Source: Thioalkalivibrio sp. XN279 | GTDB lineage: Bacteria > Pseudomonadota > Gammaproteobacteria > Steroidobacterales > XN24 | Length of the DNA: 64,000 nucleotides | Direction: 5' to 3' | NCBI RefSeq assembly: GCF_011089885.1 | Contig: NZ_JAANBD010000015.1 | Coordinates: 124,001 to 188,000, forward strand | Part shown: positions 1 through 64,000 of the stretch, piece by piece | Numbering within the stretch: the stretch's first letter is position 1 | Layout: every line of letters starts with the position of its first letter | Translations under genes and position numbers: made by a program | Notes under the pieces: model-generated | Told to the model about the DNA's origin: nothing | Databases searched by the model: none | The model's input: only the letters and a program-made list of their open reading frames with translations

Positions 1-39
1 GGAAGTCTAGCACCGCCCCTGCGCCGGTGTGGAGCGGGC

Positions 40-73
40 AAAAAAAAGGCCGGGGGCGAGAACGCCCCCGGCC
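40..73 (-). terminator. Intrinsic terminator of the glnK-amt operon
   Basis: Read on the minus strand, an uninterrupted 11-bp GC stem with an AGAA-type tetraloop (48-73) is followed by a run of eight T (complement of the A-run at 40-47). It lies 40 bp past the amt stop codon and matches a Rho-independent terminator exactly. Confidence 0.9.
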
Positions 74-112
74 GGGAAGCGGCGCATCCTGCGCCTGCCA
101 TGCGAAAGACGA

Positions 113-1366
113 TCAGTCGCCGGACTTGGTGAACTCCGGGTAGGCCTCGAGGCCGCACTCGTGCAGGTCGACACCCTCGTACTCTTCCTGCTCGGAGACG
201 CGGATGCCCGCCACCTTCTTGATGACGAACCACACCAGGAGGCTGGCGAAGAACACCCAGGAGAAGATCACCGCCAGGCCGATGAGCTGGCCGGAGAGCG
301 TGGCGTCACCGTTGGAGAGCAGCACGGCGAGCACGCCCCAGATGCCGGCGGTGCCGTGCACGGAGATGGCGCCGACCGGGTCGTCGATGCGCAGCTTGCG
401 ATCCAGGAACACGATCGAGCCCACCACCAGCAGGCCGCCGATGGCGCCGATGACCATGGCCAGCAGCGGCGACGGCGAGAGCGGGTCGGCGGTGATGGAC
501 ACCAGGCCGGCGAGGGCGCCGTTCAGAGCCATGGTGAGATCGGCCTTGCCGAACCAGGCCTTGGCCAGCAGCAGCGCCGCCACCAGGCCGGCCGCGGCCG
601 CCAGGTTGGTGTTGGTGAACACCAGCGCCACGTTGTTGGCCGACCCCACGTCCGACACTTTCAGCTCGGAGCCGCCGTTGAAGCCGAACCAGCCCATCCA
701 CAGGATGAACATGCCCAGCGTGGCCAGTGGCAGGTTGGAGCCGGGAATGGCATTGACCTGGCCCTTGGCGCCGTACTTCCCTTTGCGCGCACCGAGCAGG
801 ATGACGCCCGCCAGGGCCGCCGCAGCGCCGGCCAGGTGCACGATGCCCGAGCCCGCGTAGTCGGAGTAACCGAAGGTCTCGCCGAGGAAGCCACCGCCCC
901 AGGTCCAGTAGCCCTGCACCGGGTAGATGACGGCCGTCATGACCACCGCGAAGGCGAAGAACGACCACAGCTTCATGCGCTCGGCCACCGCGCCCGAGAC
1001 GATCGACATGGCGGTGGCGACGAACACCACCTGGAAGAAGAAGTCCGCCAGGTTCGAGTAGTAGGGCGCGTCGTCCCCGCCGGCCACCACGTCCGCCACG
1101 GCGTTGTCAGCCGTGCCGAGCATGCTGATGCCGGGGATGATGCCGTTGCCGTCGCCGTACATGATCCCGTAGCCGACCAGCATGTACATCAGGCAGGCGA
1201 TGGAATACAGGCCGACGTTCTTGGTCAGGATCTCGGCGGTGTTCTTCGCCCGCACCAGGCCGGCTTCCAGCATGGTGAAGCCTGCGGCCATCCACATGAC
1301 CAGGGCCCCGGACATGAGGAAGTAGAAGGTGTCGAGCGCGTAGCTCAGTTCAAGTATCTGTTCCAC
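113..1366 (-). CDS. amt: Ammonium transporter (Amt family)
   Basis: Inner-membrane ammonium channel of 417 residues, normal for AmtB-type proteins without a long signal peptide. The Amt signature DYAGSGIVHLAGA, the GWFGFNGGS segment and the second pore histidine in SVHGTAG are all visible, along with about eleven hydrophobic segments. It is the last gene of a minus-strand operon: porin, then glnK 13 bp upstream, then amt, ending at a strong terminator. GlnK is known to plug Amt channels when nitrogen is plentiful, and the adjacency fits this. The sigma-54 promoter and NtrC-like site upstream of the operon indicate induction by nitrogen limitation. Confidence 0.96.
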   Translation of the reverse strand: MEQILELSYALDTFYFLMSGALVMWMAAGFTMLEAGLVRAKNTAEILTKNVGLYSIACLMYMLVGYGIMYGDGNGIIPGISMLGTADNAVADVVAGGDDAPYYSNLADFFFQVVFVATAMSIVSGAVAERMKLWSFFAFAVVMTAVIYPVQGYWTWGGGFLGETFGYSDYAGSGIVHLAGAAAALAGVILLGARKGKYGAKGQVNAIPGSNLPLATLGMFILWMGWFGFNGGSELKVSDVGSANNVALVFTNTNLAAAAGLVAALLLAKAWFGKADLTMALNGALAGLVSITADPLSPSPLLAMVIGAIGGLLVVGSIVFLDRKLRIDDPVGAISVHGTAGIWGVLAVLLSNGDATLSGQLIGLAVIFSWVFFASLLVWFVIKKVAGIRVSEQEEYEGVDLHECGLEAYPEFTKSGD

Positions 1367-1379
1367 TGTCTTCCTCCCC

Positions 1380-2353
<974 letters not shown>

Positions 2354-2414
2354 GTTGTTTTCCTCCCAGTGGAAAGCATGGTCCGGGTCGTTGTGCCCCG
2401 GCTGATTGCTGCAA

Positions 2415-2430
2415 AGCACGATGCGTGCCA
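2415..2430 (-). promoter_or_regulatory. Sigma-54 promoter of the porin-glnK-amt operon
   Basis: Minus-strand TGGCACGCATCGTGCT has the GG-N10-GC spacing of a -24/-12 promoter and an exact TGGCACG -24 element. Predicted start of transcription is near 2403, leaving a leader of about 50 nt before the porin ATG. Confidence 0.8.
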
Positions 2431-2483
2431 GCTCTGACGGTTCAATGACTTAGCCGCGATCCGCCGCAGGGACGGCAGCAGGG

Positions 2484-2500
2484 CGCACCGTCATGGTGCA
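2484..2500. promoter_or_regulatory. NtrC-like enhancer site
   Basis: cGCACCgtcatGGTGCa is a perfect 5+5 inverted repeat with a 5-bp spacer matching the NtrC consensus (GCACC-N5-GGTGC). It is centred about 90 bp upstream of the predicted sigma-54 start site, a usual enhancer distance. Confidence 0.75.
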
Positions 2501-2545
2501 GGGCAGCATCCCCCCATGCCCCATTGCGGGGCGCGAGGACCGAGC

Positions 2546-2794
2546 ATGGAACCCAAGAGGCCGAACATCGACGAACTGGCCCGGCGCCTGGCCGACAGCC
2601 TGCCCGGGGGGCTCAAGGCCCTGCGCGAGGATGCGGAACAGAACTTCCGCGCCGTGCTGCAGGCGGGCTTGTCCCGTCTCGATCTCGTCACCCGCGAAGA
2701 GTTCGACGTGCAGGCCGCGGTACTGAAGCGCACGCGCGAGAAACTCGAGGCGCTCGAAGCGCGCCTGGCGAAGCTCGAGCAGCCACCGGAATAG
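2546..2794 (+). CDS. ubiK: Ubiquinone biosynthesis accessory factor UbiK
   Basis: An 82-residue protein of the UbiK/YqiC (BMFP) family, which trimerises and assists the ubiquinone biosynthesis complex with UbiJ. The features seen are the family opening IDELARRLADSLPGGLKALREDAEQ, the LSRLDLVTREEFDVQ segment, and a C-terminal coiled coil (LEALEARLAKLE). The ATG at 2546 is preceded by GAGGA. It is divergent from the nitrogen operon, and the NtrC-like site lies just upstream of it. Confidence 0.9.
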   Translation: MEPKRPNIDELARRLADSLPGGLKALREDAEQNFRAVLQAGLSRLDLVTREEFDVQAAVLKRTREKLEALEARLAKLEQPPE

Positions 2795-3003
2795 CGCCCG
2801 CCGGACTGCCGCCCGGCAGCCGTTCCCCGCTGTCTGCGCACCTGCGTGGAAGTTTCCCGGCTTTCAGTCCATAGTTGGTGGATGGCTGCACGGCTTTGCA
2901 GCCGTGCCAGGAGGGCGGCATGCCACCGGATGGAGCGAGATTCCGCGGGACCGGCACGGACGGGGACCGAGCCCGTGCCGAGAGGGTGGTGGCGTCGCAG
3001 ACC

Positions 3004-4581
3004 ATGCGTTCACGTGCGCCGCCGGTGGTGCTGGCGTGGATCACGCCGATGGTCGTCGTCATCGCGGTGGCGATCACTTTCTGCACCGCGTTCTACGTCC
3101 TCGACTCGCTCCTGTTCGGCGCCGACCTGCATAGCGCCAGCAGCATCTTCCAGCACTACCTCTCTTTCGATCCCGTGCTCATCACCGACGCGCTGCCGAC
3201 GCTCGGTATGACCATCGTGGCGGTGCTCGGCATCGTGCTCACGGTGGTGGCCATCATCGTGCAGCTGTCTTCAGAGCGTTACACCAGCGTCGCGATCATG
3301 TTCCTGCGCGAGCCGGTGCACATCGCGGTGATCAGCTTCTACATCGTCGCCAGCCTGTGCGCCGTGTGGCTGAGCGTGACCTTGCGGCCCGACTTCGTGC
3401 CGCGCAGCCTGCTGCTGCTGGTGATGATCCTGACCAGCCTCGGCCTGGCCGGGATGTTGCCTTATTTCGCCTACACCTTCTGGTTCCTGGAGCCGGGCAA
3501 CATTATCGACCGCCTGCGGCGCAACACCGCGCGCCTCACCGCGCGCGGCCTGGCGGCGCAGGAACCGGAGGAGGCGAACCGGATGCAGCGGCGGGTGCTG
3601 GAGAAGATGGAGGAAATCACCGACATCGCCAACAACTCGATCGAGGGCCGGGACAAGATCATCGCCGGCGCGGCCGTGGACGCCCTGTGCGACTTCGCCG
3701 TCGATTACGTCGCCACCAAGCCCGAGAAAGACATCGCCTGGTACCGCCTCGGTCCCGAGCTGCGCTTCAACCCGGATTTCGTCGCCATGGACACGGAGTT
3801 GCTGGCGGAACTCGAGACGCGCCGGCTATGGGTGGAGTGGAAGACGCTGCACGAGTACCTGCGCGTGTACTACGAGGCGCTGGACTCGATGACCGATGTC
3901 GCGTCGCAGGTCGCGATCGACACCCGCTACATCGGCGAGGCGGCCGCAGACACGCAGCAGACCGACCTGATCCGCATGGTGTTCCGCTTTTTCAATTCCT
4001 ACCTGCGGGCGGCGATCGACCGGGGCATCGAGCGGACCGCTGACGACGTGCTGCTGCAGTACCGCATGCTCCTCGAGCAACTCCTGCGCCAGGAGCTGTG
4101 CGAGGAGGCGTGCGAGGGCGTGCGCTTCATGAAGCACTATGGCTACCTCGCCTTCGAGGAGGAGCTGATCTGGATCACCGAGACCGTCGCCTACGACATC
4201 GCGAGCCTGTGCCGCTACGCCCACCAGGAACGGCTGGGCTGCGACGAGGCCATGCTGTTCGAGCTGCTGGCGCTGGACTCGGAAGGCCCCGGCGATACCC
4301 GTCGTCACTACCGCGGCCTGCGCGGCGTGCGCAAGGCGCAGACGCGCCTGGGGGTCTATTACTTGTCCGAGGGTGACGAGATGAAGGCCGGCCTGGTGGC
4401 GGACGACATGGCCGAGATGTCCCCGGTTTTCAAGGCCGAGGTGCGTAACGACCTGTGGCTGCAGGCTCCGCCCCACTTCTGGGAGATCGTCGACCGGGGA
4501 CGGAACCTGCATTACCTGACCGACAAAGAGCGCGGCTACCTCGACCGGTTCCTCGACCAGGTCCGCACCAGCCACGCCTGA
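3004..4581 (+). CDS. DUF2254-like integral membrane protein
   Basis: About 525 residues. Four hydrophobic helices occupy roughly residues 12-33, 65-88, 105-124 and 134-158, followed by a soluble, mostly helical region of about 360 residues. The VQLSSERYTSVAIMF segment after the second helix resembles the family's LQ(L)xSSxxS motif, so DUF2254 or a close relative is the best assignment. The function of the family is unknown. The start is uncertain: an ATG at 3004 directly precedes the first helix, but the frame stays open upstream to 2875. The stop codon is followed by the first member of the conserved-loop hairpin family. Confidence 0.7.
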   Translation: MRSRAPPVVLAWITPMVVVIAVAITFCTAFYVLDSLLFGADLHSASSIFQHYLSFDPVLITDALPTLGMTIVAVLGIVLTVVAIIVQLSSERYTSVAIMFLREPVHIAVISFYIVASLCAVWLSVTLRPDFVPRSLLLLVMILTSLGLAGMLPYFAYTFWFLEPGNIIDRLRRNTARLTARGLAAQEPEEANRMQRRVLEKMEEITDIANNSIEGRDKIIAGAAVDALCDFAVDYVATKPEKDIAWYRLGPELRFNPDFVAMDTELLAELETRRLWVEWKTLHEYLRVYYEALDSMTDVASQVAIDTRYIGEAAADTQQTDLIRMVFRFFNSYLRAAIDRGIERTADDVLLQYRMLLEQLLRQELCEEACEGVRFMKHYGYLAFEEELIWITETVAYDIASLCRYAHQERLGCDEAMLFELLALDSEGPGDTRRHYRGLRGVRKAQTRLGVYYLSEGDEMKAGLVADDMAEMSPVFKAEVRNDLWLQAPPHFWEIVDRGRNLHYLTDKERGYLDRFLDQVRTSHA

Positions 4582-4598
4582 CCGCCTGTGACCTCGTG

Positions 4599-4679
4599 GC
4601 GGCCGGCCGGCGCCGACACAGGCGCCCTTCGTTCGGAAGTCTTTATCTCGCTCAGTGCGCCTGTGACGTCGCCGGCCGC
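4599..4679 (+). repeat. Conserved-loop hairpin, copy A
   Basis: Outer arms GCGGCCGGC (4599-4607) and GCCGGCCGC (4671-4679) enclose inner arms CACAGGCGC (4617-4625) and GCGCCTGTG (4657-4665), both perfectly complementary, around a 31-nt loop (4626-4656). The loop begins CCTTCGTTCGG and contains CTTTATCTCGCTCAGT, shared with copies B and C. It starts about 18 bp after the DUF2254-like stop, in a TGACCGC context also found at the other copies. Confidence 0.85.
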
Positions 4680-4800
4680 CCGGTAGTTGCGTCGGTGCAG
4701 GTATGTCCGGATTTCCCGGCCTGTTGCCCGGTTTTGGCGGCTTACCTCGAATGCCGTTGCGCCCGAACATGGCAGGGTGTGCGGGCTCGGGGGGGTGGGG

Positions 4801-6303
4801 ATGGCGTTGGCGAAGGTGCTGAGCCGGGCGCAATGCGGCCTCGAGGCGCTGCCGGTGACAGTCGAAGTCCACGCCGGCGGCGGGCTGCCGGGGTTCAACA
4901 TCGTGGGGCTCCCGGCGACGGCGGTGCGGGAAAGCCGCGACCGCGTGCGCGCGGCATTGTCGAACTGCAGCTTCCGCTTTCCTGCCGGCAAAGTGATCGT
5001 CAACCTGGCGCCGGCCGACCTGCCGAAAGAGGGCGGGCGCTTCGACCTGCCCATCGCGCTGGGGGTGCTGGTCGCCTCGGGGCAGCTTCCCGGGCGCTGT
5101 CTCAAGGTCACGGAGTTCCTCGGCGAGCTTTCCCTCAATGGAGACTTGCGGCCGGTGCAGGCTCCGCTGTGCGCGGCCATCGCCGCGGCAAGCAAGGGGC
5201 GGACGCTGGTCGTTCCCTCGGCTTCGGCTGCCGAGGCGGCTGTGGCCGGCGCCGGCGAGGTACGCGCGGCGCAACACCTGCTGGCGGTGGCGGCGCACTT
5301 GCAGGGCCGCAAGCCGCTGCCGGTCGTGACGGCGCCGCCGCGCTTGATGGCGGGGATACACCAGGGCCCGGACCTGTCCGAGGTGCGCGGGCAGCAGCGG
5401 GGACGGCGCCTGCTGGAACTCGCCGCGGCGGGCGGGCACAACCTGCTGTTCATCGGTCCGCCCGGCACCGGCAAGACCATGCTGGCGCGACGCCTCGGGG
5501 GGCTGTTGCCGCCCCTCGACCCGGCCACGGCCTTGCAGGTGGCGTCGATCGCCTCGGCGGCCGGCAAGCCTTTCGCGCCCGACGACTGGGGACGCCGCCC
5601 GTTTCGTGCCCCGCATCATTCCGCCTCTTCCGTAGCGCTGACCGGCGGCGGCGCCAACCCGCGGCCGGGCGAGGTGACGCTGGCCCACCACGGCGTCCTG
5701 TTTCTCGACGAGCTGCCGGAGTTCAGCCGCACGGCGCTGGAGGCATTGCGGCAACCACTGGAGGAGGGTGAACTGACCATCAGTCGCGCCGCTGTGCAGC
5801 GCACTTTCCCGGCCCGTTTCATGCTGGTAGCGGCGATGAACCCCTGTCCCTGCGGCTTCCTCGGCGACCCGCGCGGAAACTGCTGTTGCAGCGCCGATGC
5901 CGTGCAGCGCTACCGCTGGCGCATTTCCGGGCCGCTGCTGGACCGTATCGACCTGGTGGCAGAGATGCCGCGCCCCGCGCCGGAGGAGATGCTCGGGCCG
6001 CCCGGCGAATCCTCAGCGCGGGTGCGCGAGCGGGTGCGTGCGGTGCGCGACACGAGCGTGCGGCGGCAGGGCGGCCTGAACGCCCGCCTCGAAGGCAAGG
6101 CGCTGGACACGCATGCGGCGCTCGACCCGGCGGGGCGGGCCCTGCTGGTGCGCTCGGCGGAGAAGCTGGGCCTTTCGGCGCGCGCGCAGACGCGGGTACG
6201 GCGGGTGGCGCGCACCATCGCTGATGCGGCCGGGGCGGAGGCGATCGGGCTGCGACACCTGGCCGAGGCGCTGTCGTGCCGTGGCCTGGATCGAATGGAC
6301 TAG
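4801..6303 (+). CDS. comM: YifB/ComM-family Mg-chelatase-like AAA+ ATPase
   Basis: A 500-residue AAA+ protein. It has the N-terminal ChlI-like domain (GGLPGFNIVGLPATAVRES), a Walker A GPPGTGKTM, a Walker B LFLDELPEF, and the C-terminal helicase-like domain with NPCPCGFLGDP and a cluster of cysteines (CCCSADAVQRY). In competent gammaproteobacteria ComM is a hexameric branch-migration helicase that helps integrate transformed DNA. The ATG at 4801 gives the typical N-terminus MALAKVLSRA. It is transcribed away from hairpin copy A. Confidence 0.93.
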   Translation: MALAKVLSRAQCGLEALPVTVEVHAGGGLPGFNIVGLPATAVRESRDRVRAALSNCSFRFPAGKVIVNLAPADLPKEGGRFDLPIALGVLVASGQLPGRCLKVTEFLGELSLNGDLRPVQAPLCAAIAAASKGRTLVVPSASAAEAAVAGAGEVRAAQHLLAVAAHLQGRKPLPVVTAPPRLMAGIHQGPDLSEVRGQQRGRRLLELAAAGGHNLLFIGPPGTGKTMLARRLGGLLPPLDPATALQVASIASAAGKPFAPDDWGRRPFRAPHHSASSVALTGGGANPRPGEVTLAHHGVLFLDELPEFSRTALEALRQPLEEGELTISRAAVQRTFPARFMLVAAMNPCPCGFLGDPRGNCCCSADAVQRYRWRISGPLLDRIDLVAEMPRPAPEEMLGPPGESSARVRERVRAVRDTSVRRQGGLNARLEGKALDTHAALDPAGRALLVRSAEKLGLSARAQTRVRRVARTIADAAGAEAIGLRHLAEALSCRGLDRMD

Positions 6304-6329
6304 CCGTCTCCGGGGCGGGTCGCCCAATG

Positions 6330-6357
6330 AAAAGGCCCGGGGCGGGTGCCCCGGGCC
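6330..6357. terminator. Bidirectional terminator hairpin
   Basis: A perfect 10-bp stem (6334-6343 with 6348-6357) and 4-nt loop lie between convergent genes. On the minus strand the stem is followed by TTTTCATT; on the plus strand by TGGTTTCTT. It probably ends both comM and the gene at 6386-7141. Confidence 0.75.
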
Positions 6358-6385
6358 TGGTTTCTTGGGCCTGCGGTTCAGGCCA

Positions 6386-7141
6386 TCAAGGGTTGTGGCT
6401 CAGGTCCGGGACGCGGCGAAAGATGTAGGACCACCCGGCGTCCAGCGCTTGCCTGAAGTCGCTGCGGAGCTTCTCCGTTTCGGCTTCGCCGTGCACCTTG
6501 GTGACGATCTCCCAGACGCCGTCGCGCTCCTGGTCCATGGCGGCGAAGTTCTCGAACGGCGTCACCACGAAATAGTCAGCGGCCTTCTCGGGCCCGCCCA
6601 TCACGCTGTACCAGTAGCCGCGGGAGTCGCCTTCGACTTCCTTCATGGCGGCGCTGACCTTCCTGACGACGTTCATCATCAGGCGGCCGTCGTCGGCCCT
6701 GAAGTTGGAGACCCAGACGACGTCCCCGCCCGATCCGCTGCGGCTGATGTCGGGCATCAGGCGCGCATAGGAGTTCGTGTTGTTGTCTGCATGCGTGTAG
6801 GGCGTGATCTTTTCCAGCGCCACGTCACGGCAACCGCGCGCAGCCTCGTCCGGCGTGTCGAGGTCGGCCCAGTTGTCCATGCGGAAGGCGGCGACGTAGA
6901 CGTTCCCCTGGCCCTGCTGGCGGCGCCAGATGTTCCATGTGCCGGCGCCCTTCTTCTCGACATAGCACTCTTTCCACGCCGCGATGCCGGCCCGGAAATC
7001 ATCGTCGTGCCCAGCCTTTACGTGCAGCTCGAGCAACGAAAGCATGTGGCCGGAGGATTCTTCCTGCGCGCTGGCAGTGAAAGGCACAGCAAGCGCCGCC
7101 GCGCTGATCGCGATCAGCGCGAGTGTTTTCCGATGGTTCAT
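6386..7141 (-). CDS. Secreted protein of unknown function
   Basis: A 251-residue protein with a clear Sec signal peptide (hydrophobic core LALIAISAAALAVPF, cleavage near ASAQEE). The mature part contains LLELHVKAGHDDDFRAGIAAWKEC and, later, WYSVMGGPEKAADYFVVTPFENFAAMD. This spacing recalls two tandem ferredoxin-like (dimeric alpha-beta barrel, ABM/NIPSNAP-like) repeats, but I do not recognise a named family. Three cysteines are present. It is monocistronic between a good sigma-70 promoter and a terminator and diverges from rep. No enzymatic function can be assigned. Confidence 0.75.
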   Translation of the reverse strand: MNHRKTLALIAISAAALAVPFTASAQEESSGHMLSLLELHVKAGHDDDFRAGIAAWKECYVEKKGAGTWNIWRRQQGQGNVYVAAFRMDNWADLDTPDEAARGCRDVALEKITPYTHADNNTNSYARLMPDISRSGSGGDVVWVSNFRADDGRLMMNVVRKVSAAMKEVEGDSRGYWYSVMGGPEKAADYFVVTPFENFAAMDQERDGVWEIVTKVHGEAETEKLRSDFRQALDAGWSYIFRRVPDLSHNP

Positions 7142-7218
7142 TGAGCTCTCTCCAGTTGGTCTTTAGCTTGTTGTTTTGAGGCGCGCTGTCCTCCCTGCAG
7201 CAGGCACAGCACCCACAG

Positions 7219-7247
7219 ACCCTAGGATCCGACGAGCATCCTGTCAA
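7219..7247 (-). promoter_or_regulatory. Sigma-70 promoter for the secreted hypothetical gene
   Basis: On the minus strand a consensus -35 TTGACA (7242-7247) is followed after 17 bp by TAGGGT (7219-7224). An AT-rich upstream stretch (7241-7270) could act as an UP element. The start codon is about 70 bp downstream. Confidence 0.5.
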
Positions 7248-7354
7248 ATTTATTTCACGAAATATTTTGCTGCAATGCGGCTACGTGCCCGACATGGGCG
7301 GTGCGACAGCGCCCGCCGGGTGCGGTTCATCGCGGGATGCCGCTCGCCATCGGG

Positions 7355-7360
7355 TATAGT
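7355..7360 (+). promoter_or_regulatory. Possible -10 element for rep
   Basis: TATAGT lies 35 bp upstream of the rep ATG. No convincing -35 hexamer is present at 17 bp, so this is a weak call. Confidence 0.3.
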
Positions 7361-7394
7361 GCCGCCCTCCCGCGACCCGACACCTGACCCCGCG

Positions 7395-9398
<2,004 letters not shown>

Positions 9399-9399
9399 T

Positions 9400-9942
9400 T
9401 CACTCCGGGAGCTGTTCCACCATGTACTGGACGGCGTCGCGCACCTGCTGGTCGGTCAGGTTGGAGTGTCCGCCGCGCGGCGGCATGTAGCCGGCCTGGC
9501 CCTGGAAGCCCTCGATGGCGTGCGTGTAGAGCGTGTCCATGCCCTGGGCCACCCGCGGTGCCCAGGCCTCGGCATCGCCGGTCTTCGGCGCGCCGGCGAT
9601 GCCGGCGCCGTGGCAGGCGGTGCAGGCGCCCTTGTAAATGTCTTCCGGGCTGAGGTCTCGCGCGGGCTGGGCGGACGCGGCGGGCATGGCCGCAGCGGCG
9701 GGCCGCGGTCCGCCGGGATCGCGCAGCCCGCTGTTGTCCGCGCCCGCGATGGCGACCTGGCCGACCGGGCGGATGCGCTCCAAATTGCGTTGCTGGTAAG
9801 CCGGGTCTTCCTTGACGTGGACTTCCTGGGTGCGCCCGGCCATGGAATTCGCCAGGACGAAGATGGCGATGGTGATCAGCACCAGGCTGCCCAGTACCAG
9901 CATGAAGGTGTCGAAAAACTTGCGATCCTGCTCTGCGCTCAA
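9400..9942 (-). CDS. Membrane-anchored cytochrome c5-family protein
   Basis: 180 residues. An N-terminal signal-anchor helix (FMLVLGSLVLITIAIFVLA, residues 13-31) is followed by an alanine/proline-rich linker and a single class I cytochrome c domain with CTACH at 107-111. A distal GYMPPRGG holds the probable axial Met153, the arrangement of cytochrome c5. It should face the periplasm and carry electrons to terminal reductases or oxidases. It is convergent with rep, with 1 bp between the stops, so the two transcripts must overlap at their 3' ends. Confidence 0.88.
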   Translation of the reverse strand: MSAEQDRKFFDTFMLVLGSLVLITIAIFVLANSMAGRTQEVHVKEDPAYQQRNLERIRPVGQVAIAGADNSGLRDPGGPRPAAAAMPAASAQPARDLSPEDIYKGACTACHGAGIAGAPKTGDAEAWAPRVAQGMDTLYTHAIEGFQGQAGYMPPRGGHSNLTDQQVRDAVQYMVEQLPE

Positions 9943-10115
9943 CGCCGTGTCCTCTCCGCTTGGGGGCTGCGGGACCGTAGGGCCGGCCCCGGCAAACCGC
10001 GGATTATATGGCTTTGCCGCAGGGGCGCCAAACGTTAATGGCCAGGCGCCTGCGCGCGGCTGTCACATGGACGCTACTGGGTGTTGCCGGTATGATTGCC
10101 AGCCTCCCCGCGCGT

Positions 10116-10192
10116 GCGCCCGTAGCTCAGCTGGATAGAGTGCTGCCCTCCGAAGGCAGAGGTCACAGGTTCGAATCCTGTCGGGCGCGCCA
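10116..10192 (+). tRNA. tRNA-Arg (anticodon CCG)
   Basis: A 77-nt cloverleaf. The 7-bp acceptor stem GCGCCCG/CGGGCGC is followed by discriminator G and an encoded CCA. The D arm is GCTCAGCTGGATAGAGT and the anticodon arm CTGCC-CTCCGAA-GGCAG gives anticodon CCG, which reads CGG (Arg). The T arm is ACAGG-TTCGAAT-CCTGT. Confidence 0.97.
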
Positions 10193-10212
10193 ATAAAAAC
10201 AGGGTGTATTCC

Positions 10213-10240
10213 GGACAGATGGTTAACAGCTTGTCCGGGA
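10213..10240. other. 7-bp inverted repeat after tRNA-Arg
   Basis: CCGGACA (10213-10219) and TGTCCGG (10234-10240) are perfectly complementary around a 14-nt loop holding GTTAAC. It lies between the tRNA 3' end and the end of the convergent histidine kinase gene. There is no T-tract, so it may be a processing or weak termination structure. Confidence 0.4.
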
Positions 10241-10275
10241 CGAAAGGATTAGGGTCCCGTGCCGCCCCGGTGCCG

Positions 10276-13005
10276 CTACCCTCGCCCGAGCCACCTCGCC
10301 AGCACCGCATACAGTGCCGGCGGGTCCACCGGCTTGCTGATGAAGTCATTCATGCCGGCGCCCAGGCAGGCGCGACGGTCTTCATCGAAGGCGTTGGCGG
10401 TCATGGCAATGATGGGCCGCTGGTCCCAGCCGGGCAGGTCGCGGATGGCGCGCGTGGCGACGAGGCCGTCCATCACCGGCATCTGCACGTCCATCAGCAC
10501 CAGGTCGTACGATTTCGCGCGGGCCTTCTCGACGGCCTCTTGTCCATCCTCGGCGAGCTCCACGTCGAGCGCTGCCTGGCGCAGGATCTCGCTGGCCACC
10601 TCCGAGTTGATGGGGTTGTCCTCCACCAGTAGAACTCGGGCCCCCGCATGATCGCGGCGCAGCCGCTCGGCGAGCACCTGGGCGGGCGCAGCCGCGTCGG
10701 AGGCAGTGTACGCTTGCGTTCGTTGGCCCGGCTGCAGCGTGGCCGTGAACCAGAACCGGCTGCCCACGCCGGGCGTGCTGTCCACGCCGGTCTCGCCGCC
10801 GAACAGCTGGGCGAGACGGTGAGTGATCGCCAGCCCCAGGCCGGTGCCCCCGTAGCGGCGTGTCGTCGAGGTGTCGGCCTGCTCGAACGCCTCGAAGATG
10901 TTCGCCAGCTTCCCGGGCGCGATGCCGATGCCCGTGTCCTCCACCTCGAAGCGCACGCGGATGCCGTTGTCGTCCTCGCCGAGGTGCAGGGCCCTGAGGG
11001 TGATGCGACCTTCTTCCGTGAACTTCACCGCATTGGCGGCGAAATTCAGCAACGCCTGTCGTAGCCGTGTCGGGTCGCCGCTCACCCACTCGGGCATGCC
11101 GTCCGGGTCCACATCGATCACCAGTCCCTTTCTGCTCGCCTGCTCCGAGATCATGGAGCGGACGTTGTCGAGCAATGTCTCGAGATGGAAGTGGGTGTTT
11201 TCCAGCTGCAGGCGGCCGGCCTCGATCTTGGAGAGGTCGAGGATGTCGTTGAGCAGCAGGAGCAGGTGCCGTCCGGCATCGTCGATTTTTTCGAGCCGCT
11301 GCAGTTCGTTGTCGTTCGCCGATGCGCGCAGTAGGTGCGTCAGGCCGAGGATCGCGTTCAGCGGCGTGCGGATCTCGTGCGACATGTTGGCGAGAAAAGC
11401 GCTCTTCGCAGTGTTCGCGGATTCCGCGCGCAAGCGGGCTTCCTGCAACTCCGCCGTGCGTTCTTCCACCATGCGCTCGAGGTGGCGCCGGTGCAGCTCG
11501 AGTTCGGCTTCGATCAGCTTGCGGTCCGTGATGTCCATCAGCGTGCCGCAGATCATGGTCACGGCCCCGTCTGCGTCGCGCTCCAGCCAGGTATGGTCGT
11601 CGACCCAGATCCAGCCGCCCTGGCCATGCTGCAAGCGGTATTGCTGGTTGTAGTCGTCCGGACCGTCGCGCAGGTGTTTGGCGACTTCGCGCTCGATTCG
11701 CGGCAGGTCTTCGGGATGGATCAGGTCCGCGTAGATGATCTTGCCGGAGACCAGGTCGTCGGGGGTGTAGCCCAGCGTGTCGATGCTGTCGCTGGCGAAA
11801 TCCGCCGGCCAGCCGGGCTCGTTGCGCCAGCTGATGGCCACGACCGGCGAATGGTCGACGATGTCAGCGAGACGCTGCATGCGCATCGAAGCAGCCCGCA
11901 GGTCTTGCTCGGCGCGCTTCAACTCGCGCAGGTCGATGTCGATGCAATACAGCTCGATGGCGTCACCGTTCTGCTGCAGGAAATGGCTGGAGAATACCGG
12001 CACCTCGGCGCCGTCCCTGCAGCGCAGGACCAGTTCGCCCGCCGGGATCGCGGGCCCGCCGGCGACCCAGGCCTCGATTCCCGCCACCACCTCGGCGCGC
12101 GCCTCCTCCGGGATGATCAGGTCTTCCAGGCGTTGGCCCATGGCCTCTGCGCGCGAGTAGCCGTAAAGCTGTTCGCTGGCGTCGTTCCAGAAAATCACGC
12201 GGCGTTCACGGTCGTAGCCTTGCACGGCGATGCTGGGAGTGTGCGCAAACAGGCGCCGGAAGCGTGCCTCGCTGGCGCGCAGGGCCGCTTCCTGGGCCTC
12301 TCGCGCCTCCACCATACGGTTGAAGGCGCGTGCGAGCGTTGCCAGCTCGTCATTGCCACGCACCGGCACCGTGGCATCGGGCTCGCCGGCTGCCAGCCGT
12401 TGCACGCCTTTCTCCAGCGCCCGGATCGGGCCGCTGACGCGGCGGTGTATGACGATGAAGCCGAAAGTGGAGAGGACGGCAAAACCGAGCGCGGCCGCGG
12501 CGAAGCCGGCCATGATGGTGGCCATGTTGCGGAACAGCTGCCCGCGCTTGTCCGCCAGCAGGGCGTGGTGGGCTTCGTTCAGCCCATGCAGGTGGATACG
12601 CAATTGGCGGCCCGCGGCTGTCTCCAGCAGGCGCGTTTCAGGCAGGGGAGCGCGGGTCCCGGCATCGCGCAGCCGGCCCGCGACGAGCCGGCCCAGGTCG
12701 CGAATCTCTGCCAGGTGCGCGACGGCGCGCTCTGCGGGCGGGAGGCTGAAAGCCCGGAAGCGCTCGGCCAGCGACTCGGCCTCCAGCGCGACAGCCTCGT
12801 ACGCCTCGGGCCCACCGTCCAGCAGGGTCGCGTAATCGATGGTTGTGCCGAAGCGAGCGCCATCCGACAGGAGCAGCTGGACCTCACCGATGATGCGGCG
12901 CTGCTCCAGCGCGTCGCTCCAGCTGTGCGTGGTGAGAAGCACCAGCAGCGCCAGGCCCACTGCGGTGCCGGACAGGCAGGTGACGACCAGGTGTCGCAAT
13001 TTCAT
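10276..13005 (-). CDS. Hybrid sensor histidine kinase (HAMP-PAS-PAS-HisKA-HATPase-REC)
   Basis: 909 residues. TM1 is at about 7-25 and TM2 about 161-187, with a mostly helical periplasmic sensor of roughly 135 residues between them. HAMP follows (about 188-240), then two PAS domains (about 245-365 and 380-500) and a coiled linker. HisKA has [14 protein letters not shown] with His543, and the HATPase has N box NFAANAVKF and G boxes VEDTGIGI and GTGLGLAI. The C-terminal receiver has Asp839 and Lys891. The ATG overlaps the stop of the upstream solute-binding protein gene (ATGA), so the two are translationally coupled and the binding protein probably feeds the sensor. No output regulator is adjacent. 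Confidence 0.92.
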
Positions 13006-14117
13006 CGGTGTACAGGACCTCCACCAGCGCCGGGGTGCCGCAGCAAGTGGTCCGGCAACACCACGGCCTCGGGTGCGACGGCCTGCAGCGGCGCCGCCCA
13101 AAGGTAGCTGGCCGGTGCGGCCACGGGCCGTCCGCGTGCGCCATCGATGCGTCGCCACCAGTGCATCTGCTCTTCCAGGTTGGACAGCACGGCCCAGTTC
13201 AGCGTCAGGTTCCAGAACAGCCCGGCGCCGGCCAAATCGAGCTCAGTGGGCCCGGCAGGTGATTCAGTCGCCACGAGCTGCGCTGCCTGCGCTGGGTCAG
13301 CGTCGACCAGTTCGACAGCCTTTCGGTAGCCTTCCAGGACGCGCTCGGCGACTTGCGGCCGCGAGCGCATCTCCGCGAGACGGCTGACCAGCAGCCAGTT
13401 GGGCGAGGCCACCTCGCGGTTGGAGAACACCACGGCCTGCTCGCCGAGCGATTCTCGCAGCTGGCGGGCGTAAGGATCCCAAGACAGCACGGCGTCCACT
13501 TGGCCTGCCGCGAGTGCGGCGGCCTGTTCCTGCACCGGCAGGTTGACCAGGACGACGGATCCTTCTTCGAGACCGTACAGGCCCTCGAGCAGGCTCCAGC
13601 TGAAATGCGCCGAGCTCTGCTTGAGCAGGCCGAGCCGCTTGCCCGCCAGGTCCGTCGGCTGCTCTATGCCGCGGTCGCGCCGCGCAATGATGTAGTGGGA
13701 TGCGCCAGAGATGCCGAGGGAGGCCAGCACGACGATAGCGGGATGCCGGTCGGGACGATCCAGGTGATCCAGCAGCGCCCGTGCGACGGGCGTCGGGGCA
13801 GATAAGGCGTAATCGACCTCGTCTCGCAGCAGTGCGGCCAGTGCGTCACGGCCCGAGGCATGATAGCTGGCCTCTATCCGAGGCCCGGCGTAGCCCGACG
13901 CATTGAAATATCCCCTGGCCGCAGCCACCTTGGTCGGCGCGTCCATGACCCAGTCCGAGCCCGCGATGCGCACCACGGATGACGCTGGGTCGGCGGGTGC
14001 AGCGGTGACTGCGATCGCAGCGGGCGAGTTGGCCAGGGCAGAGACGAGCGCGACTGCTGCAATCACGGCGGCGGCCATTGCCTGTCTGCACACTGGGTAC
14101 GTCCTTGCATCCGGCAT
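13002..14117 (-). CDS. NMT1/THI5-like solute-binding protein
   Basis: About 371 residues with an N-terminal signal segment ([21 protein letters not shown]). The body is a type II periplasmic binding protein of the SsuA/TauA/NMT1 group: [38 protein letters not shown] and [17 protein letters not shown] are characteristic. No ABC permease or ATPase is nearby; instead it overlaps the histidine kinase start by ATGA. I infer it is a ligand receptor for the kinase rather than a transport component. The start at 14117 is supported by GGAG about 10 bp upstream; ATG 14081 is an alternative. The ligand is unknown. Confidence 0.82.
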
Positions 14118-14195
14118 GGCGCGGGCGCTCCAGGGCGTGCGAATCCAACCGCCGAGCATACCTGCGGCATGCGCACATTAATATACGCGCCACAC

Positions 14196-14233
14196 GCAGG
14201 GAACCGGCGCGAAATAATTCAATATTTCCCTGC
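14196..14233. promoter_or_regulatory. Inverted repeat in a divergent promoter region
   Basis: GCAGGGAA (14196-14203) and TTCCCTGC (14226-14233) are perfectly complementary, separated by a 22-bp AT-rich spacer. It lies between the divergent binding-protein/kinase operon and the HDOD gene, next to an AT-rich TATATTAAT stretch. It may be an operator. Confidence 0.4.
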
Positions 14234-14365
14234 TGCCGGCCGATACCCATGATGTCGTCCTCGAGGTGCGACGCCGGTCCGACGTGGGCGAAGGGTTCGC
14301 GGCAAGCGTGCTGCGCGCCGAAGGCACCGGCATGACGCCGCTTGCGCGCGGTGGGGGAGAGTCAA

Positions 14366-15211
14366 TTGATCGACAAAAACCAGGCCTTCGAGCTGCTGGA
14401 AAAGCTTGCCCGGGAACTGACCGCCAAGGAGGTCGACCTGCCCGCGCTGCCGTCGGTGGTCTTGCGCCTGCGCGAAGAGCTGGGGAACGATGCCTTCGAC
14501 GTGGATGCAATCGCCCGCGTCATCGCCGCCGAGCCGTCCCTGGCCGGCGCGGTCCTGTCGATGGGCAACTCTTACCTCCATCGACGGATCGGCAAGGAAA
14601 CGCTGGATCTCAAGGTTGCGATCCCTCGCATAGGGCAGGTCAAGCTCCAAGCGCTTTCACTGCGGTTTGCGGTCCAGCAGATGAAGGAGGTGACGAGTCA
14701 CCCGCTGGTCGGCGGATTTCTCGCGGCCGAATGGTCGATGGGTCGCGATGTTGCCGCAGCGGCCTTCCTGCTGGCCAGGCAGACGCGAGCCGCGCACCCC
14801 GATGAGGCCGTGGTCGTGGGTCTCCTGCACAACATCGGACGGATCTATCTCTACAGCCGGGCGGCGGATCATCCTGAGCTTTTTGCTGATCCGACTGGAC
14901 TGCGCGAGCTGGTGGACGGCTGGCAGGCGAATGTCGGCTATGCCATCGCGGAGGCCTGGCAGCTGCCTAACGATGCGATCACGGCCTTTGCCGTGCAGGC
15001 CGGGGTCGAGCGCCCCGCTAACCATGCGTTGGCGCATATCCTGATGCTGGCCATCAACCTGGCTGATAAGACAGAAGACGATGCGCCGGAGCGCTTGATG
15101 AGTATGGCCAGGCATCCGTCGGCCATACAGCTGCAACTCAGCGTCGCAGACCTCGCGACCCTGCAGGGTGAGGTGGAAGAGACCCGCATCAGCCTCGGGC
15201 TGGTGGACTAG
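14366..15211 (+). CDS. HDOD-domain signalling protein
   Basis: About 281 residues. The HDOD fold is recognisable from VDLPALPSVVLRLREEL, IARVIAAEPSLAGAVLSMGNS, AIPRIGQVKLQALSL, and the degenerate HD segment VVVGLLHNIGRIYL, where the HD dyad is replaced by HN. Such proteins take part in c-di-GMP, stress and motility signalling and are usually not catalytic. No ATG is available; TTG at 14366 with GGGGGAGAG just upstream is the best start, with GTG 14351 or TTG 14342 as alternatives. It is divergent from the sensor kinase operon, so a functional link is plausible. Confidence 0.82.
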   Translation: MIDKNQAFELLEKLARELTAKEVDLPALPSVVLRLREELGNDAFDVDAIARVIAAEPSLAGAVLSMGNSYLHRRIGKETLDLKVAIPRIGQVKLQALSLRFAVQQMKEVTSHPLVGGFLAAEWSMGRDVAAAAFLLARQTRAAHPDEAVVVGLLHNIGRIYLYSRAADHPELFADPTGLRELVDGWQANVGYAIAEAWQLPNDAITAFAVQAGVERPANHALAHILMLAINLADKTEDDAPERLMSMARHPSAIQLQLSVADLATLQGEVEETRISLGLVD

Positions 15212-15328
15212 GCCCAGGCCGGCCCCTGGTGCAGGCGGCCATGGGCCGCATGTGAGCGGTCCGCCGCTGCCTCGGCGAGCACCTGCCATGGCTGGCCTGC
15301 CGGGGCCGAAAAGTGTTAACTGTTGGGC

Positions 15329-16327
15329 ATGAGCAGGCTCCCCCACCGCATGTCGAGGCTCCTGGCTGTCGGCCTGCTCGCCATCGGGCTGGCGTTGCTG
15401 CTGTCGCAGCTTTTGCGGCTGCGTTATCCGCCCGATCCCTACGCCCATGCGCCCTGCGCCATCCCGGTGCACTACGCGCTCGGCGAGGTCGACCCGCGCT
15501 TCGGCTTCGACGCGTTCCTGGTCGATGCGGCGCTCGCGGAGGCGGCACAGCTCTGGCAGGCGGAGAGCTCCGCGCCTCTGTTCATCGAGTCGTCGCAACC
15601 GCGGGCCATGCAGGTCAACCTGTGGTTCGACGAGCGCCAGCAGGGCGCCGTGCAGCGCCAGTCCTTGCGCGGCCAGCTCGACCTGGCGCAACGCGACCTG
15701 GATGACGCACAGGCCGACCTGGAAGCGTGGAATGGTCGCATCGAGCTGGCACGCGAGTCGCGGGAGCGCCGCGCGGCAGAATTGACGGCGCGGCTGGCGC
15801 AGCACGAGGCCGCGGTAGCCGCATGGAACGCTGACCCGGGGGCGCGCTCGGAAGCCCGTCAGCGCGCGCTGGAAGGCGAGGGCGCCATGCTGCGCGCCGA
15901 GCTGGCCGAGCTGGAGCGCATGACCGCCGCCCTCAACGACGATGTCGCGGCCTACAACCGGCGTGTCGAGGACGCGCGGCAGCGTGCCGCCGAGATGCGG
16001 GCGCAGGTGCAGGAATACAATGCGTCCTCGGCGCCGGACCCGGTCGAGTCGGGTCGCTACAGTTACGATCCGGCGCAGGGCCGGCGCATCGACGTGTTCC
16101 GGGCCGCGAGCTTCGACGCGCTGGTGTGGGTGCTGGCGCACGAGTTCGGGCATGCACTGGGCCTGGGTCATGTCGAGCAGCCCGGCGCCGTCATGCACGC
16201 CCTGCTGCACGAGGGCGGCGAGCTCCAGCCCGGGCGCAGGGGACCGGTGGCGCTGGCCGCCGCCGATCGGGCGGCGCTGGCAGACGTATGCGGCGATCGC
16301 CTAGTGGCCGGAGCGAGTCCCGAGTAG
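15329..16327 (+). CDS. Membrane-anchored matrixin-like metalloprotease with coiled-coil insert
   Basis: About 332 residues. One N-terminal hydrophobic helix (residues 11-28) is an anchor or uncleaved signal. A first segment (40-106) resembles the start of a metzincin fold. Residues about 107-230 form a long charged coiled coil, and the zinc site follows: HEFGHALGLGH (271-281) with the Met-turn GAVM (Met289). The motif order matches the matrixin/metzincin catalytic domain (HExxHxxGxxH). The long coiled coil inside the catalytic domain is unusual. The last 27 bp overlap the end of the convergent ion-channel gene. Confidence 0.82.
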   Translation: MSRLPHRMSRLLAVGLLAIGLALLLSQLLRLRYPPDPYAHAPCAIPVHYALGEVDPRFGFDAFLVDAALAEAAQLWQAESSAPLFIESSQPRAMQVNLWFDERQQGAVQRQSLRGQLDLAQRDLDDAQADLEAWNGRIELARESRERRAAELTARLAQHEAAVAAWNADPGARSEARQRALEGEGAMLRAELAELERMTAALNDDVAAYNRRVEDARQRAAEMRAQVQEYNASSAPDPVESGRYSYDPAQGRRIDVFRAASFDALVWVLAHEFGHALGLGHVEQPGAVMHALLHEGGELQPGRRGPVALAAADRAALADVCGDRLVAGASPE

Positions 16328-17116
16328 CGCGCGCAGCTCCGCCATCTCCGCCCGCAGTGAGCGCATCTCTGCGTGCAGCTCGCCTTCGATGTGCTCCTGG
16401 GTCTCGTGCAGGGCCTGCACCGTCTCCTGGTGCTCTGCTTCCTGGAAGGTCTGCATGGCGTTGACGATGATGGCGATGAACAGGTTCAGCATGGTGAAAG
16501 TCGCCACCAGGATGAAGGTGATGAAGAACAGCCAGGCGTAGGGATGCGCTTCCATCACCGGGCGCGAGATGCCCATCGACCAGCTCTCCAGGGTCATCAC
16601 CTGGAACAGGGTATAGAGCGAGCGGCCCAGGGTGCCGAACCACTGCGGGTGGGTCTCGGCGAACAGGTTGGTGCCGATGACACCGAAGACATAGAAGATG
16701 ATCGCCAGCACCAGCGCAATCGAGCCGAGCCCCGGGATCGCGGCGAGCAGCGCGCCGACGACGCGGCGCATCGACGGCACCATGGTGAGCAGGCGCAGCA
16801 CCCGCAGCACGCGCAAGGCGCGCAGCACGGAGAAGGGCCCGGACGCCGGCACCAGGGCGATGGCCACCACGGCGAAGTCGAACAGGCTCCAGGGATCGCG
16901 CCAGAACGCGGCCCGGTGCGCGTAGATACGCAAGGCGATCTCCACCACGAACACCGCCAGGATGGCGCGGTCCACCGCCTTCAACAGCCCGCCGGCCGCG
17001 TCCATGGCGGCGGGCCAGGTCTCGAGGCCGAGGATCGCGGCGTTGAGCAGGATCAGGCCGATGATGGTCGACTGGAACCTCGGCTGCTGGATCCAGTTCG
17101 CGACGCGCTCGCGCAT
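16301..17116 (-). CDS. Bacterial voltage-gated sodium channel (NaChBac/NavAb type)
   Basis: 271 residues with the full six-helix plan. The voltage-sensing S4 is LRALRVLRVLRLL with arginines at 99, 102, 105 and 108. The pore filter TLESWSM (175-181) matches the filter known from NavAb, and the S6 helix is at about 193-221. A C-terminal coiled coil (about 224-266, EHQETVQALHETQEHIEGEL...) should tetramerise. The channel would be sodium-selective and homotetrameric in the inner membrane; in other bacteria such channels aid motility, pH homeostasis or alkaliphily. It is transcribed in the same direction as, and upstream of nothing but, the convergent protease gene. Confidence 0.92.
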   Translation of the reverse strand: MRERVANWIQQPRFQSTIIGLILLNAAILGLETWPAAMDAAGGLLKAVDRAILAVFVVEIALRIYAHRAAFWRDPWSLFDFAVVAIALVPASGPFSVLRALRVLRVLRLLTMVPSMRRVVGALLAAIPGLGSIALVLAIIFYVFGVIGTNLFAETHPQWFGTLGRSLYTLFQVMTLESWSMGISRPVMEAHPYAWLFFITFILVATFTMLNLFIAIIVNAMQTFQEAEHQETVQALHETQEHIEGELHAEMRSLRAEMAELRALLGTRSGH

Positions 17117-17127
17117 GGGCTATGGGC

Positions 17128-17805
17128 TCAGGTGGTGGTGCTGGACTCTACAGCGGAGTGAAGTTCCCGCACCAGTCCGGGCTCGAGTTGCAGCGCCCGG
17201 GACAGCGTGTCGAGGTAGATCTTCTCCGCGGGCGAGGCGGGATGCGCCACCAGCACCGAGGCGGCGTACACCTCGGCAGCGTGCTCGGGCGAGTCCACGG
17301 CGGCCACCAGGCCCTCGATGTCCAGCGGCTTCGAGTACTCGGCGAACAGGAAGGCCTTGTCTTCCTCGTCAAGCTGCGAGCTGTTGACCTGCTGCAGGAT
17401 CATCTGGCTTTCGCGGGTGTCGATCTGGCCATCGGCCTTGGCCGCCGAGATCATGGCGCGCACGATCAGCTGGCTGAGCTCTTCCGCGCCGCGGGTATCG
17501 CCCGGGGATGGCAGGAAGCCGGTGCCCTGCGGCACGGCCGGCACCGGCTCGGGTCCGGCGGCCCGGGCCGCTGTGCCGGCCGCGGTGACCGTGCCCGCAG
17601 CCGTGGACTGCTTGTGGTTCTGCCAGGCCTTGTAGGCCAGCCCGCCGACCAGGGCCAGGCCCCCGATCTTCACTGCCGACTTCGTCAGCTTGCGGCCTTT
17701 CTTGCCCATGAAGGCGCTGGCGAGCGCACCGCCGGCGAGCCCGCCGGCGAAGCCGCCCGCGGCACCGCTGCCGATGAACTGGTCGAGCAGTTTCTTTGCA
17801 TCCAT
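17128..17805 (-). CDS. DUF533 (YebE-like) TerB-fold protein
   Basis: 225 residues. The glycine/alanine-rich N-terminus (LLDQFIGSGAAGGFAGGLAGGALASAFMGKKGRKLTK...) and the short hydrophobic segment AVKIGGLALVGGLAYKAWQ are typical of DUF533. A linker precedes the TerB-like helical C-terminus (LIVRAMISAAKADGQIDTRESQMILQQ). The role of the family is unknown; it is an inner-membrane or periplasmic protein associated with envelope stress in enterics. It ends 11 bp before the ion-channel start and probably shares its transcript. Confidence 0.87.
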   Translation of the reverse strand: MDAKKLLDQFIGSGAAGGFAGGLAGGALASAFMGKKGRKLTKSAVKIGGLALVGGLAYKAWQNHKQSTAAGTVTAAGTAARAAGPEPVPAVPQGTGFLPSPGDTRGAEELSQLIVRAMISAAKADGQIDTRESQMILQQVNSSQLDEEDKAFLFAEYSKPLDIEGLVAAVDSPEHAAEVYAASVLVAHPASPAEKIYLDTLSRALQLEPGLVRELHSAVESSTTT

Positions 17806-17893
17806 CGTCGCTCTCTCCCTGGCTGGCGAACCGCATTCGACCGCGAACGAGCGGCCGGGTTCCCGTTGCGTCCGGGTTTCCGCTGCGTCCGGT

Positions 17894-18679
17894 TCAGGGC
17901 GCGGCGCCGGGCAAGCACACGTGCCGCCCGCTCGGCGTGCGCTCCACCAGCACCGGCACGCCGTAGACCTCGCTCAACGTTGCCGCCGTGAGCGCCTCCT
18001 CCGGGCGGCCGCGCCGATAGATCCCGCCGTCGTGCATCAGCACCACCTCGGCGCCGAGCGCGAAGGCATGATCCGGGTTGTGCGTGGACAGGATCACGCC
18101 CTGGCCGTCCAGGCTGGCCGCGCGTGCCAGTTTCTCGATCTCGCCCAGCACCAGCGACTGGTTGCCGAAATCCAGGCTGGCGGTGGGCTCGTCCATCACG
18201 ACCAGCGGCGCACGCTGCGCCAGGGCGCGGGCGATGAGCACGAGTTGCCTCTGGCCGCCGGACAGCCGGCTGTAGTCGCGCTGCGCCAGGTCGGCGATGC
18301 CGAGACGCTCCATTTCCGAGTAGGCGGCCGCGCGGTCTGACGCGCCCGGCTGCGCGAAGCGCCCGAGCCGCGCGGTGCGTCCCATCATCACGATCTCGAT
18401 GGCCTCGTAAGGGAAGGGCGGCGCGTGGGCCTGGGGCACGTAGCTGATGCGCCGCGCCATCTCCGCCCGCGACAGGCGCGAGATCGGCTCGCCGCCGAGC
18501 GTGACCTCGCCGCCCAGCCTGGGGATCAGCCCGAGCAGGGTGCGGAACAGCGTGGTCTTGCCGCAGCCATTGGGGCCGAGCAGGCAGAAGATGCGGCCCG
18601 GCGCCACGGCCAGGTCGATGTCGCGGCCGACGACGGTGCGGCCGTAACCGATTTCCAGCCCGCGCGCCTCGAGCTTCAC
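17894..18679 (-). CDS. ABC importer ATPase (FecE/BtuD-like)
   Basis: 261 residues with Walker A GPNGCGKTT, Q-loop YVPQAHAPPF, signature LSGGQRQ, Walker B LVVMDEP and switch histidine STHNPDHAF. This is the ATP-binding subunit of an iron-siderophore, haem or cobalamin importer. The GTG start (18679) overlaps the permease stop as GTGA, so translation is coupled. It is the last gene of a six-gene operon beginning with the M14 peptidase. Confidence 0.93.
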   Translation of the reverse strand: MKLEARGLEIGYGRTVVGRDIDLAVAPGRIFCLLGPNGCGKTTLFRTLLGLIPRLGGEVTLGGEPISRLSRAEMARRISYVPQAHAPPFPYEAIEIVMMGRTARLGRFAQPGASDRAAAYSEMERLGIADLAQRDYSRLSGGQRQLVLIARALAQRAPLVVMDEPTASLDFGNQSLVLGEIEKLARAASLDGQGVILSTHNPDHAFALGAEVVLMHDGGIYRRGRPEEALTAATLSEVYGVPVLVERTPSGRHVCLPGAAP

Positions 18680-19680
18680 GACCAGCCCCTGCGCCCGGAA
18701 GCCAGCAGCCAGATGAAGAACGGCGCGCCGATGACCGCCGTGAGTATGCCCAGCGGGACTTCGACCTCGGCGATGGTGCGCGCCAGGGTGTCGACCACCA
18801 GCAGGTAGCCCGCACCCACGACGGCAGAGACCGGCAGCAGGCGGGCGAAGCTCGGGCCCACCAGCATGCGCGCGATGTGCGGGATCACCAGCCCGACCCA
18901 GCCCACCACGCCGGCGACGGCGGTGACGCTGGCCGTGATGAGCGTCGCGGCGGCAATGACGATGAAACGGATGCGACCGGCCTCGACGCCCAGCGCACGC
19001 GCCTCGTCGTCGCCCAGCGCGAGCACGTTGATGCGCCAGCGCAGCAGCAGCAGCGGCACCAGCCCGAGCAGCACCGCCGGCAGCGCCGGCCAGATGTCTT
19101 CCGGAGTGGTGGAGGCCAGCGAGCCGAGCAGCCAGAAAGTGATGGCCGGGAGCTGGTCGTAGGGATCGGCCAGTACCTTGAGCAGCGAAGTGGCGGCGCC
19201 GGCCAGCGCGCCGATCACCACGCCGGTCAACACCAGCGCCAGCACCCGGTCGGTGTTGCGCACCGCCGCGGCCACCACCGTCACCAGGAGCACCGCGCCA
19301 AGGCCGCCGGCAAAGGCGAACAGCTGGATCGCCACCACCGGCATGGAGAGGAAGATGCCGATCACCGCGCCCAGCCCGGCGCCGGCGGACACGCCGAGGA
19401 TGTCGGGAGAGACGAGGGGGTTGCGAAACAGGGTCTGGTAGCTGGCGCCCGCGGCCGCCAGCGCGGCGCCGACCAACAGCGCAGCCACCACGCGCGGCAG
19501 GCGGATGCCCTGCACCACCAGCTGCGCCTGCGCATCGCCGGCGCCGAACAGCGCAGCGAGCGCCTGACCGGGCGAGAGCGGAAATGGCCCGATGGTGAGC
19601 GCGCCCAGGGCGAGGAACAGCACCAGCACGCCGAGCACGAGACCGAGCGTGAGCTGCGGTCCCGTCGTGCGGGCGCTCAT
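18676..19680 (-). CDS. FecCD-family ABC importer permease
   Basis: 334 residues and about ten hydrophobic segments. Family hallmarks include RLPRVVAALLVGAALAAAGASYQTLFRNPLVSPDILGVSAGA near the N-terminus and VVGWVGLVIPHIARMLVG in the second half, the BtuC/FhuB/FecCD pattern. The ATG overlaps the binding-protein stop (ATGA), and its own stop overlaps the ATPase start. The substrate class is iron chelate, haem or corrinoid; the sequence does not say which. Confidence 0.94.
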   Translation of the reverse strand: MSARTTGPQLTLGLVLGVLVLFLALGALTIGPFPLSPGQALAALFGAGDAQAQLVVQGIRLPRVVAALLVGAALAAAGASYQTLFRNPLVSPDILGVSAGAGLGAVIGIFLSMPVVAIQLFAFAGGLGAVLLVTVVAAAVRNTDRVLALVLTGVVIGALAGAATSLLKVLADPYDQLPAITFWLLGSLASTTPEDIWPALPAVLLGLVPLLLLRWRINVLALGDDEARALGVEAGRIRFIVIAAATLITASVTAVAGVVGWVGLVIPHIARMLVGPSFARLLPVSAVVGAGYLLVVDTLARTIAEVEVPLGILTAVIGAPFFIWLLASGRRGWS

Positions 19681-20747
19681 TGCGGCGGTGTCCCCTCGCT
19701 CCATTCCAGCAGCCGGTCCAGGTCTTCCTCGGTGGGATCGACATGGTAGTACAGGCGGTAGAAGGCCCGGGCTTCTTCTCTCAGGTCCGCGTCCCACTGC
19801 TCGGGATAAAACAGGCCCGCCAGCCACTTCAGGCCCATCAGCCGGTTCAGCGAGGGCGGCCGGTCGATCCAGCCGAAGGGCGCGGTGGGCGAGAGATAGA
19901 CGCGGCCTGCGCGCACCGCCTCGATGCCCCTCCACATCGGGTTGTGGAACACCTGGGCATGGAAATTGCGATCCCAGGTCACGATCACTTCCGGGTCCGA
20001 GAACATCACCTGTTCGATGGAGGCTTGCACCAGTCCGCGTCGCCCGTCGCCGGGATCCGCCACGTTGCGCCCGCCGGCGCGCTCGATGATCTCCGTGTTG
20101 ATGGAGCCCTTCAGGCCGGTCTCCAACCCGTCCGGGCCGCGCGCCATGTAGACCCGCGGCCGCTCCTCTTCCGGCGTGTCCGCGAGGATGGCGTCGAGGC
20201 GCGCGAAGGTCTGTTCCACGTCGCGCGCCAGCAGCTCGCCGCGCTCGGGCACGCCGAGCGCCGCGCCCACCAGCCGCAGCGCCGCCGGCGTCGCCTCGAA
20301 GCGACCGTCGACGAGGATGTAGGGAATCCCGGTCTGGCGCTGCACGCGGTCGGCGAGGTCGATGTAGGTGTCGCGCACCGAGCCGAAGTCGATGACCAGG
20401 TCCGGCTTGATCTCGAGCACGCGCTCCAGGTTGGCGTCCCCGCCGCGGCCCGTGAGGCGGCCGGTCTCGGGCAGGTCGCGATAGGGCGCGGCGATATAAG
20501 GCGCTTCCTCGGGCCGGATGGCGCGCGGCCAGCCGCTCAGCACGTCCGGCCGCAGCACGTAGACCAGGATCGACGCCGGCGGGCCGGAGGCGAACACCGT
20601 GTTGATCTCGTCGGGGATCTCGACCACGCGGCCGGCGCTGTCCGTGATCGTCCTGGCCTGGGCCGAAGAGGTCGCGGCGAACGCGCCGAGCAGCAGGGCG
20701 CCGAGCAGCAGCGTTCCCGTGAGTGCGCGGCGTGCGGAAACGCTCAT
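19677..20747 (-). CDS. Periplasmic binding protein of the FecCD-type importer (TroA/BtuF fold)
   Basis: 356 residues with a signal peptide (LTGTLLLGALLLGAFAATSSAQA). The mature protein opens RTITDSAGRVVEIPDEINTVFASGPPASILVYVLRPD, the standard start of cobalamin/Fe3+-siderophore binding proteins, and has ANLERVLEIKPDLVIDFGS before the long inter-lobe helix. Start and stop overlap both neighbours by 4 bp. It has no lipobox, so it is probably a soluble periplasmic protein. Confidence 0.92.
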   Translation of the reverse strand: MSVSARRALTGTLLLGALLLGAFAATSSAQARTITDSAGRVVEIPDEINTVFASGPPASILVYVLRPDVLSGWPRAIRPEEAPYIAAPYRDLPETGRLTGRGGDANLERVLEIKPDLVIDFGSVRDTYIDLADRVQRQTGIPYILVDGRFEATPAALRLVGAALGVPERGELLARDVEQTFARLDAILADTPEEERPRVYMARGPDGLETGLKGSINTEIIERAGGRNVADPGDGRRGLVQASIEQVMFSDPEVIVTWDRNFHAQVFHNPMWRGIEAVRAGRVYLSPTAPFGWIDRPPSLNRLMGLKWLAGLFYPEQWDADLREEARAFYRLYYHVDPTEEDLDRLLEWSEGTPPQ

Positions 20748-21742
20748 GTCCCCGTGCGCCCGACGGGGAGGCCGTCGACTTCCCGGGCGCGTGCACGGGC
20801 CAGTTCCCGGCCGAGGAAGCGCGCCACCTCGCGCATGGCGTCGCGCCCGCCGCCGGCCGCGCGCTCCGCCTGCTGGTTGTAGTTGGTGTTCATGTTGATG
20901 TCGTAGACGAAACACTCCCCGTGCTCGTTCTCCACGAACTCGGCCGCCGCGATCTCGGCGTCGTTGGCGCCGAGGAATTCTTCCAGCCGGGCCAAGAGTT
21001 CCGCATCGGGCTCGCGCTCCGAGAGGCGGAACTTCTGCTTCGGCTGCTCGCCGGGCGCCGGGCAGAACGCCTCGCCGACCTCGCAGGCATCGGCCGGGCA
21101 CAGCTCGAAGCCGCCCGAGGTGTCGACTTCGACCGCGTAGTAATAGCGCCCGCCGATGAACTCCATGCGGGTGATGAACCCGGCGGCCGGGCGGATGTAT
21201 TCCTGCAGCAGCGCGATGCCGTCGAGCGAGATCTCGCCCACGTCGCGCAGGCCCGCGAGCGCGCGTTCCAGCGCGTCGACGTCGTTGAACAGCTGCACGC
21301 CGAGGCCCTTGCCGCCGCGGTTGGGCTTGAGGATGAAGGGCGCCTGGCCGAGGGCGCGCGCCGCGGAGAGGATCTCGTCACGCCCGCTGGCGGCGACGGT
21401 CGCGGGGGTGCGCACGCCGTGCGCCCGCAAGGACAGGTACTGCTCGAACTTGGAGACTTCCAGCTGCAGGGCGCGCCGGCCGTTCACCACGCGGCGGCCG
21501 TGGTGCTGCAGCCAGGCGACCAGCTGCGCCGTGAGTTCCACCGCGTAGCGGTGGTCGCGGGTGTGCGAGGAGGCGCTCATGCGGTTGTAGAACACGCCCT
21601 CGGGCGGGGCTGCGCCCAGGTCCACGCGACCCTCGTGCACGAACCAGTCGACCCAGGGCACGCCCTCGGCCTCCAGCGTCGCGCGCAGCGGCACCAGCCA
21701 CTCCGGGTTCTCGTGGATGACGTGGACCGCCGGCGCGGTCAT
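20744..21742 (-). CDS. ATP-grasp ligase (RimK/glutathione-synthetase-like)
   Basis: 332 residues. Central and C-terminal segments fit the ATP-grasp fold: FILKPNRGGKGLGVQLF (nucleotide-binding lysine and glycine-rich loop), LLQEYI (hinge), and a metal-binding end ECFVYDINMNTNYNQQAE. The N-terminal domain (MTAPAVHVIHENPEWLVPLRATLEAEGVPW) resembles RimK-like pre-ATP-grasp domains. It should join a carboxylate to an amine or thiol via an acyl phosphate; the substrates are unknown. It lies between an outer lipoprotein gene and an iron/corrinoid importer with 4-bp overlaps on both sides, suggesting it processes the imported ligand or makes a small chelator. Confidence 0.85.
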   Translation of the reverse strand: MTAPAVHVIHENPEWLVPLRATLEAEGVPWVDWFVHEGRVDLGAAPPEGVFYNRMSASSHTRDHRYAVELTAQLVAWLQHHGRRVVNGRRALQLEVSKFEQYLSLRAHGVRTPATVAASGRDEILSAARALGQAPFILKPNRGGKGLGVQLFNDVDALERALAGLRDVGEISLDGIALLQEYIRPAAGFITRMEFIGGRYYYAVEVDTSGGFELCPADACEVGEAFCPAPGEQPKQKFRLSEREPDAELLARLEEFLGANDAEIAAAEFVENEHGECFVYDINMNTNYNQQAERAAGGGRDAMREVARFLGRELARARAREVDGLPVGRTGT

Positions 21743-23025
21743 CGGGGTGGCACGCTCGTCGGGTAGGCTTTCAGGCTGCCGGCCGCGCCGGACAGCCGCA
21801 GGGCGCCGGTGGCGTCGATGTCGAAGCGGTTGACGCCCTCGAGGATGCGGAAGAACTTCTGTTCCTGGTTCATGAGCGCCGGCGCGCAGGCCATCCTGGT
21901 CGCTGCGGCGCCGCTGAAGCTGATGCCTTCGCCGCTCAAGGCGTAACCGGCGTTGTAGCGGTTGCATGAACCGAGGCCGTGCACGCGCCCGCTCTGGGGG
22001 TCGAACTCGAGGGTGATGCGCGAGCGGTCGATGATGCCGCCGCCGTCGAGATCCTCCACCACCCACTCGCGGCCGGCGAGCAGGTCGATCGGCTCGCCGC
22101 CGCAACCGGTGAGCACGCGATCGTCGACCTCCAGCGCCACGACGTAGGGATACGGCATGCCGCTCATGCTGTCGTTGCACTGGCGTCGGGCCACGTCCAT
22201 GGCCATGCGGTGGGTGCCGTCGGCGGCGCGGAAACGCGTCACGCGGGCCTCGCTGCTGGTGGCGAACAGCGGCAGCGAGACGCGCTGTTGTCCGTAGTCG
22301 AGGACGAGCTCGGCGCGGCCGTCAGCCAGCGTCACGTTCCAGCCCGGCTCCTGGCCGCGGGCGCGGAAGGGCTGTGCCGGCGGCTCGGCCTGGCGGCAGG
22401 TCGGCAGCCGGCGGCCCTCGATCTCCACCAGCGCCTCCTTGCCCTTGCCGTGGAAGAAGGTGGTCTCGTCGCCGAGTGCACGGTACAGCGCGCCCGAAGC
22501 GGCCCGCGCCGGCGCCATGTCGAACACCTGGCCGTTCACCACCATGCGCGCGTTCTCGCCCTCGGCGCCGAACAGCAGGTCGACGGGGCCGCACAGGTAA
22601 TGGGTACCGATGGCGACCTGGTCCACCGGCAGCAGGCGCAGCAGGCCGAGATCGATCTCGCCGCCGGCGGGGTCGATCATCAACGGCCGCGTGACGCGAT
22701 ACGCGCGCCCGGCCAGCGTCACGCCGCCACGGACTTCGTACACGGCCGCTGCGCCAGCCTCGATGCCGGTTTCGAGCAGGAAGGGGATCGGCACCTGGCG
22801 GCCCTGCAGCGTGATTTCCAGCACGGCGGCGACGTGTTCGCCGCTGGCGTCGAAGCGCCGCAACTCGACCGTCGCCACGCTGTCGGACGGCAGCGCGATG
22901 CGCTCCGGATAGGTGAGGGTGCCCTGCACCAGCAGCGTCTCAGCGGGCATGGCGCCTCCCGGTGCCTGGCAACCGGCCAGCGCGGCCAGGCCGAGCGCCA
23001 GCATCGCGGTGCGGACAGTGTTCAT
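21739..23025 (-). CDS. Four-domain lipoprotein (YbaY-MliC-COG3650-META/HslJ)
   Basis: 428 residues with lipobox LAALAGC (Cys19). A YbaY-like domain is at about 30-133 (VQGTLTYPERIALPSDSVATVEL). An MliC lysozyme-inhibitor-like domain (138-212) has the two cysteines of the family and the SGALYRA motif. A COG3650-like domain follows (218-312), and the META/HslJ domain (317-422) has W..EDLDGGGIID, GSCNRYNAGY and ATRMAC. Each domain occurs alone or in pairs in envelope-stress proteins; four together is uncommon. The ATG at 23025 has GGAGGGAA upstream, and the stop overlaps the ATP-grasp start. Confidence 0.83.
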   Translation of the reverse strand: MNTVRTAMLALGLAALAGCQAPGGAMPAETLLVQGTLTYPERIALPSDSVATVELRRFDASGEHVAAVLEITLQGRQVPIPFLLETGIEAGAAAVYEVRGGVTLAGRAYRVTRPLMIDPAGGEIDLGLLRLLPVDQVAIGTHYLCGPVDLLFGAEGENARMVVNGQVFDMAPARAASGALYRALGDETTFFHGKGKEALVEIEGRRLPTCRQAEPPAQPFRARGQEPGWNVTLADGRAELVLDYGQQRVSLPLFATSSEARVTRFRAADGTHRMAMDVARRQCNDSMSGMPYPYVVALEVDDRVLTGCGGEPIDLLAGREWVVEDLDGGGIIDRSRITLEFDPQSGRVHGLGSCNRYNAGYALSGEGISFSGAAATRMACAPALMNQEQKFFRILEGVNRFDIDATGALRLSGAAGSLKAYPTSVPPR

Positions 23026-23050
23026 GCTGCGTTCCCTCCAGTCGGGGCCC

Positions 23051-25630
23051 CTAGTCTTCATCCGGCGCCGGCGTGCGTTCTACCAGGCTGCCGAAAAACA
23101 GTGCATTGGCAAAGAGTCTTTCGGTGCCCTGCCAGTAACCCCGGAAAAGATAATCGTCCGCCATGCGCACCACCAGCCCGGCGCCGTGACGGGTGGCCAC
23201 CAGCGCCGGGCCGCCCGCGAGGCGCTCGCGGTTGCGCTCCGACAGGTAGCCGGCGACCAGGGGATCGTCGGCATAGGTGCCGGGCTGCACGTAAGGGTTG
23301 TCGACCGCGCGCAGCACCTGGTCGCCGCGCCGCATCACGCTGAGTTCCTCCTCGGCGTAGCCGAAGCCCAGCGGGTGCGTGTTGTCGAGCTGCATGCGCA
23401 GCACGCTGCCGCCGATCTGCTCGCGGCCGCGGTCGTCGCGGGCTGCGCCGTAAGGGCGCCGCTCGGGTGCCGCTGCGGCCTGTGACTCGTTCGGCTCGCC
23501 CGCGGGCGCCGCGTCTCCGGCCGTGTCGGCAGTGTCCTCGCCGTCCACGAAGTTCCATTCGAGCTCGAGGTCCTCCACCCAGCGCGCCGCGCGTCGCACC
23601 GCGAGCAACTGGCCGCCGCCGCGCACGAACTCCACCAGGGTCTCGGCGACGGACTCAGGCATGTCGGCATAGTCGCCGTCCGGCAGCACCAGGTGAGTGA
23701 AGCCCTTGAGGCGTCGCGGCAGGCGATGCCAGTCCACCTGCGTGAGCGGCTGGTCCAGGCGGGTGTCGAACCAGTGCCAGGTGTAGCCGGCACTGTAGGG
23801 GTTGAGCCGATGTCCGGTGAGCATGGCGACGCGGGGCGCCTCCAGCACCGCGGCGCCCGGCGCACCCAGGTCGATGCCGGCCTGGCTCAGGCCGCTGGTC
23901 GCTGCGCCGACCTGCACGCCGTAGCGGGTCGCCAGCGCCGCGAGGCGCCCGGACACGGGCGGCAGCTGCTCCGGCTGGATGCCGCCGTGAATCACCAGGC
24001 CGCCGCGCACCAGGGCGAGCGGTCCCGCGGTCGTCTGTGCCACCAGCGGTTCGGTGACCGCCTGTACCCGGTAACCCTCGGCGAGCAACGCGGCCAGCAA
24101 CGCGGGCGCGCGGTGCTGGTCCCAGGGCACCAGCCAGGCCACGGCGTTTTCCGGCAGCGTCACGGGCGGGAGCTCCGGCAGCGCCTGCAGCGGTGCACCC
24201 GTGTCCGGCGCCCGGCGCACGGGCGTGACCGGCAGGTTCCAGGCGCGCTGCAGCGGCCAGGCCGAGACGTCGTAGAAGATGTCGGCGCCGGGCTCGGCGG
24301 AGACGTCGAACATGGCGCGCAGCAGCAGGTACTGGTCCTGCTGCGCCGGGATGAACCAGCGTTGCTCGGGCCGGTCCTGGCGGCTGTCCGCCGCCACGGG
24401 CCGCACCTCGATGCCGTGCCCCAGCAGTACCTCGAGGAGCGCGCGGGCGCGCATCGGGTCGCCGCCATCGGCGAGCAGCCAGCCGGCATTGCGATCGCGC
24501 CGTGCCTGGTCGCGGCCAGCCGCGAAGAACTCGGCCTGGTAGGCGATCAGTTCGTCCGCCATGGCGCGGCTCGCACGCAGCGTCGAGATGGAGGTGCGCA
24601 CCTGGTTGGCGATGGCGTCGGCGAAGCTGCGCTGGCCGTAGGACGTATCCATGAGATGCCCGCGCGCCGACCCCTGCTCGAACAGGATGCCGACGCCGCC
24701 GGTGACGTCCGGGTAGGTCGAGCCCTTGCCGACGTAGTAGTCGTCGAACTGCTCGCGGGTGTAATAGGGCTCGCCGGCGCCGTCCAGGATCTCGCCGTGG
24801 AAGCGGCCGATGCGGGTGGTGAGTTCCTGGTTTCGCGCCGGGATCAGCGGGTTGGCGCGTTCCGGCACGCCGGGCTGGAAAAAGTAAGTGGCGTCCGAGC
24901 CCATCTCGTGGGTGTCGGTGATCACGTGCGGCCGCCAGGCATGGTAGTGCCGGAGGCGCGCCCGCGACTCCGGATGCACCAGCGGCAGCCAGTCGCGGTT
25001 GAGATCGAACCAGTAGTAGTTGGTGCGGCCGTTGGGCCAGGTCTCGTGGTGTTCGCGGTCCAGCGGGTCGGCGGACGGATGGCGGCCGCGATGCATGTTG
25101 GCCCAGTGGGCGAAACGGTCCAGGCCGTCCGGGTTCAGCACCGGCTCCATGACGATGATCATGTTGTCGAGCCAGTCGAGCACTTCCGGGTCACGCGAGG
25201 CCGCCAGGTGCCAGGCCGTCACGATCGCGGCCGAGGCGCCCGAGGCCTCGTTGCCGTGCACCGAGTAGCCGAGCCAGGCCACCGGCGGGCCTTCGCCCTT
25301 GCGGCTCGCATCCTGGCGCGCAGCCCGCAGGGCGTCGAGGTCGGCCAGCCGTTCGGGCTGAGCGAAGTAGGCCAGCATGAGCGGGCGACCGCCGTGCGTC
25401 TCGCCGGTGAACTCGATGCGCACGCGGTCGGACGCGGCGGCCAGGGCCTCGAAATACGCCACCACCTGGTCATGCCGCGGGTGACGCTCGCCCGGCTCGA
25501 AACCGAGCACCTCGGCCGGCGCCGGCACCGTGGTGTCCATGGCCTGGCCCTCGGGCAGGCCCGGGGCGGCGGAGACGCGCAAGGCGAGCACGAGGCCGGC
25601 CAGGAAGAATGTGAGTCTTGTCGGGCTCAT
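23051..25630 (-). CDS. M14-family zinc carboxypeptidase, secreted
   Basis: 859 residues with a signal peptide (LTFFLAGLVLALRVSA). The catalytic domain is in the first half: the zinc pair is in YSVHGNEASG, the substrate-binding/NPDG segment is EPVLNPDGLDRF, and a third-ligand region is DTHEMGSDATYFFQPG. The large C-terminal region (about residues 400-859) has no catalytic motif that I can see and may be beta-rich. The enzyme should trim peptides in the periplasm. It is first in the operon with the lipoprotein, ATP-grasp and importer genes, 25 bp before the next start. Confidence 0.87.
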   Translation of the reverse strand: MSPTRLTFFLAGLVLALRVSAAPGLPEGQAMDTTVPAPAEVLGFEPGERHPRHDQVVAYFEALAAASDRVRIEFTGETHGGRPLMLAYFAQPERLADLDALRAARQDASRKGEGPPVAWLGYSVHGNEASGASAAIVTAWHLAASRDPEVLDWLDNMIIVMEPVLNPDGLDRFAHWANMHRGRHPSADPLDREHHETWPNGRTNYYWFDLNRDWLPLVHPESRARLRHYHAWRPHVITDTHEMGSDATYFFQPGVPERANPLIPARNQELTTRIGRFHGEILDGAGEPYYTREQFDDYYVGKGSTYPDVTGGVGILFEQGSARGHLMDTSYGQRSFADAIANQVRTSISTLRASRAMADELIAYQAEFFAAGRDQARRDRNAGWLLADGGDPMRARALLEVLLGHGIEVRPVAADSRQDRPEQRWFIPAQQDQYLLLRAMFDVSAEPGADIFYDVSAWPLQRAWNLPVTPVRRAPDTGAPLQALPELPPVTLPENAVAWLVPWDQHRAPALLAALLAEGYRVQAVTEPLVAQTTAGPLALVRGGLVIHGGIQPEQLPPVSGRLAALATRYGVQVGAATSGLSQAGIDLGAPGAAVLEAPRVAMLTGHRLNPYSAGYTWHWFDTRLDQPLTQVDWHRLPRRLKGFTHLVLPDGDYADMPESVAETLVEFVRGGGQLLAVRRAARWVEDLELEWNFVDGEDTADTAGDAAPAGEPNESQAAAAPERRPYGAARDDRGREQIGGSVLRMQLDNTHPLGFGYAEEELSVMRRGDQVLRAVDNPYVQPGTYADDPLVAGYLSERNRERLAGGPALVATRHGAGLVVRMADDYLFRGYWQGTERLFANALFFGSLVERTPAPDED

Positions 25631-25671
25631 CGGCAGCGGGACTCCGGCAGCTTGCAAAGCGGGACATGATA

Positions 25672-25703
25672 GCGGCCCCGGCGCGGGCGTGCGCCGGGGC
25701 CGC
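25672..25703. terminator. Strong GC hairpin between redoxin and M14 genes
   Basis: A perfect 13-bp stem (25672-25684 with 25691-25703) with a 6-nt loop lies just beyond the redoxin stop and upstream of the M14 start. No T-tract follows in either direction, so efficient intrinsic termination is unsure. Confidence 0.5.
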
Positions 25704-25726
25704 AGTTCAGCTGCAGCCGGCAGCGG

Positions 25727-26341
25727 TCAGTACTTCACGCTGCAGCCGTAAGGCTGGGTCAGCGGCCGGCTGACCGGCTTGCCCTCCGCCAGCTCCGCCA
25801 GCGCGATCTCCACGTACTGCTCGGCCTTCTCGATGTCGGCGACGTTGGCGCTCGGGATCGAGTCGATGGCGCCGTTGTAGCGCAGCACGCCCGCGGGATC
25901 GATGATGTACATATGCGGCGTGGTCTTGGCGCCGTAGGCCGTGCCGACGGTGCCGTCGGTGTCGAACAGGTAGGCGGTCTGCTGCGCCTTCCATTCGGCC
26001 TGGATCTGGTCGGCCTGCGCCGGGCTCACGTGGCCCTGCTTGCCCTCGGCCGAAGAGTTCACCACCAGCCACACCACGCCGTCGGCGGTGGCCTCAGCCT
26101 GCTGGCGCTGCATGTTCTCGCCGTTGTAATGCTTTTTCACGAACGGGCAGTCGTGGTTGGTCCACTCCAGCACCACGGTCTTGCCGGCGAAGTCGGACAG
26201 GTTGTGCGTGACGCCCGCCGTGTCGGTGAGGGTGAAGGCGGGTGCGGGCTCGCCGATTTTCGCGTCCGCGGCCAAAGCTGGTGAAGCGGCCGGCGACGCC
26301 GCCAGGGTGAGTGCGAGGGCGACGCCCAGGGTCTTGTACAT
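25727..26341 (-). CDS. Secreted AhpC/TSA-family redoxin
   Basis: 204 residues with a signal peptide (ALALTLAASPAASPALA). The thioredoxin-like fold shows GEPAPAFTLTDTAGVTHNLSDFAGKTVVLEWTNHDCPFVKKHY, in which a single active cysteine replaces the CxxC of thioredoxin, as in peroxiredoxin-like proteins. TTPHMYIIDPAGVLRYNGAID completes the fold. It would be a periplasmic thiol-dependent reductase or peroxidase. It lies 38 bp downstream of the DsbD-like gene on the same strand, which could recycle it. Confidence 0.88.
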   Translation of the reverse strand: MYKTLGVALALTLAASPAASPALAADAKIGEPAPAFTLTDTAGVTHNLSDFAGKTVVLEWTNHDCPFVKKHYNGENMQRQQAEATADGVVWLVVNSSAEGKQGHVSPAQADQIQAEWKAQQTAYLFDTDGTVGTAYGAKTTPHMYIIDPAGVLRYNGAIDSIPSANVADIEKAEQYVEIALAELAEGKPVSRPLTQPYGCSVKY

Positions 26342-26379
26342 GGTTCTCTCCTTGCTGGTCGAATGTCAGTGATTGCGTG

Positions 26380-28446
26380 TCAGATGTCGTCGAGCGCCTG
26401 TAGCACGATGTCCACGGTCAGCAGCTGCGGCAGCACCACCGGTTCGCGCCCGGGACCGGGATACAGCACATACAGCGGCACGCCGCTCCTGCCGAAGGAT
26501 TCGAGGTAGGCGGTGATGTCGGAGTCACGCCGCGTCCAGTCGCCCTTGAGGTAGCGCACGCCGCGCTCCTCCAGCGCTGCGGCCACCCGCGGCGAGGACA
26601 GGGCGACGCGCTCGTTGGCCAGGCAGGTGATGCACCACGCCGCCGTCATGTTCACCAGCACCGGTTCACCGGCCGCACGGGCGGAAGCGAGCCGGTCGGG
26701 CGTCCAGGCCTCGTGTGCGGCTGCGGCCGCGGGTGCAGGTCCGGTGCTCGGCGCGGGTGACTGCAACAGCGGCAGGACCAGGCTCGCGAGCAGCACGCCC
26801 CAGGCCGGGATGCGCCAGGCGCCGCCGGCGCGCAGCAGCCACAGGCCGAAGGCGATGCCGACCAACGCGGCGAGCAGCCAGCTCATGGCCAGCACCGAGG
26901 TCTGTTCGCCGTAGACCCACAGCAGCCAGGTCACGGTGAGCAGCAGCGGGAAGGCCAGCAGCCGACGGAAGGTGTCCATCCACGGGCCGGGGCGCGGCAA
27001 CGCCCGCGCCAGTCCCGGCACCCAGCCCAACGCCAAAATCGGCAGCGCCAGGCCGAGGCCGAGGGCGGCGAAGATCGCCAGCGCGGCGCCCGCGGGCAGG
27101 GCCAGCGCCACGCCGAGCGCGACGCCCATGAACGGGGCGGTGCAGGGGCTCGCCACCAGGCAGGCGAGCACCCCGGTGAAGAACGCGGCGCGGTCGCCGT
27201 GGCCTGCAGCGAGGCCCTGGCCGAGCCCGGCGAGCCGGCCGCGGAACTCGAACAGGCCGGCGAAGTTCATCGCCAGCACGAAAAACAGCAGCGCCAGGCC
27301 GGCGACGAATGCGGGCGCCTGCAGCTGGAAGCCCCAGCCCAGTGCCTCGCCCGAGGCCCGCAGCGCCAGCAAGGCGCCGGCCACGACGAGGAAGCTGGAC
27401 ACCACGCCGGCGGTGTAAAGCAGGCCGTGGCGACGCAGCAGCGCGCGGTCGCCGGCCGCTTCCATGGCCCCTGCAGCCTTGAGGAACAGCACCGGGAACA
27501 CGCAGGGCATGAGGTTGAGGATCAGCCCGCCCAGCAGTGCGAGGCCGATCGCGGCCAGCACGCCCGGCGTGCCGCCCGGGCCCGGCGCTGTCGTGCCCTG
27601 CGCTGCGCCCGGTGCGGCGTCCGCGCGCGGGACGGCGCTGAACAGCAGGCCCGTATCGCCGCGCGCAAGGAGGAACTCGAAGCGCTGCGGCGCGGCGGTG
27701 AAATAGTCGCTCTTCGGCAGCACCAGCGCCGTGCCGTCGCCGGTCTCGAGCCAGCGCGGCTCTATCGCGTTCGAGGTCACCTGCGGGGTGACGGGAAAGT
27801 AGGTCCACGCGGCATCGGGCGCCGGATTCAGGCCAGCGGGCAACTGGAGCTCGACCGTTTCGGCCGTGAAGCTGACGGTCGCCGCGCTGGCAGCCGCTTG
27901 CGGCTGGCGGCGCAGGGCGGCGGCAAAGACCTCGCCCCAGCGCGGGTCGTTTTCCGCTGCGTCGGCTTCGGTGGCGACGGGGAGGCGCAGGGTGTAGCTG
28001 CCTTCTCCGGGCAAGCACTCGACCCGGCAGATCAGCCAGTCCGCCGTGGCCTCGATGACCAGTTCGTCGCCGGCGAAATCCGCCGGGACAGGCACCTCGA
28101 TCGGCAGCACCATGGTGCCGCCGTAACCGAAGTTCACCAGTGGTCCGGCCGGCAGGCGCTCGGGAATCGGCCACGCGATGGCGCCGGCCGAGAACCCCGG
28201 CGGCAGTTCCAGGTTCACCCGCGTGGGCAGCCCCGAATCGCCCGGGTTGCGCCAGTAGGTGTGCCATTCCGGGTCGTGCTGCAGCCACAGCCCGAGGCGG
28301 AGTATTTCCCCGGGCACCGCGGTTGCCTGCTGCGCCACCAGGCGCGAGTAGAGGTGGTCCGTGCGCAGCGGCGCCTCTGCCGCAGCCGCGGCATGCGACG
28401 AGGCGGTGGTCAGCAGGAGCACCAGCAGCAGCGATCTCAGGCGCAT
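26380..28446 (-). CDS. DsbD/ScsB-like thiol:disulfide interchange protein
   Basis: 688 residues. A signal peptide and N-terminal periplasmic immunoglobulin-like domain (DPEWHTYWRNPGDSGLPTRV, with the reactive pair in WLICRVECLPG) come first. A DsbD membrane domain of about eight helices follows (FPVLFLKAAGAME, ACLVASPCTAPFMG), and a C-terminal thioredoxin domain has WCITCLANE. It carries electrons from cytoplasmic thioredoxin to periplasmic thiols. The domain composition matches the ScsB/DsbD-alpha type. It is divergent from cls and upstream of the redoxin gene, a likely substrate. Confidence 0.91.
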   Translation of the reverse strand: MRLRSLLLVLLLTTASSHAAAAAEAPLRTDHLYSRLVAQQATAVPGEILRLGLWLQHDPEWHTYWRNPGDSGLPTRVNLELPPGFSAGAIAWPIPERLPAGPLVNFGYGGTMVLPIEVPVPADFAGDELVIEATADWLICRVECLPGEGSYTLRLPVATEADAAENDPRWGEVFAAALRRQPQAAASAATVSFTAETVELQLPAGLNPAPDAAWTYFPVTPQVTSNAIEPRWLETGDGTALVLPKSDYFTAAPQRFEFLLARGDTGLLFSAVPRADAAPGAAQGTTAPGPGGTPGVLAAIGLALLGGLILNLMPCVFPVLFLKAAGAMEAAGDRALLRRHGLLYTAGVVSSFLVVAGALLALRASGEALGWGFQLQAPAFVAGLALLFFVLAMNFAGLFEFRGRLAGLGQGLAAGHGDRAAFFTGVLACLVASPCTAPFMGVALGVALALPAGAALAIFAALGLGLALPILALGWVPGLARALPRPGPWMDTFRRLLAFPLLLTVTWLLWVYGEQTSVLAMSWLLAALVGIAFGLWLLRAGGAWRIPAWGVLLASLVLPLLQSPAPSTGPAPAAAAAHEAWTPDRLASARAAGEPVLVNMTAAWCITCLANERVALSSPRVAAALEERGVRYLKGDWTRRDSDITAYLESFGRSGVPLYVLYPGPGREPVVLPQLLTVDIVLQALDDI

Positions 28447-28533
28447 CGGCGGGACTCGGTCCTCGGTTCGGGCATGGGATTGTACGACCGGGCGGGGTCG
28501 GAGGGGTTCCGGGGACGGCTCGCGCGCCTGTCC

Positions 28534-28539
28534 TATACT
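28534..28539 (+). promoter_or_regulatory. Possible -10 element for cls
   Basis: TATACT lies 30 bp upstream of the cardiolipin synthase ATG. No good -35 is visible, so confidence is low. Confidence 0.3.
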
Positions 28540-28568
28540 GCCCCTTCCTTGAGCATGCCGGAGGGCGC

Positions 28569-30029
28569 ATGGAAGTGGTGGAGGGCGGACTGCTCTCGGC
28601 GCTGCTGCTCGGCGGCCATATGCTGCTGGTGGCCGGCCTGGCGGTGCGCATCCTTTCCCGGCACCTGCCGGTGGGCAGCACGCTGGCCTGGCTGGTGATC
28701 CTGTTCGTGCTGCCCCTGTTCGGACCGGCGCTGTACCTATTCATCGGCGAGAACCGTCTCGGCAACAAGCGCGCGCGGCGCTGGACAGAAATCCACGACC
28801 TCTACCGCGGCTGGCAGGGGCGGCTGAAGACGCGCTCGGAAATCGACTGGAACCGGCTGCACCCGCGCGCCCGCTCGCTGGCCAGTCACGGCGAGTCCAT
28901 CACCGGCTTCGTCGCGCTGCAGGGGCATGCGCTCGAACTGCTGGAAGGCTGGGACGATTTCGTCGCCACGCTGGTGGCGGACATCGACGCCGCCCGCAGC
29001 ACCTGCCACCTCGAGTTCTACATCTGGGAATCCGCCGGGCGCGCCGCGGAGGTCGAGGCGGCCCTGGTGCGCGCGGCCGAGCGAGGCGTCGTCTGCCGCG
29101 TGCTGGTCGACGACGTCGGCGCCAGCCGTTTCCTGCGCAGCCGCGCCGCGCGCGCCCTGCGCGCCGCCGGGGTGCAGGTCGTGAGCCAGCTGCCGGTCGG
29201 GTTGCTGCGCATGCTGTTCGTGCGCATGGACCTGCGCAACCACCGCAAGATCGTGGTGATCGACGGCGAGATCGGCTACACGGGCAGCATGAACCTGGTG
29301 GACCCGGCCTATTTCAAGAGCAACGCCGGCGTGGGTCGCTGGGTGGACGCCATGGTGCGGCTGCGCGGCCCGGCCGTCGAGGTGCTCAACGGCGCCTTCC
29401 TCGAGGACTGGGAGCTGGAGACGGACGAGGGGATGGAGGTTCTCGAGACGGCCGACCTGAAGGCCGTGCACGAGGAAGGCGACACGGTGGTGCAGGTGGT
29501 GCCCTCCGGCCCGGGGCTGAACCGCGCCTCGATCCACCAGCTGCTGCTGTCGTTGCTGTATTCGGCCGAGCGCGAGCTGATCCTCACCACGCCGTACTTC
29601 GTGCCCGACGAGTCGATCATGACGGCGCTGGTCTCGGCGGCGCGGCGCGGCGTGGCGGTGACGCTCAACGTGCCGCAGAAGCTGGACTCGGTGCTGGCGC
29701 GCTACGCGGGGGCGGCGTGCTTCGAGGAGCTGCTGGCGGCGGGGGTGCAGATCGCGCGCTACGAGCCGGACCTGCTGCACACCAAGGCGATCACGGTGGA
29801 CGGCCGCATCGCCGTGCTGGGCTCGGTGAACATCGACATGCGCAGCCTGTGGCTGAACTTCGAGATCTCGCTGTTCATCTACGACCGCGACTGTGTCAGC
29901 CGCGTGCGTGAGCTGCAGGCGCGTTACCTGCACGACTCGGTGCTGCTGCACCCGCGCGCCTGGCGCGAGCGTTCGCTGGGCGCCCGGGTGGCCGAGGGCG
30001 TGCTGCGACTGATGGGGCCGCTGCTGTGA
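28569..30029 (+). CDS. cls: Cardiolipin synthase
   Basis: 486 residues. Two N-terminal membrane helices (GGLLSALLLGGHMLLVAGLAVRIL and TLAWLVILFVLPLFGPALYLFIGE) precede two phospholipase-D HKD motifs: HRKIVVIDGEIGYTGSMN and HTKAITVDGRIAVLGSVN. This is the ClsA plan; it makes cardiolipin from two phosphatidylglycerols at the inner membrane. The ATG at 28569 is preceded by GGAGGGC. Confidence 0.94.
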   Translation: MEVVEGGLLSALLLGGHMLLVAGLAVRILSRHLPVGSTLAWLVILFVLPLFGPALYLFIGENRLGNKRARRWTEIHDLYRGWQGRLKTRSEIDWNRLHPRARSLASHGESITGFVALQGHALELLEGWDDFVATLVADIDAARSTCHLEFYIWESAGRAAEVEAALVRAAERGVVCRVLVDDVGASRFLRSRAARALRAAGVQVVSQLPVGLLRMLFVRMDLRNHRKIVVIDGEIGYTGSMNLVDPAYFKSNAGVGRWVDAMVRLRGPAVEVLNGAFLEDWELETDEGMEVLETADLKAVHEEGDTVVQVVPSGPGLNRASIHQLLLSLLYSAERELILTTPYFVPDESIMTALVSAARRGVAVTLNVPQKLDSVLARYAGAACFEELLAAGVQIARYEPDLLHTKAITVDGRIAVLGSVNIDMRSLWLNFEISLFIYDRDCVSRVRELQARYLHDSVLLHPRAWRERSLGARVAEGVLRLMGPLL

Positions 30030-30099
30030 GCCGCTGCGCTGCCTGCCGCGCCCGGGCCGGCAGAATACTGCGCCATCCTCCCTGCTAGAATCGCCCGCC

Positions 30100-31320
30100 A
30101 TGGACAAGGCTGAACTCCTGCAGCAGCTGAAGATCGAGCGCGACGAGCCGGCGCAGGCAGGGGCGCGCACGGGCCGCTGGGTGGCGGCTATCCTGGTGCT
30201 GCTCGCGGTGGCTGCTGCCGCCACCTACTTCCTCGTCTTCGCCCCTGATGAAGCTGTCGCGGTGCGCGTCGCGGCAGTCCAGGCGCCGCAGTCGAACGCG
30301 ACACGCTCGGTGCTCGACGCCACCGGCTACGTGACCGCGCGCCGCATCGCCACCGTCTCGGCCCAGGTCACCGGGCAGGTCGAAACCGTGCTGATCGAAG
30401 AGGGCATGGAAGTCGAGGAAGGGCAGGTCCTGGCCACCCTCGACGACACCGAATGGCGCGCCCAGGTGGCGCTGGCGGAGGCGCAACTCGATTCGGCGCG
30501 CTCGCAGCTCGCGGAAATCCGTGCCCAGCTCCAGCAGGCGGAAAAGGACCTCGCGCGCCAGCAGGAGCTGGTCGGGCGTGGGCTCACATCCCAGGCGGCC
30601 TTGGATGCGGCCGCGACGCAGGTCGAGGCGCTGGCGGCGCGACTGGAGAGCGCGGCCACGGGTGTGGAGGTGGGGCAGCGTTCGCTGGAGCTGTCCCGCG
30701 TGCGCCTCGGGAACACGGTGATCCGCGCGCCCTTCGCCGGGATCGTGACCGTGAAGGCGGCACAGCCGGGCGAAATGATCTCGCCGGTGTCCGCAGGCGG
30801 CGGGTTCACCCGCACCGGCATCGGCACCATCGTCGACATGGATTCGCTGGAGGTCCAGGTGGACGTCAACGAGTCTTTCATCCAGCGCGTATATCCGGGC
30901 CAGCCCGTGGAAGCCGTGCTCAACGCGTACCCGAACTGGCGCATCCCGGCCGAGGTCATCGCCATCATCCCGACCGCGGACCGCAGCCGCGCAACCGTGC
31001 GCGTGCGCGTGGCCATCCTCGAGCGGGACGCGCGCATCGTGCCGGACATGGGCGTGCGCGTGGCCTTTCTCTCGGCCGACGAACCTGCAGCGCCGAACGC
31101 GCCGTCGCGGCTGCTGGTGCCGGCCGCGGCGCTGGTCGATGCGGACGGCGACAGCCATGTCTTCGTGCTCCAGGGCGAGAACGTCGTGCGGCGGCAGGTC
31201 GAGGTCGGGGAGGCGCGGGGCGAGTTTCGCCAGGTCCTCGAGGGCCTGCGCAGCGGCGAACGCGTGGTGCTCGATCCGCCCGCGGGGCTCGAGGACGGCA
31301 GCATGGTCAGGGTCGAGTAG
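30100..31320 (+). CDS. Periplasmic adaptor of a MacAB-like exporter (HlyD/MFP family)
   Basis: 406 residues. A cytoplasmic tail precedes one membrane helix ([21 protein letters not shown]), then a biotinyl-lipoyl half ([31 protein letters not shown]), a coiled-coil hairpin (about 120-200) and the second lipoyl half ([15 protein letters not shown]). A beta-barrel and a membrane-proximal domain complete the MFP plan. It would link the inner-membrane ABC pump to an outer-membrane channel; no TolC homologue is in the window. It is first in a four-gene operon with the ATPase 16 bp downstream. Confidence 0.92.
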
Positions 31321-31336
31321 GCAGGCAGGAGGAACG

Positions 31337-32026
31337 ATGAGCGCAGTGATCGAGATACGCGGCCTCAGCAAGGTCTACACCCGCGGCAAGCAGAAGGTGG
31401 AAGCGCTGCACTCCGTCGACCTGGACATCGAGCGCGGCGACTTCGTTGCCCTGATGGGCCCGTCCGGTTCGGGGAAGACGACCCTGCTGAACCTGATCGG
31501 CGGGCTCGATTCGCCCACGGCCGGCAGCATCAAGGTGGACGGCCAGTCGCTGGAGCGCATGAGCTCGGGCGCCCTGGCGCGCTGGCGCGCCGCCCACGTC
31601 GGCTTCGTGTTCCAGTTCTACAATCTCCTGCCGGTGCTGACCGCGCAGCGCAACGTCGAGCTGCCGCTGTTGCTGACGAAACTGTCGGCGGCGCAGCGGC
31701 GCAAGAATGCCGCGGTCGCGCTGCAGCTGGTCGGCCTGGCGGACCGCGCCAACCACAAGCCGCGCGAGTTGTCCGGCGGACAGGAGCAGCGCGTCGCGAT
31801 CGCCCGGGCCATCGTGTCCGACCCCTCGCTGCTGGTGTGCGACGAGCCGACCGGCGACCTCGATCGCGAGACCGCGGACGAGATCCTCGAGCTGTTGCAG
31901 ATGCTCAACCGCGAGCACGGCAAGACCATCGTCATGGTGACCCACGATCCGAAGGCCGCCGACCATGCGCGCCGGCTGGTGCGGCTCGACAAGGGCGCGC
32001 TGTTGCCTGACACGGAGTCGGCCTGA
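31337..32026 (+). CDS. ABC exporter ATPase (MacB/LolD-like)
   Basis: 229 residues with Walker [11 protein letters not shown]-loop [14 protein letters not shown] (typical of LolD/MacB), signature LSGGQEQR (glutamate instead of the usual glutamine) and Walker [13 protein letters not shown]. The ATG at 31337 has an ideal AGGAGG. Together with two separate permeases and the MFP adaptor it forms a mechanotransmission-type ABC system. Confidence 0.94.
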
Positions 32027-32036
32027 GGGCCCGGGC

Positions 32037-33194
32037 ATGAAATACCTGCACCTGGTCTGGGCGGGCCTGTTTCGCAAGAAAGTGCGCACGGTGCTGACGG
32101 TGCTGTCCGTGATCGTGGCCTTCCTGCTGTTCGGCCTGCTGCAGGCCGTGAACGAGGCGTTCCAGGCGGGCGCCGAGCAGGCGCGCGCGGATCGCCTCAT
32201 CACCAACTCCCGTTACTCGATCATAGAGATGCTTCCGATCAGCTACCTGCCGCAGATCGAGTCGGTGCCCGGCGTCAAGGAAGTCGCTTTCGCCAGCTGG
32301 TTCGGCGGTTCCTACCAGGATCGTCCCGCGCAGTTCGCCGTGTTTCCGGTCGATCCCGAACGCTACCTGCGCGCGGCGCCGGAGATCGAGCTGGACGATG
32401 CGGCGCGTGAACGCTGGCAAGCCACCCGGGACGGCGCCGTCGTGGGGCAGTCGCTGGCGGAGCGCTATGGCTGGCAGGTCGGCGACCGCGTCACGCTGGT
32501 GGCCGACATCTGGCCGCAACGCGGCGGCAACAACGAGTGGAACTTCGAGATCTCGGGCATCTATACCAGCCCGGGATCAGAGCAGAACGAAGGCGCGCTG
32601 CTGTTCCAGTGGGAATTTTTCGACGAGGCGCGGCAATATGCGCGCGGCACGGTCGGCTGGTTCATCCTGCAGGTCGAGGATCCGGACCGTGCCGAGGACG
32701 TGGCGCAGGCCGTGGATGCCCTGTTCGAGAACTCCAGCAACGAGACCAAGACCCAGACGGAGAAAGCCTTCGCACAGGGCTTCGCGCGACAGTTCGGCGA
32801 CATCGGCTTGATCGTCACCGCGATCCTGGGCGCGGTGTTCTTCACCATCCTGGTGCTGACCGGGAACACCATGGCGCAGGCGGTGCGGGAGCGGGTGCCG
32901 GAGCTGGCGATCCTGAAGACATTGGGATTCAGCGACCGCGCCGTGCTCGGGCTGGTGGTGGCGGAGTCCCTGGTGCTGGTGCTGCTCGGCGGACTCATCG
33001 GCCTCGGCCTGGCGGCCGCGGCCCTGGGCGGGCTGGGCGCAATGCTGGCGGGTTTCGGTATCCAGGGCATCAGCCTGTCGGTGGTGGGGATGGGCGTGCT
33101 GCTCATGGTGGCGCTGAGCCTGGTCGTGGGATTGCCGCCCGCCTGGCGGGCGATGCGGCTGCGGGTCGTCGACGCCCTCGGCGGGCACCAGTAG
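32037..33194 (+). CDS. MacB/FtsX-type ABC permease, subunit 1
   Basis: 385 residues. An N-terminal helix ([25 protein letters not shown]) precedes a large periplasmic MacB core domain (about 45-250) and three C-terminal helices, the FtsX plan ([42 protein letters not shown]). It begins 10 bp after the ATPase stop and is followed after 13 bp by a second permease, so the pump is probably a heterodimer. Confidence 0.92.
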
Positions 33195-33207
33195 GAGGCG
33201 GCGGAGC

Positions 33208-34392
33208 ATGAATGTCATCAGGCAAGTGCTGGCGGTATCGCTCATGAACCTGCGTAGCGTGCCGCAGCGCTGGAGTACCTCGCTGGTCATCGTCGTGGGC
33301 ATTGCCGGCGTGGTGGGTGTGCTGACAGCGATCCTCGCCATGGGCGAAGGATTCCGCGCCACGCTGGGCGCCGCGGGGAAGGCCGACCAGGCCATCGTGC
33401 TGCGCAGCGGCGCCACCTCGGAGCTGACCAGCGGCCTCGGTCGCGAGACGGTCGACCTGATCAAGCGCCTGCCGGGCGTGGCGCGCGGGGCGGACGGCGA
33501 GCCGGTGGCATCCGCGGAAATACTGGTCATCGCCGACCTGCCGAAGGCGGGCACCGGCACGCTGGCGAACGCGCCGATACGCGGCGTGCAGCCCGGCGCG
33601 TTCGCACTGCGGCCCGAAGTGCAGATCATCGCCGGCCGCGCGCTCGAGCCGGGGCCGCGCGAGCTCATCGTCGGCCGCGGTGCGGCGAGCCAGTTCGCCG
33701 GCCTCGAGGTGGGCGCGCGTGTGGCTTTCAGGGATGCCGACTGGACGGTGGTGGGGATCTTCTCGGCCGGCGGCGGGGCGCACGAGTCAGAGCTCTGGGG
33801 CGATGCTGAAACCGTCATGTCCGCCTACCGCCGTGGCGGCCTCCAGTCGGTGACGGTGCAGTTGGAGAGCCCCGACGCGATGGACGGCTTTCGCGCCGCG
33901 CTGGCCGACGACCCCCGCCTGAACGTCGAGGCGCAGACGCTGCAGGCCTATTTCAGCGCCCAGTCACAACAGATGAGCACGCTCATCAATGTGCTCGGCT
34001 ACACGGTCGGCTACATCATGGCGATCGGTGCCCTGTTCGGCGCCCTCAACACCATGTATGCGGCGATCTCCACCCGTGCGCGCGAGATCGCCACGCTACG
34101 GGCGCTCGGTTTCGGCGGCGCGGCCATCGTGATGTCGGTGTTGATCGAGGCCCTGCTGCTGGCCCTGGTCGGCGGCCTGGTCGGCGGCGGCCTGGCGTGG
34201 GCCCTGTTCAACGGCTACACCGTATCGACCCTCGGGGCGAACTTCAGCCAGGTGGCGTTCGATTTCAAGGTCTCCGGCGCACTGCTCGCCCAGGGCATCG
34301 CCTGGGCGCTGGTCATCGGCCTCGTTGGCGGCCTGCTCCCGGCCTGGCGTGCCGCGCGGCAGGAAGTGACGACCGCGCTCAGGGCGCTTTAG
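33208..34392 (+). CDS. MacB/FtsX-type ABC permease, subunit 2
   Basis: 394 residues with the same plan as its neighbour: an N-terminal helix (LVIVVGIAGVVGVLTAILAMGEG), a MacB periplasmic domain and three C-terminal helices (GYIMAIGALFGALNTMYAAISTRAREIATLRALGFGG). It ends the operon and is convergent with the DsbA-like gene, 33 bp apart. Its substrate is not deducible; the operon could export a lipid, peptide or drug. Confidence 0.92.
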   Translation: MNVIRQVLAVSLMNLRSVPQRWSTSLVIVVGIAGVVGVLTAILAMGEGFRATLGAAGKADQAIVLRSGATSELTSGLGRETVDLIKRLPGVARGADGEPVASAEILVIADLPKAGTGTLANAPIRGVQPGAFALRPEVQIIAGRALEPGPRELIVGRGAASQFAGLEVGARVAFRDADWTVVGIFSAGGGAHESELWGDAETVMSAYRRGGLQSVTVQLESPDAMDGFRAALADDPRLNVEAQTLQAYFSAQSQQMSTLINVLGYTVGYIMAIGALFGALNTMYAAISTRAREIATLRALGFGGAAIVMSVLIEALLLALVGGLVGGGLAWALFNGYTVSTLGANFSQVAFDFKVSGALLAQGIAWALVIGLVGGLLPAWRAARQEVTTALRAL

Positions 34393-34425
34393 AAACCGGG
34401 CTGACGATGCCGCCGTGCAGGCGCC

Positions 34426-35217
34426 TCATTCGTTGCTGCCGGCCTCCAGGCTGACGAGATAGTTGATCACCTCGGGTACCGCCGCCGGGCCGCCCGGCAG
34501 GTCAGCGCTGACCACGTATTTCCCGTTCACCACCACCGCCGGGACGAAGGTCAGGCGGTAGCGTCCGGCACGCACCTTGGCGGCGCGCAGCTCGGAGTCG
34601 ACGCTGAAGCTGGTAAGCGCTTCGCGCGCCTTGTCGGCGGGCACGTCATAGCGGCCGAGAAACTCCACCATCTGGTCGATGGTGTTCAGCGGGTTACGCT
34701 CGACGTGGTACTCGTTGAAGATCGCCGCGTGAGTCTGGTCTTCGATGCCCAGGGCCTTGGTGGCGAAATACAGGCGCGCCTGCGGCTCCCAGCCAGGGTT
34801 CAGCGGCGCGGGCATGCGCACGTACTCGGCGACGTCGGGCTTGGACTTCGCCCAGGCCTCCAGGTACGGCGCGAGCATGTAGCAACCACCGCAGCCGTAC
34901 CAGAACACGTCGACCACTTCGACCTTGCCCGGTGCGACGCTGGTCGGCTGCGCCGGGTTCAGCACGCGGTAGTGTTCGCCGGCGACGAAGCGCGCATCGG
35001 AGGCCGGCGCCGTGTTCGCCTGCGCCACCCGGGTCGGGGCAGGGGCCTGCTGTTCTGCAGCGCGCGGCTGCGCCGGGGCCTGGGTGGTCGGCCGGGAAAC
35101 CGGTTGCGACGACTGCGCCGCCGGGGCAGCGTCGGTGCTGCCGGTGCTGGCCGGCGGCTCGGGGCTGCATGCGGCCAGCAGGACTGCGGCGAGCAGGGCA
35201 AGGGCGGTTCGGGTCAT
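34426..35217 (-). CDS. dsbA: DsbA-like thiol oxidoreductase, lipoprotein form
   Basis: 263 residues. The N-terminus has a lipobox (LLAAVLLAAC, Cys16), followed by a low-complexity linker rich in Ala, Pro, Gln and Ser (about 17-70), then the DsbA thioredoxin fold. The active site CGGC sits in FWYGCGGCYMLAPYL rather than the usual CPHC; the cis-Pro loop is LTFVPAVVVNGKY. It lies downstream of the cytochrome c4 gene, the order known in Pseudomonas (engB, cc4, dsbA). Membrane anchoring and the CGGC motif may change its redox potential relative to soluble DsbA. Confidence 0.88.
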   Translation of the reverse strand: MTRTALALLAAVLLAACSPEPPASTGSTDAAPAAQSSQPVSRPTTQAPAQPRAAEQQAPAPTRVAQANTAPASDARFVAGEHYRVLNPAQPTSVAPGKVEVVDVFWYGCGGCYMLAPYLEAWAKSKPDVAEYVRMPAPLNPGWEPQARLYFATKALGIEDQTHAAIFNEYHVERNPLNTIDQMVEFLGRYDVPADKAREALTSFSVDSELRAAKVRAGRYRLTFVPAVVVNGKYVVSADLPGGPAAVPEVINYLVSLEAGSNE

Positions 35218-35279
35218 GTCCGGTCTCCTCGGGAATGCTTGATTTTCTTAAGGCAGCCCAGGTGCGGCGGAGTTCCTTC

Positions 35280-35879
35280 TCAGCGCAGGCCCTGGATGTA
35301 GGTGCTGACCGCGGCGATGTCTTCATCGGACATCCTGGCGGCGATTTCCTGCATCATGGCGTTGACGCGCTCGCCGGAAGCGTAGGCACGCAGCGCGCTG
35401 GCGATGTAGGTTGCGTGCTGGCCCGAGATCACGGGATACAGTGCCATGGGGTTGCCGCGGCCGGTGGGGCCGTGACAGGCGATGCAGGCCGCAACGCCCC
35501 TTTCCTGGTTGCCGCCGATATAGAGTTTGCGCCCGGCTTCCACCAGCGCCGGGTCCGCCTCGAGCGCCGCCGGGGCCTGGGCCTCGTAGAAGGCGGCGAG
35601 GTCGAGCATGTCCTGCTCGGTCAGGCCGACGGCCATGGGCGACATGAGCGGGTTCTGGCGCTCGCCGGACTTGAAAGCCTGGAGCTGGGCGACGATGTAA
35701 CTGGCATGCTGGCCGGCCAGGCTCGGCCACTCGGGGTTGAGGCTGTTGCCGTCCGGGCCGTGGCAGGCCATGCAGACCGCGGATTTCTGCTGGCCGGCTT
35801 CCACGGAACCCTCGGCCAGCGCGGTGTCGTTCATCCCCAGGGCCGCAGCCGCGGCGGCGACGGCGAGAAGCATCCTCAT
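35280..35879 (-). CDS. Dihaem cytochrome c4
   Basis: 199 residues with a signal peptide ([22 protein letters not shown]) and two class I cytochrome domains. The haem motifs are CMACH at 36-40 and CIACH near 130, each followed by a methionine-containing ligand loop (PLMSPMAVG and NAMMQEIA). Cytochrome c4 carries electrons from bc1 to terminal oxidases. It is divergent from engB, with 102 bp between the start codons. Confidence 0.93.
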   Translation of the reverse strand: MRMLLAVAAAAAALGMNDTALAEGSVEAGQQKSAVCMACHGPDGNSLNPEWPSLAGQHASYIVAQLQAFKSGERQNPLMSPMAVGLTEQDMLDLAAFYEAQAPAALEADPALVEAGRKLYIGGNQERGVAACIACHGPTGRGNPMALYPVISGQHATYIASALRAYASGERVNAMMQEIAARMSDEDIAAVSTYIQGLR

Positions 35880-35981
35880 GGCTCATAATCTCCGGTGGTT
35901 GTCCTGCCGACTTGCCAGCGTGGCGTCCGGCGGGTAGAACCCGAAATTCTACACCACCTCACCGAGTTGCAGTCCACCGCC

Positions 35982-36578
35982 ATGAGCGCCTATCCGGACG
36001 CCGAGTTCCTCACCAGCGCCAACAAGCGCAGCCAGTTCGTGCCTGATGACGGCCGCGAAGTGGCGTTCGCCGGGCGCTCCAACGCCGGCAAGTCCAGCGC
36101 CATCAACGCCATCCTCGGCCGGCGCGGGTTGGCGCGCACCAGCAAGACGCCCGGGCGCACCCAGCTGGTCAATTTCTTCAGCCTCGGCGAGGGGTTGCGG
36201 GTCACGGACCTGCCCGGCTATGGCTTTGCGCGGGTCCCGGAGGCGGTGCGCCGTCACTGGGGCGAACTGATGGACGACTATTTCCATCACCGCCAGTCGC
36301 TGGCCGGGCTGTTCATCGTCATGGACGCGCGGCGACCGCTGACCGAGTTCGACCAGGGGATGCTGGGCTGGGCCCGCGCCGCAGGGTGCCCGGTGCACCT
36401 GCTGCTGACCAAGGCGGACAAGCTGTCGCGCGGGGCCGGTGCGGCAACGCTGCTGGCGGTGCGCCGGGAGGTGGGCGACGCGGCCTCCGCCCAGCTGTTC
36501 TCGGCGCTCAAGAACACCGGGCTGGATGAGGCGCGGCTGGTCCTGGACCGCTTTCTCGGCCTCCGCAACGGGGTCTGA
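35982..36578 (+). CDS. engB: Ribosome biogenesis GTPase EngB/YihA
   Basis: 198 residues. G1 [10 protein letters not shown]2 region [15 protein letters not shown]3 DLPGYGFA and G4 LLTKADKL all match the EngB family, which helps assemble the 50S subunit. The ATG at 35982 is chosen as the first Met before the family core; the frame is open further upstream. It is convergent with polA and separated from it by a strong terminator. Confidence 0.94.
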
Positions 36579-36594
36579 CCCCCGTAAGTTTTTG

Positions 36595-36629
36595 AAAAAA
36601 AAGGCCCCGAGGCGAATACGCCCCGGGGC
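36595..36629 (-). terminator. Intrinsic terminator of the arg-lysA-polA operon
   Basis: On the minus strand a hairpin with 11-bp arms (36604-36629, one mismatch, 4-nt loop) is followed by eight T (complement of the A-run at 36595-36602). It lies about 130 bp after the polA stop codon and close to the engB stop. Confidence 0.85.
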
Positions 36630-36757
36630 AATACATGGTCCGGCTTGGGGGAACCGGACAGCTGGCCCGCCCAGGGAGGGTGGCGGGCGAGCGTCAGATT
36701 GGCGCTCACCGATACAGACTCCCGCAATGCCGCAAAAGTTCCGGGGGGCAGCCGCCG

Positions 36758-39463
36758 TCAGTGCGCCTCGTCCCAGTTCAGCCCGGCGGCGGCGTCCACC
36801 TTGAGCGGCACGGACAACTCCACCGCATCCCCCATCAGGTGATCGAGCGCCTCGACCAGGGCCTGCACGTCACGCTCGGCCACTTCGAACACCAGCTCGT
36901 CGTGCACCTGCATGATCAGGCGGGCGTCGACCTTGCCCGCGGCCAGCCAGTCGGCCACGCGGATCATGGCCAGCTTGATGATGTCTGCCGCCGTGCCCTG
37001 CATGGGCGCGTTGATGGCGCTGCGCTCGGCGTACTGGCGGCGCTGGCTGTTGCGCGAGCGGATCTCCGGCAGGTGCAGGCGCCGCCCGAGCACGGTCGTG
37101 ACGTAGCCGTCCTCGCGCGCCCTCCGGCGCGTCTCGTCCATGTAGCGCTTCACGCCGGGGTAGCGCTCGAAGTAGAGCTGCACGTATTCCTGCGCCGCGG
37201 CGCGCTCGATGCCGAGCTGGCGTGCGAGGCCGAAGGCCGACATGCCGTAGATGAGGCCGAAGTTGATGGCCTTCGCCGAGCGGCGCTGCTCGGGCGTGAC
37301 CTCGTCCAGCGGCGTCTCGAACACCTCCGCGGCGGTGGCGCGGTGAATGTCCTGGTCCTCGCGGAAGGCGGCCTGCAGTCCTTCGTCGCCGGACAGGTGC
37401 GCCATGATGCGCAACTCGATCTGCGAGTAGTCGGCGGCCACGAGGCGGTAGCCGTCGGGTGCGATGAAGGCCTGGCGAATGCGCCGGCCCTCGGCAGTGC
37501 GCACCGGGATGTTCTGCAGGTTGGGGTCGGAGGAGGACAGGCGCCCGGTGGCCGCCACCGCCTGGTGGTAGGAGGTGTGCACGCGGTGGCCGGCGTCGCA
37601 CAGCTCCGGCAGCTTGTCGGTGTAGGTCGACTTCAGCTTCGCCAAGCCGCGGTATTCCAGCACCCGCCGCGGCAGCTCGTGTTCCGCGCTGAGCTCCTCC
37701 AGCACGTCCTCGGCCGTCGAGGGCTGGCCGCCTGGCGTCTTGCGCAGCGGTGTCAGCCCCAGGCGCTCGAACAGGATTTCCTGCAGCTGCTTGGCCGAGC
37801 CGATGTTGAACTTGCCGCCCGCCGCGGCGAACGCCGCGGCCTCGGCCGCCGCCATGCCCTGTTCCAGCTCGCGGCTCTGGCGCTTCAGCAGCGCCGTGTC
37901 CAGCAGCACGCCGTGGCGTTCCATGGCGCCGAGGATGGGCACCAGCGGCAGCTCGATGTCCGCGTAGACGGACTGCAGCCCGGGAGTCTCGACCAGCCGC
38001 GGCCACAGCTCGCGATGCAGGCGCAGGGTCACGTCCGCGTCCTCGGCGGCGTAGGGCGCCGCCGTCGCCACCGGCACCTGGTCGAAAGTGATCTGCTTGG
38101 CGCCCTTGCCGGCCACGTCCTCGTAGCGGATCGTCTCGTAGCCGAGGTACTTCAGCGCCACCGAGTCCATGTCATGGCGCGTCGCCGTCGAGTCCAGCAC
38201 GTAGGACTCGAGCATGGTGTCGTAGCGGATGCCCTGCAGGGCGACACCATGATTGGCCAGCACGTGCATGTCGTACTTGAGGTGATGGCCGATCTTGCCC
38301 CGCGCCGGGTCTTCCAGCAGGGGCTTGAGTTTAGCCAGCGTTGCCTCGAGATCGAGCTGCTGCGGGGCGTCCGGATCGTGATGCGCCAGCGGCACATAAG
38401 CGGCGCACCCCGGCTCGACGGCGAAGGACACGCCGACGATGCGGGCCTGCATGTAGTCGAGGCTGTCGGTCTCGGTGTCGAAGGCGAAGTCTTCCGCGGC
38501 CGCCAGCCGCGCCAGCCAGTCGTCGAGCTGCGCGGCGGTGAACACGGTCTCGTAGTCGGCGACGATCGTCGCCGGCGTGTCCTCCGCGGCGCCCGCAGCC
38601 TGCGGCGCGTCCCCTTCGGGCAGCTTGCGCAGCAGGGTGTTGAACTCCAGTCGCGTGTACAGCTCGCGCAGGCGCGGAACGTCGGGCGCGTCGGGCTTGA
38701 GGTCGGCAGGGCCCTGCTCGAGCTCGACGTCGCAGCGGATGGTGGCCAGCTCGCGCGACAGCTCGAGCTGCTCGAGATGCGCGCGCAGGCTCTCGCCGAT
38801 CTTGCCGCCGACCTCGTCGGCGCGCGCCTTCAGCGTGTCCAGGTCGCCGAACTCCGTGAGCCACTTGGTCGCGGTCTTGGGGCCGCATTTCGGCACGCCG
38901 GGGATGTTGTCGGAGCTGTCGCCCACCAGCGCCAGCCAGTCGACGATGCGCTCGGGCGGGACGCCGAACTTCTCTTCCACGCCGGCGCGGTCGAGCACTT
39001 TGCCGGTCATGGTGTTGACCAGCGTGACGTCCCCGTTGACCAGCTGCGCCATGTCCTTGTCGCCGGTGGAGACCAGCGTCCGCATGCCGGCCGCGCGCGC
39101 CTGCTGCGTCAGCGTGCCGATGACGTCGTCGGCCTCGACGCCGGACACCTGCAGGATGGGCAGGCCCAGCGCCTGGACGATTTCCAGCAGCGGCCCGACC
39201 TGTGCCGAGAGCTCGTCGGGCATGGGCGGGCGGTTGGCCTTGTACTCGGCGAAGAGCTCGTCGCGGAAGGTCTTGCCCCTGGCGTCGAACACCACCGCGA
39301 AATGTTCCGGCCGGTGTTCTTCGATCAGCTTCAGCAGCATGTTCACCACGCCGAGCACCGCGCCCACGGGCTCGTCGCGGCTGTTGGTCAGGGGCGGCAG
39401 GGCGTGGAAGGCGCGGTACAGGTAAGAGGAGCCGTCCACCAGCACCAGCTGCGGCTTGCTCAT
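36758..39463 (-). CDS. polA: DNA polymerase I
   Basis: 901 residues. The 5'-3' exonuclease domain opens LVLVDGSSYLYRAFHALPPL and contains STGDKDMAQLV. The 3'-5' exonuclease keeps DTETDSLD, so proofreading is likely intact. The polymerase has motif A DYSQIELRIMAHLSGD, motif B AKAINFGLIYGMSAFGLA and motif C MQVHDELVFEV. The ATG (39463) overlaps the lysA stop as ATGA, so a DNA repair/replication enzyme is translationally coupled to amino-acid biosynthesis genes. It ends the long minus-strand operon. Confidence 0.96.
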   Translation of the reverse strand: MSKPQLVLVDGSSYLYRAFHALPPLTNSRDEPVGAVLGVVNMLLKLIEEHRPEHFAVVFDARGKTFRDELFAEYKANRPPMPDELSAQVGPLLEIVQALGLPILQVSGVEADDVIGTLTQQARAAGMRTLVSTGDKDMAQLVNGDVTLVNTMTGKVLDRAGVEEKFGVPPERIVDWLALVGDSSDNIPGVPKCGPKTATKWLTEFGDLDTLKARADEVGGKIGESLRAHLEQLELSRELATIRCDVELEQGPADLKPDAPDVPRLRELYTRLEFNTLLRKLPEGDAPQAAGAAEDTPATIVADYETVFTAAQLDDWLARLAAAEDFAFDTETDSLDYMQARIVGVSFAVEPGCAAYVPLAHHDPDAPQQLDLEATLAKLKPLLEDPARGKIGHHLKYDMHVLANHGVALQGIRYDTMLESYVLDSTATRHDMDSVALKYLGYETIRYEDVAGKGAKQITFDQVPVATAAPYAAEDADVTLRLHRELWPRLVETPGLQSVYADIELPLVPILGAMERHGVLLDTALLKRQSRELEQGMAAAEAAAFAAAGGKFNIGSAKQLQEILFERLGLTPLRKTPGGQPSTAEDVLEELSAEHELPRRVLEYRGLAKLKSTYTDKLPELCDAGHRVHTSYHQAVAATGRLSSSDPNLQNIPVRTAEGRRIRQAFIAPDGYRLVAADYSQIELRIMAHLSGDEGLQAAFREDQDIHRATAAEVFETPLDEVTPEQRRSAKAINFGLIYGMSAFGLARQLGIERAAAQEYVQLYFERYPGVKRYMDETRRRAREDGYVTTVLGRRLHLPEIRSRNSQRRQYAERSAINAPMQGTAADIIKLAMIRVADWLAAGKVDARLIMQVHDELVFEVAERDVQALVEALDHLMGDAVELSVPLKVDAAAGLNWDEAH

Positions 39464-40722
39464 TCCTCTGCCTCGCCGAAGGTGGTCTCGCCGTGCCACA
39501 GTGACGCCACCGTCTCGCGACGCCGCACCAGGCGCGTCTGCGTGCCCGCCACCATCACCTCGCTGGCCCGCGGCCGGGCGTTGTAGTTGGAGCTCATGAC
39601 GAAACCGTAGGCGCCGCCGTCAGCCACCGCCAGCAGGTCGCCCGGCCGCACCGCGAGGCTGCGGTCGCGGCCGAGGAAGTCGCCGGTCTCGCACACCGGC
39701 CCGACCACGTCGATCGGTTCGGCGTCGGGCGCGGCGCCGGCGCGCACCGGGAGGATGTCGTGCCAGGCCTCGTACAGGGCGGGGCGCAGCAGGTCGTTCA
39801 TGGCCGCGTCGACCAGCGCGAACTTGCGGCCGTGCCCCTGCTTCACGTAGGCCACGCGCGTCAGCAGCAGCCCGGCCGGTCCGGCGATGGCGCGACCGGG
39901 TTCGAGCACGATCTCGATACCGAGCCCGCCGAGCGCGTCGAGCACCACCCGGGCGTATTCCGCCGGCGTCGGCGCGACCTGGCCGTGGTGATCGATGCCC
40001 AGCCCGCCGCCGGCATCGACATGGCGCAACGGCACGTTGTCGGACTGCAGCGTGCGCACGAAATCCGCGAGCTGGTCCAGCGCCGCGGCCAGCGGCTCCA
40101 GGCCCATCATCTGCGAGCCGATGTGGCAGGCGACGCCGTCGAGCCTGAGCCCGGGCAGGGTCATGGCCCGTACCACCAGCGTGCCGGCGTCTTCCAGCGC
40201 AATGCCGAACTTGTGCTCGCGCCGGCCGGTGGAGATGTGACGATGGCCGCCCGCTTCCACGTCCGGATTCACGCGGATGGCGATGCGCGCCTCGCACCCG
40301 GTCTCTACGGCCAGCTCCGAGAGGCGGGCCAGCTCGGGCTCGGATTCCACGTTGAAGCAGGCGATGTCCTGCGCCAGGGCGTAGCGGATCTCCTCGTCCA
40401 GCTTGCAGGCGCCGGAGAACACCACCTTGCGCGGGTCACCGCCGGCGGCGAGCACGCGCGCCAGCTCCCCGCCCGAGACAATGTCGAAGCCCGCGCCGCG
40501 GCGCGCCAGCACGTCGAGCACGGCGAGGTTGCCGTTCGCCTTGACCGCGTAGCACACGCGGACCGGCTGCCCGGCGAAGGCCGCGCTGAAGGCGTCGTAG
40601 CGCGCTTCCAGGGCGCTGCGGGAATAGACATAGCAAGGCGTCCCGTAGCGCGCCGCGATGTCGTCCAGCGGCACGTCCTCGGCATGCAGCCGTTCTTTGC
40701 GGTAGGCGAAGGCCGGGTTCAC
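39460..40722 (-). CDS. lysA: Diaminopimelate decarboxylase
   Basis: 420 residues. The PLP-binding lysine is in VCYAVKANGNLAVL, HIGSQ and DAGGGLGI follow, and the C-terminal half has GPVCETGDFLGRDR and MSSNYNARPRASEV, which supply the active-site cysteine/glutamate. It makes L-lysine from meso-diaminopimelate. The GTG start overlaps the small lipoprotein stop (GTGA) and its stop overlaps polA. Confidence 0.95.
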   Translation of the reverse strand: MNPAFAYRKERLHAEDVPLDDIAARYGTPCYVYSRSALEARYDAFSAAFAGQPVRVCYAVKANGNLAVLDVLARRGAGFDIVSGGELARVLAAGGDPRKVVFSGACKLDEEIRYALAQDIACFNVESEPELARLSELAVETGCEARIAIRVNPDVEAGGHRHISTGRREHKFGIALEDAGTLVVRAMTLPGLRLDGVACHIGSQMMGLEPLAAALDQLADFVRTLQSDNVPLRHVDAGGGLGIDHHGQVAPTPAEYARVVLDALGGLGIEIVLEPGRAIAGPAGLLLTRVAYVKQGHGRKFALVDAAMNDLLRPALYEAWHDILPVRAGAAPDAEPIDVVGPVCETGDFLGRDRSLAVRPGDLLAVADGGAYGFVMSSNYNARPRASEVMVAGTQTRLVRRRETVASLWHGETTFGEAEE

Positions 40723-40988
40723 GGGCGCCCCGTCGCCTGCTCGCCGCCCTCCGGCGGCGCCTGCTTCGGCTTCTCGGCCTGGTCCTCCGCGGCCGGCTCC
40801 ACTGCCGGCGCCGCGTCCTCGAGGATCGGCTCGCGCTCCTCGACCTCGGGCGCGGGCTGCGGTGCGGGTGGCGGTGCGGGTGCCTCGAGATACAGGTCGC
40901 CGTACATGCCGCAGCCGCCCGCCAGCAGCAAGGCCGCCAGCGACGCGACGGCACGCGTGGTGGCGGCCCGGGAGCGCGGATGGTCCAT
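40719..40988 (-). CDS. Small proline-rich lipoprotein (LptM/YifL-like)
   Basis: About 89 residues. A signal peptide with lipobox LAALLLAGGC is followed by GMYGDLYLEAPAPPP and a tail rich in Pro, Glu and Ala. The position immediately upstream of lysA and the CGxxGxLYL pattern match LptM (YifL), the lipoprotein that assists maturation of the LptDE translocon in E. coli. The start is either ATG 40988 (AGGAG at 8 bp) or ATG 40994, which overlaps the thioesterase stop as ATGA; the first has the better ribosome binding site. Confidence 0.78.
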   Translation of the reverse strand: MDHPRSRAATTRAVASLAALLLAGGCGMYGDLYLEAPAPPPAPQPAPEVEEREPILEDAAPAVEPAAEDQAEKPKQAPPEGGEQATGRP

Positions 40989-40990
40989 GT

Positions 40991-41422
40991 TCATCTCTCC
41001 TGTCGCGGCACGACGGCCATGGTCAGGCGCGAGATTGCGGTGAGCCTGCCGCTCTCGTCTTCCGTGCGGATCTCCCACACCTGGGTGCTGCGGCCGATGT
41101 GGATCGGGCGCGCAGTGGCTTTCACCCTGCCGCTGCGCACCGAGCGCAGGTGATTGGTGTTGATTTCCAGGCCCACCGCGTAATGCGTGGACATGTCGAG
41201 ACAGCAATTGGCCGCCGAGCTGCCGAGCGTTTCTGCCAGCACCACCGTCGCGCCGCCGTGCAGCAGGCCGAAGGGCTGCGTGGTGCGGTTGTCCACCGGC
41301 ATGGTGCCGGCAATGTAGTCGTCGCCGACCTCGGTGAAGCGGATGTCGACGTGCTCCACCAGCGTGTCCTTCGACATCGCGTTGAGCGACTCCACCGTCG
41401 GCGCCTGGTGCCAGATGCTCAC
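40991..41422 (-). CDS. Hotdog-fold acyl-CoA thioesterase (PaaI/YbgC-like)
   Basis: 143 residues with a single hotdog domain. The family core PFGLLHGGATVVLAETLGSSAANCC holds the probable catalytic residues, and GLEINTNHLRSVRSGRVKATARPIHIGRSTQVWEIR is the long strand pair. Related proteins hydrolyse aromatic or hydroxybenzoyl thioesters (PaaI/MenI type). It overlaps argH by 4 bp and the lipoprotein gene, so it is coexpressed with the arginine cluster; a metabolic link is not evident. Confidence 0.88.
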   Translation of the reverse strand: MSIWHQAPTVESLNAMSKDTLVEHVDIRFTEVGDDYIAGTMPVDNRTTQPFGLLHGGATVVLAETLGSSAANCCLDMSTHYAVGLEINTNHLRSVRSGRVKATARPIHIGRSTQVWEIRTEDESGRLTAISRLTMAVVPRQER

Positions 41423-42636
41423 GACTCGTCTTTTCCCGTGGCCTTGTCGCGCAGCTGGCGCAGCGTTTCCCCGACGCGGCGATAGGCTTCCCGGAACGGC
41501 AGCCCTTCGTCGGTCACCAGCTTGTACGCGTCCTGCGTGGCATAGAGCTGCTGCTCCATGCGGATGTTCTCCTCGATGAAGTCCACCTCCGGCAGGGCGT
41601 GCGCCATGATGCCCAGCGTCGCCTCAGCAAGGTCGATGGCGCGGAACAACGGCGCCTTCAGGAGCTGCAGGTCGCGGTGGTAACCGGAGGTCAGCTTGGC
41701 GGGCACCGCGAGGGCCTCGTTGAGGCAGCCCAGCGTGGTCGCCGCGCGCCCGCGCACCAGCTCGAAGACGTCGGGGTTGCGCTTTTGCGGCATGATCGAG
41801 GAGCCGGTGGTCATGGAGTTCGGCAGCGCCACGTAGCTGAACTCCTGGCTGCAGAACAGGATCAGGTCCGAGGCGAGGCGGCCGAGGTCCTGCATCAGCA
41901 GGTGGATCTCGAACACCAGCTGCGCCTCCGCCTTGCCGCGCGACAGCTGCACTGCCGTCACCGGCTCGTGCACCGACTCGAAGCCCAGCGCCTCGCGCGT
42001 GTGCTCGCGGTCCAGCGGCAGGCCGGGTGCGCCGTAGCCGGCCGCCGAGCCGAGCGGGTTGCGATCGGCGCGCCGCGCGGCGCCGAGCAGGCCCGTGGCG
42101 TCGTCGCGCAGCTCGGCGGCGAAGCCCTCGGCCCACAACCGCACCGAGCTCGGCATGGCCGGCTGCAGGTGGGTGTAGCCCGGCAGCGGCGTCTCGGCCT
42201 CGCGCTCCGCCAGGGCGTCGAGTTCCGCCGCCACGTTGAGTGCGCCGTCGTGCAGTGCGCGGGCGGTATCCTTCAGGTACAGCCGCAGCGCGGCCAGCAC
42301 CTGGTCGTTGCGCGAGCGCCCCAGGTGCATGCGCGCGGCGGCCTCCGGCGCCTGCAGCGACAGGCGGTGCTCGAGCGCGTTGTGCACGTCCTCTTCCTCG
42401 AGACCGATGCGCCACTCGCCGCGGGCGTGCGCCGCAGCGATCTCTTCCAGGCCCTGCGCGATGGCGGCGACGTGCTCCTCCGCCAGCAGCCCGCGCGCGT
42501 TGAGCATGCGCGCATGGGCGATGGTGGCGCGCACGTCGTAGGGCACCATGCGGTTGTCGAGCTCGTGGTCCTCGCCGGCGGTATAGGCCAGCACCTGCGT
42601 GTCGAGCGGATCGCCCTTGTCCCACATGCGGCTCAT
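41419..42636 (-). CDS. argH: Argininosuccinate lyase
   Basis: 405 residues, about 50 shorter than E. coli ArgH because of a short N-terminus and C-terminus, but all signatures remain: HLGRSRNDQV, GYTHLQPAMPSS and the fumarase-superfamily loop GSSIMPQKRNPD. It releases arginine and fumarate from argininosuccinate. Start and argB stop overlap as TGATG. The reduced length resembles the short ArgH of Xanthomonas-type clusters and is unlikely to be a truncation. Confidence 0.93.
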   Translation of the reverse strand: MSRMWDKGDPLDTQVLAYTAGEDHELDNRMVPYDVRATIAHARMLNARGLLAEEHVAAIAQGLEEIAAAHARGEWRIGLEEEDVHNALEHRLSLQAPEAAARMHLGRSRNDQVLAALRLYLKDTARALHDGALNVAAELDALAEREAETPLPGYTHLQPAMPSSVRLWAEGFAAELRDDATGLLGAARRADRNPLGSAAGYGAPGLPLDREHTREALGFESVHEPVTAVQLSRGKAEAQLVFEIHLLMQDLGRLASDLILFCSQEFSYVALPNSMTTGSSIMPQKRNPDVFELVRGRAATTLGCLNEALAVPAKLTSGYHRDLQLLKAPLFRAIDLAEATLGIMAHALPEVDFIEENIRMEQQLYATQDAYKLVTDEGLPFREAYRRVGETLRQLRDKATGKDES

Positions 42637-43583
42637 CAGTCCTCGTCCTCCGCCGCGGCCTGCTCGGCCGGCGTCAGGGTGCCGGTGTCCTCGACCACCA
42701 GCGTGCCGGTGCCCTCGTTGGTGAACACTTCCAGCAGCAGGCTGTCCGGCACCTGGTAAGAGATCACGTGCACGCGCGGCACGCCGCCCTGCACCGCCGA
42801 GCGGATGGCGTCGGCCTTCGGCTTCATGCCCGCGTCCAGCCGGCCCTCGGCGCGCATGCGCTCGAGGTCGGCCAGGTCGAGGTAGGAGACCAGCGAGCCG
42901 GGGTCGTCGACGTCGTCGAGGATGCCGGGCGCGCCGGTCACCAGGATCAGCTTCTCCGCCTTCAGCGCCACGGCGATGGCCGCGGCGACGGTGTCCGCGT
43001 TGATGTTCAGCAGCACGCCGTCCTCGTCGGCCGACAGCGGGCTGATGATGGGCAGGAAGCCGGCGTCGAGCTGGCGCTGCAGCACACCGCTGTCCACGCT
43101 GTCGATGTCGCCGACGAAGCCGTAGTCCACGGTGCCGCCTTCGGCCCCTGCCAGCTTCACCGGCGGGCGGCGATGGGCGTGGATCAGCCCGGCGTCGACG
43201 CCGCTGATGCCGATGGCGGGCAGGCCGATGTCGCGGCAGATGGCGAGCACGCGGGTGTTGATGATGCCGTTCAGCACCATGGTCGCGATCCGCAGCGAGC
43301 CCTCGTCGGTAATGCGCCGCCCTTCGACGAACTGCGCCGGCACGTCGAGCGCATTGGCCAGAGCGGTCGACTGCGGGCCGCCGCCGTGCACCAGCACCAC
43401 GTGGATGCCGACCTCGTGCAGGATGCCGATCTGCTCGATCAGCTCGCGCGTGCTGTCCTCGTCGCCGAATACCGCGCCGCCGGCCTTCACCACGAAGACC
43501 TTGCGCTTGAACATGCGGATGTAGGGGACGGCCGCCTTCAGGGCCGTGACCGCGATGGAACGCTCGCCGCGTGCGTGCATCAT
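42636..43583 (-). CDS. argB: Acetylglutamate kinase
   Basis: 315 residues of amino-acid kinase fold. VFVVKAGGAVFGD is the phosphate-binding strand-loop, LVHGGGPQSTAL the second glycine loop, and VLLNINADTVAAAIAVALKAEKLILVTGAPG the nucleotide site. It lacks the C-terminal acetyltransferase domain of the bifunctional NAGS-K enzymes of Xanthomonas, although the kinase portion resembles that type. Acetylglutamate must therefore come from an enzyme outside the window. The start is the first of two ATGs with GGAG about 9 bp upstream. Confidence 0.92.
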   Translation of the reverse strand: MMHARGERSIAVTALKAAVPYIRMFKRKVFVVKAGGAVFGDEDSTRELIEQIGILHEVGIHVVLVHGGGPQSTALANALDVPAQFVEGRRITDEGSLRIATMVLNGIINTRVLAICRDIGLPAIGISGVDAGLIHAHRRPPVKLAGAEGGTVDYGFVGDIDSVDSGVLQRQLDAGFLPIISPLSADEDGVLLNINADTVAAAIAVALKAEKLILVTGAPGILDDVDDPGSLVSYLDLADLERMRAEGRLDAGMKPKADAIRSAVQGGVPRVHVISYQVPDSLLLEVFTNEGTGTLVVEDTGTLTPAEQAAAEDED

Positions 43584-43588
43584 GAAGC

Positions 43589-44599
43589 TCACTCCGTCCG
43601 GCCGGCCAGCAGCCGGTGCAGGATCGCCATTTGTACCGTCATCCTGTTGCGCGCCTGCGGCAGCACCCGGCTGCGCGGCCCGTCCAGGACCTCGTCCGCC
43701 ACCACCACGTTGCGCCGCACCGGCAGGCAGTGCATGAAGACGGCTTCGGGCTTTGCGGGCGCGAACCACGACTCGTCCACCATCCAGTGCTCCAGCCCGG
43801 CGCGCTGCGCGCGGTCGTCGGCCGGACGTCCATAATAACGCGTCGACTGCCAGCTCTTGGCATACACCACGTGCGCGCCCTGCATGGCCTCGGCGCGGTC
43901 GTCGGTCTCGCGCACCGAGCCACCCGATGCCGCGGCGGCGGCGTGCGCGCGCGCCATGATGGCCTCTGGCAGCTCATACCCCTCGGGCCGCAACACCGTG
44001 ACATCCATGCCGCGCATCGCCGCCATGTGGACTGCGGCCGAGGGCACCGCCAGCGGCAGCGGGTTGGGATGGTTGGCCCAGGAAAGCACGAAGCGCCCGC
44101 CTTCCCGCGGCACGCCGATGTCGTCCATGGTCTTCCAGTCCGCCAGTGCCTGGCAGGGATGGTTCACCGCGGACTCCATGTTCACCAGCGGCGTCGGGCA
44201 GTAGCCCGCCATCTCCATGAACTTGCGTTCCTCGATGTCGGCCTGCAGGTCGATGCCGCCGGCGAAGGCGCGGATGCCGAGCACGTCGGCGTAGCTCGCC
44301 AGCACCGGCACGGCCTCGCGGATGTGCTCGGCTGCGTCCCCGTCCATGACGATGCCGTCGCGGGTTTCGAGCTTCCAGGTGCCTTGCCCGGGGGTGATGA
44401 CGAAGGAGCCGCCGCCGAGGCGCGTCATGGCGGCCTGGAAAGAGGCCACGGTGCGCAGCGAGGGGTTGAAGAACAGCATCCCCATCACCTTGCCGCGCAG
44501 GGCGGTAGGCTCGGGATGCCGGTCGAGCCGGGTGGCGAGCTCGAGCAGCTCGGCAACTTCACCGGGACTGTGTTCGGCCAGGTCGATAAAGCGTTTCAT
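43589..44599 (-). CDS. argF': N-acetylornithine carbamoyltransferase
   Basis: 336 residues. The phosphate-carbamoyl site reads FFNPSLRTVASF, unlike the STRT(R) of ordinary OTCase and like the acetylornithine/succinylornithine enzymes. TWKLE has glutamate where the acetyl-specific enzyme of Xanthomonas has Glu92 and the succinyl-specific enzyme has proline, so acetylornithine is the likely substrate. HCLPVRRNV is the C-terminal signature. It makes acetylcitrulline, which then needs a deacetylase not seen here. The ATG overlaps the argD stop (ATGA). Confidence 0.88.
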   Translation of the reverse strand: MKRFIDLAEHSPGEVAELLELATRLDRHPEPTALRGKVMGMLFFNPSLRTVASFQAAMTRLGGGSFVITPGQGTWKLETRDGIVMDGDAAEHIREAVPVLASYADVLGIRAFAGGIDLQADIEERKFMEMAGYCPTPLVNMESAVNHPCQALADWKTMDDIGVPREGGRFVLSWANHPNPLPLAVPSAAVHMAAMRGMDVTVLRPEGYELPEAIMARAHAAAAASGGSVRETDDRAEAMQGAHVVYAKSWQSTRYYGRPADDRAQRAGLEHWMVDESWFAPAKPEAVFMHCLPVRRNVVVADEVLDGPRSRVLPQARNRMTVQMAILHRLLAGRTE

Positions 44600-45759
44600 G
44601 GCGCAATCTCCGCTAGTGCGGCCGCCAGCATGGCGACGTGTTCGGTTTCTAGGGTGAGCGGCGGCAGCAGGCGCAGCACGCGCGGGTCGCCGCTGGTGCC
44701 GGCGAGGATGCCGTGCTCGAGCAATTCGGCCTGGATTTCCCGCGCCGGCCGGCTGCACACCAGGCCGAGCAGGAAGCCGGCGCCCTGGATGGACTGCACC
44801 GGCCCGACCAGGCAGGTCTCGCGCACCTGCTGCGAGACCGTGCGCACGTTGTCCAGCAGGTGCTCGTCCTGGATCACGCTGATCACGGTCTCGATCGCGG
44901 CACAGGCCATGGGCCCGCCACCGAAGGTGGTGCCGAGCTCGCCGATCTTCAGGCCGGCGGCGATCTCCGGCGTGGTGATGACGGCGCCGGCCGGGAAGCC
45001 GCCGGCCAGGCCCTTGGCGGTGGTGAGAATGTCGGGCGTGATGCCGTAGTAGTCCGCGGCGAAGGGCCGCCCCGTGCGGCCCATGCCGCACTGGACCTCG
45101 TCGAAGATCAGCAGCGCGCCCGTGGCGCGCGTGATCTCGCGCGCCACGGCGAGAAACTCCGTCGGCAGGTCCACCGCGCCGGCCACGCCCTGCACCGGCT
45201 CGACGATCACCGCTGCGGTGTCTTCGCCCACGGTCTGCTGCAATGCGGCCGGGTTGCGCGGTGAGATGAAGCTGACGTCGAAGGGCTTGTGCGGGAAGCC
45301 GTACCACTTCTCGCTGCCCCAGGTGACCGCGGCCGCCGCCGCGGTGCGGCCGTGGAAAGCGCCTTCCACCGCCACCACCCGGGTGCGCCCGGGACTGCGG
45401 AAAGCAAGCTTGAGCGCGTTTTCATTGGCCTCGGCGCCGCTGTTGACCAGGAACACGCGGTCCAGCCCCGGCGGCGCGAAACGCGCCAGGGCTTCGCAGG
45501 CGCGGGCGCGCAGGGCCAGCGGCAGCAGGTTGCTCTGGAACGTCAGGCGCTTGACCTGGTCCTGCAGTGCCGCCACCAGGCGCGGGTGGCCGTAGCCCAG
45601 CGCTGCTACTGCATGGCCGCCGTACATGTCGAGGATACGGCGGCCGTCGGCCAGCTCCAGCCAGGCGCCGTCGCCGCCCACCGGCTCCAGCGCCAGCTGG
45701 GCGTACACCGGCAGGGTCCAGGCCAGCTCGTCGGGCTTGGGTGTGCTCATTGCGTTCAT
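44596..45759 (-). CDS. argD: Acetylornithine aminotransferase
   Basis: 387 residues of class III PLP aminotransferase. LFVNSGAEANENALKLA-type motif (VFLVNSGAEANENALKLAF), LIFDEVQCGMGRTG, and the PLP lysine in TTAKGLAGGFPAGA are clear. It converts acetylglutamate semialdehyde to acetylornithine. The ATG at 45759 overlaps the argC stop as ATGA; an ATG 9 bp further in is possible. Confidence 0.94.
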   Translation of the reverse strand: MNAMSTPKPDELAWTLPVYAQLALEPVGGDGAWLELADGRRILDMYGGHAVAALGYGHPRLVAALQDQVKRLTFQSNLLPLALRARACEALARFAPPGLDRVFLVNSGAEANENALKLAFRSPGRTRVVAVEGAFHGRTAAAAAVTWGSEKWYGFPHKPFDVSFISPRNPAALQQTVGEDTAAVIVEPVQGVAGAVDLPTEFLAVAREITRATGALLIFDEVQCGMGRTGRPFAADYYGITPDILTTAKGLAGGFPAGAVITTPEIAAGLKIGELGTTFGGGPMACAAIETVISVIQDEHLLDNVRTVSQQVRETCLVGPVQSIQGAGFLLGLVCSRPAREIQAELLEHGILAGTSGDPRVLRLLPPLTLETEHVAMLAAALAEIAP

Positions 45760-46814
45760 GTCCAGGCCGGCCCCGGCAGGCGGAGCCCGGCGTCCTCGGG
45801 AAATTCCAGTAAGCGGTTGAGCCACTGCATGGCGCCGCCGGCCGCGCCCTTGACCAGGTTGTCGATGGCCGACATCACCACGAAGGCTTCGCCCGCGACC
45901 GCGACCGAGAGCCGCGCGCGGTTGGAGCCGGCGACGTCCTTGATGCGCGGCGGCGTGTCGACGACCTCGACGAAATGCGAGCGGGCATAGGCCTCGGCCA
46001 GCGCTGCACGCAAGGTCGCGGTATCGGCCGGTGCGGCGAGGCGGCCGTGAATGGTGGCGTGAATGCCGCGCGCCCACGGCCCGGAATGGGGCACGAAGTG
46101 CACCTGGCAGGGCCGCGCCGCCTCGGCGGCGAGTTGCTCGATCTCGGGCCGGTGGCGGTGGGTCAGCGGCTGGTAGGCAAACATGTTGGCGTGACGCACG
46201 GGATGGTGCGTGCCCTCGCCGAGCTTGCGGCCGGCGCCGGTGCTGCCGGTCACGGCGGAGACGAAGAACTCGGGCTCGGCCAGGCCGGCGCGCAGCAACG
46301 GGACGATGCCAAGCAGCACCGAGGTGACGAAGCAGCCCGGGTGCCCGACGTGCGCCGCCGGCGTGCCGTCGAGATGCTCCGGCAATGCCGAGGCGAATTC
46401 CGCCAGCCGTTCCGGGCAGGCGTGCGGATGGCCGTAGACGCGCGCATAGGCCGCGGGATCGCGGAAGCGGAAGTCGGCGGAGGCATCCACCACCGTCAGC
46501 GTGACCCCGGACGCGGCGGCGACGTTCAGCAGCGCATCCACGCGCCCGGCCGCAGCCCCGTGCGGCGCGGCGCAGAACAGGGCGCGCACGCGGCCGTCGC
46601 GGACGGCCTCCTCGAGCCCGGCCTCGTCACAGAACCTGGCTGCGCCGAAGACCCCGGCGAGATTGGGGAAGGTTGCCGCGACCGGCTTGCCGGCCTGGCT
46701 TTCCGAGGAGATCGCCGCCAGCGCCAGCTGCGGATGTCCAGCCAGCAGGCGCAGGAACTCGCCGGCGACGTAGCCGGTGCCGCCGAGCACGGCAACGGGA
46801 TAAGGCCTGCTCAC
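45756..46814 (-). CDS. argC: N-acetyl-gamma-glutamyl-phosphate reductase
   Basis: 352 residues. The NADP-binding start is VAVLGGTGYVAGEFLRLL. The active cysteine is in GHPGCFVTSVLLGIVPL, and HRHRPEIEQ and the C-terminal AGGAMQWLNRLLEF are family features. The length and the VDASADFRF segment match the type I enzyme. The GTG start overlaps the stop of the P-loop gene (GTGA). Confidence 0.94.
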   Translation of the reverse strand: MSRPYPVAVLGGTGYVAGEFLRLLAGHPQLALAAISSESQAGKPVAATFPNLAGVFGAARFCDEAGLEEAVRDGRVRALFCAAPHGAAAGRVDALLNVAAASGVTLTVVDASADFRFRDPAAYARVYGHPHACPERLAEFASALPEHLDGTPAAHVGHPGCFVTSVLLGIVPLLRAGLAEPEFFVSAVTGSTGAGRKLGEGTHHPVRHANMFAYQPLTHRHRPEIEQLAAEAARPCQVHFVPHSGPWARGIHATIHGRLAAPADTATLRAALAEAYARSHFVEVVDTPPRIKDVAGSNRARLSVAVAGEAFVVMSAIDNLVKGAAGGAMQWLNRLLEFPEDAGLRLPGPAWT

Positions 46815-47872
46815 GAACCGGCCTCCGGCCCGAACAGCACGCCGCGCAGGTGCTCGCCGAGCTCCGCTTCCTGGGTGAGGGCATTGAAGGCGGCCACGCC
46901 CATCTGCTCGCGGATGATCTTCACGCCCACCTCGTTGTCCGTGGAACGGCCAGTGACCATGGCCGGCTCGATGTCGAAGCGCTCGCGCAGCAGGTGTACG
47001 CCGCCGAAGGCACCGACCGGGTCGTTGGCGCACAGGATCACGGCCGACACCGCCTTGCGCACTTCCGGGTCCTTGAGGATGGCTTCCACGCCGTAGGCGC
47101 CGAGGATGCCGTCGCCGAGCTCGAACACGATCACGTCCGGGCGCGTCTCCGCCATGCGGTTGAGCATGGTGCGGGTCAGGCGCGGGCCGTTGGCCGGGCC
47201 GGTGGTGACGATGCCGAAGTCGGTGAAGATGGCGGTGGCGCGCGCGCCGGCGTCCTCCATGGCGAGAATGTCACGCCGGAGCGACACGCCGGTGGCCTTG
47301 AAGGCGGCGACGCGGTAGCCGTAGTGCGAGAAGCGGCTGATGATGGCGGCGGCTGCCGCGGTCTTGCCGGCGTCCATGCAGGTGCCGGCCAGCGCCACGA
47401 CGGGAATGCCGCGCATGTCCACGCTCGGGTCCTCCGGCAGCTTGATGCTGCCGACCCGCGCCGGCGTGCCGATACGCTCGCCCAGGTAAGGGAAGTGCAG
47501 CACCGTGCCGAGCACGCGGCACTCGAAAGGCTGGCCGCGGTCGCGGTTCACCGAGTCGCAGATACCCATCACGCCGCCGAGATTGAGCAGGTTGATGGTG
47601 TCGCCCGGCGCCAGCTTCTTGGGGATGTGGCCGGAGTAGCCGAACAGCGCATGGCGGTGGCCCAGGGCGCCGACCACGATGTCGCCGCGCTTGACCTGGG
47701 CCATGCGGCCTGAGGTCAGCTCGATGGTGTTGTATGTGGACTTGTTGGACAGCACCTCGACGGCGATGACCACGCCTTCCTCGCAGGGAATTTCCGGCGA
47801 GATCCGCACCTCGCGGCCGAGGCGGCAGCTCTGCGCCACCGAGGCGACCTTGTCGACTACCAGTGGACGCAT
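46811..47872 (-). CDS. P-loop protein of the arginine cluster (DUF1611/dethiobiotin-synthetase-like)
   Basis: 353 residues. An N-terminal beta-rich domain (about 1-150) includes GRMAQVKRGDIVVGALGHRHALFGYSG. The second half is a SIMIBI-type P-loop domain with Walker A VALAGTCMDAGKTAAAAAI (about 160-180), like dethiobiotin synthetase, MobB and the DUF1611 C-terminus; VIVFELGDGILGAYG may hold the acidic switch. It sits between argG (4 bp) and argC (GTGA overlap), so a role tied to arginine is likely but unknown. It could be an ATP-dependent ligase or a regulatory NTPase; it is not a known arg gene. Confidence 0.72.
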   Translation of the reverse strand: MRPLVVDKVASVAQSCRLGREVRISPEIPCEEGVVIAVEVLSNKSTYNTIELTSGRMAQVKRGDIVVGALGHRHALFGYSGHIPKKLAPGDTINLLNLGGVMGICDSVNRDRGQPFECRVLGTVLHFPYLGERIGTPARVGSIKLPEDPSVDMRGIPVVALAGTCMDAGKTAAAAAIISRFSHYGYRVAAFKATGVSLRRDILAMEDAGARATAIFTDFGIVTTGPANGPRLTRTMLNRMAETRPDVIVFELGDGILGAYGVEAILKDPEVRKAVSAVILCANDPVGAFGGVHLLRERFDIEPAMVTGRSTDNEVGVKIIREQMGVAAFNALTQEAELGEHLRGVLFGPEAGS

Positions 47873-47875
47873 GGC

Positions 47876-49087
47876 TCAGCCCCCCGCCCGCGTGTGCAGC
47901 ATGCCCGCCAGCGCCTTCATGCGCGCCAGTCCCAGCGCGTCGGCGGCGCTCCACTCGCCGGCCGATTCACCGTACTTGCCCTTGGTGGCGGCGAGCAGGG
48001 AATGCGGCGAGCTCACGCCCTCGACGAACAGGCAGCCCGGGCGGAACAGCAGCTTCACCTCGCCAGTGACGCGCGCCTGCGAAGAGGACAGCAGGGCCTC
48101 GATGTCCCGCGCCGCGGGCTCGAGGTGCTGGCCCTCGTGCACCAGGTCGCCGTAGATGAGGCCGAGTGGCTCCTTCACCTTGAGCTGCGTGCCGGTGAGG
48201 GTGAGCTTCTCCAGCTCGCGGTGCGCAACCAGGATGGTCTCCGCGGCGGGCGCTTCGAAGGCCACGCGGCCCTTGGAGCCGAGGATGGTTTCGCCGAGGT
48301 GAATGCCGCGGCCGATGCCGTAGGGACCAGCCAGCGCCTCGAGCTTCTCGATCAACGCCACCGCGTCCATGGTCTCGCCGTCCAGCGACGTCGGCACGCC
48401 CTGCGTGAAGCCAAGCGTGTGCCGCGCAGGTTCCTGCGGCTGCACGAAGGCGCCCGCGGTCACCACCCAGGCGCTCTCCGGGATGGACGCCAGCGAGTCC
48501 AAGGTCTCCTTGCCGCCGATGGTGGTGCCCCACAGGCCGCGGTTGATGGAGTAGGCGCCGCCGCCCGGGGGCACGGGCAGGCCGCGCTCCTCGAGCCAGG
48601 CCACCTGTGCCGCCCGCTGCCAGTCATGATCGCGCACCGGCGCCAGCACCTCGAGGCCCGGGCGCAGCGTGCGCAGCGCCACTTCGAAGCGGACCTGGTC
48701 GTTGCCGGCCGCGGTGCTGCCGTGGGCCACGGTGTCGCTGCCCAGCGCCACCGCCTGCTCCGCCACCATGCGCGCCTGCAGGCCGCGCTCGGCGCCCACG
48801 CACAGCGGGTAGAGCTGGCCCTTGCGCACGTTGCCGAACACCAGGAACTTCAGCACGGTGTCGAAGAAGGCGTGCTTCGCGTCGACCGTGATGTGGCGCT
48901 CCGCGCCCAGCGCCAGCGCGCGCTGTTCCAGCGCCGCGGTATCGACGTCTCCGCCGGTGTCGACGGTGACCGTGATGACCGGGCGGTGCAGCGTCTCCTT
49001 CAGCCAGGCGACGCAGAAGGACGTGTCGAGGCCGCCGGAGAAAGCGAGCAGGATCGGGCTTCCGCCCATGGGGGAAGAGGCAGTCAT
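47876..49087 (-). CDS. argG: Argininosuccinate synthase
   Basis: 403 residues. The PP-loop is LLAFSGGLDTSFCVAWL; AHGSTAAGNDQVRFE, INRGLWG and TQGVPTSLDGE follow as in the family. It condenses citrulline and aspartate with ATP. It begins 7 bp after the argR stop and ends 4 bp before the P-loop gene. The IGRG/ETILGSKGR segment is a little shorter than in E. coli ArgG, typical of the other ArgG subgroup. Confidence 0.94.
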   Translation of the reverse strand: MTASSPMGGSPILLAFSGGLDTSFCVAWLKETLHRPVITVTVDTGGDVDTAALEQRALALGAERHITVDAKHAFFDTVLKFLVFGNVRKGQLYPLCVGAERGLQARMVAEQAVALGSDTVAHGSTAAGNDQVRFEVALRTLRPGLEVLAPVRDHDWQRAAQVAWLEERGLPVPPGGGAYSINRGLWGTTIGGKETLDSLASIPESAWVVTAGAFVQPQEPARHTLGFTQGVPTSLDGETMDAVALIEKLEALAGPYGIGRGIHLGETILGSKGRVAFEAPAAETILVAHRELEKLTLTGTQLKVKEPLGLIYGDLVHEGQHLEPAARDIEALLSSSQARVTGEVKLLFRPGCLFVEGVSSPHSLLAATKGKYGESAGEWSAADALGLARMKALAGMLHTRAGG

Positions 49088-49093
49088 GTTTTC

Positions 49094-49546
49094 TTACCTT
49101 GGGAAGATCCGGGTGAGGCGCGCCAGCAGGGTCTGCTGGCCGCGGGCTGAAGCGGTGGCGACGAAGATTGTATCGTCTCCGGAGATCGTGCCCGCCACTT
49201 CATTCCAGCCGGCGCGATCGATGGCGACGGCGACACTCTGCGCGGCGCCGATGGAAGTGCGAACCACGGTCAGGTGCGGGCCCGCCGCGGACCAGCCGGT
49301 GACGAAGCCGGTCAGGGCGCCGAAATCGGTGGCCGGGCCGCCGATGTTCTGCGGCGCAAGGTAGCGTTCGCCGACCTTGGCGACGCCGAGGTCACGCAGG
49401 TCGCGGCTGACGCTCGACTGCGTCGCGGGGAATCCGCGCACGGCGAGCAGCTCCACCAGCTCCGACTGGCGGGTGATGCGTTGCTGGCGCAGGAGGTCAA
49501 GGATGACTTCCCGGCGCTCGTTCTGCTGGGTGTTGACGGCAGGCAT
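49094..49546 (-). CDS. argR: Arginine repressor ArgR
   Basis: 150 residues, normal length. The winged-helix DNA-binding domain is LDLLRQQRITRQSELVELLAVRGFPATQSSVSRDLRDLGVAKV; the C-terminal arginine-binding trimerisation domain contains GAAQSVAVAIDRAGWNEVAGTISGDDTIFVA with the GDDT arginine pocket. It heads the arg operon and is preceded by a sigma-70 promoter overlapped by two palindromes, so it most likely represses itself and the entire cluster when arginine is abundant. Confidence 0.94.
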   Translation of the reverse strand: MPAVNTQQNERREVILDLLRQQRITRQSELVELLAVRGFPATQSSVSRDLRDLGVAKVGERYLAPQNIGGPATDFGALTGFVTGWSAAGPHLTVVRTSIGAAQSVAVAIDRAGWNEVAGTISGDDTIFVATASARGQQTLLARLTRIFPR

Positions 49547-49572
49547 GGGGGTGAAATCACGTGCGGATAAAT

Positions 49573-49610
49573 ATGCGCATGATTAGAAGTTAATGCGCAT
49601 GCGATGTCAA
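49573..49610 (-). promoter_or_regulatory. argR-argG operon promoter with paired ATGCGCAT operator sites
   Basis: On the minus strand a consensus -35 TTGACA (49605-49610) is spaced 17 bp from TCTAAT (49582-49587). Two identical palindromes ATGCGCAT lie at 49573-49580 (at the expected start site) and 49593-49600 (between -10 and -35), 20 bp apart. Their position fits autorepression; the sequence differs from the E. coli ARG box. Confidence 0.78.
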
Positions 49611-49708
49611 GCCCGCCGGCGCCGGTTTTGTCGCGCTCGTCGCATTTACGCCGCGGGCGGTAAACTGCCGCCTCCATTCCGACTGATATGCAACGGAGCC
49701 CGCCGCCC

Positions 49709-50380
49709 ATGAGCCTGAAGCTGCAAACTGTCGAGCGCGAGACCGGGCCGGAACCGACCACCAGCGTGATCTGGCTGCACGGCCTGGGCGCCGACGGTTA
49801 CGACTTCGACCCCATCGTGCCCGCGCTGCGCATCGCCGGCGGCCCCGAGACGCGCTACGTGTTTCCGCATGCGCCGATTCGCCCGGTGACCATCAACGGC
49901 GGCATGGAAATGCGCGCCTGGTACGACATCATCGCCATCCAGCGCGGCGCGCAGGAGGACACCGGGGGCATCCGCGAGAGCGCCGAGGCGGTGAGCGCGC
50001 TGATCGCGCGCGAGGCCGAGCGCGGCATCCCGCCCGAGCGCGTGGTGCTGGCCGGCTTCTCCCAGGGCGGCGCCATCGCATTGCATGCCGGCCTGCGTTA
50101 CCCGCAGCAGCTCGCCGGCATCATCGGCCTGTCCACCTACCTGCCGCTCAAGGCGGCCGGTGGCGAGTTCCACGCAGCCAACCGCCAGACCCCGCTGTTC
50201 ATGGCGCACGGCACGATGGACCCGGTCGTCCCGGCCTTCCTTGGCGAGGAGAGCGCCGAGCTGCTCACGCAGGCCGGCTACCCGGTGGAGTACAGGAGCT
50301 ACGTGATGCCGCACTCGGTGTGCCCGGAGGAGGTCGAGGACATCCGCAACTGGCTGCGCCAGCGCTTCGCCGCGGCCTGA
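49709..50380 (+). CDS. Carboxylesterase/phospholipase (alpha/beta hydrolase, EstB type)
   Basis: 223 residues. It has WLHGLGADGYDF (oxyanion loop), the nucleophile elbow GFSQGGA, the acid in AHGTMDPVVP and the histidine in MPHSVCPEE, a complete triad. The length and PIRPVTINGGMEMRAWYDI segment match the small bacterial carboxylesterase/lysophospholipase family. The ATG at 49709 gives MSLKLQT. Hairpin copy B follows 40 bp after the stop. Confidence 0.93.
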   Translation: MSLKLQTVERETGPEPTTSVIWLHGLGADGYDFDPIVPALRIAGGPETRYVFPHAPIRPVTINGGMEMRAWYDIIAIQRGAQEDTGGIRESAEAVSALIAREAERGIPPERVVLAGFSQGGAIALHAGLRYPQQLAGIIGLSTYLPLKAAGGEFHAANRQTPLFMAHGTMDPVVPAFLGEESAELLTQAGYPVEYRSYVMPHSVCPEEVEDIRNWLRQRFAAA

Positions 50381-50420
50381 CCCCGGCCGCACCGGGACCC
50401 TTCGCCTCCAAGACCTGAAC

Positions 50421-50499
50421 GCGGGGCCGGGCCGTGCAAGGCGCCCTTCGTTCGGAAATCTTTATCTCATTCAGTGCGCCTTGCACGTCCCGCCCCCGC
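50421..50499 (+). repeat. Conserved-loop hairpin, copy B
   Basis: 79 nt in an 11-1-12-31-12-1-11 layout. Foot GCGGGGCCGGG (50421-50431) pairs with CCCGCCCCCGC (50489-50499, one mismatch). Inner stem CGTGCAAGGCGC (50433-50444) pairs perfectly with 50476-50487. The 31-nt loop (50445-50475) is nearly identical to that of copy A. Paired head to head with copy C. Confidence 0.92.
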
Positions 50500-50694
50500 T
50501 GCCGTGTCGCAGGCGCGAGGCCCTGGTGGGGCACTGGGGCTTCGGCGGCGGCGCCGACGCGTCCGCGCGCCGCTCAGTAAGCTCGCGGTCGGCTACGTGG
50601 CTGCCCGAGTTCCGAATCCGGCCGACACCGCGAAGGCCGGCTTCGCCCCCGGAGGCGCCGTGCGCCACCGAAACCCGCCCCCTGCAACCAAGCA
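50500..50694. other. Non-coding spacer between hairpins B and C
   Basis: 195 bp of GC-rich sequence without a supportable gene or promoter. It is bounded on both sides by inward-facing hairpins. Similarity to the spacer between copies D and E is at most weak by eye. Confidence 0.6.
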
Positions 50695-50773
50695 GCGGGG
50701 CCGGGACGTGGAACGCTCACTGAGCGAGATAAAGATTTCCGAGTGAAGGGAGCGTTCCACGGCGCGGCCCCGC
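50695..50773 (-). repeat. Conserved-loop hairpin, copy C
   Basis: 79 nt, same layout as copy B on the opposite strand. Foot GCGGGGCCGGG (50695-50705) pairs with 50763-50773 (one mismatch). Inner stem CGTGGAACGCTC (50707-50718) pairs perfectly with 50750-50761 and has no similarity to the copy B stem. The 31-nt loop (50719-50749) is the reverse complement of the A/B loop with few changes. It begins 3 nt after the S9 peptidase stop codon. Confidence 0.92.
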
Positions 50774-50775
50774 GG

Positions 50776-52698
50776 TCAGTGCAGGGCGGCGCCGCCGAGA
50801 TCGAGCGCCGGCACGTCGCCGGCCGGCGTGACGCCGAGCACCCGGCAGTAGAACGCCAGCTCGGCCTCGAGCGCGGCCCTGATGTTCTCGGCGCGGCGGA
50901 AACCGTGTCCTTCCTCGGGGAACTCGAGATAGGCGGTCGGAATGCCGCGCTCGCGCAGCGCGGCGTGCATGCTGCGGCTCTGCTCGGGCGGCACGACCTT
51001 GTCTTCGCCGCCCTGGAAGAAGATCACCGGGCAGCGGATCCGGTCGGCGTGCTTCAGCGGCGACCGTGCGTCGAGCAGCCGTTGCGTGGCCGGGTCCGAG
51101 GGATCACCGATGAGCCAGCGATCGTACTGTGACTCGAACTTGTGCGTGGTGCCGAACAGCGCGCCCACGTCGCCGATGCCGTAGTAGCTGGCGCCGGCGC
51201 GAAAGGCGTCGGTGAAGGCCAGGGCGCAGAGCACGCTGTAGCCGCCGGCGCTGCCGCCGCTGATGAAGGCGGCCTCAGGATCCGCGAGGCCCTGTTGCGC
51301 CAGGAAGCGCACGCCGGCGACACAGTCCTGCACATCCGCCTCGCCCCAGCGCCCGTAGAGGCTTTCGCGGTACTCGCGGCCGAAGCCGGTGCTGCCGCGG
51401 TAGTTCACGTCGAGCACGGCGAAGCCGCGCGTGGTCCAGAACTGGATCTTCGCGTCGAAGGCCGGCGAGGTGGCGCCGGTCGGGCCGCCATGGCATTTCA
51501 CGATCACCGGCGGCGTGGTGCCGGCGGGCGCGACGTGCAGCGGGTTGCAGGGCGGGTAGTAGAACGCATGCGCCGTGGCGCCGTCGCCGGTGGGGAAGCT
51601 CAGCGCGCGCGGGTGCGAGATCCACTCTTCCTTGAGCGGCAGCGGGCCGGTGTCTGCGACCAGGCGCGGCCGCATGTTGGGCGCGTCCAGCAGGTACACG
51701 CCCATGGCGCGGTCGGGCCCGCCGGCCAGGACCACCGCCTCGCGGCCGTCGGTGGCGAAATGATCGATGGCTTCGAGCCGCCAGCGTTCGCGGGAGGGCA
51801 GCCCGGGGCCGAAGTGCCACAGTTCCCAGCTGCCGTCGCGGCTCATGGCGCCCATCATCCCGCCCGAGATCTCGCCCCAGGTGGACTGGCCGAACACCCA
51901 TTGCGGCATCCCGCCCTCGGAGTCCATCGTGGTGAAGCGCTCCGTATGACGCCCGTCCCACGCGTAGTGGTTCCACCAGCCGTCGGGATCGGCGACATAG
52001 CCGAGGCGTCCGTCGCGCAGCCACTCCGGCTGGAACACGGAGACACGCTCGCCGCCGGCGACTTTGCGCGAGTCCGCCGGTCGCCCGTCGGCATCGAGGC
52101 GAGCCATCCACAAGGTGGTGCCGTCCCAGGGCAGGCGCGGATGGTCCCAGGAGAGCCAGGCGAGGCGCTCGCCGTCCGCGTCGAGGCGCAGCGAGGCATA
52201 GAAATCGTGGCCCTCGAGGAGGGTGGTGATGGTGCCGTCGTCGCTGATGGCCACCACGCTGGCGCGCGGCTCGCCCGGGGTGCCGTGATCTTCACAGACA
52301 GCCAGCAGGCGCCGCCGCCGGGGGTCGCGCCTGAGATCCGCATAGCGGCGCTGGTCGGCGGGCGTGAGTTGCCGTATGTCGCCCCCGGCATCGCGATGCC
52401 AGATCGCCTGGTCGGCGTCGTTGACGAACCAGGCCTCGGCCCCGAGCACGCAGTAAGCCCCGCCGCCGTATTCGTGCGCGCGGCTGCGCACGTTGAACGG
52501 CGCCGGCGTCAGCTCGCTGCGCCGCCTGTGCAGGTCCTGCATGAGGACGGTGCGGCCGCCCTCGGCGGGACGCTGCTCCAGCCAGCAGACCTGGTCGCCC
52601 TTGCGCCAGGGCTGCTGCAGCTTGACCCCGGCCCGGGCGACTTCGGCGGCGGACAGCGGCGATGACCAGCTGCCGCAGGGCGCTTCTCTCGGTTGCAT
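50776..52698 (-). CDS. S9-family prolyl oligopeptidase-like peptidase
   Basis: 640 residues. An N-terminal beta-propeller region (about 1-370) carries repeated W/D-rich blades; the C-terminal alpha/beta hydrolase has nucleophile SGGSAGGYSVL, acid region GGEDKVVPPEQ and histidine EEGHGFRRAEN, a full S9C-type triad. No signal peptide is seen, so it is cytoplasmic. It starts 1 nt after the TANGO2-like stop. Its own stop abuts hairpin copy C. Confidence 0.93.
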   Translation of the reverse strand: MQPREAPCGSWSSPLSAAEVARAGVKLQQPWRKGDQVCWLEQRPAEGGRTVLMQDLHRRRSELTPAPFNVRSRAHEYGGGAYCVLGAEAWFVNDADQAIWHRDAGGDIRQLTPADQRRYADLRRDPRRRRLLAVCEDHGTPGEPRASVVAISDDGTITTLLEGHDFYASLRLDADGERLAWLSWDHPRLPWDGTTLWMARLDADGRPADSRKVAGGERVSVFQPEWLRDGRLGYVADPDGWWNHYAWDGRHTERFTTMDSEGGMPQWVFGQSTWGEISGGMMGAMSRDGSWELWHFGPGLPSRERWRLEAIDHFATDGREAVVLAGGPDRAMGVYLLDAPNMRPRLVADTGPLPLKEEWISHPRALSFPTGDGATAHAFYYPPCNPLHVAPAGTTPPVIVKCHGGPTGATSPAFDAKIQFWTTRGFAVLDVNYRGSTGFGREYRESLYGRWGEADVQDCVAGVRFLAQQGLADPEAAFISGGSAGGYSVLCALAFTDAFRAGASYYGIGDVGALFGTTHKFESQYDRWLIGDPSDPATQRLLDARSPLKHADRIRCPVIFFQGGEDKVVPPEQSRSMHAALRERGIPTAYLEFPEEGHGFRRAENIRAALEAELAFYCRVLGVTPAGDVPALDLGGAALH

Positions 52699-52699
52699 G

Positions 52700-53461
52700 T
52701 CAGGACTCCGGGACAAATTCGAAACTGCGCTCGTCGACGGCTGCGCCGGCGGCATCGAAGCTGCGCTCGGTCAGCTCCATGGCGCTGCCCCGCGTGAGCC
52801 GCAGCACAGTGGAGCAGCGCGTGCCGTAGCGCGGGTCGGTGATGAAAGGTGCTGACAACAGGCGCTCCCACTCTGGCGGCAGCCCCGTGTCCGGTAGCTC
52901 TGCGTCGGCTGCCGGGACGCGGTCGGCCAGCATGTCCAGCAGGTCGGACGTGTCGGCGCCGGCATCCAGCAGGCCCGCGAAACGCGCGCGTGTGCGAGCA
53001 AGTTTCGGCCAGGGCGTGTCCAGCAGGTGGTTCGACAGGCCATACACCCCGGGTGCCAGCACCTCCGGGCCGCGCCCGCGGTTGGACAGGTAGACCAGTT
53101 CGTCGGGCGCGCCCAGCAGGAGGTTGAAACCGGCGTAGTCCTCGTGGTGCTGCGCGACGTGGCGCGCCCACTCGCGGGGCCCGGCGTCGCCACGCAGGAA
53201 GCCGGTCACGAGTTCGCCGCGCGAGCGCGGGCCGCGTCCCTCGGCCATGGGCTCGCGGTAGTTGGTGACCACGGCGAAGCGGCCGTCGCGGGCCGCGGCC
53301 AGCCAGGTGCCGCCGGCGCGCAGGTCGCGGCCGCCGACGATGCGGCCGCCCTCCCACCAGTCTGCGGGCGCGGCCGGGCGGTCGTGGAACTCGTCGCGGT
53401 TGCCGGCCAGCACCAGCGGTCGGGCGGCGGCGGTCTGCCAGGCGAACACGAGCAGGCACAT
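52700..53461 (-). CDS. NRDE/TANGO2-family protein
   Basis: 253 residues. The N-terminus MCLLVFAW begins with the conserved Met-Cys, and LVLAGNRDEFHDRPA carries the NRDE motif; GGTWLA and VTNYRE follow. An N-terminal nucleophile-hydrolase fold has been proposed for the family; TANGO2 homologues have been linked to haem trafficking. It lies 21 bp after nudC and 1 nt before the S9 peptidase gene. Confidence 0.9.
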   Translation of the reverse strand: MCLLVFAWQTAAARPLVLAGNRDEFHDRPAAPADWWEGGRIVGGRDLRAGGTWLAAARDGRFAVVTNYREPMAEGRGPRSRGELVTGFLRGDAGPREWARHVAQHHEDYAGFNLLLGAPDELVYLSNRGRGPEVLAPGVYGLSNHLLDTPWPKLARTRARFAGLLDAGADTSDLLDMLADRVPAADAELPDTGLPPEWERLLSAPFITDPRYGTRCSTVLRLTRGSAMELTERSFDAAGAAVDERSFEFVPES

Positions 53462-53482
53462 GGGCTCAGCGGGTCCCGGTGT

Positions 53483-54412
53483 TCATGGTTCGGGCCGCGC
53501 GATCCATGGGCCGGCCTGCACTTCCCCGGCGAGCGAGCGTCCCGGCGCGGCGTCGAACCAGTGCTCGATCAGCCGCCAGGCAATGGACACCCGCGGCGGC
53601 AGCAGCACCTCGCCGGCGGCGATGTCGTCGCGGCTGAGCCAGCGCGCGTCTTCCAGCTCGCTGTCGCGCAAGGTGATGCGCTCCGTGGTGGCATGCGCGA
53701 CGAAGCCGAGCATCAGCGAGGAAGGGAAGGGCCAGGGCTGGGAGCTGTGGTATTCGATGCCGCTGACGCGCACCCCGGTCTCCTCGGCGACCTCGCGCGC
53801 CACGGCGTCCTCGAGGCTCTCGCCGGGCTCGACGAAGCCGGCGATGGTCGAGTAGCGGCCCGGCGGCCAGGCCGGCTGGCGGCCGAGCAGGCAGCGCTCG
53901 CCGTCGGCCACCAGCACGATGATGGCGGGGTCGACGCGCGGGAAGTGCTTGGCGCCGCAGCCGCTGCACTTGCGCGCATGGCCGGCCTCGATGCTGTGCG
54001 TGGGTGCGCCGCAACGGCTGCAGTGGCGATGATGCTCGTGCCACGCCAGCATGGCCCGGGCATAGGCCAGCAGGGCGGCGTCGTCGGGCTCGAGCTGTTC
54101 GCCGATGCTGCGGATGTCCTCGAAGCGTCCGAGCGTCTCCGGCGGCTCTTCGCCGGCGAGGGCAAAGGCGAAGCAGGGCACGCCGGTGCGTTCGCCCAGC
54201 AGCACCCAGTCCTGCGGCTCGCCCGCCACGGCTTCGGCGGCGAGGAACAACGGTCGCGGGCTGGCCTCGGCGCTGACCAGCACCTTGCGGCGCCACACCG
54301 CGATCCAGTCGCCGCGACCGCGGGCCGCTGCCAGCCACGCCTCGTCGCGTCGCAGGTGGCCGACGCGGTCGAGCGGCGCAGCGGCGAGGAAGTTGCTGCG
54401 CGCGGCGCTCAT
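53483..54412 (-). CDS. nudC: NAD(H) pyrophosphatase NudC
   Basis: 309 residues. The zinc ribbon [22 protein letters not shown] precedes the Nudix box [23 protein letters not shown], and [14 protein letters not shown] is the NudC SQPWPFPxS signature. It hydrolyses NADH and removes NAD caps from RNA. The ATG overlaps the rraA stop (ATGA), so it is coupled to another RNA-decay factor. Confidence 0.95.
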
Positions 54413-54900
54413 GCCCCCGCGAGGTCCAGCGGGCGCGCCGCCACCACGATGCCGTCGGCATCGGCATAGAGGTGCTCGCCCGGGCGGAAGGTGACGCCGG
54501 CGAAGCTCAGTGAGACGTCGCGCTGGCCTTCGCCCCGCTTGTGGGTCTTCAGCGGGATGGTGCCCAGCGCGTGCACGCCGAGCTCCAGCTGGTTGATGGC
54601 CGCGGAATCGCGAATGCAGCCGTTGATGACCAGGCCCCGCCACCCGTTCTTGACCGCCAGCTCGCCGAGCATGTCGCCGAGCAGCGCGCGGCGTTTCGAG
54701 CCGCCCCCGTCGACCACCAGCACGCGGCCTTCGCCGGGCTCAGACAGGGCTTCGCGGACCTTGGAATTGTCCTCGTAGCACTTCACCGTGGCGATCGGCC
54801 CGTCGAAGGCCGTGACCCGGCCGTAGCGCTGGAACATCGATTCCAGCACGTGCAGGTCCTGTTCGTGGGCGTCGCAAAGGTCGGCGGTATGGTGGGGCAT
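54409..54900 (-). CDS. rraA: Regulator of RNase E activity RraA
   Basis: 163 residues, canonical length. The segments [68 protein letters not shown] and [14 protein letters not shown] match the RraA family. RraA binds RNase E and lowers its activity. It is coexpressed with nudC, a decapping enzyme, giving an RNA-turnover pair. Confidence 0.94.
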
Positions 54901-54939
54901 GTCGGCTCCGGGACAAGGCGTCGCCCCATATTCTACGCG

Positions 54940-55536
54940 TCATGGCGGCGCGCGCTTGGGCCGGCCCCGGCGACGTCCCCGCCTGATGATCCGGCAGGCA
55001 GGGCAGCGCCGGCTGTCCAGGGCGAGGGCGTCCTGGACGTAGAAGGCGCGGCACTCCGCGCAATCGAGCAGCAGCAGGTCGTGCCGCTCGGTCAGCGCCG
55101 CGAGCAGGCTCCAGGCGTGTTCGAAACTGATGTCGCTCCCGGGGCTCACGGCGCGGAATTCCTCGAAGGCGTCGCAGAACCGCTCGCCGAGCTCGAGCTC
55201 GTTGTCCAGCGGGACGGGCTGCGTGCTCAGGTCCGGGAGTATCTCCAGCAGGCCCCAGTTGGCGAATACGTGCGCCAGCAGCGAGGCTTCCGCCTGCAGG
55301 AGCGGGTTGCGGACGAAGAACTCGATGCTGGACGGCGACCTGCCACGGTGGCGCCGCACCACGCGCCCGGGCGCCCCGGGCGCGGAAAAATACCGGCTCC
55401 AGAGCTTGCGGATCTGGTCCTGGCTGAAGCCGGTGCAGCGCGTGATGATGTGCGTCCGGGCTTCGTGGCGTAACAGGCGGACGGCGAGATCACGCCGGGC
55501 CTGCTCCCCCTGGTACTTCTGTTCGTGGTCCGTCAT
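54940..55536 (-). CDS. FlhC-like transcriptional regulator
   Basis: 198 residues. The N-terminal half is helical (LLRHEARTHIITRCTGFSQDQIRKLWSRYF), resembling FlhC. Its C-terminal part has four cysteines in two CxxC pairs at 159/162 and 178/181 (CAEC and CPAC), the zinc site of FlhC. The tail is strongly basic (RRGRRRGRPKR). No flhD lies beside it and no flagellar genes are in the window. It is divergent from an unknown gene across a long palindrome that it may bind. Confidence 0.72.
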   Translation of the reverse strand: MTDHEQKYQGEQARRDLAVRLLRHEARTHIITRCTGFSQDQIRKLWSRYFSAPGAPGRVVRRHRGRSPSSIEFFVRNPLLQAEASLLAHVFANWGLLEILPDLSTQPVPLDNELELGERFCDAFEEFRAVSPGSDISFEHAWSLLAALTERHDLLLLDCAECRAFYVQDALALDSRRCPACRIIRRGRRRGRPKRAPP

Positions 55537-55589
55537 GGCGCATCCCCCCTGGTCGAGCGCCCACTTTCGCTCAGCCCTGCCCGCATTGG

Positions 55590-55627
55590 AATACCATATT
55601 TGGGCTTTCCAGACCAGATATGGTATT
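55590..55627. promoter_or_regulatory. 38-bp palindrome between divergent genes
   Basis: Arms AATACCATATTTGG (55590-55603) and CCAGATATGGTATT (55614-55627) are inverted with one mismatch in 14 bp, around a 10-bp spacer. It lies in the AT-rich intergenic region between the FlhC-like gene and the gene at 55720, as expected for a dimer operator. Confidence 0.8.
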
Positions 55628-55719
55628 ACTTACGTCAAATCTCGCTGCAGGCGGCCCTTATTCCGGGGTTACGCGCCGACGCAGAGCCCCTAATCTGCCT
55701 GTTCAGGGAGGGCAGCAAG

Positions 55720-56316
55720 ATGAGCATCACATTCAGGCGTGACCTGGCGGAGCTGAACGCCGAGTTCATCGGCTTGGCGGCAGAAGGGCTCGAACTCGGG
55801 CTGGCGGCGCCCGTGCAGCAACGTATCGCCGCGCTCGATCCACCCGGGCGCCGCGTCCTGGCCGCGGTGCCTTTCGCGCTGTTCGGGCTGGGTTTCGAGG
55901 AGGAGGGGGCCTGGACCACGCTGCTCTCGCCGTGCGTGCGCGACCTCGAGCCGGGCTATATCGCGACGAGAGCCCCGGCGGAAAGGTTCGCACTGCTCGC
56001 CCTGAGCACCCTGCGGACCTGCGTGCGCATGGCGTCCCGGAGTACTTCTTCCTGGATCGGCCTGCCGCCCGCGACCCGGCGACGCCTTGCAGCACTGGAG
56101 ATAGGCTTGCTGCCGCCGGTGGCCGCGTGCGCGGCGCCGCGCCTGCGGGCGAGGCGGGTCCTGCACGAAACGACCTGGGCGCGGCTGGTCGACGCGGTGG
56201 CCGACGGCGACGAGCGCCAGCTGGTGATCCTCGCGGCGCTGGGGCGGCAGTGGTCCATACGCCGCTCCCTCGGTATCAAGCCTGCGACTGCAGGTGCGCA
56301 TGCATTCCGCCGTTGA
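55720..56316 (+). CDS. Protein of unknown function, divergent from the FlhC-like gene
   Basis: 198 residues, helical and rich in leucine, alanine and arginine. Segments such as VQQRIAALDPPGRRVLAAVPFALFGLGFEEEGAW and a basic middle (RRRLAALEIG) are visible. No signal peptide, membrane segment, zinc site or known motif is apparent. The ATG at 55720 has GGGAGGGC upstream. Because it shares the palindrome with the FlhC-like regulator and has the same length, it may be a functional partner; this is inference only. Confidence 0.7.
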   Translation: MSITFRRDLAELNAEFIGLAAEGLELGLAAPVQQRIAALDPPGRRVLAAVPFALFGLGFEEEGAWTTLLSPCVRDLEPGYIATRAPAERFALLALSTLRTCVRMASRSTSSWIGLPPATRRRLAALEIGLLPPVAACAAPRLRARRVLHETTWARLVDAVADGDERQLVILAALGRQWSIRRSLGIKPATAGAHAFRR

Positions 56317-56418
56317 CCGCCCGGCGCGCCTCGTTCTGCGAAGTTGTTAAAATGAACGACTTCGCCGGGCACCCGGCCGCGCTTCCCGCGCGGCGCCGCC
56401 CGGCCTCCAGGCAGGCGC

Positions 56419-57348
56419 ATGAAGGCCCTCGAACTCGAAAATCTCAGCAAGACCTACCCCAACGGGGTGCAGGCCCTCAAAGGCATCGATCTCGCCGTGG
56501 AAGAGGGCGATTTCTTCGCCCTGCTCGGTCCCAACGGCGCCGGCAAGAGCACCACCATCGGCATCGTCACCTCGCTGGTGACCAAGACCGGCGGCACGGC
56601 AAAGATCTTCGGTCACGACATCGATCGCGATTTTTCGGCCGCCAAGGCCTGCATCGGGCTGGTGCCGCAGGAGCTCAACCTGAACCAGTTCGAGAAAGTG
56701 GAGAGCATCGTCGCGACCCAGGGCGGTTATTACGGCATGGCGCGCGCCGAGGCGCTGGAGCGGGCGGAGAAGTACCTGCGCGAGCTGCAGCTTTGGGATC
56801 GTCGCCACGACATCGCGCGCTCGCTGTCCGGCGGCATGAAGCGCCGCCTGATGATCGCCCGCGCGCTGGTGCACGAGCCGAAGCTGCTGATCCTCGACGA
56901 GCCCACGGCCGGCGTGGACATCGAGATCCGCCGTTCTATGTGGGGTTTCCTGCGCAAGGTCAACGCCGAGGGCACCACCATCATCCTCACCACGCACTAT
57001 CTCGAGGAAGCGGAAAACCTGTGTCGCAACGTGGCCATCATCGATCACGGCCGCATCATCGAGAACGATCGCATGAGCCGCGTGCTGCGCAAGCTGCACA
57101 TGGAGACCTTCCTGCTCACGCTGGACCGGGAGTACGAGGTGGCGCCGACGCTGGACGGCTACGACACCCGCCTGGTCGATCCGCTGACGCTGGAAGTCGA
57201 CGTGCACAGCCGCCAGGGCATCAACGAGTTGTTCCACGCCTTGTCCGCCGCGGACATCAGGGTGACTTCCATGCGCAACAAGGCCAACCGCCTCGAAGAG
57301 CTGTTCATCCGCCTGGTCGACCAGGGCAGCGACGGCCGGGCGGCCTGA
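56419..57348 (+). CDS. ABC-2 type exporter ATPase (YadG-like)
   Basis: 309 residues. Walker A GPNGAGKST, Q-loop GLVPQELNLN, signature LSGGMKRR, Walker B LLILDEPTAGVD and the switch LTTHYLEEAE form a complete ABC-2/DrrA-like ATPase. A C-terminal domain of about 80 residues follows, as in YadG. It is followed after 11 bp by its permease. Confidence 0.94.
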   Translation: MKALELENLSKTYPNGVQALKGIDLAVEEGDFFALLGPNGAGKSTTIGIVTSLVTKTGGTAKIFGHDIDRDFSAAKACIGLVPQELNLNQFEKVESIVATQGGYYGMARAEALERAEKYLRELQLWDRRHDIARSLSGGMKRRLMIARALVHEPKLLILDEPTAGVDIEIRRSMWGFLRKVNAEGTTIILTTHYLEEAENLCRNVAIIDHGRIIENDRMSRVLRKLHMETFLLTLDREYEVAPTLDGYDTRLVDPLTLEVDVHSRQGINELFHALSAADIRVTSMRNKANRLEELFIRLVDQGSDGRAA

Positions 57349-57359
57349 GGAGCACGAGC

Positions 57360-58133
57360 ATGGAACTGCGCGCACAGTGGAACGCCTTCTCCACGCTGGT
57401 CATCAAGGAATACAACCGCATCGTGCGGATCTGGATCCAGACCATCGTGCCGCCGGCGATCACGATGACGCTGTACTTCATCATCTTCGGCAGCCTCATC
57501 GGCAAGCGCATCGGCCAGATGGACGGCTTCGATTACATGCAGTTCATGGCGCCGGGCCTGATCATGCTCTCCGTGATCACCAACTCCTACGGCAACGTGG
57601 TGAGCAGCTTCTTCGGCGCCAAGTTCGGCCGCCACATCGAGGAGATGCTGGTCTCGCCCATGCCCAACTACCTGATCCTGTGGGGCCACGTCGCCGGCGG
57701 CGTCATTCGTGGCCTGTTCGTCGGCGGCGTCGTCACGGTGGTCGCGCTGTTCTTCACCAAGCTGGAGATGCAGCATCCCTGGATCGTGCTCACCACCGTG
57801 GTATTGACCGCCATCGTGTTCTCGCTCGGCGGTTTCATCAACGCCGTGTTCGCGAAGAAGTTCGACGACATCAGCATCGTGCCGACCTTTATCCTTACGC
57901 CGCTGACCTACCTGGGCGGCGTGTTCTACTCGATCTCGCTGCTGCCGCCGTTCTGGCAGCACGTGTCACAGGCCAATCCCATCCTCTACATGGTCAATGC
58001 CTTCCGCTACGGCGTGCTGGGCAGCTCCGACATCCCCATCGGCACGGCCTACGCCATCATCGGCGTGGCCATCGCGCTCCTGTACGGCGTCTCCATGTAC
58101 CTGCTGAACCGCGGCATCGGCATCCGCGAATGA
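57360..58133 (+). CDS. ABC-2 type exporter permease (YadH-like)
   Basis: 257 residues with six hydrophobic segments. LVIKEYNRIVRIWIQTIVPPAITMTLYFIIFG at the N-terminus and the FINAVFAKKFDDISIVPTFILTPLTYLGGVFYSI segment are typical of YadH and ABC-2 permeases. A GAGGAGC ribosome binding site precedes the ATG. The YadGH system has no certain substrate; export of a lipid or polysaccharide is possible. Confidence 0.93.
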   Translation: MELRAQWNAFSTLVIKEYNRIVRIWIQTIVPPAITMTLYFIIFGSLIGKRIGQMDGFDYMQFMAPGLIMLSVITNSYGNVVSSFFGAKFGRHIEEMLVSPMPNYLILWGHVAGGVIRGLFVGGVVTVVALFFTKLEMQHPWIVLTTVVLTAIVFSLGGFINAVFAKKFDDISIVPTFILTPLTYLGGVFYSISLLPPFWQHVSQANPILYMVNAFRYGVLGSSDIPIGTAYAIIGVAIALLYGVSMYLLNRGIGIRE

Positions 58134-58134
58134 C

Positions 58135-58839
58135 ATGTGCGGCCGCTACGCCCTCTACACCCCGATAGAAGCCGTCGCCCGGCTGTTCCGGGTGGCAGAG
58201 GTCCACGCCCACGACATCGCGCCGCGCTACAACATCGCGCCCACCCAGGAAGTGCCCATCGTGCGGCGCTCACCGTTTCCGGCAGCTGACGCTGCCCAAG
58301 CCCGCGCCGCGCCGCCAGTCGAGCTGGCGCTGGCGCGCTGGGGCCTGGTGCCGTTCTGGGCCAAGGACCCGGCCATCGGCAACCGCATGATCAACGCCCG
58401 TGGCGAGACCGTGGCCGCCAAGCCGGCCTTCCGCGCCGCCTTCCGCAAGCGCCGCTGCCTGGTGCCCGCGGACGGCTTCTTCGAATGGCAGAAGACCGGC
58501 GACGGCAAGCAGCCCTGGTACATCCGCGATGCCGGCGGCGAGCCCATGGCGCTGGCCGGCCTGTGGGAGTTGTGGGACCCGCCCGACGGCGGCGAGCCGC
58601 TGGCCAGCTGCGCCATCATCACCACCGGCGCCAACGCGCTCATGCGCCCGCTGCACGAGCGCATGCCCGTGGTCCTCGACGAGGCCGGCCGCGCCGCGTG
58701 GCTCGACCCCGAGGCAGATTCCGGGACGCTCGAGGCGCTGCTGGCGCCGGCGCCCGACGGCATCCTCGAGGCCTGGCCGGTGAGCCGGCGCGTGAACAGT
58801 CCCTTCAACGAGGATCCCTCGCTCGTCCAGCCGGCCTGA
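58135..58839 (+). CDS. yedK: SRAP-family abasic-site-binding protein (YedK/HMCES)
   Basis: 234 residues. The N-terminal MCGRYALYT has the catalytic Cys2, and RYNIAPTQEVPIV, INARGET, RCLVPADGFFEW and HERMPVVL supply the remaining active-site residues (Asn, Glu, His). YedK crosslinks covalently to abasic sites in single-stranded DNA and shields them. It starts 1 nt after the permease stop. Its own stop codon lies in a TGACCGCGGGG context and hairpin copy D follows. Confidence 0.95.
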   Translation: MCGRYALYTPIEAVARLFRVAEVHAHDIAPRYNIAPTQEVPIVRRSPFPAADAAQARAAPPVELALARWGLVPFWAKDPAIGNRMINARGETVAAKPAFRAAFRKRRCLVPADGFFEWQKTGDGKQPWYIRDAGGEPMALAGLWELWDPPDGGEPLASCAIITTGANALMRPLHERMPVVLDEAGRAAWLDPEADSGTLEALLAPAPDGILEAWPVSRRVNSPFNEDPSLVQPA

Positions 58840-58869
58840 CCGCGGGGTCGGTTCCTGCAAGACCTGACC

Positions 58870-58947
58870 GCGTGGCCGTGACATGCATGGCACCCTTCGC
58901 TTGGAATTCTTATGCCGCTCAGGGCGCCATGCATGTCACGCCCCCGC
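58870..58947 (+). repeat. Conserved-loop hairpin, copy D
   Basis: 78 nt. The inner stem CGTGACATGCATGGC (58877-58891) pairs perfectly with 58926-58940; three further G-C pairs follow one mismatch. The 26-nt apical loop (58896-58921, TTCGCTTGGAATTC...GCTCA) is related to the A/B/C loop. The foot (58870-58875 with 58942-58947) is imperfect. Paired head to head with copy E. Confidence 0.9.
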
Positions 58948-59126
58948 TGCCACTTCAGGGCCTGCACGGACCGGGGCGTGCGGCCAGGAACTCACCAGAT
59001 CCGGCTCGCCTGGTGTCAGCCCGGCCCGATGTAGCTACGGCCCGCGTGACGACGGTCGGCTGGCGAGTGCCGGCGCAAGGTGCCGAGTCCGGGTGCGCTG
59101 TCGGCGCTCGGCCCTTTGGCGTCGCA
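58948..59126. other. Non-coding spacer between hairpins D and E
   Basis: 179 bp of GC-rich sequence without a supportable gene. It has inward-facing hairpins on both sides, as in the B-C spacer. Confidence 0.6.
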
Positions 59127-59204
59127 GCGGGGCCGGGTCCTGTAGGGTCCCCTGAGCGGCATAAGAATTCCAAGCGAAGGGGACCCTACAGGGGCCGGCC
59201 CCGC
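59127..59204 (-). repeat. Conserved-loop hairpin, copy E
   Basis: 78 nt. Foot GCGGGGCCGGG (59127-59137) pairs with 59194-59204 (one mismatch). Inner stem CCTGTAGGGTCCCC (59139-59152) pairs perfectly with 59179-59192. The 26-nt loop (59153-59178) is the exact reverse complement of the copy D loop, whereas the stems are unrelated. It begins 3 nt after the stop codon of the FakA-FakB fusion gene. Confidence 0.93.
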
Positions 59205-59206
59205 GG

Positions 59207-61027
59207 TCAGGTGTCGAGGCGTTGCAGGGCGACCACCAGCGTGCCGGGCCCGCCGTGCACGCCCAGCGCGGTGCCGATCTCGGTGACGAAGGCCTGCTCC
59301 AGGCCGGGCAGGCGCGCCTGCAGCTCAGCCAGCAGCTCGGCAGCGGCCTCCGGAGCATTGGCGTGGCCGACGGCGAGGCGCTGGCCGACGGGGGGCCCGG
59401 CGTGTTTCGCGATCCAGCGCGCGAACCGCGCGATGCGCCTGCGGTGGCCGAGCAGCGCCCCGGCGGTGCCGATGCGCCCGTCCGGGAAGGTGGCGAGGAT
59501 CGGTTCGAGGCGCAGCAGCCGCGCGATGACGCGCTTGGATGGCGGCACCCGCCCGCCCCGCACGGCGTGCTCCAGGCTGCCGAGCAGCGCCCAGGTTCGG
59601 GTGTTGGCGACGATGCCTTCCAGCGCGAGCGTGATCTCTTCGACGCTGTGCCCGGCCGCGGCCAGCTCGGCGGCGCGCAGCGCGACCAGCCCCTGGCCGA
59701 TGGACGCATTGCGGGAGTCGACCGCCAGCACCGGGGTCCGGGTGGCGGCGCGAGCCGCGGCGGATTGCGCGGCCTGGAAGGTGCCGCTGCCCCAGCCGGT
59801 CACATGGATGGAGACGATCCCGGCGTGGTGGCTGGCGAGAATCTGGTACAGGCGCCGGAAGTCGCCCGGGGGCGGCTGCGAGGTTGTGGGGTGCGCGTCG
59901 CTTTCCGCCATGAGGCGGTAGAACTCCGAGGTGTCCAGGCTGACCTTGTCGAGGTAACTTTGTGCGCCGAAATGGATGCGCACCGGCACGGTGTGGATGT
60001 CCATGGAAGTGAGCAGCTCTTCCGGCAGGTCGGCGGCGCTGTCGGTGACGACGGCGACGATTCCTGCGCCGCTGCGCGCCGCGACCTGCTGGGCCTGCAT
60101 GTCGTCGGCTTTCTTCGCGCTGACTGCGCCGAAGCGGGCCGCGGCGCGGAACACCTCCTCGGGGTCGTCCGCGTGAATGTGAATGCGTGCCCGTCGCGTG
60201 CCGCCGGCGATGACCAGGCTGCTGCCGAGACCGGCAAGGGCGCCGCGCAGGCGGCGCCGGTCCAGGTCGCCCGTGACCAGGCACTCGGTGCACCAGCGGT
60301 GACCGCTGTTGTCGCCCGCGTCGAAAAAACTGGCTTCCTGGGCCTGATGCGCTTGTCCCTGTGCGGGCGCCGCATTTTCGCTGTCGGTGCGCAGGGAGCC
60401 GTGGCGGACGAAATCCGTGATGCCCTGCAGCAGGTCGACGAAGCCCTGTGCCCCGGCGTCCACCACGCCCGCCTTGCGCAAGGCCTCGAGCTGCTGGGTG
60501 GTGGCGGCCAGCGAACGCTGTGCCCGTGCCAGTCCGGCGTCCAGCAGCGCCGCGAAATCCTGGCCGCCGGCGGCGATCTGCTGCCCCAATTCGGCGGCGA
60601 AATCGCGCACGACCGTCAATATGGTGCCTTCGCGCGGTTCGCTCAGCGCGTCCTGGGCGTAGCTGGCGCCCAGTTCCACTGCTGCCGCGAAGTGTCGGGT
60701 CGTGAGCAGGCGCTGGTCCTGGCTCGCGTCGCAGACGCCGTGGAAGAACTGCGCCAGGATGGCGCCCGAGTTGCCGCGTGCGCCGTCGAGCGCGGCGTCG
60801 GCGACGATCTCGAGCAGCTTGCCGGCGTGTCGCTCTTGGTGGCGCAGCAGCGCGGCGCGCACTGAGCCGAGCATCACCGCCAGGTTGGTGCCGGTGTCGC
60901 CGTCCGGCACCGGGAACACGTTGATGCGATTGAGATGCTCGGCGTCGGCCGCAACCCGCGCGATGCCGGCCAGCAGCCCGCGCGCCAGCCGTTGACCATC
61001 GAGGTACGCAATACCCGCTGTCGCCAA
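59207..61027 (-). CDS. FakA-FakB fusion (DAK2 kinase plus DegV fatty-acid-binding domain)
   Basis: 606 residues. The N-terminal DAK2/FakA domain (about 8-200) has NVFPVPDGDTGTNLAVML and DGARGNSGAILAQFFHG for nucleotide and metal binding. A middle domain resembling FakA (about 210-310) contains CTECLV and HIHADDPEEVF. The C-terminal DegV/FakB domain (about 315-600) opens GIVAVVTDSAADLPEEL and has the TSQPPPGDF acyl-binding motif. In Firmicutes these are separate proteins that phosphorylate exogenous fatty acids; here donor and carrier are one chain. It is convergent with yedK. Confidence 0.9.
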   Translation of the reverse strand: MATAGIAYLDGQRLARGLLAGIARVAADAEHLNRINVFPVPDGDTGTNLAVMLGSVRAALLRHQERHAGKLLEIVADAALDGARGNSGAILAQFFHGVCDASQDQRLLTTRHFAAAVELGASYAQDALSEPREGTILTVVRDFAAELGQQIAAGGQDFAALLDAGLARAQRSLAATTQQLEALRKAGVVDAGAQGFVDLLQGITDFVRHGSLRTDSENAAPAQGQAHQAQEASFFDAGDNSGHRWCTECLVTGDLDRRRLRGALAGLGSSLVIAGGTRRARIHIHADDPEEVFRAAARFGAVSAKKADDMQAQQVAARSGAGIVAVVTDSAADLPEELLTSMDIHTVPVRIHFGAQSYLDKVSLDTSEFYRLMAESDAHPTTSQPPPGDFRRLYQILASHHAGIVSIHVTGWGSGTFQAAQSAAARAATRTPVLAVDSRNASIGQGLVALRAAELAAAGHSVEEITLALEGIVANTRTWALLGSLEHAVRGGRVPPSKRVIARLLRLEPILATFPDGRIGTAGALLGHRRRIARFARWIAKHAGPPVGQRLAVGHANAPEAAAELLAELQARLPGLEQAFVTEIGTALGVHGGPGTLVVALQRLDT

Positions 61028-61033
61028 GCCCGC

Positions 61034-61741
61034 CTAGTCCCGTGTCAGCAGGAACTGTTGGCCCTGGTAGTTCATCACCACGCCGGTCCGCGTGATGCGT
61101 TCCACCTTCGGCCCCTCCTGCGTGGCGTTGCCCTCGTTGTAGCGCCGCATGTTGATGAACACGAAGCGCTCGGCCGGGTCGCCGCTGTAGACATGGATGT
61201 CGAGATGCATGTGCGGCACGTTGAGCTCGCCACGGACCACGAGGTCGGCAAAGCGCGGCAGCCTGGCGTCTTCGGTCGCGGTGGCGGTGCTGTCGGCCGG
61301 CGCCGCCGAGGTGGTGCGTGCGGCGGGCGACGATGCGGCCGTGGCTGGCGCGGCGCTCGCACGCGAGCTGGTGCTGCTGGACCCCGGCGGCAACTCCGTG
61401 GTCAGGGACCGCACTTCATGGCGGGTGGGCTTGTCCGGCAGCGGCAGCGGCGTGGCGACGGTGGTTTCCCGGGCCTGGCCGGCAGTGGTTGCGCGGGCGG
61501 GCTGGGCCGGGGCGGCGGCAGGGGGTGCGGTGGTCGTGACGGCTGCGGGCTCGGGGCTCGAGTTGCGCAGCAGCACAGCTGCGAGGACCACGATGTTGAG
61601 CGCCAGCAACACCACCAGCACGGGCAGCCACTTCGGACTGCGCCGGTCGGGCCGGCTCTCCGGCACCATCGCCAGCGCCGGCCCGGCTTCCCGCTGCCGC
61701 TCGTGTTCAGACTTGCGCAGGGCTTCGAGAATCAGCGACAT
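61034..61741 (-). CDS. gspB: General secretion pathway protein B
   Basis: 235 residues. MSLILEALRKSEHERQRE is the typical GspB start, followed by one membrane helix (LPVLVVLLALNIVVLAAVLL), a long Ala/Pro/Thr/Ser-rich linker and a C-terminal periplasmic domain (LPRFADLVVRGELNVPHMHLDIHVYSGDPAERFVFINMRRY). With GspA it helps insert the GspD secretin through peptidoglycan. The ATG shares its A with the gspA stop (TGATG). Confidence 0.92.
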   Translation of the reverse strand: MSLILEALRKSEHERQREAGPALAMVPESRPDRRSPKWLPVLVVLLALNIVVLAAVLLRNSSPEPAAVTTTAPPAAAPAQPARATTAGQARETTVATPLPLPDKPTRHEVRSLTTELPPGSSSTSSRASAAPATAASSPAARTTSAAPADSTATATEDARLPRFADLVVRGELNVPHMHLDIHVYSGDPAERFVFINMRRYNEGNATQEGPKVERITRTGVVMNYQGQQFLLTRD

Positions 61742-63459
61742 CACTCGGTCCCGTGCAGGCGGGGGCGCTGCAGCCCCAGCGCGTTGTTGACGGCGATGAG
61801 CGTCATCGCGCCGGCAATGCCGTCCACGGCGAGACGCTGCTCGCGCTGGAAGTCGCGCACCGCGGCCTCCAGGGCCGGGTCGTAGCGGTTCGAGTCCGTC
61901 GGCAGCAACGGCGCGCCGCGCAGCTCTCCCAGGGCCCGGCGCAACCACACCACGTCCGTTCCCGTGGCGTCACGCGACAGGGGGCGGCCGTCGCCTGCCT
62001 CGGGGCGCCACAGCAGCAGGTATTCGCCGTACCAGAGCGTCAGCAGCTCGCCCAGCGGGACCTGGACGCGCTCCGCGCCGGCCTGCAGCTCGGCCCGGCC
62101 GTCCAGGATCCGGCGCAGGACCAGCTGGTGTTCACGGCCCTCGGCGTCTGACAGCACCATGATGACGGGGCGGTCGAGTACTGCCAGTTCGCCCCAGGTG
62201 CCCCGTTGCAGCAGGCAGCGCATGCCCTGGCTCGCAGCCTGTTCGCAGGCCGGGCCGGCGTCCGGGCTGTAGTTGATGTTCCAGTAACCGAACAGGCTCT
62301 GGATCGCCGTGTCCGTACCGGAAGCCAGCATGCCGGCGGCGAGGCGACGCTCCAGCGGTTCGGGATCCGGGCCGGATTCCAGGGTCGCGGTCTCGGGCGC
62401 CGTCGTCGCGGCAGGTTCCGCACGCACCGGGACGACTGCGGGTTCTGCAACCTCCTGTTGTGGCCGCTGCACCGGGGTCGCTGCCGGGAGCCGCGCGTTT
62501 TCGGTCGCCGGGCTGGACCCGGGCTGGAACGTGGCGGCGGGCTCGCGCTGCAGCAGGAACAGGATCACGGCCGCCATGGCGACGATGACCACGCCGGCGG
62601 CGCCGAGCAGCATGGCCGTGGCGCCGGGCGACCGGCGCACCTGGCGCTTGATGCGGTCGCCGAAGACTTCACTGGCCGCCTGCCGGGTCATCTTGGCGTC
62701 GACGGTGGAGGCCTCGCGAGACCAGGCGCCCAGCAGCGCGCGGTCGGCGATGACGTTCACCAGGCGCGGGATGCCGTCGGAGCTGCGGTGCAGTTCGCGG
62801 AGGGCGGCGGTGGTGAAGATCTGGCCGCGGCCTCCGGCCACGTCCAGGCGATGACGCACGTAGGCGTGGAGCTCATCGGCCTCCAGCGGCTCCAGGTGGT
62901 AGCGGCCGGTGATGCGTTGAGCCAGCTGGCGCAGGTCGCTGCGCGCCAGCAGGTCCCGCAGTTCCGGCTGCCCGACCAGGATGATCTGCAGCAGCTTCTG
63001 CTTGGCGGTCTCCAGGTTGGTGAGCAGGCGGATCTGCTCCAGCACCTCGGTGGAGAGGTTTTGTGCTTCGTCGACGATGAGCACGACACGCCGGCCGGCC
63101 GCATGGGCCTTGAGCAGGCGCAGGTTGAGCGCGTCGATGATGGCCTTGGGACTGGCGCGCTCCTCGACCTCCACCTGCAGCTCGTCGCAGATGGCGAGCA
63201 GGAACTCGGTCGAGGAAAGACGCGGGTTCAGCACCAGGGCGACTTCAGTGTTGTCCGGCAGCTGTTCCAGCAGACTGCGCACCACGGTGGTCTTCCCGGT
63301 ACCGACTTCGCCGGTCAGCTGGATGAAGCCGCCGCTCTCGGTGATGCCGTACAGGAGGTGGGCCAAAGCCTCGGCGTGACGCGGGCCCAGGTACAGGTAC
63401 CTGGGGTCCGGCGTGATGGCGAAGGGCTTTTCGTTGAGTCCGAAGAAACTTGCGTACAT
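61741..63459 (-). CDS. gspA: General secretion pathway ATPase GspA/ExeA
   Basis: About 572 residues. MYASFFGLNEKPFAITPDPRYLYLG is the family start. Walker A GEVGTGKTT and Walker B VVLIVDEAQN define the AAA domain (about 1-265). A membrane helix near 280-300 (AMLLGAAGVVIVAMAAVILFLL) is followed by a linker and a C-terminal peptidoglycan-binding domain (YDPALEAAVRDFQREQRLAVDGIAG). GspAB remodels peptidoglycan for type II secretin assembly. The second of two in-frame ATGs (63459) is preferred; 63465 is possible. No other gsp genes are in the window. Confidence 0.93.
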   Translation of the reverse strand: MYASFFGLNEKPFAITPDPRYLYLGPRHAEALAHLLYGITESGGFIQLTGEVGTGKTTVVRSLLEQLPDNTEVALVLNPRLSSTEFLLAICDELQVEVEERASPKAIIDALNLRLLKAHAAGRRVVLIVDEAQNLSTEVLEQIRLLTNLETAKQKLLQIILVGQPELRDLLARSDLRQLAQRITGRYHLEPLEADELHAYVRHRLDVAGGRGQIFTTAALRELHRSSDGIPRLVNVIADRALLGAWSREASTVDAKMTRQAASEVFGDRIKRQVRRSPGATAMLLGAAGVVIVAMAAVILFLLQREPAATFQPGSSPATENARLPAATPVQRPQQEVAEPAVVPVRAEPAATTAPETATLESGPDPEPLERRLAAGMLASGTDTAIQSLFGYWNINYSPDAGPACEQAASQGMRCLLQRGTWGELAVLDRPVIMVLSDAEGREHQLVLRRILDGRAELQAGAERVQVPLGELLTLWYGEYLLLWRPEAGDGRPLSRDATGTDVVWLRRALGELRGAPLLPTDSNRYDPALEAAVRDFQREQRLAVDGIAGAMTLIAVNNALGLQRPRLHGTE

Positions 63460-63534
63460 AACCATTTTCCGCGCGGGACATTCCCGCGGCAGGGTCCCGG
63501 ATGATGCACCGGGTTGGCGCGCCGGGGCAATCCG

Positions 63535-64000
63535 CTAGAGAGTGATCGCGGTGTACAGCAGCAGGCCGACGAAGGTGGTGACCAGGGCGAACAGGTAGCT
63601 CAGCCCCATCAGCACGTACTTGAAAAGGGTCAGCCAGAAGCCCTGGCTGTAGACCCGCCGCAGCGCGCGGAACAGGTAGACCATGACGTAGATGAATGCT
63701 GCGCCGTTGATCAGCCCGGTCGGCAGCATGCCGGGCGCCAGCCACGCGCCCCCCTGCTCGAGCAGGATCAGCAGCAGGCTGAAGATGTAGAAAAAGGAAT
63801 GGTAGTGCACCAGGAACAGCAGGTGCTCGGCGTAGTAGCGGCCCGACAGCGGGTAGGAGAGCTTCATCACCAGCGCCATCACAGGCAGGAAGAGGAACAT
63901 CATCGCCGGGATGTTGCTCAGCACCGCGCGCAGGAAGGAGCGGCCGCGGTCGAGCGTGATGCGCTCGCAGATCTCGCGGGCGCGCTCCGGTGGAATCCAC
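63535..64000 (-). CDS. DUF3667-like membrane protein, truncated by the window edge
   Basis: Only the C-terminal 154 residues are inside the window; the frame stays open to base 64000. It shows NIPAMMFLFLPVMALVMKLSYPLSGRYYAEHLLFLVHYHSFFYIF, a pattern typical of DUF3667, and three more hydrophobic segments. The start lies outside. The family is of unknown function and usually has a zinc ribbon at the N-terminus, which cannot be checked here. Confidence 0.72.
   Translation of the reverse strand, partial: WIPPERAREICERITLDRGRSFLRAVLSNIPAMMFLFLPVMALVMKLSYPLSGRYYAEHLLFLVHYHSFFYIFSLLLILLEQGGAWLAPGMLPTGLINGAAFIYVMVYLFRALRRVYSQGFWLTLFKYVLMGLSYLFALVTTFVGLLLYTAITL

Follow-up and report, generated by a model that had tools for sequence, protein, structure and literature searches.

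The two hairpins that stand head-to-head between converging genes in the DNA analysed here belong to a multicopy family that has been found so far in one bacterial genus. In each hairpin of this family the structure is preserved on one of the two strands, which comprises, from the spacer outward, a GYAG tag, a foot, a mismatch, a stem of about 12 bp and a loop with the edges GAGCG...AGCGAG. The letters of the stem drift through compensated changes with G.U pairs among the intermediates, and the loop edges and the tag are nearly fixed. With slightly better than even confidence we read the family as a genus-restricted, REP/REPIN/BIME-like one, an unusual variant in which compensatory selection preserves a hairpin of the single strand. 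Its unit would be an inverted pair of hairpins of about 84 nt around a spacer, inserted mostly at gene convergences.

The window, i.e. the whole stretch that was analysed, comprises 64,000 nucleotides of Thioalkalivibrio sp. XN279 and carries the following features (window positions, strand, description):

49688..50380, +, convergent flanking gene 1, an ORF with matches in 6/6 genomes searched
50418..50501, + (loop orientation; selected strand -), hairpin B, left member of the pair, 99.9 bits with model R1 at G000:C15:174418-174501
50499..50502, -, GCAG (GYAG) tag at the 5' edge of the foot of hairpin B on the selected strand
50502..50692, no strand, spacer between B and C
50692..50695, +, GCAG (GYAG) tag at the 5' edge of the foot of hairpin C on the selected strand
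50693..50776, - (loop orientation; selected strand +), hairpin C, right member of the pair, 105.8 bits with model R1
50776..52755, -, convergent flanking gene 2, the longest ORF; a codon-usage gene finder puts its start later
4599..4682, +, lone family member whose foot is divergent, probably copy A of an earlier note on this DNA
58867..58949, +, left hairpin of a second pair, of another stem class (ATGCATGGC)
59125..59207, -, right hairpin of the second pair, of another stem class (CCTGTAGGG)

Hairpins B and C each consist of an 11-bp foot, a C.T mismatch and a perfect 12-bp inner stem whose arms are separated by an interval of 31 nt. The identical layout (11-bp foot, 1-nt mismatch, 12-bp inner stem, 31-nt loop) and the 12/12 complementarity of each inner stem which the earlier note described were thereby borne out. 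To this layout we add one internal mismatch in the foot of B and of C as well as structure at the edges of the loop, which on the opposite strand read as 2 bp, G.A/A.G, 2 bp, G.A/A.G; here the G.A positions were read off the alignment and left unscored, and the two 2-bp steps were counted. The inner stems of B and C had been called unrelated, which turned out to be wrong as 9/12 positions are identical and each of the three differences is compensated. Matches of gene 2 in tblastn searches adjoin gene 1 in the genomes G001, G002, G003 and G004, and there were none in the loci of G005 and G006.

A BLAST search of the pair against its own genome gave 38 matches on both strands. The covariance model R1, built from 26 hairpins, returned 66 matches at E values up to 1 in the 3.13-Mb genome, again on both strands. 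With the better strand kept and 27 fetched regions rescanned, the XN279 genome holds 51 non-redundant hairpins, a total that contains the 26 training copies of R1 by construction; two weak matches of the R1 rescan (15.2 and 13.7 bits) were not taken. All 51 copies lie between called genes, and many of them are at least 90% alike. Genome-wide copies which keep the loop edges while their stems covary, as the earlier note had proposed to look for with a covariance model, were therefore found. In the sister genomes G001 and G002 there are 33 and 19 hairpins, respectively, after three weak or partial matches had been dropped (L093 3290, L101 8614 and L116 2927). These three are excluded from the set of 103 hairpins used below, among which there are 67 distinct 12-nt left arms, and a set of 100 omits three more hairpins with flipped or fused loops.

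Outside these genomes R1 had 0 matches in 36 others, of which 4 belong to the same family and 32 to the same order. When R2 was run on 229 genomes of the class, with stricter filters at which weak matches are lost, it matched XN279 alone and none of the 228 others. Rfam 15 recognised one tRNA only in the window at gathering scores, and for 13 loci searched at E values up to 1 it gave 8 matches, all of them below their gathering scores. A scan of named genomes for the loop pattern pointed to Thioalkalivibrio sp. XN8 and one contig of a Kuenenia MAG; the latter was rejected as a family member since by eye the stretch contains no hairpin of this type. A viral origin was likewise dropped, as the loop pattern matched 0 viral contigs. 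In the titles and abstract openings of the open-licence literature we found no description of a pattern of conserved loops and covarying stems, or of concerted evolution of REPs, like that of this family.

The alignments show how the stems change. In the alignment of 26 copies both sides had changed in 21/23 pairs, and 92.4% of the cells were paired as compared with 69.5% after shuffling and 34.3-43.8% when the partners were slid. A second alignment (A4), read on the opposite strand, comprised 61 of the 69 non-redundant hairpins out of 103 and was made with plain MAFFT, which left some rows misaligned. Here both-side changes were seen in 25/27 pairs, and 84.2% of the cells were paired (shuffled 66.8%, slid 37.9-48.0%). 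The 2-bp step between the tandem G.A positions varied as well, with GC 48, GU 6, AU 2 and CG 1 at column pair 34-56 and CG 56 and UA 2 at column pair 35-55. Covariation relative to the shuffled controls together with the genome-wide R1 matches rules out a chance origin of the hairpins.

The imperfect pairs differ strongly between the two strands. When the arms of the 103 hairpins were aligned to each other on the strand on which the loop is written, the 2740 cells comprised 2399 Watson-Crick pairs, 140 mismatches of the A.C type, 5 G.U pairs and 196 other mismatches. The excess of A.C over G.U was kept when cells were collapsed by genome, position and pair (62 vs 5) and when they were collapsed by position and pair across all genomes (37 vs 5). 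An A.C cell on the loop strand is a G.U wobble on the opposite strand. Our first reading of the scarcity of G.U on the loop strand, namely double-strand DNA or template copying, was therefore given up. Among the remaining mismatches outside columns 12-14 and 27-28, 47 were pyrimidine-pyrimidine and 8 otherwise on the loop strand, the former being the less stable kind there. Moreover, the opposite strand folded better in 99/103 hairpins with RNA parameters and in 102/103 with DNA parameters. No strand bias was seen in the inner flanks, for which 41 of the 103 hairpins were used (52 polymorphic A/G columns vs 56 C/T columns), and in the outer flanks (12 vs 26) the bias, if any, goes the opposite way. 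Taken together, the A.C excess on the loop strand, the better fold of the opposite strand and the unbiased inner flanks argue that selection most likely acts on one strand of the hairpin, as judged from the sequences. This supports the suggestion of the earlier note that a structure of RNA or of single-strand DNA is under compensatory selection. The strand analysis does not separate RNA from single-strand DNA, and RNA folding accounts for the bias equally well.

The alternative offered in the earlier note, that a new inverted repeat is written around a fixed loop, found no support: compensated steps, with G.U intermediates on one strand, connect the stems to one another, and we rejected such a mechanism on account of their relatedness (9/12) and the strand-biased imperfect pairs. 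A relative of this idea is template-switch correction of quasi-palindromes, where replication copies one arm from the other and perfect stems arise by mutation bias without selection. The perfection of the inner stems in so many variants would be expected from such copying, and loop inversions at L080 relative to its orthologue L104 and within the locus L085 do show that arms can be exchanged. However, copying of arm from arm should not leave 140 A.C vs 5 G.U cells on one strand, nor should it preserve the loop edges, the tag and the mismatch (C.T or C.A) which separates foot from inner stem in many copies. Template-switch correction is therefore already disfavoured, and we regard it as very unlikely.

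The genomic placement of the hairpins bears on the main and serious rival, a structured RNA element at the 3' ends of mRNAs. According to this explanation each convergent transcript extends past the near hairpin and across the spacer, so that the far hairpin folds in its favourable orientation just before the stop codon of the opposing gene; the element would stop transcription, block 3' exonucleases or limit antisense read-through, and its copies would have spread by ordinary recombination. In line with it, 38 of 59 hairpin-bearing intervals were convergent as compared with 17 of 230 hairpin-free intervals at the same loci, and each of these 17 is at most 82 bp long. The other hairpin-bearing intervals were tandem (20) or divergent (1), and 38 of the hairpin-free ones were divergent. 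Furthermore, the selected strand is tied to the direction of the gene in convergent pairs, and tolerance of G.U on one strand as well as possible tandem G.A pairs are typical of RNA.

Other observations fit this rival less well. In the averages over 100 hairpins there was neither a U-tract after the hairpin (on the selected strand, T did not exceed 28% in any of the 4-nt bins that make up the first 48 nt of 3' flank) nor an AT-rich, promoter-like stretch before it on the spacer side, so that an intrinsic terminator and promoters in the spacer are both unsupported. Besides, 20/59 intervals are tandem; 8 of the tandem intervals carry a '+ -' pair, and in all 8 one of the two hairpins lacks a neighbouring transcript that runs in its direction. 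The preference for the opposite strand is also the same under DNA parameters. Compensatory evolution of intrinsic terminators has been described (PMC5381666), in which stems at 3' ends switch by compensated changes that pass chiefly through G.U, as in our family; in contrast to those terminators, however, the hairpins studied here have no U-tract and are homologous, multicopy elements with conserved loop edges. We consider the RNA element a real but tentative possibility, and clearly a less probable one than the REP-like reading.

Where an interval carries two hairpins (34 cases), their orientation is nearly invariant, with '+ -' in 33, '++' in 1 and '- +' in 0, two of the 33 having a second member that is matched only weakly or in part (L093, L116). 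The three dropped matches are still inside the interval counts. Three further intervals hold more than two hairpins each, and the spacer measures 44-269 bp in 35 neighbouring pairs. The gene ends next to the hairpins are distinctive, too: the stop codon is directly followed by CC at 42/76 hairpin-adjoining ends vs 29/215 others, and TGACCG is found at the stop at 20/76 vs 9/215. Interval and gene-end counts rest on a simple codon-usage gene finder, which missed at least one gene (L064).

On the selected strand GYAG lies within a 16-nt stretch at the 5' foot in 85/100 hairpins (76 GCAG, 9 GTAG), in 74/100 at one fixed offset, and its complement is present at the outer foot in 7/100; the tag is lacking in 15/100. 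The scarcity of GTAG and these hairpins without GYAG speak against the REP-like reading. CGTC, the tag of another REP superfamily, does not mark this family: it or its complement occurred within 18 nt of the 5' end in 7/100 and of the 3' end in 13/100. In PMC3733652 the GTAG superfamily of REPs is given stems of 5-13 bp and loops of 2-20 nt, and GYAG is listed as a degenerate tag. The family shares with REPs that it is a small extragenic palindrome in many copies, though its hairpins are larger than the described REPs, and that it forms inverted dimers at the 3' ends of genes. It resembles REP/BIME elements in extragenic palindromes arranged as inverted pairs, placement at gene 3' ends and between convergent genes, a tag 5' of the stem (here in the degenerate form GYAG), heterodimers of different stems and clusters. 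It differs from them in its 23 bp of foot and stem (11 + 12 bp with a mismatch) around an interval of about 31 nt with conserved edges, in tags that face the spacer and in the rarity of canonical GTAG itself. At L114 (3117-3624) of G002, three hairpins in direct tandem at a spacing of about 130 bp are followed by an inverted one, a cluster that looks BIME-like.

REPINs (PMC3116915) likewise consist of an inverted doublet with a spacer, with singlets as likely remnants and compensatory changes in the spacer hairpin. There, however, the REP ends are conserved and the doublet forms a hairpin together with its spacer, whereas here each member is a large hairpin of its own with free stem letters; unlike in the REPINs that go with a RAYT, no RAYT was found in the XN279 genome. 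The earlier note had called the pattern the reverse of REP. This is partly wrong: the pair layout, the 3'-end placement and the GYAG tag on the selected strand are REP-like, and for REP families both compensatory changes in the spacer (PMC3116915) and dimers that combine variant stems (PMC3733652) have been published. The family resembles a strand-specific hairpin doublet of the REP type and probably functions like one. We do not assign it to REP because stem and loop sizes lie outside the described range and the tag is only a degenerate one.

A Y1 (TnpA-REP-like) transposase, which the earlier note suggested to look for, was found in the XN279 genome neither by a family search with working controls nor by a search with a sister protein, which had no controls alongside. 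Elsewhere such genes exist, two each in G001 and G002 and one each in G003 and G004, and R2 had no match in the loci of about 3 kb around four of them (one each from G001 to G004). In one of these genomes, palindromes of the type TGGGGACTGTCCC flank a Y1 transposase gene (L163, G001:C27, 404-473 and 2042-2068) and are unrelated to the hairpin family. That no Y1 gene was found in XN279 despite many copies at least 90% alike, and that R2 had no match around the four Y1 genes, weakens the REP-like reading. Substrates of TnpA-REP (PMC8266576) are recognised strand-specifically as a folded single strand via tag, mismatch or bulge in the stem, and loop; the features of our hairpins would be compatible with a similar mode of recognition, a likeness of mechanism only, and unlike those substrates this family is linked to no enzyme. 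Autonomous elements were considered as well and rejected: where hairpins are widely spaced, the intervening or adjoining genes that were tested belonged to Fic, RHS, SBF, phosphatase, toxin-antitoxin and other Pfam families with no transposase among them; three of the first ten proteins tested there had no Pfam family.

Folded recombination sites of which only the bottom strand is used and whose stem letters are free are also known from integrons, and the hairpins might be attC sites or relatives of these, recombined by IntI. Chromosomal integron integrases (TIGR02249) are encoded in G001 (L142, G001:C55) and G002 (L141, G002:C36), and accessory genes including higBA-like and ccdAB toxin-antitoxin genes lie between hairpins in G002. 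The stretches around both integrase genes, however, contain no hairpins of the family, and of three PF00589 matches in XN279 the one tested is not IntI. A scan for attC-like motifs in the two integrase stretches and L112, the sole hairpin locus scanned, yielded one site, beside the IntI gene of G001, and none at the hairpins of L112. We hold an integron origin to be extremely improbable. In L112 (G002:C34:622500-631000) the genes for a HigB-like toxin and its HTH/IrrE-type partner as well as ccdAB are located between copies of the hairpin pair (2688-5698). Two of these pair copies are 93% alike over 287 bp, as if the toxin-antitoxin genes had been captured with a duplicated pair.

Comparison of shared sites suggests how the family turns over. 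Filled and empty sites were compared at two junctions: at the L073 site the stop codons of both genes overlap in 4/4 genomes from three other genera, and the junction in the window carries no hairpin in G002, G003 and G004. Judged by neighbouring genes, 22/27 XN279 regions have a hairpin-bearing counterpart in G001; in the pairing of L064 with L094 the counterparts are the hairpins at 4550 and 4770 and not the L064 hairpin at 3286. Despite these shared positions, 61/76 hairpins were closer to a copy in the same genome than to the hairpin at the orthologous site (36/43 in XN279, 25/33 in G001). In G002 turnover was not evident (7 vs 7, i.e. 7/14), which counts against the REP-like reading. The counts for the three genomes omit 13/103 hairpins without an orthologous partner in the set. 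Whole elements, too, are closer within a genome at many loci, with exceptions including L080, L087 and L090, and pairs are flipped between the orthologues L090 and L100 and between L083 and L107. An extra foot-like unit was found in 16/100 outer flanks (134 nt) vs 1/100 inner flanks (94 nt) and 7/4428 random segments of 134 nt; these figures come from a strict search with controls that replaces a looser one (47/100). Replacement by newer copies landing in older ones would fit the turnover data, which slippage or recombination may also explain.

Some single hairpins are rearranged. At L080 (3437-3519) compared with its orthologue L104 (2810-2891), and within the locus at L085 (3596-3678), the loop is inverted relative to the feet, with the arms exchanged. 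Such flips of loop orientation in place would be disfavoured by a strand-specific role and in this respect weaken the REP-like reading. A lone hairpin of G001 at L108 (3201-3285) has feet of the outer type on both sides and looks like a fusion of both members of a pair.

On the REP-like reading, which we prefer, a protein would read the tag, the loop and the mismatch on the folded single strand, as TnpA-REP does. Such a protein, or recombination among the copies, would spread new variants into sites which older copies occupy. Spread into occupied sites would account for shared positions with lineage-specific stems, for flipped pairs and for truncated older arms at the outer edges. A bolder version of this scheme, which we think unlikely, is a class of palindromic elements whose recognition code lies in the loop edges, the tag and the mismatch while the stem letters are free, and which homes without a Y1 transposase into its own older copies at shared convergent junctions.

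The family offers a naturally occurring example where sequence alone would allow one to deduce which strand and which structure a factor recognises, as the imperfect pairs are G.U on one strand only. As the dispersed palindromes are species-specific at shared sites, the copying or homogenising of REP-like repeats becomes directly testable. If the class with a code in loop and tag were real, each species would have a stem dialect of its own at genomic addresses that the species share.
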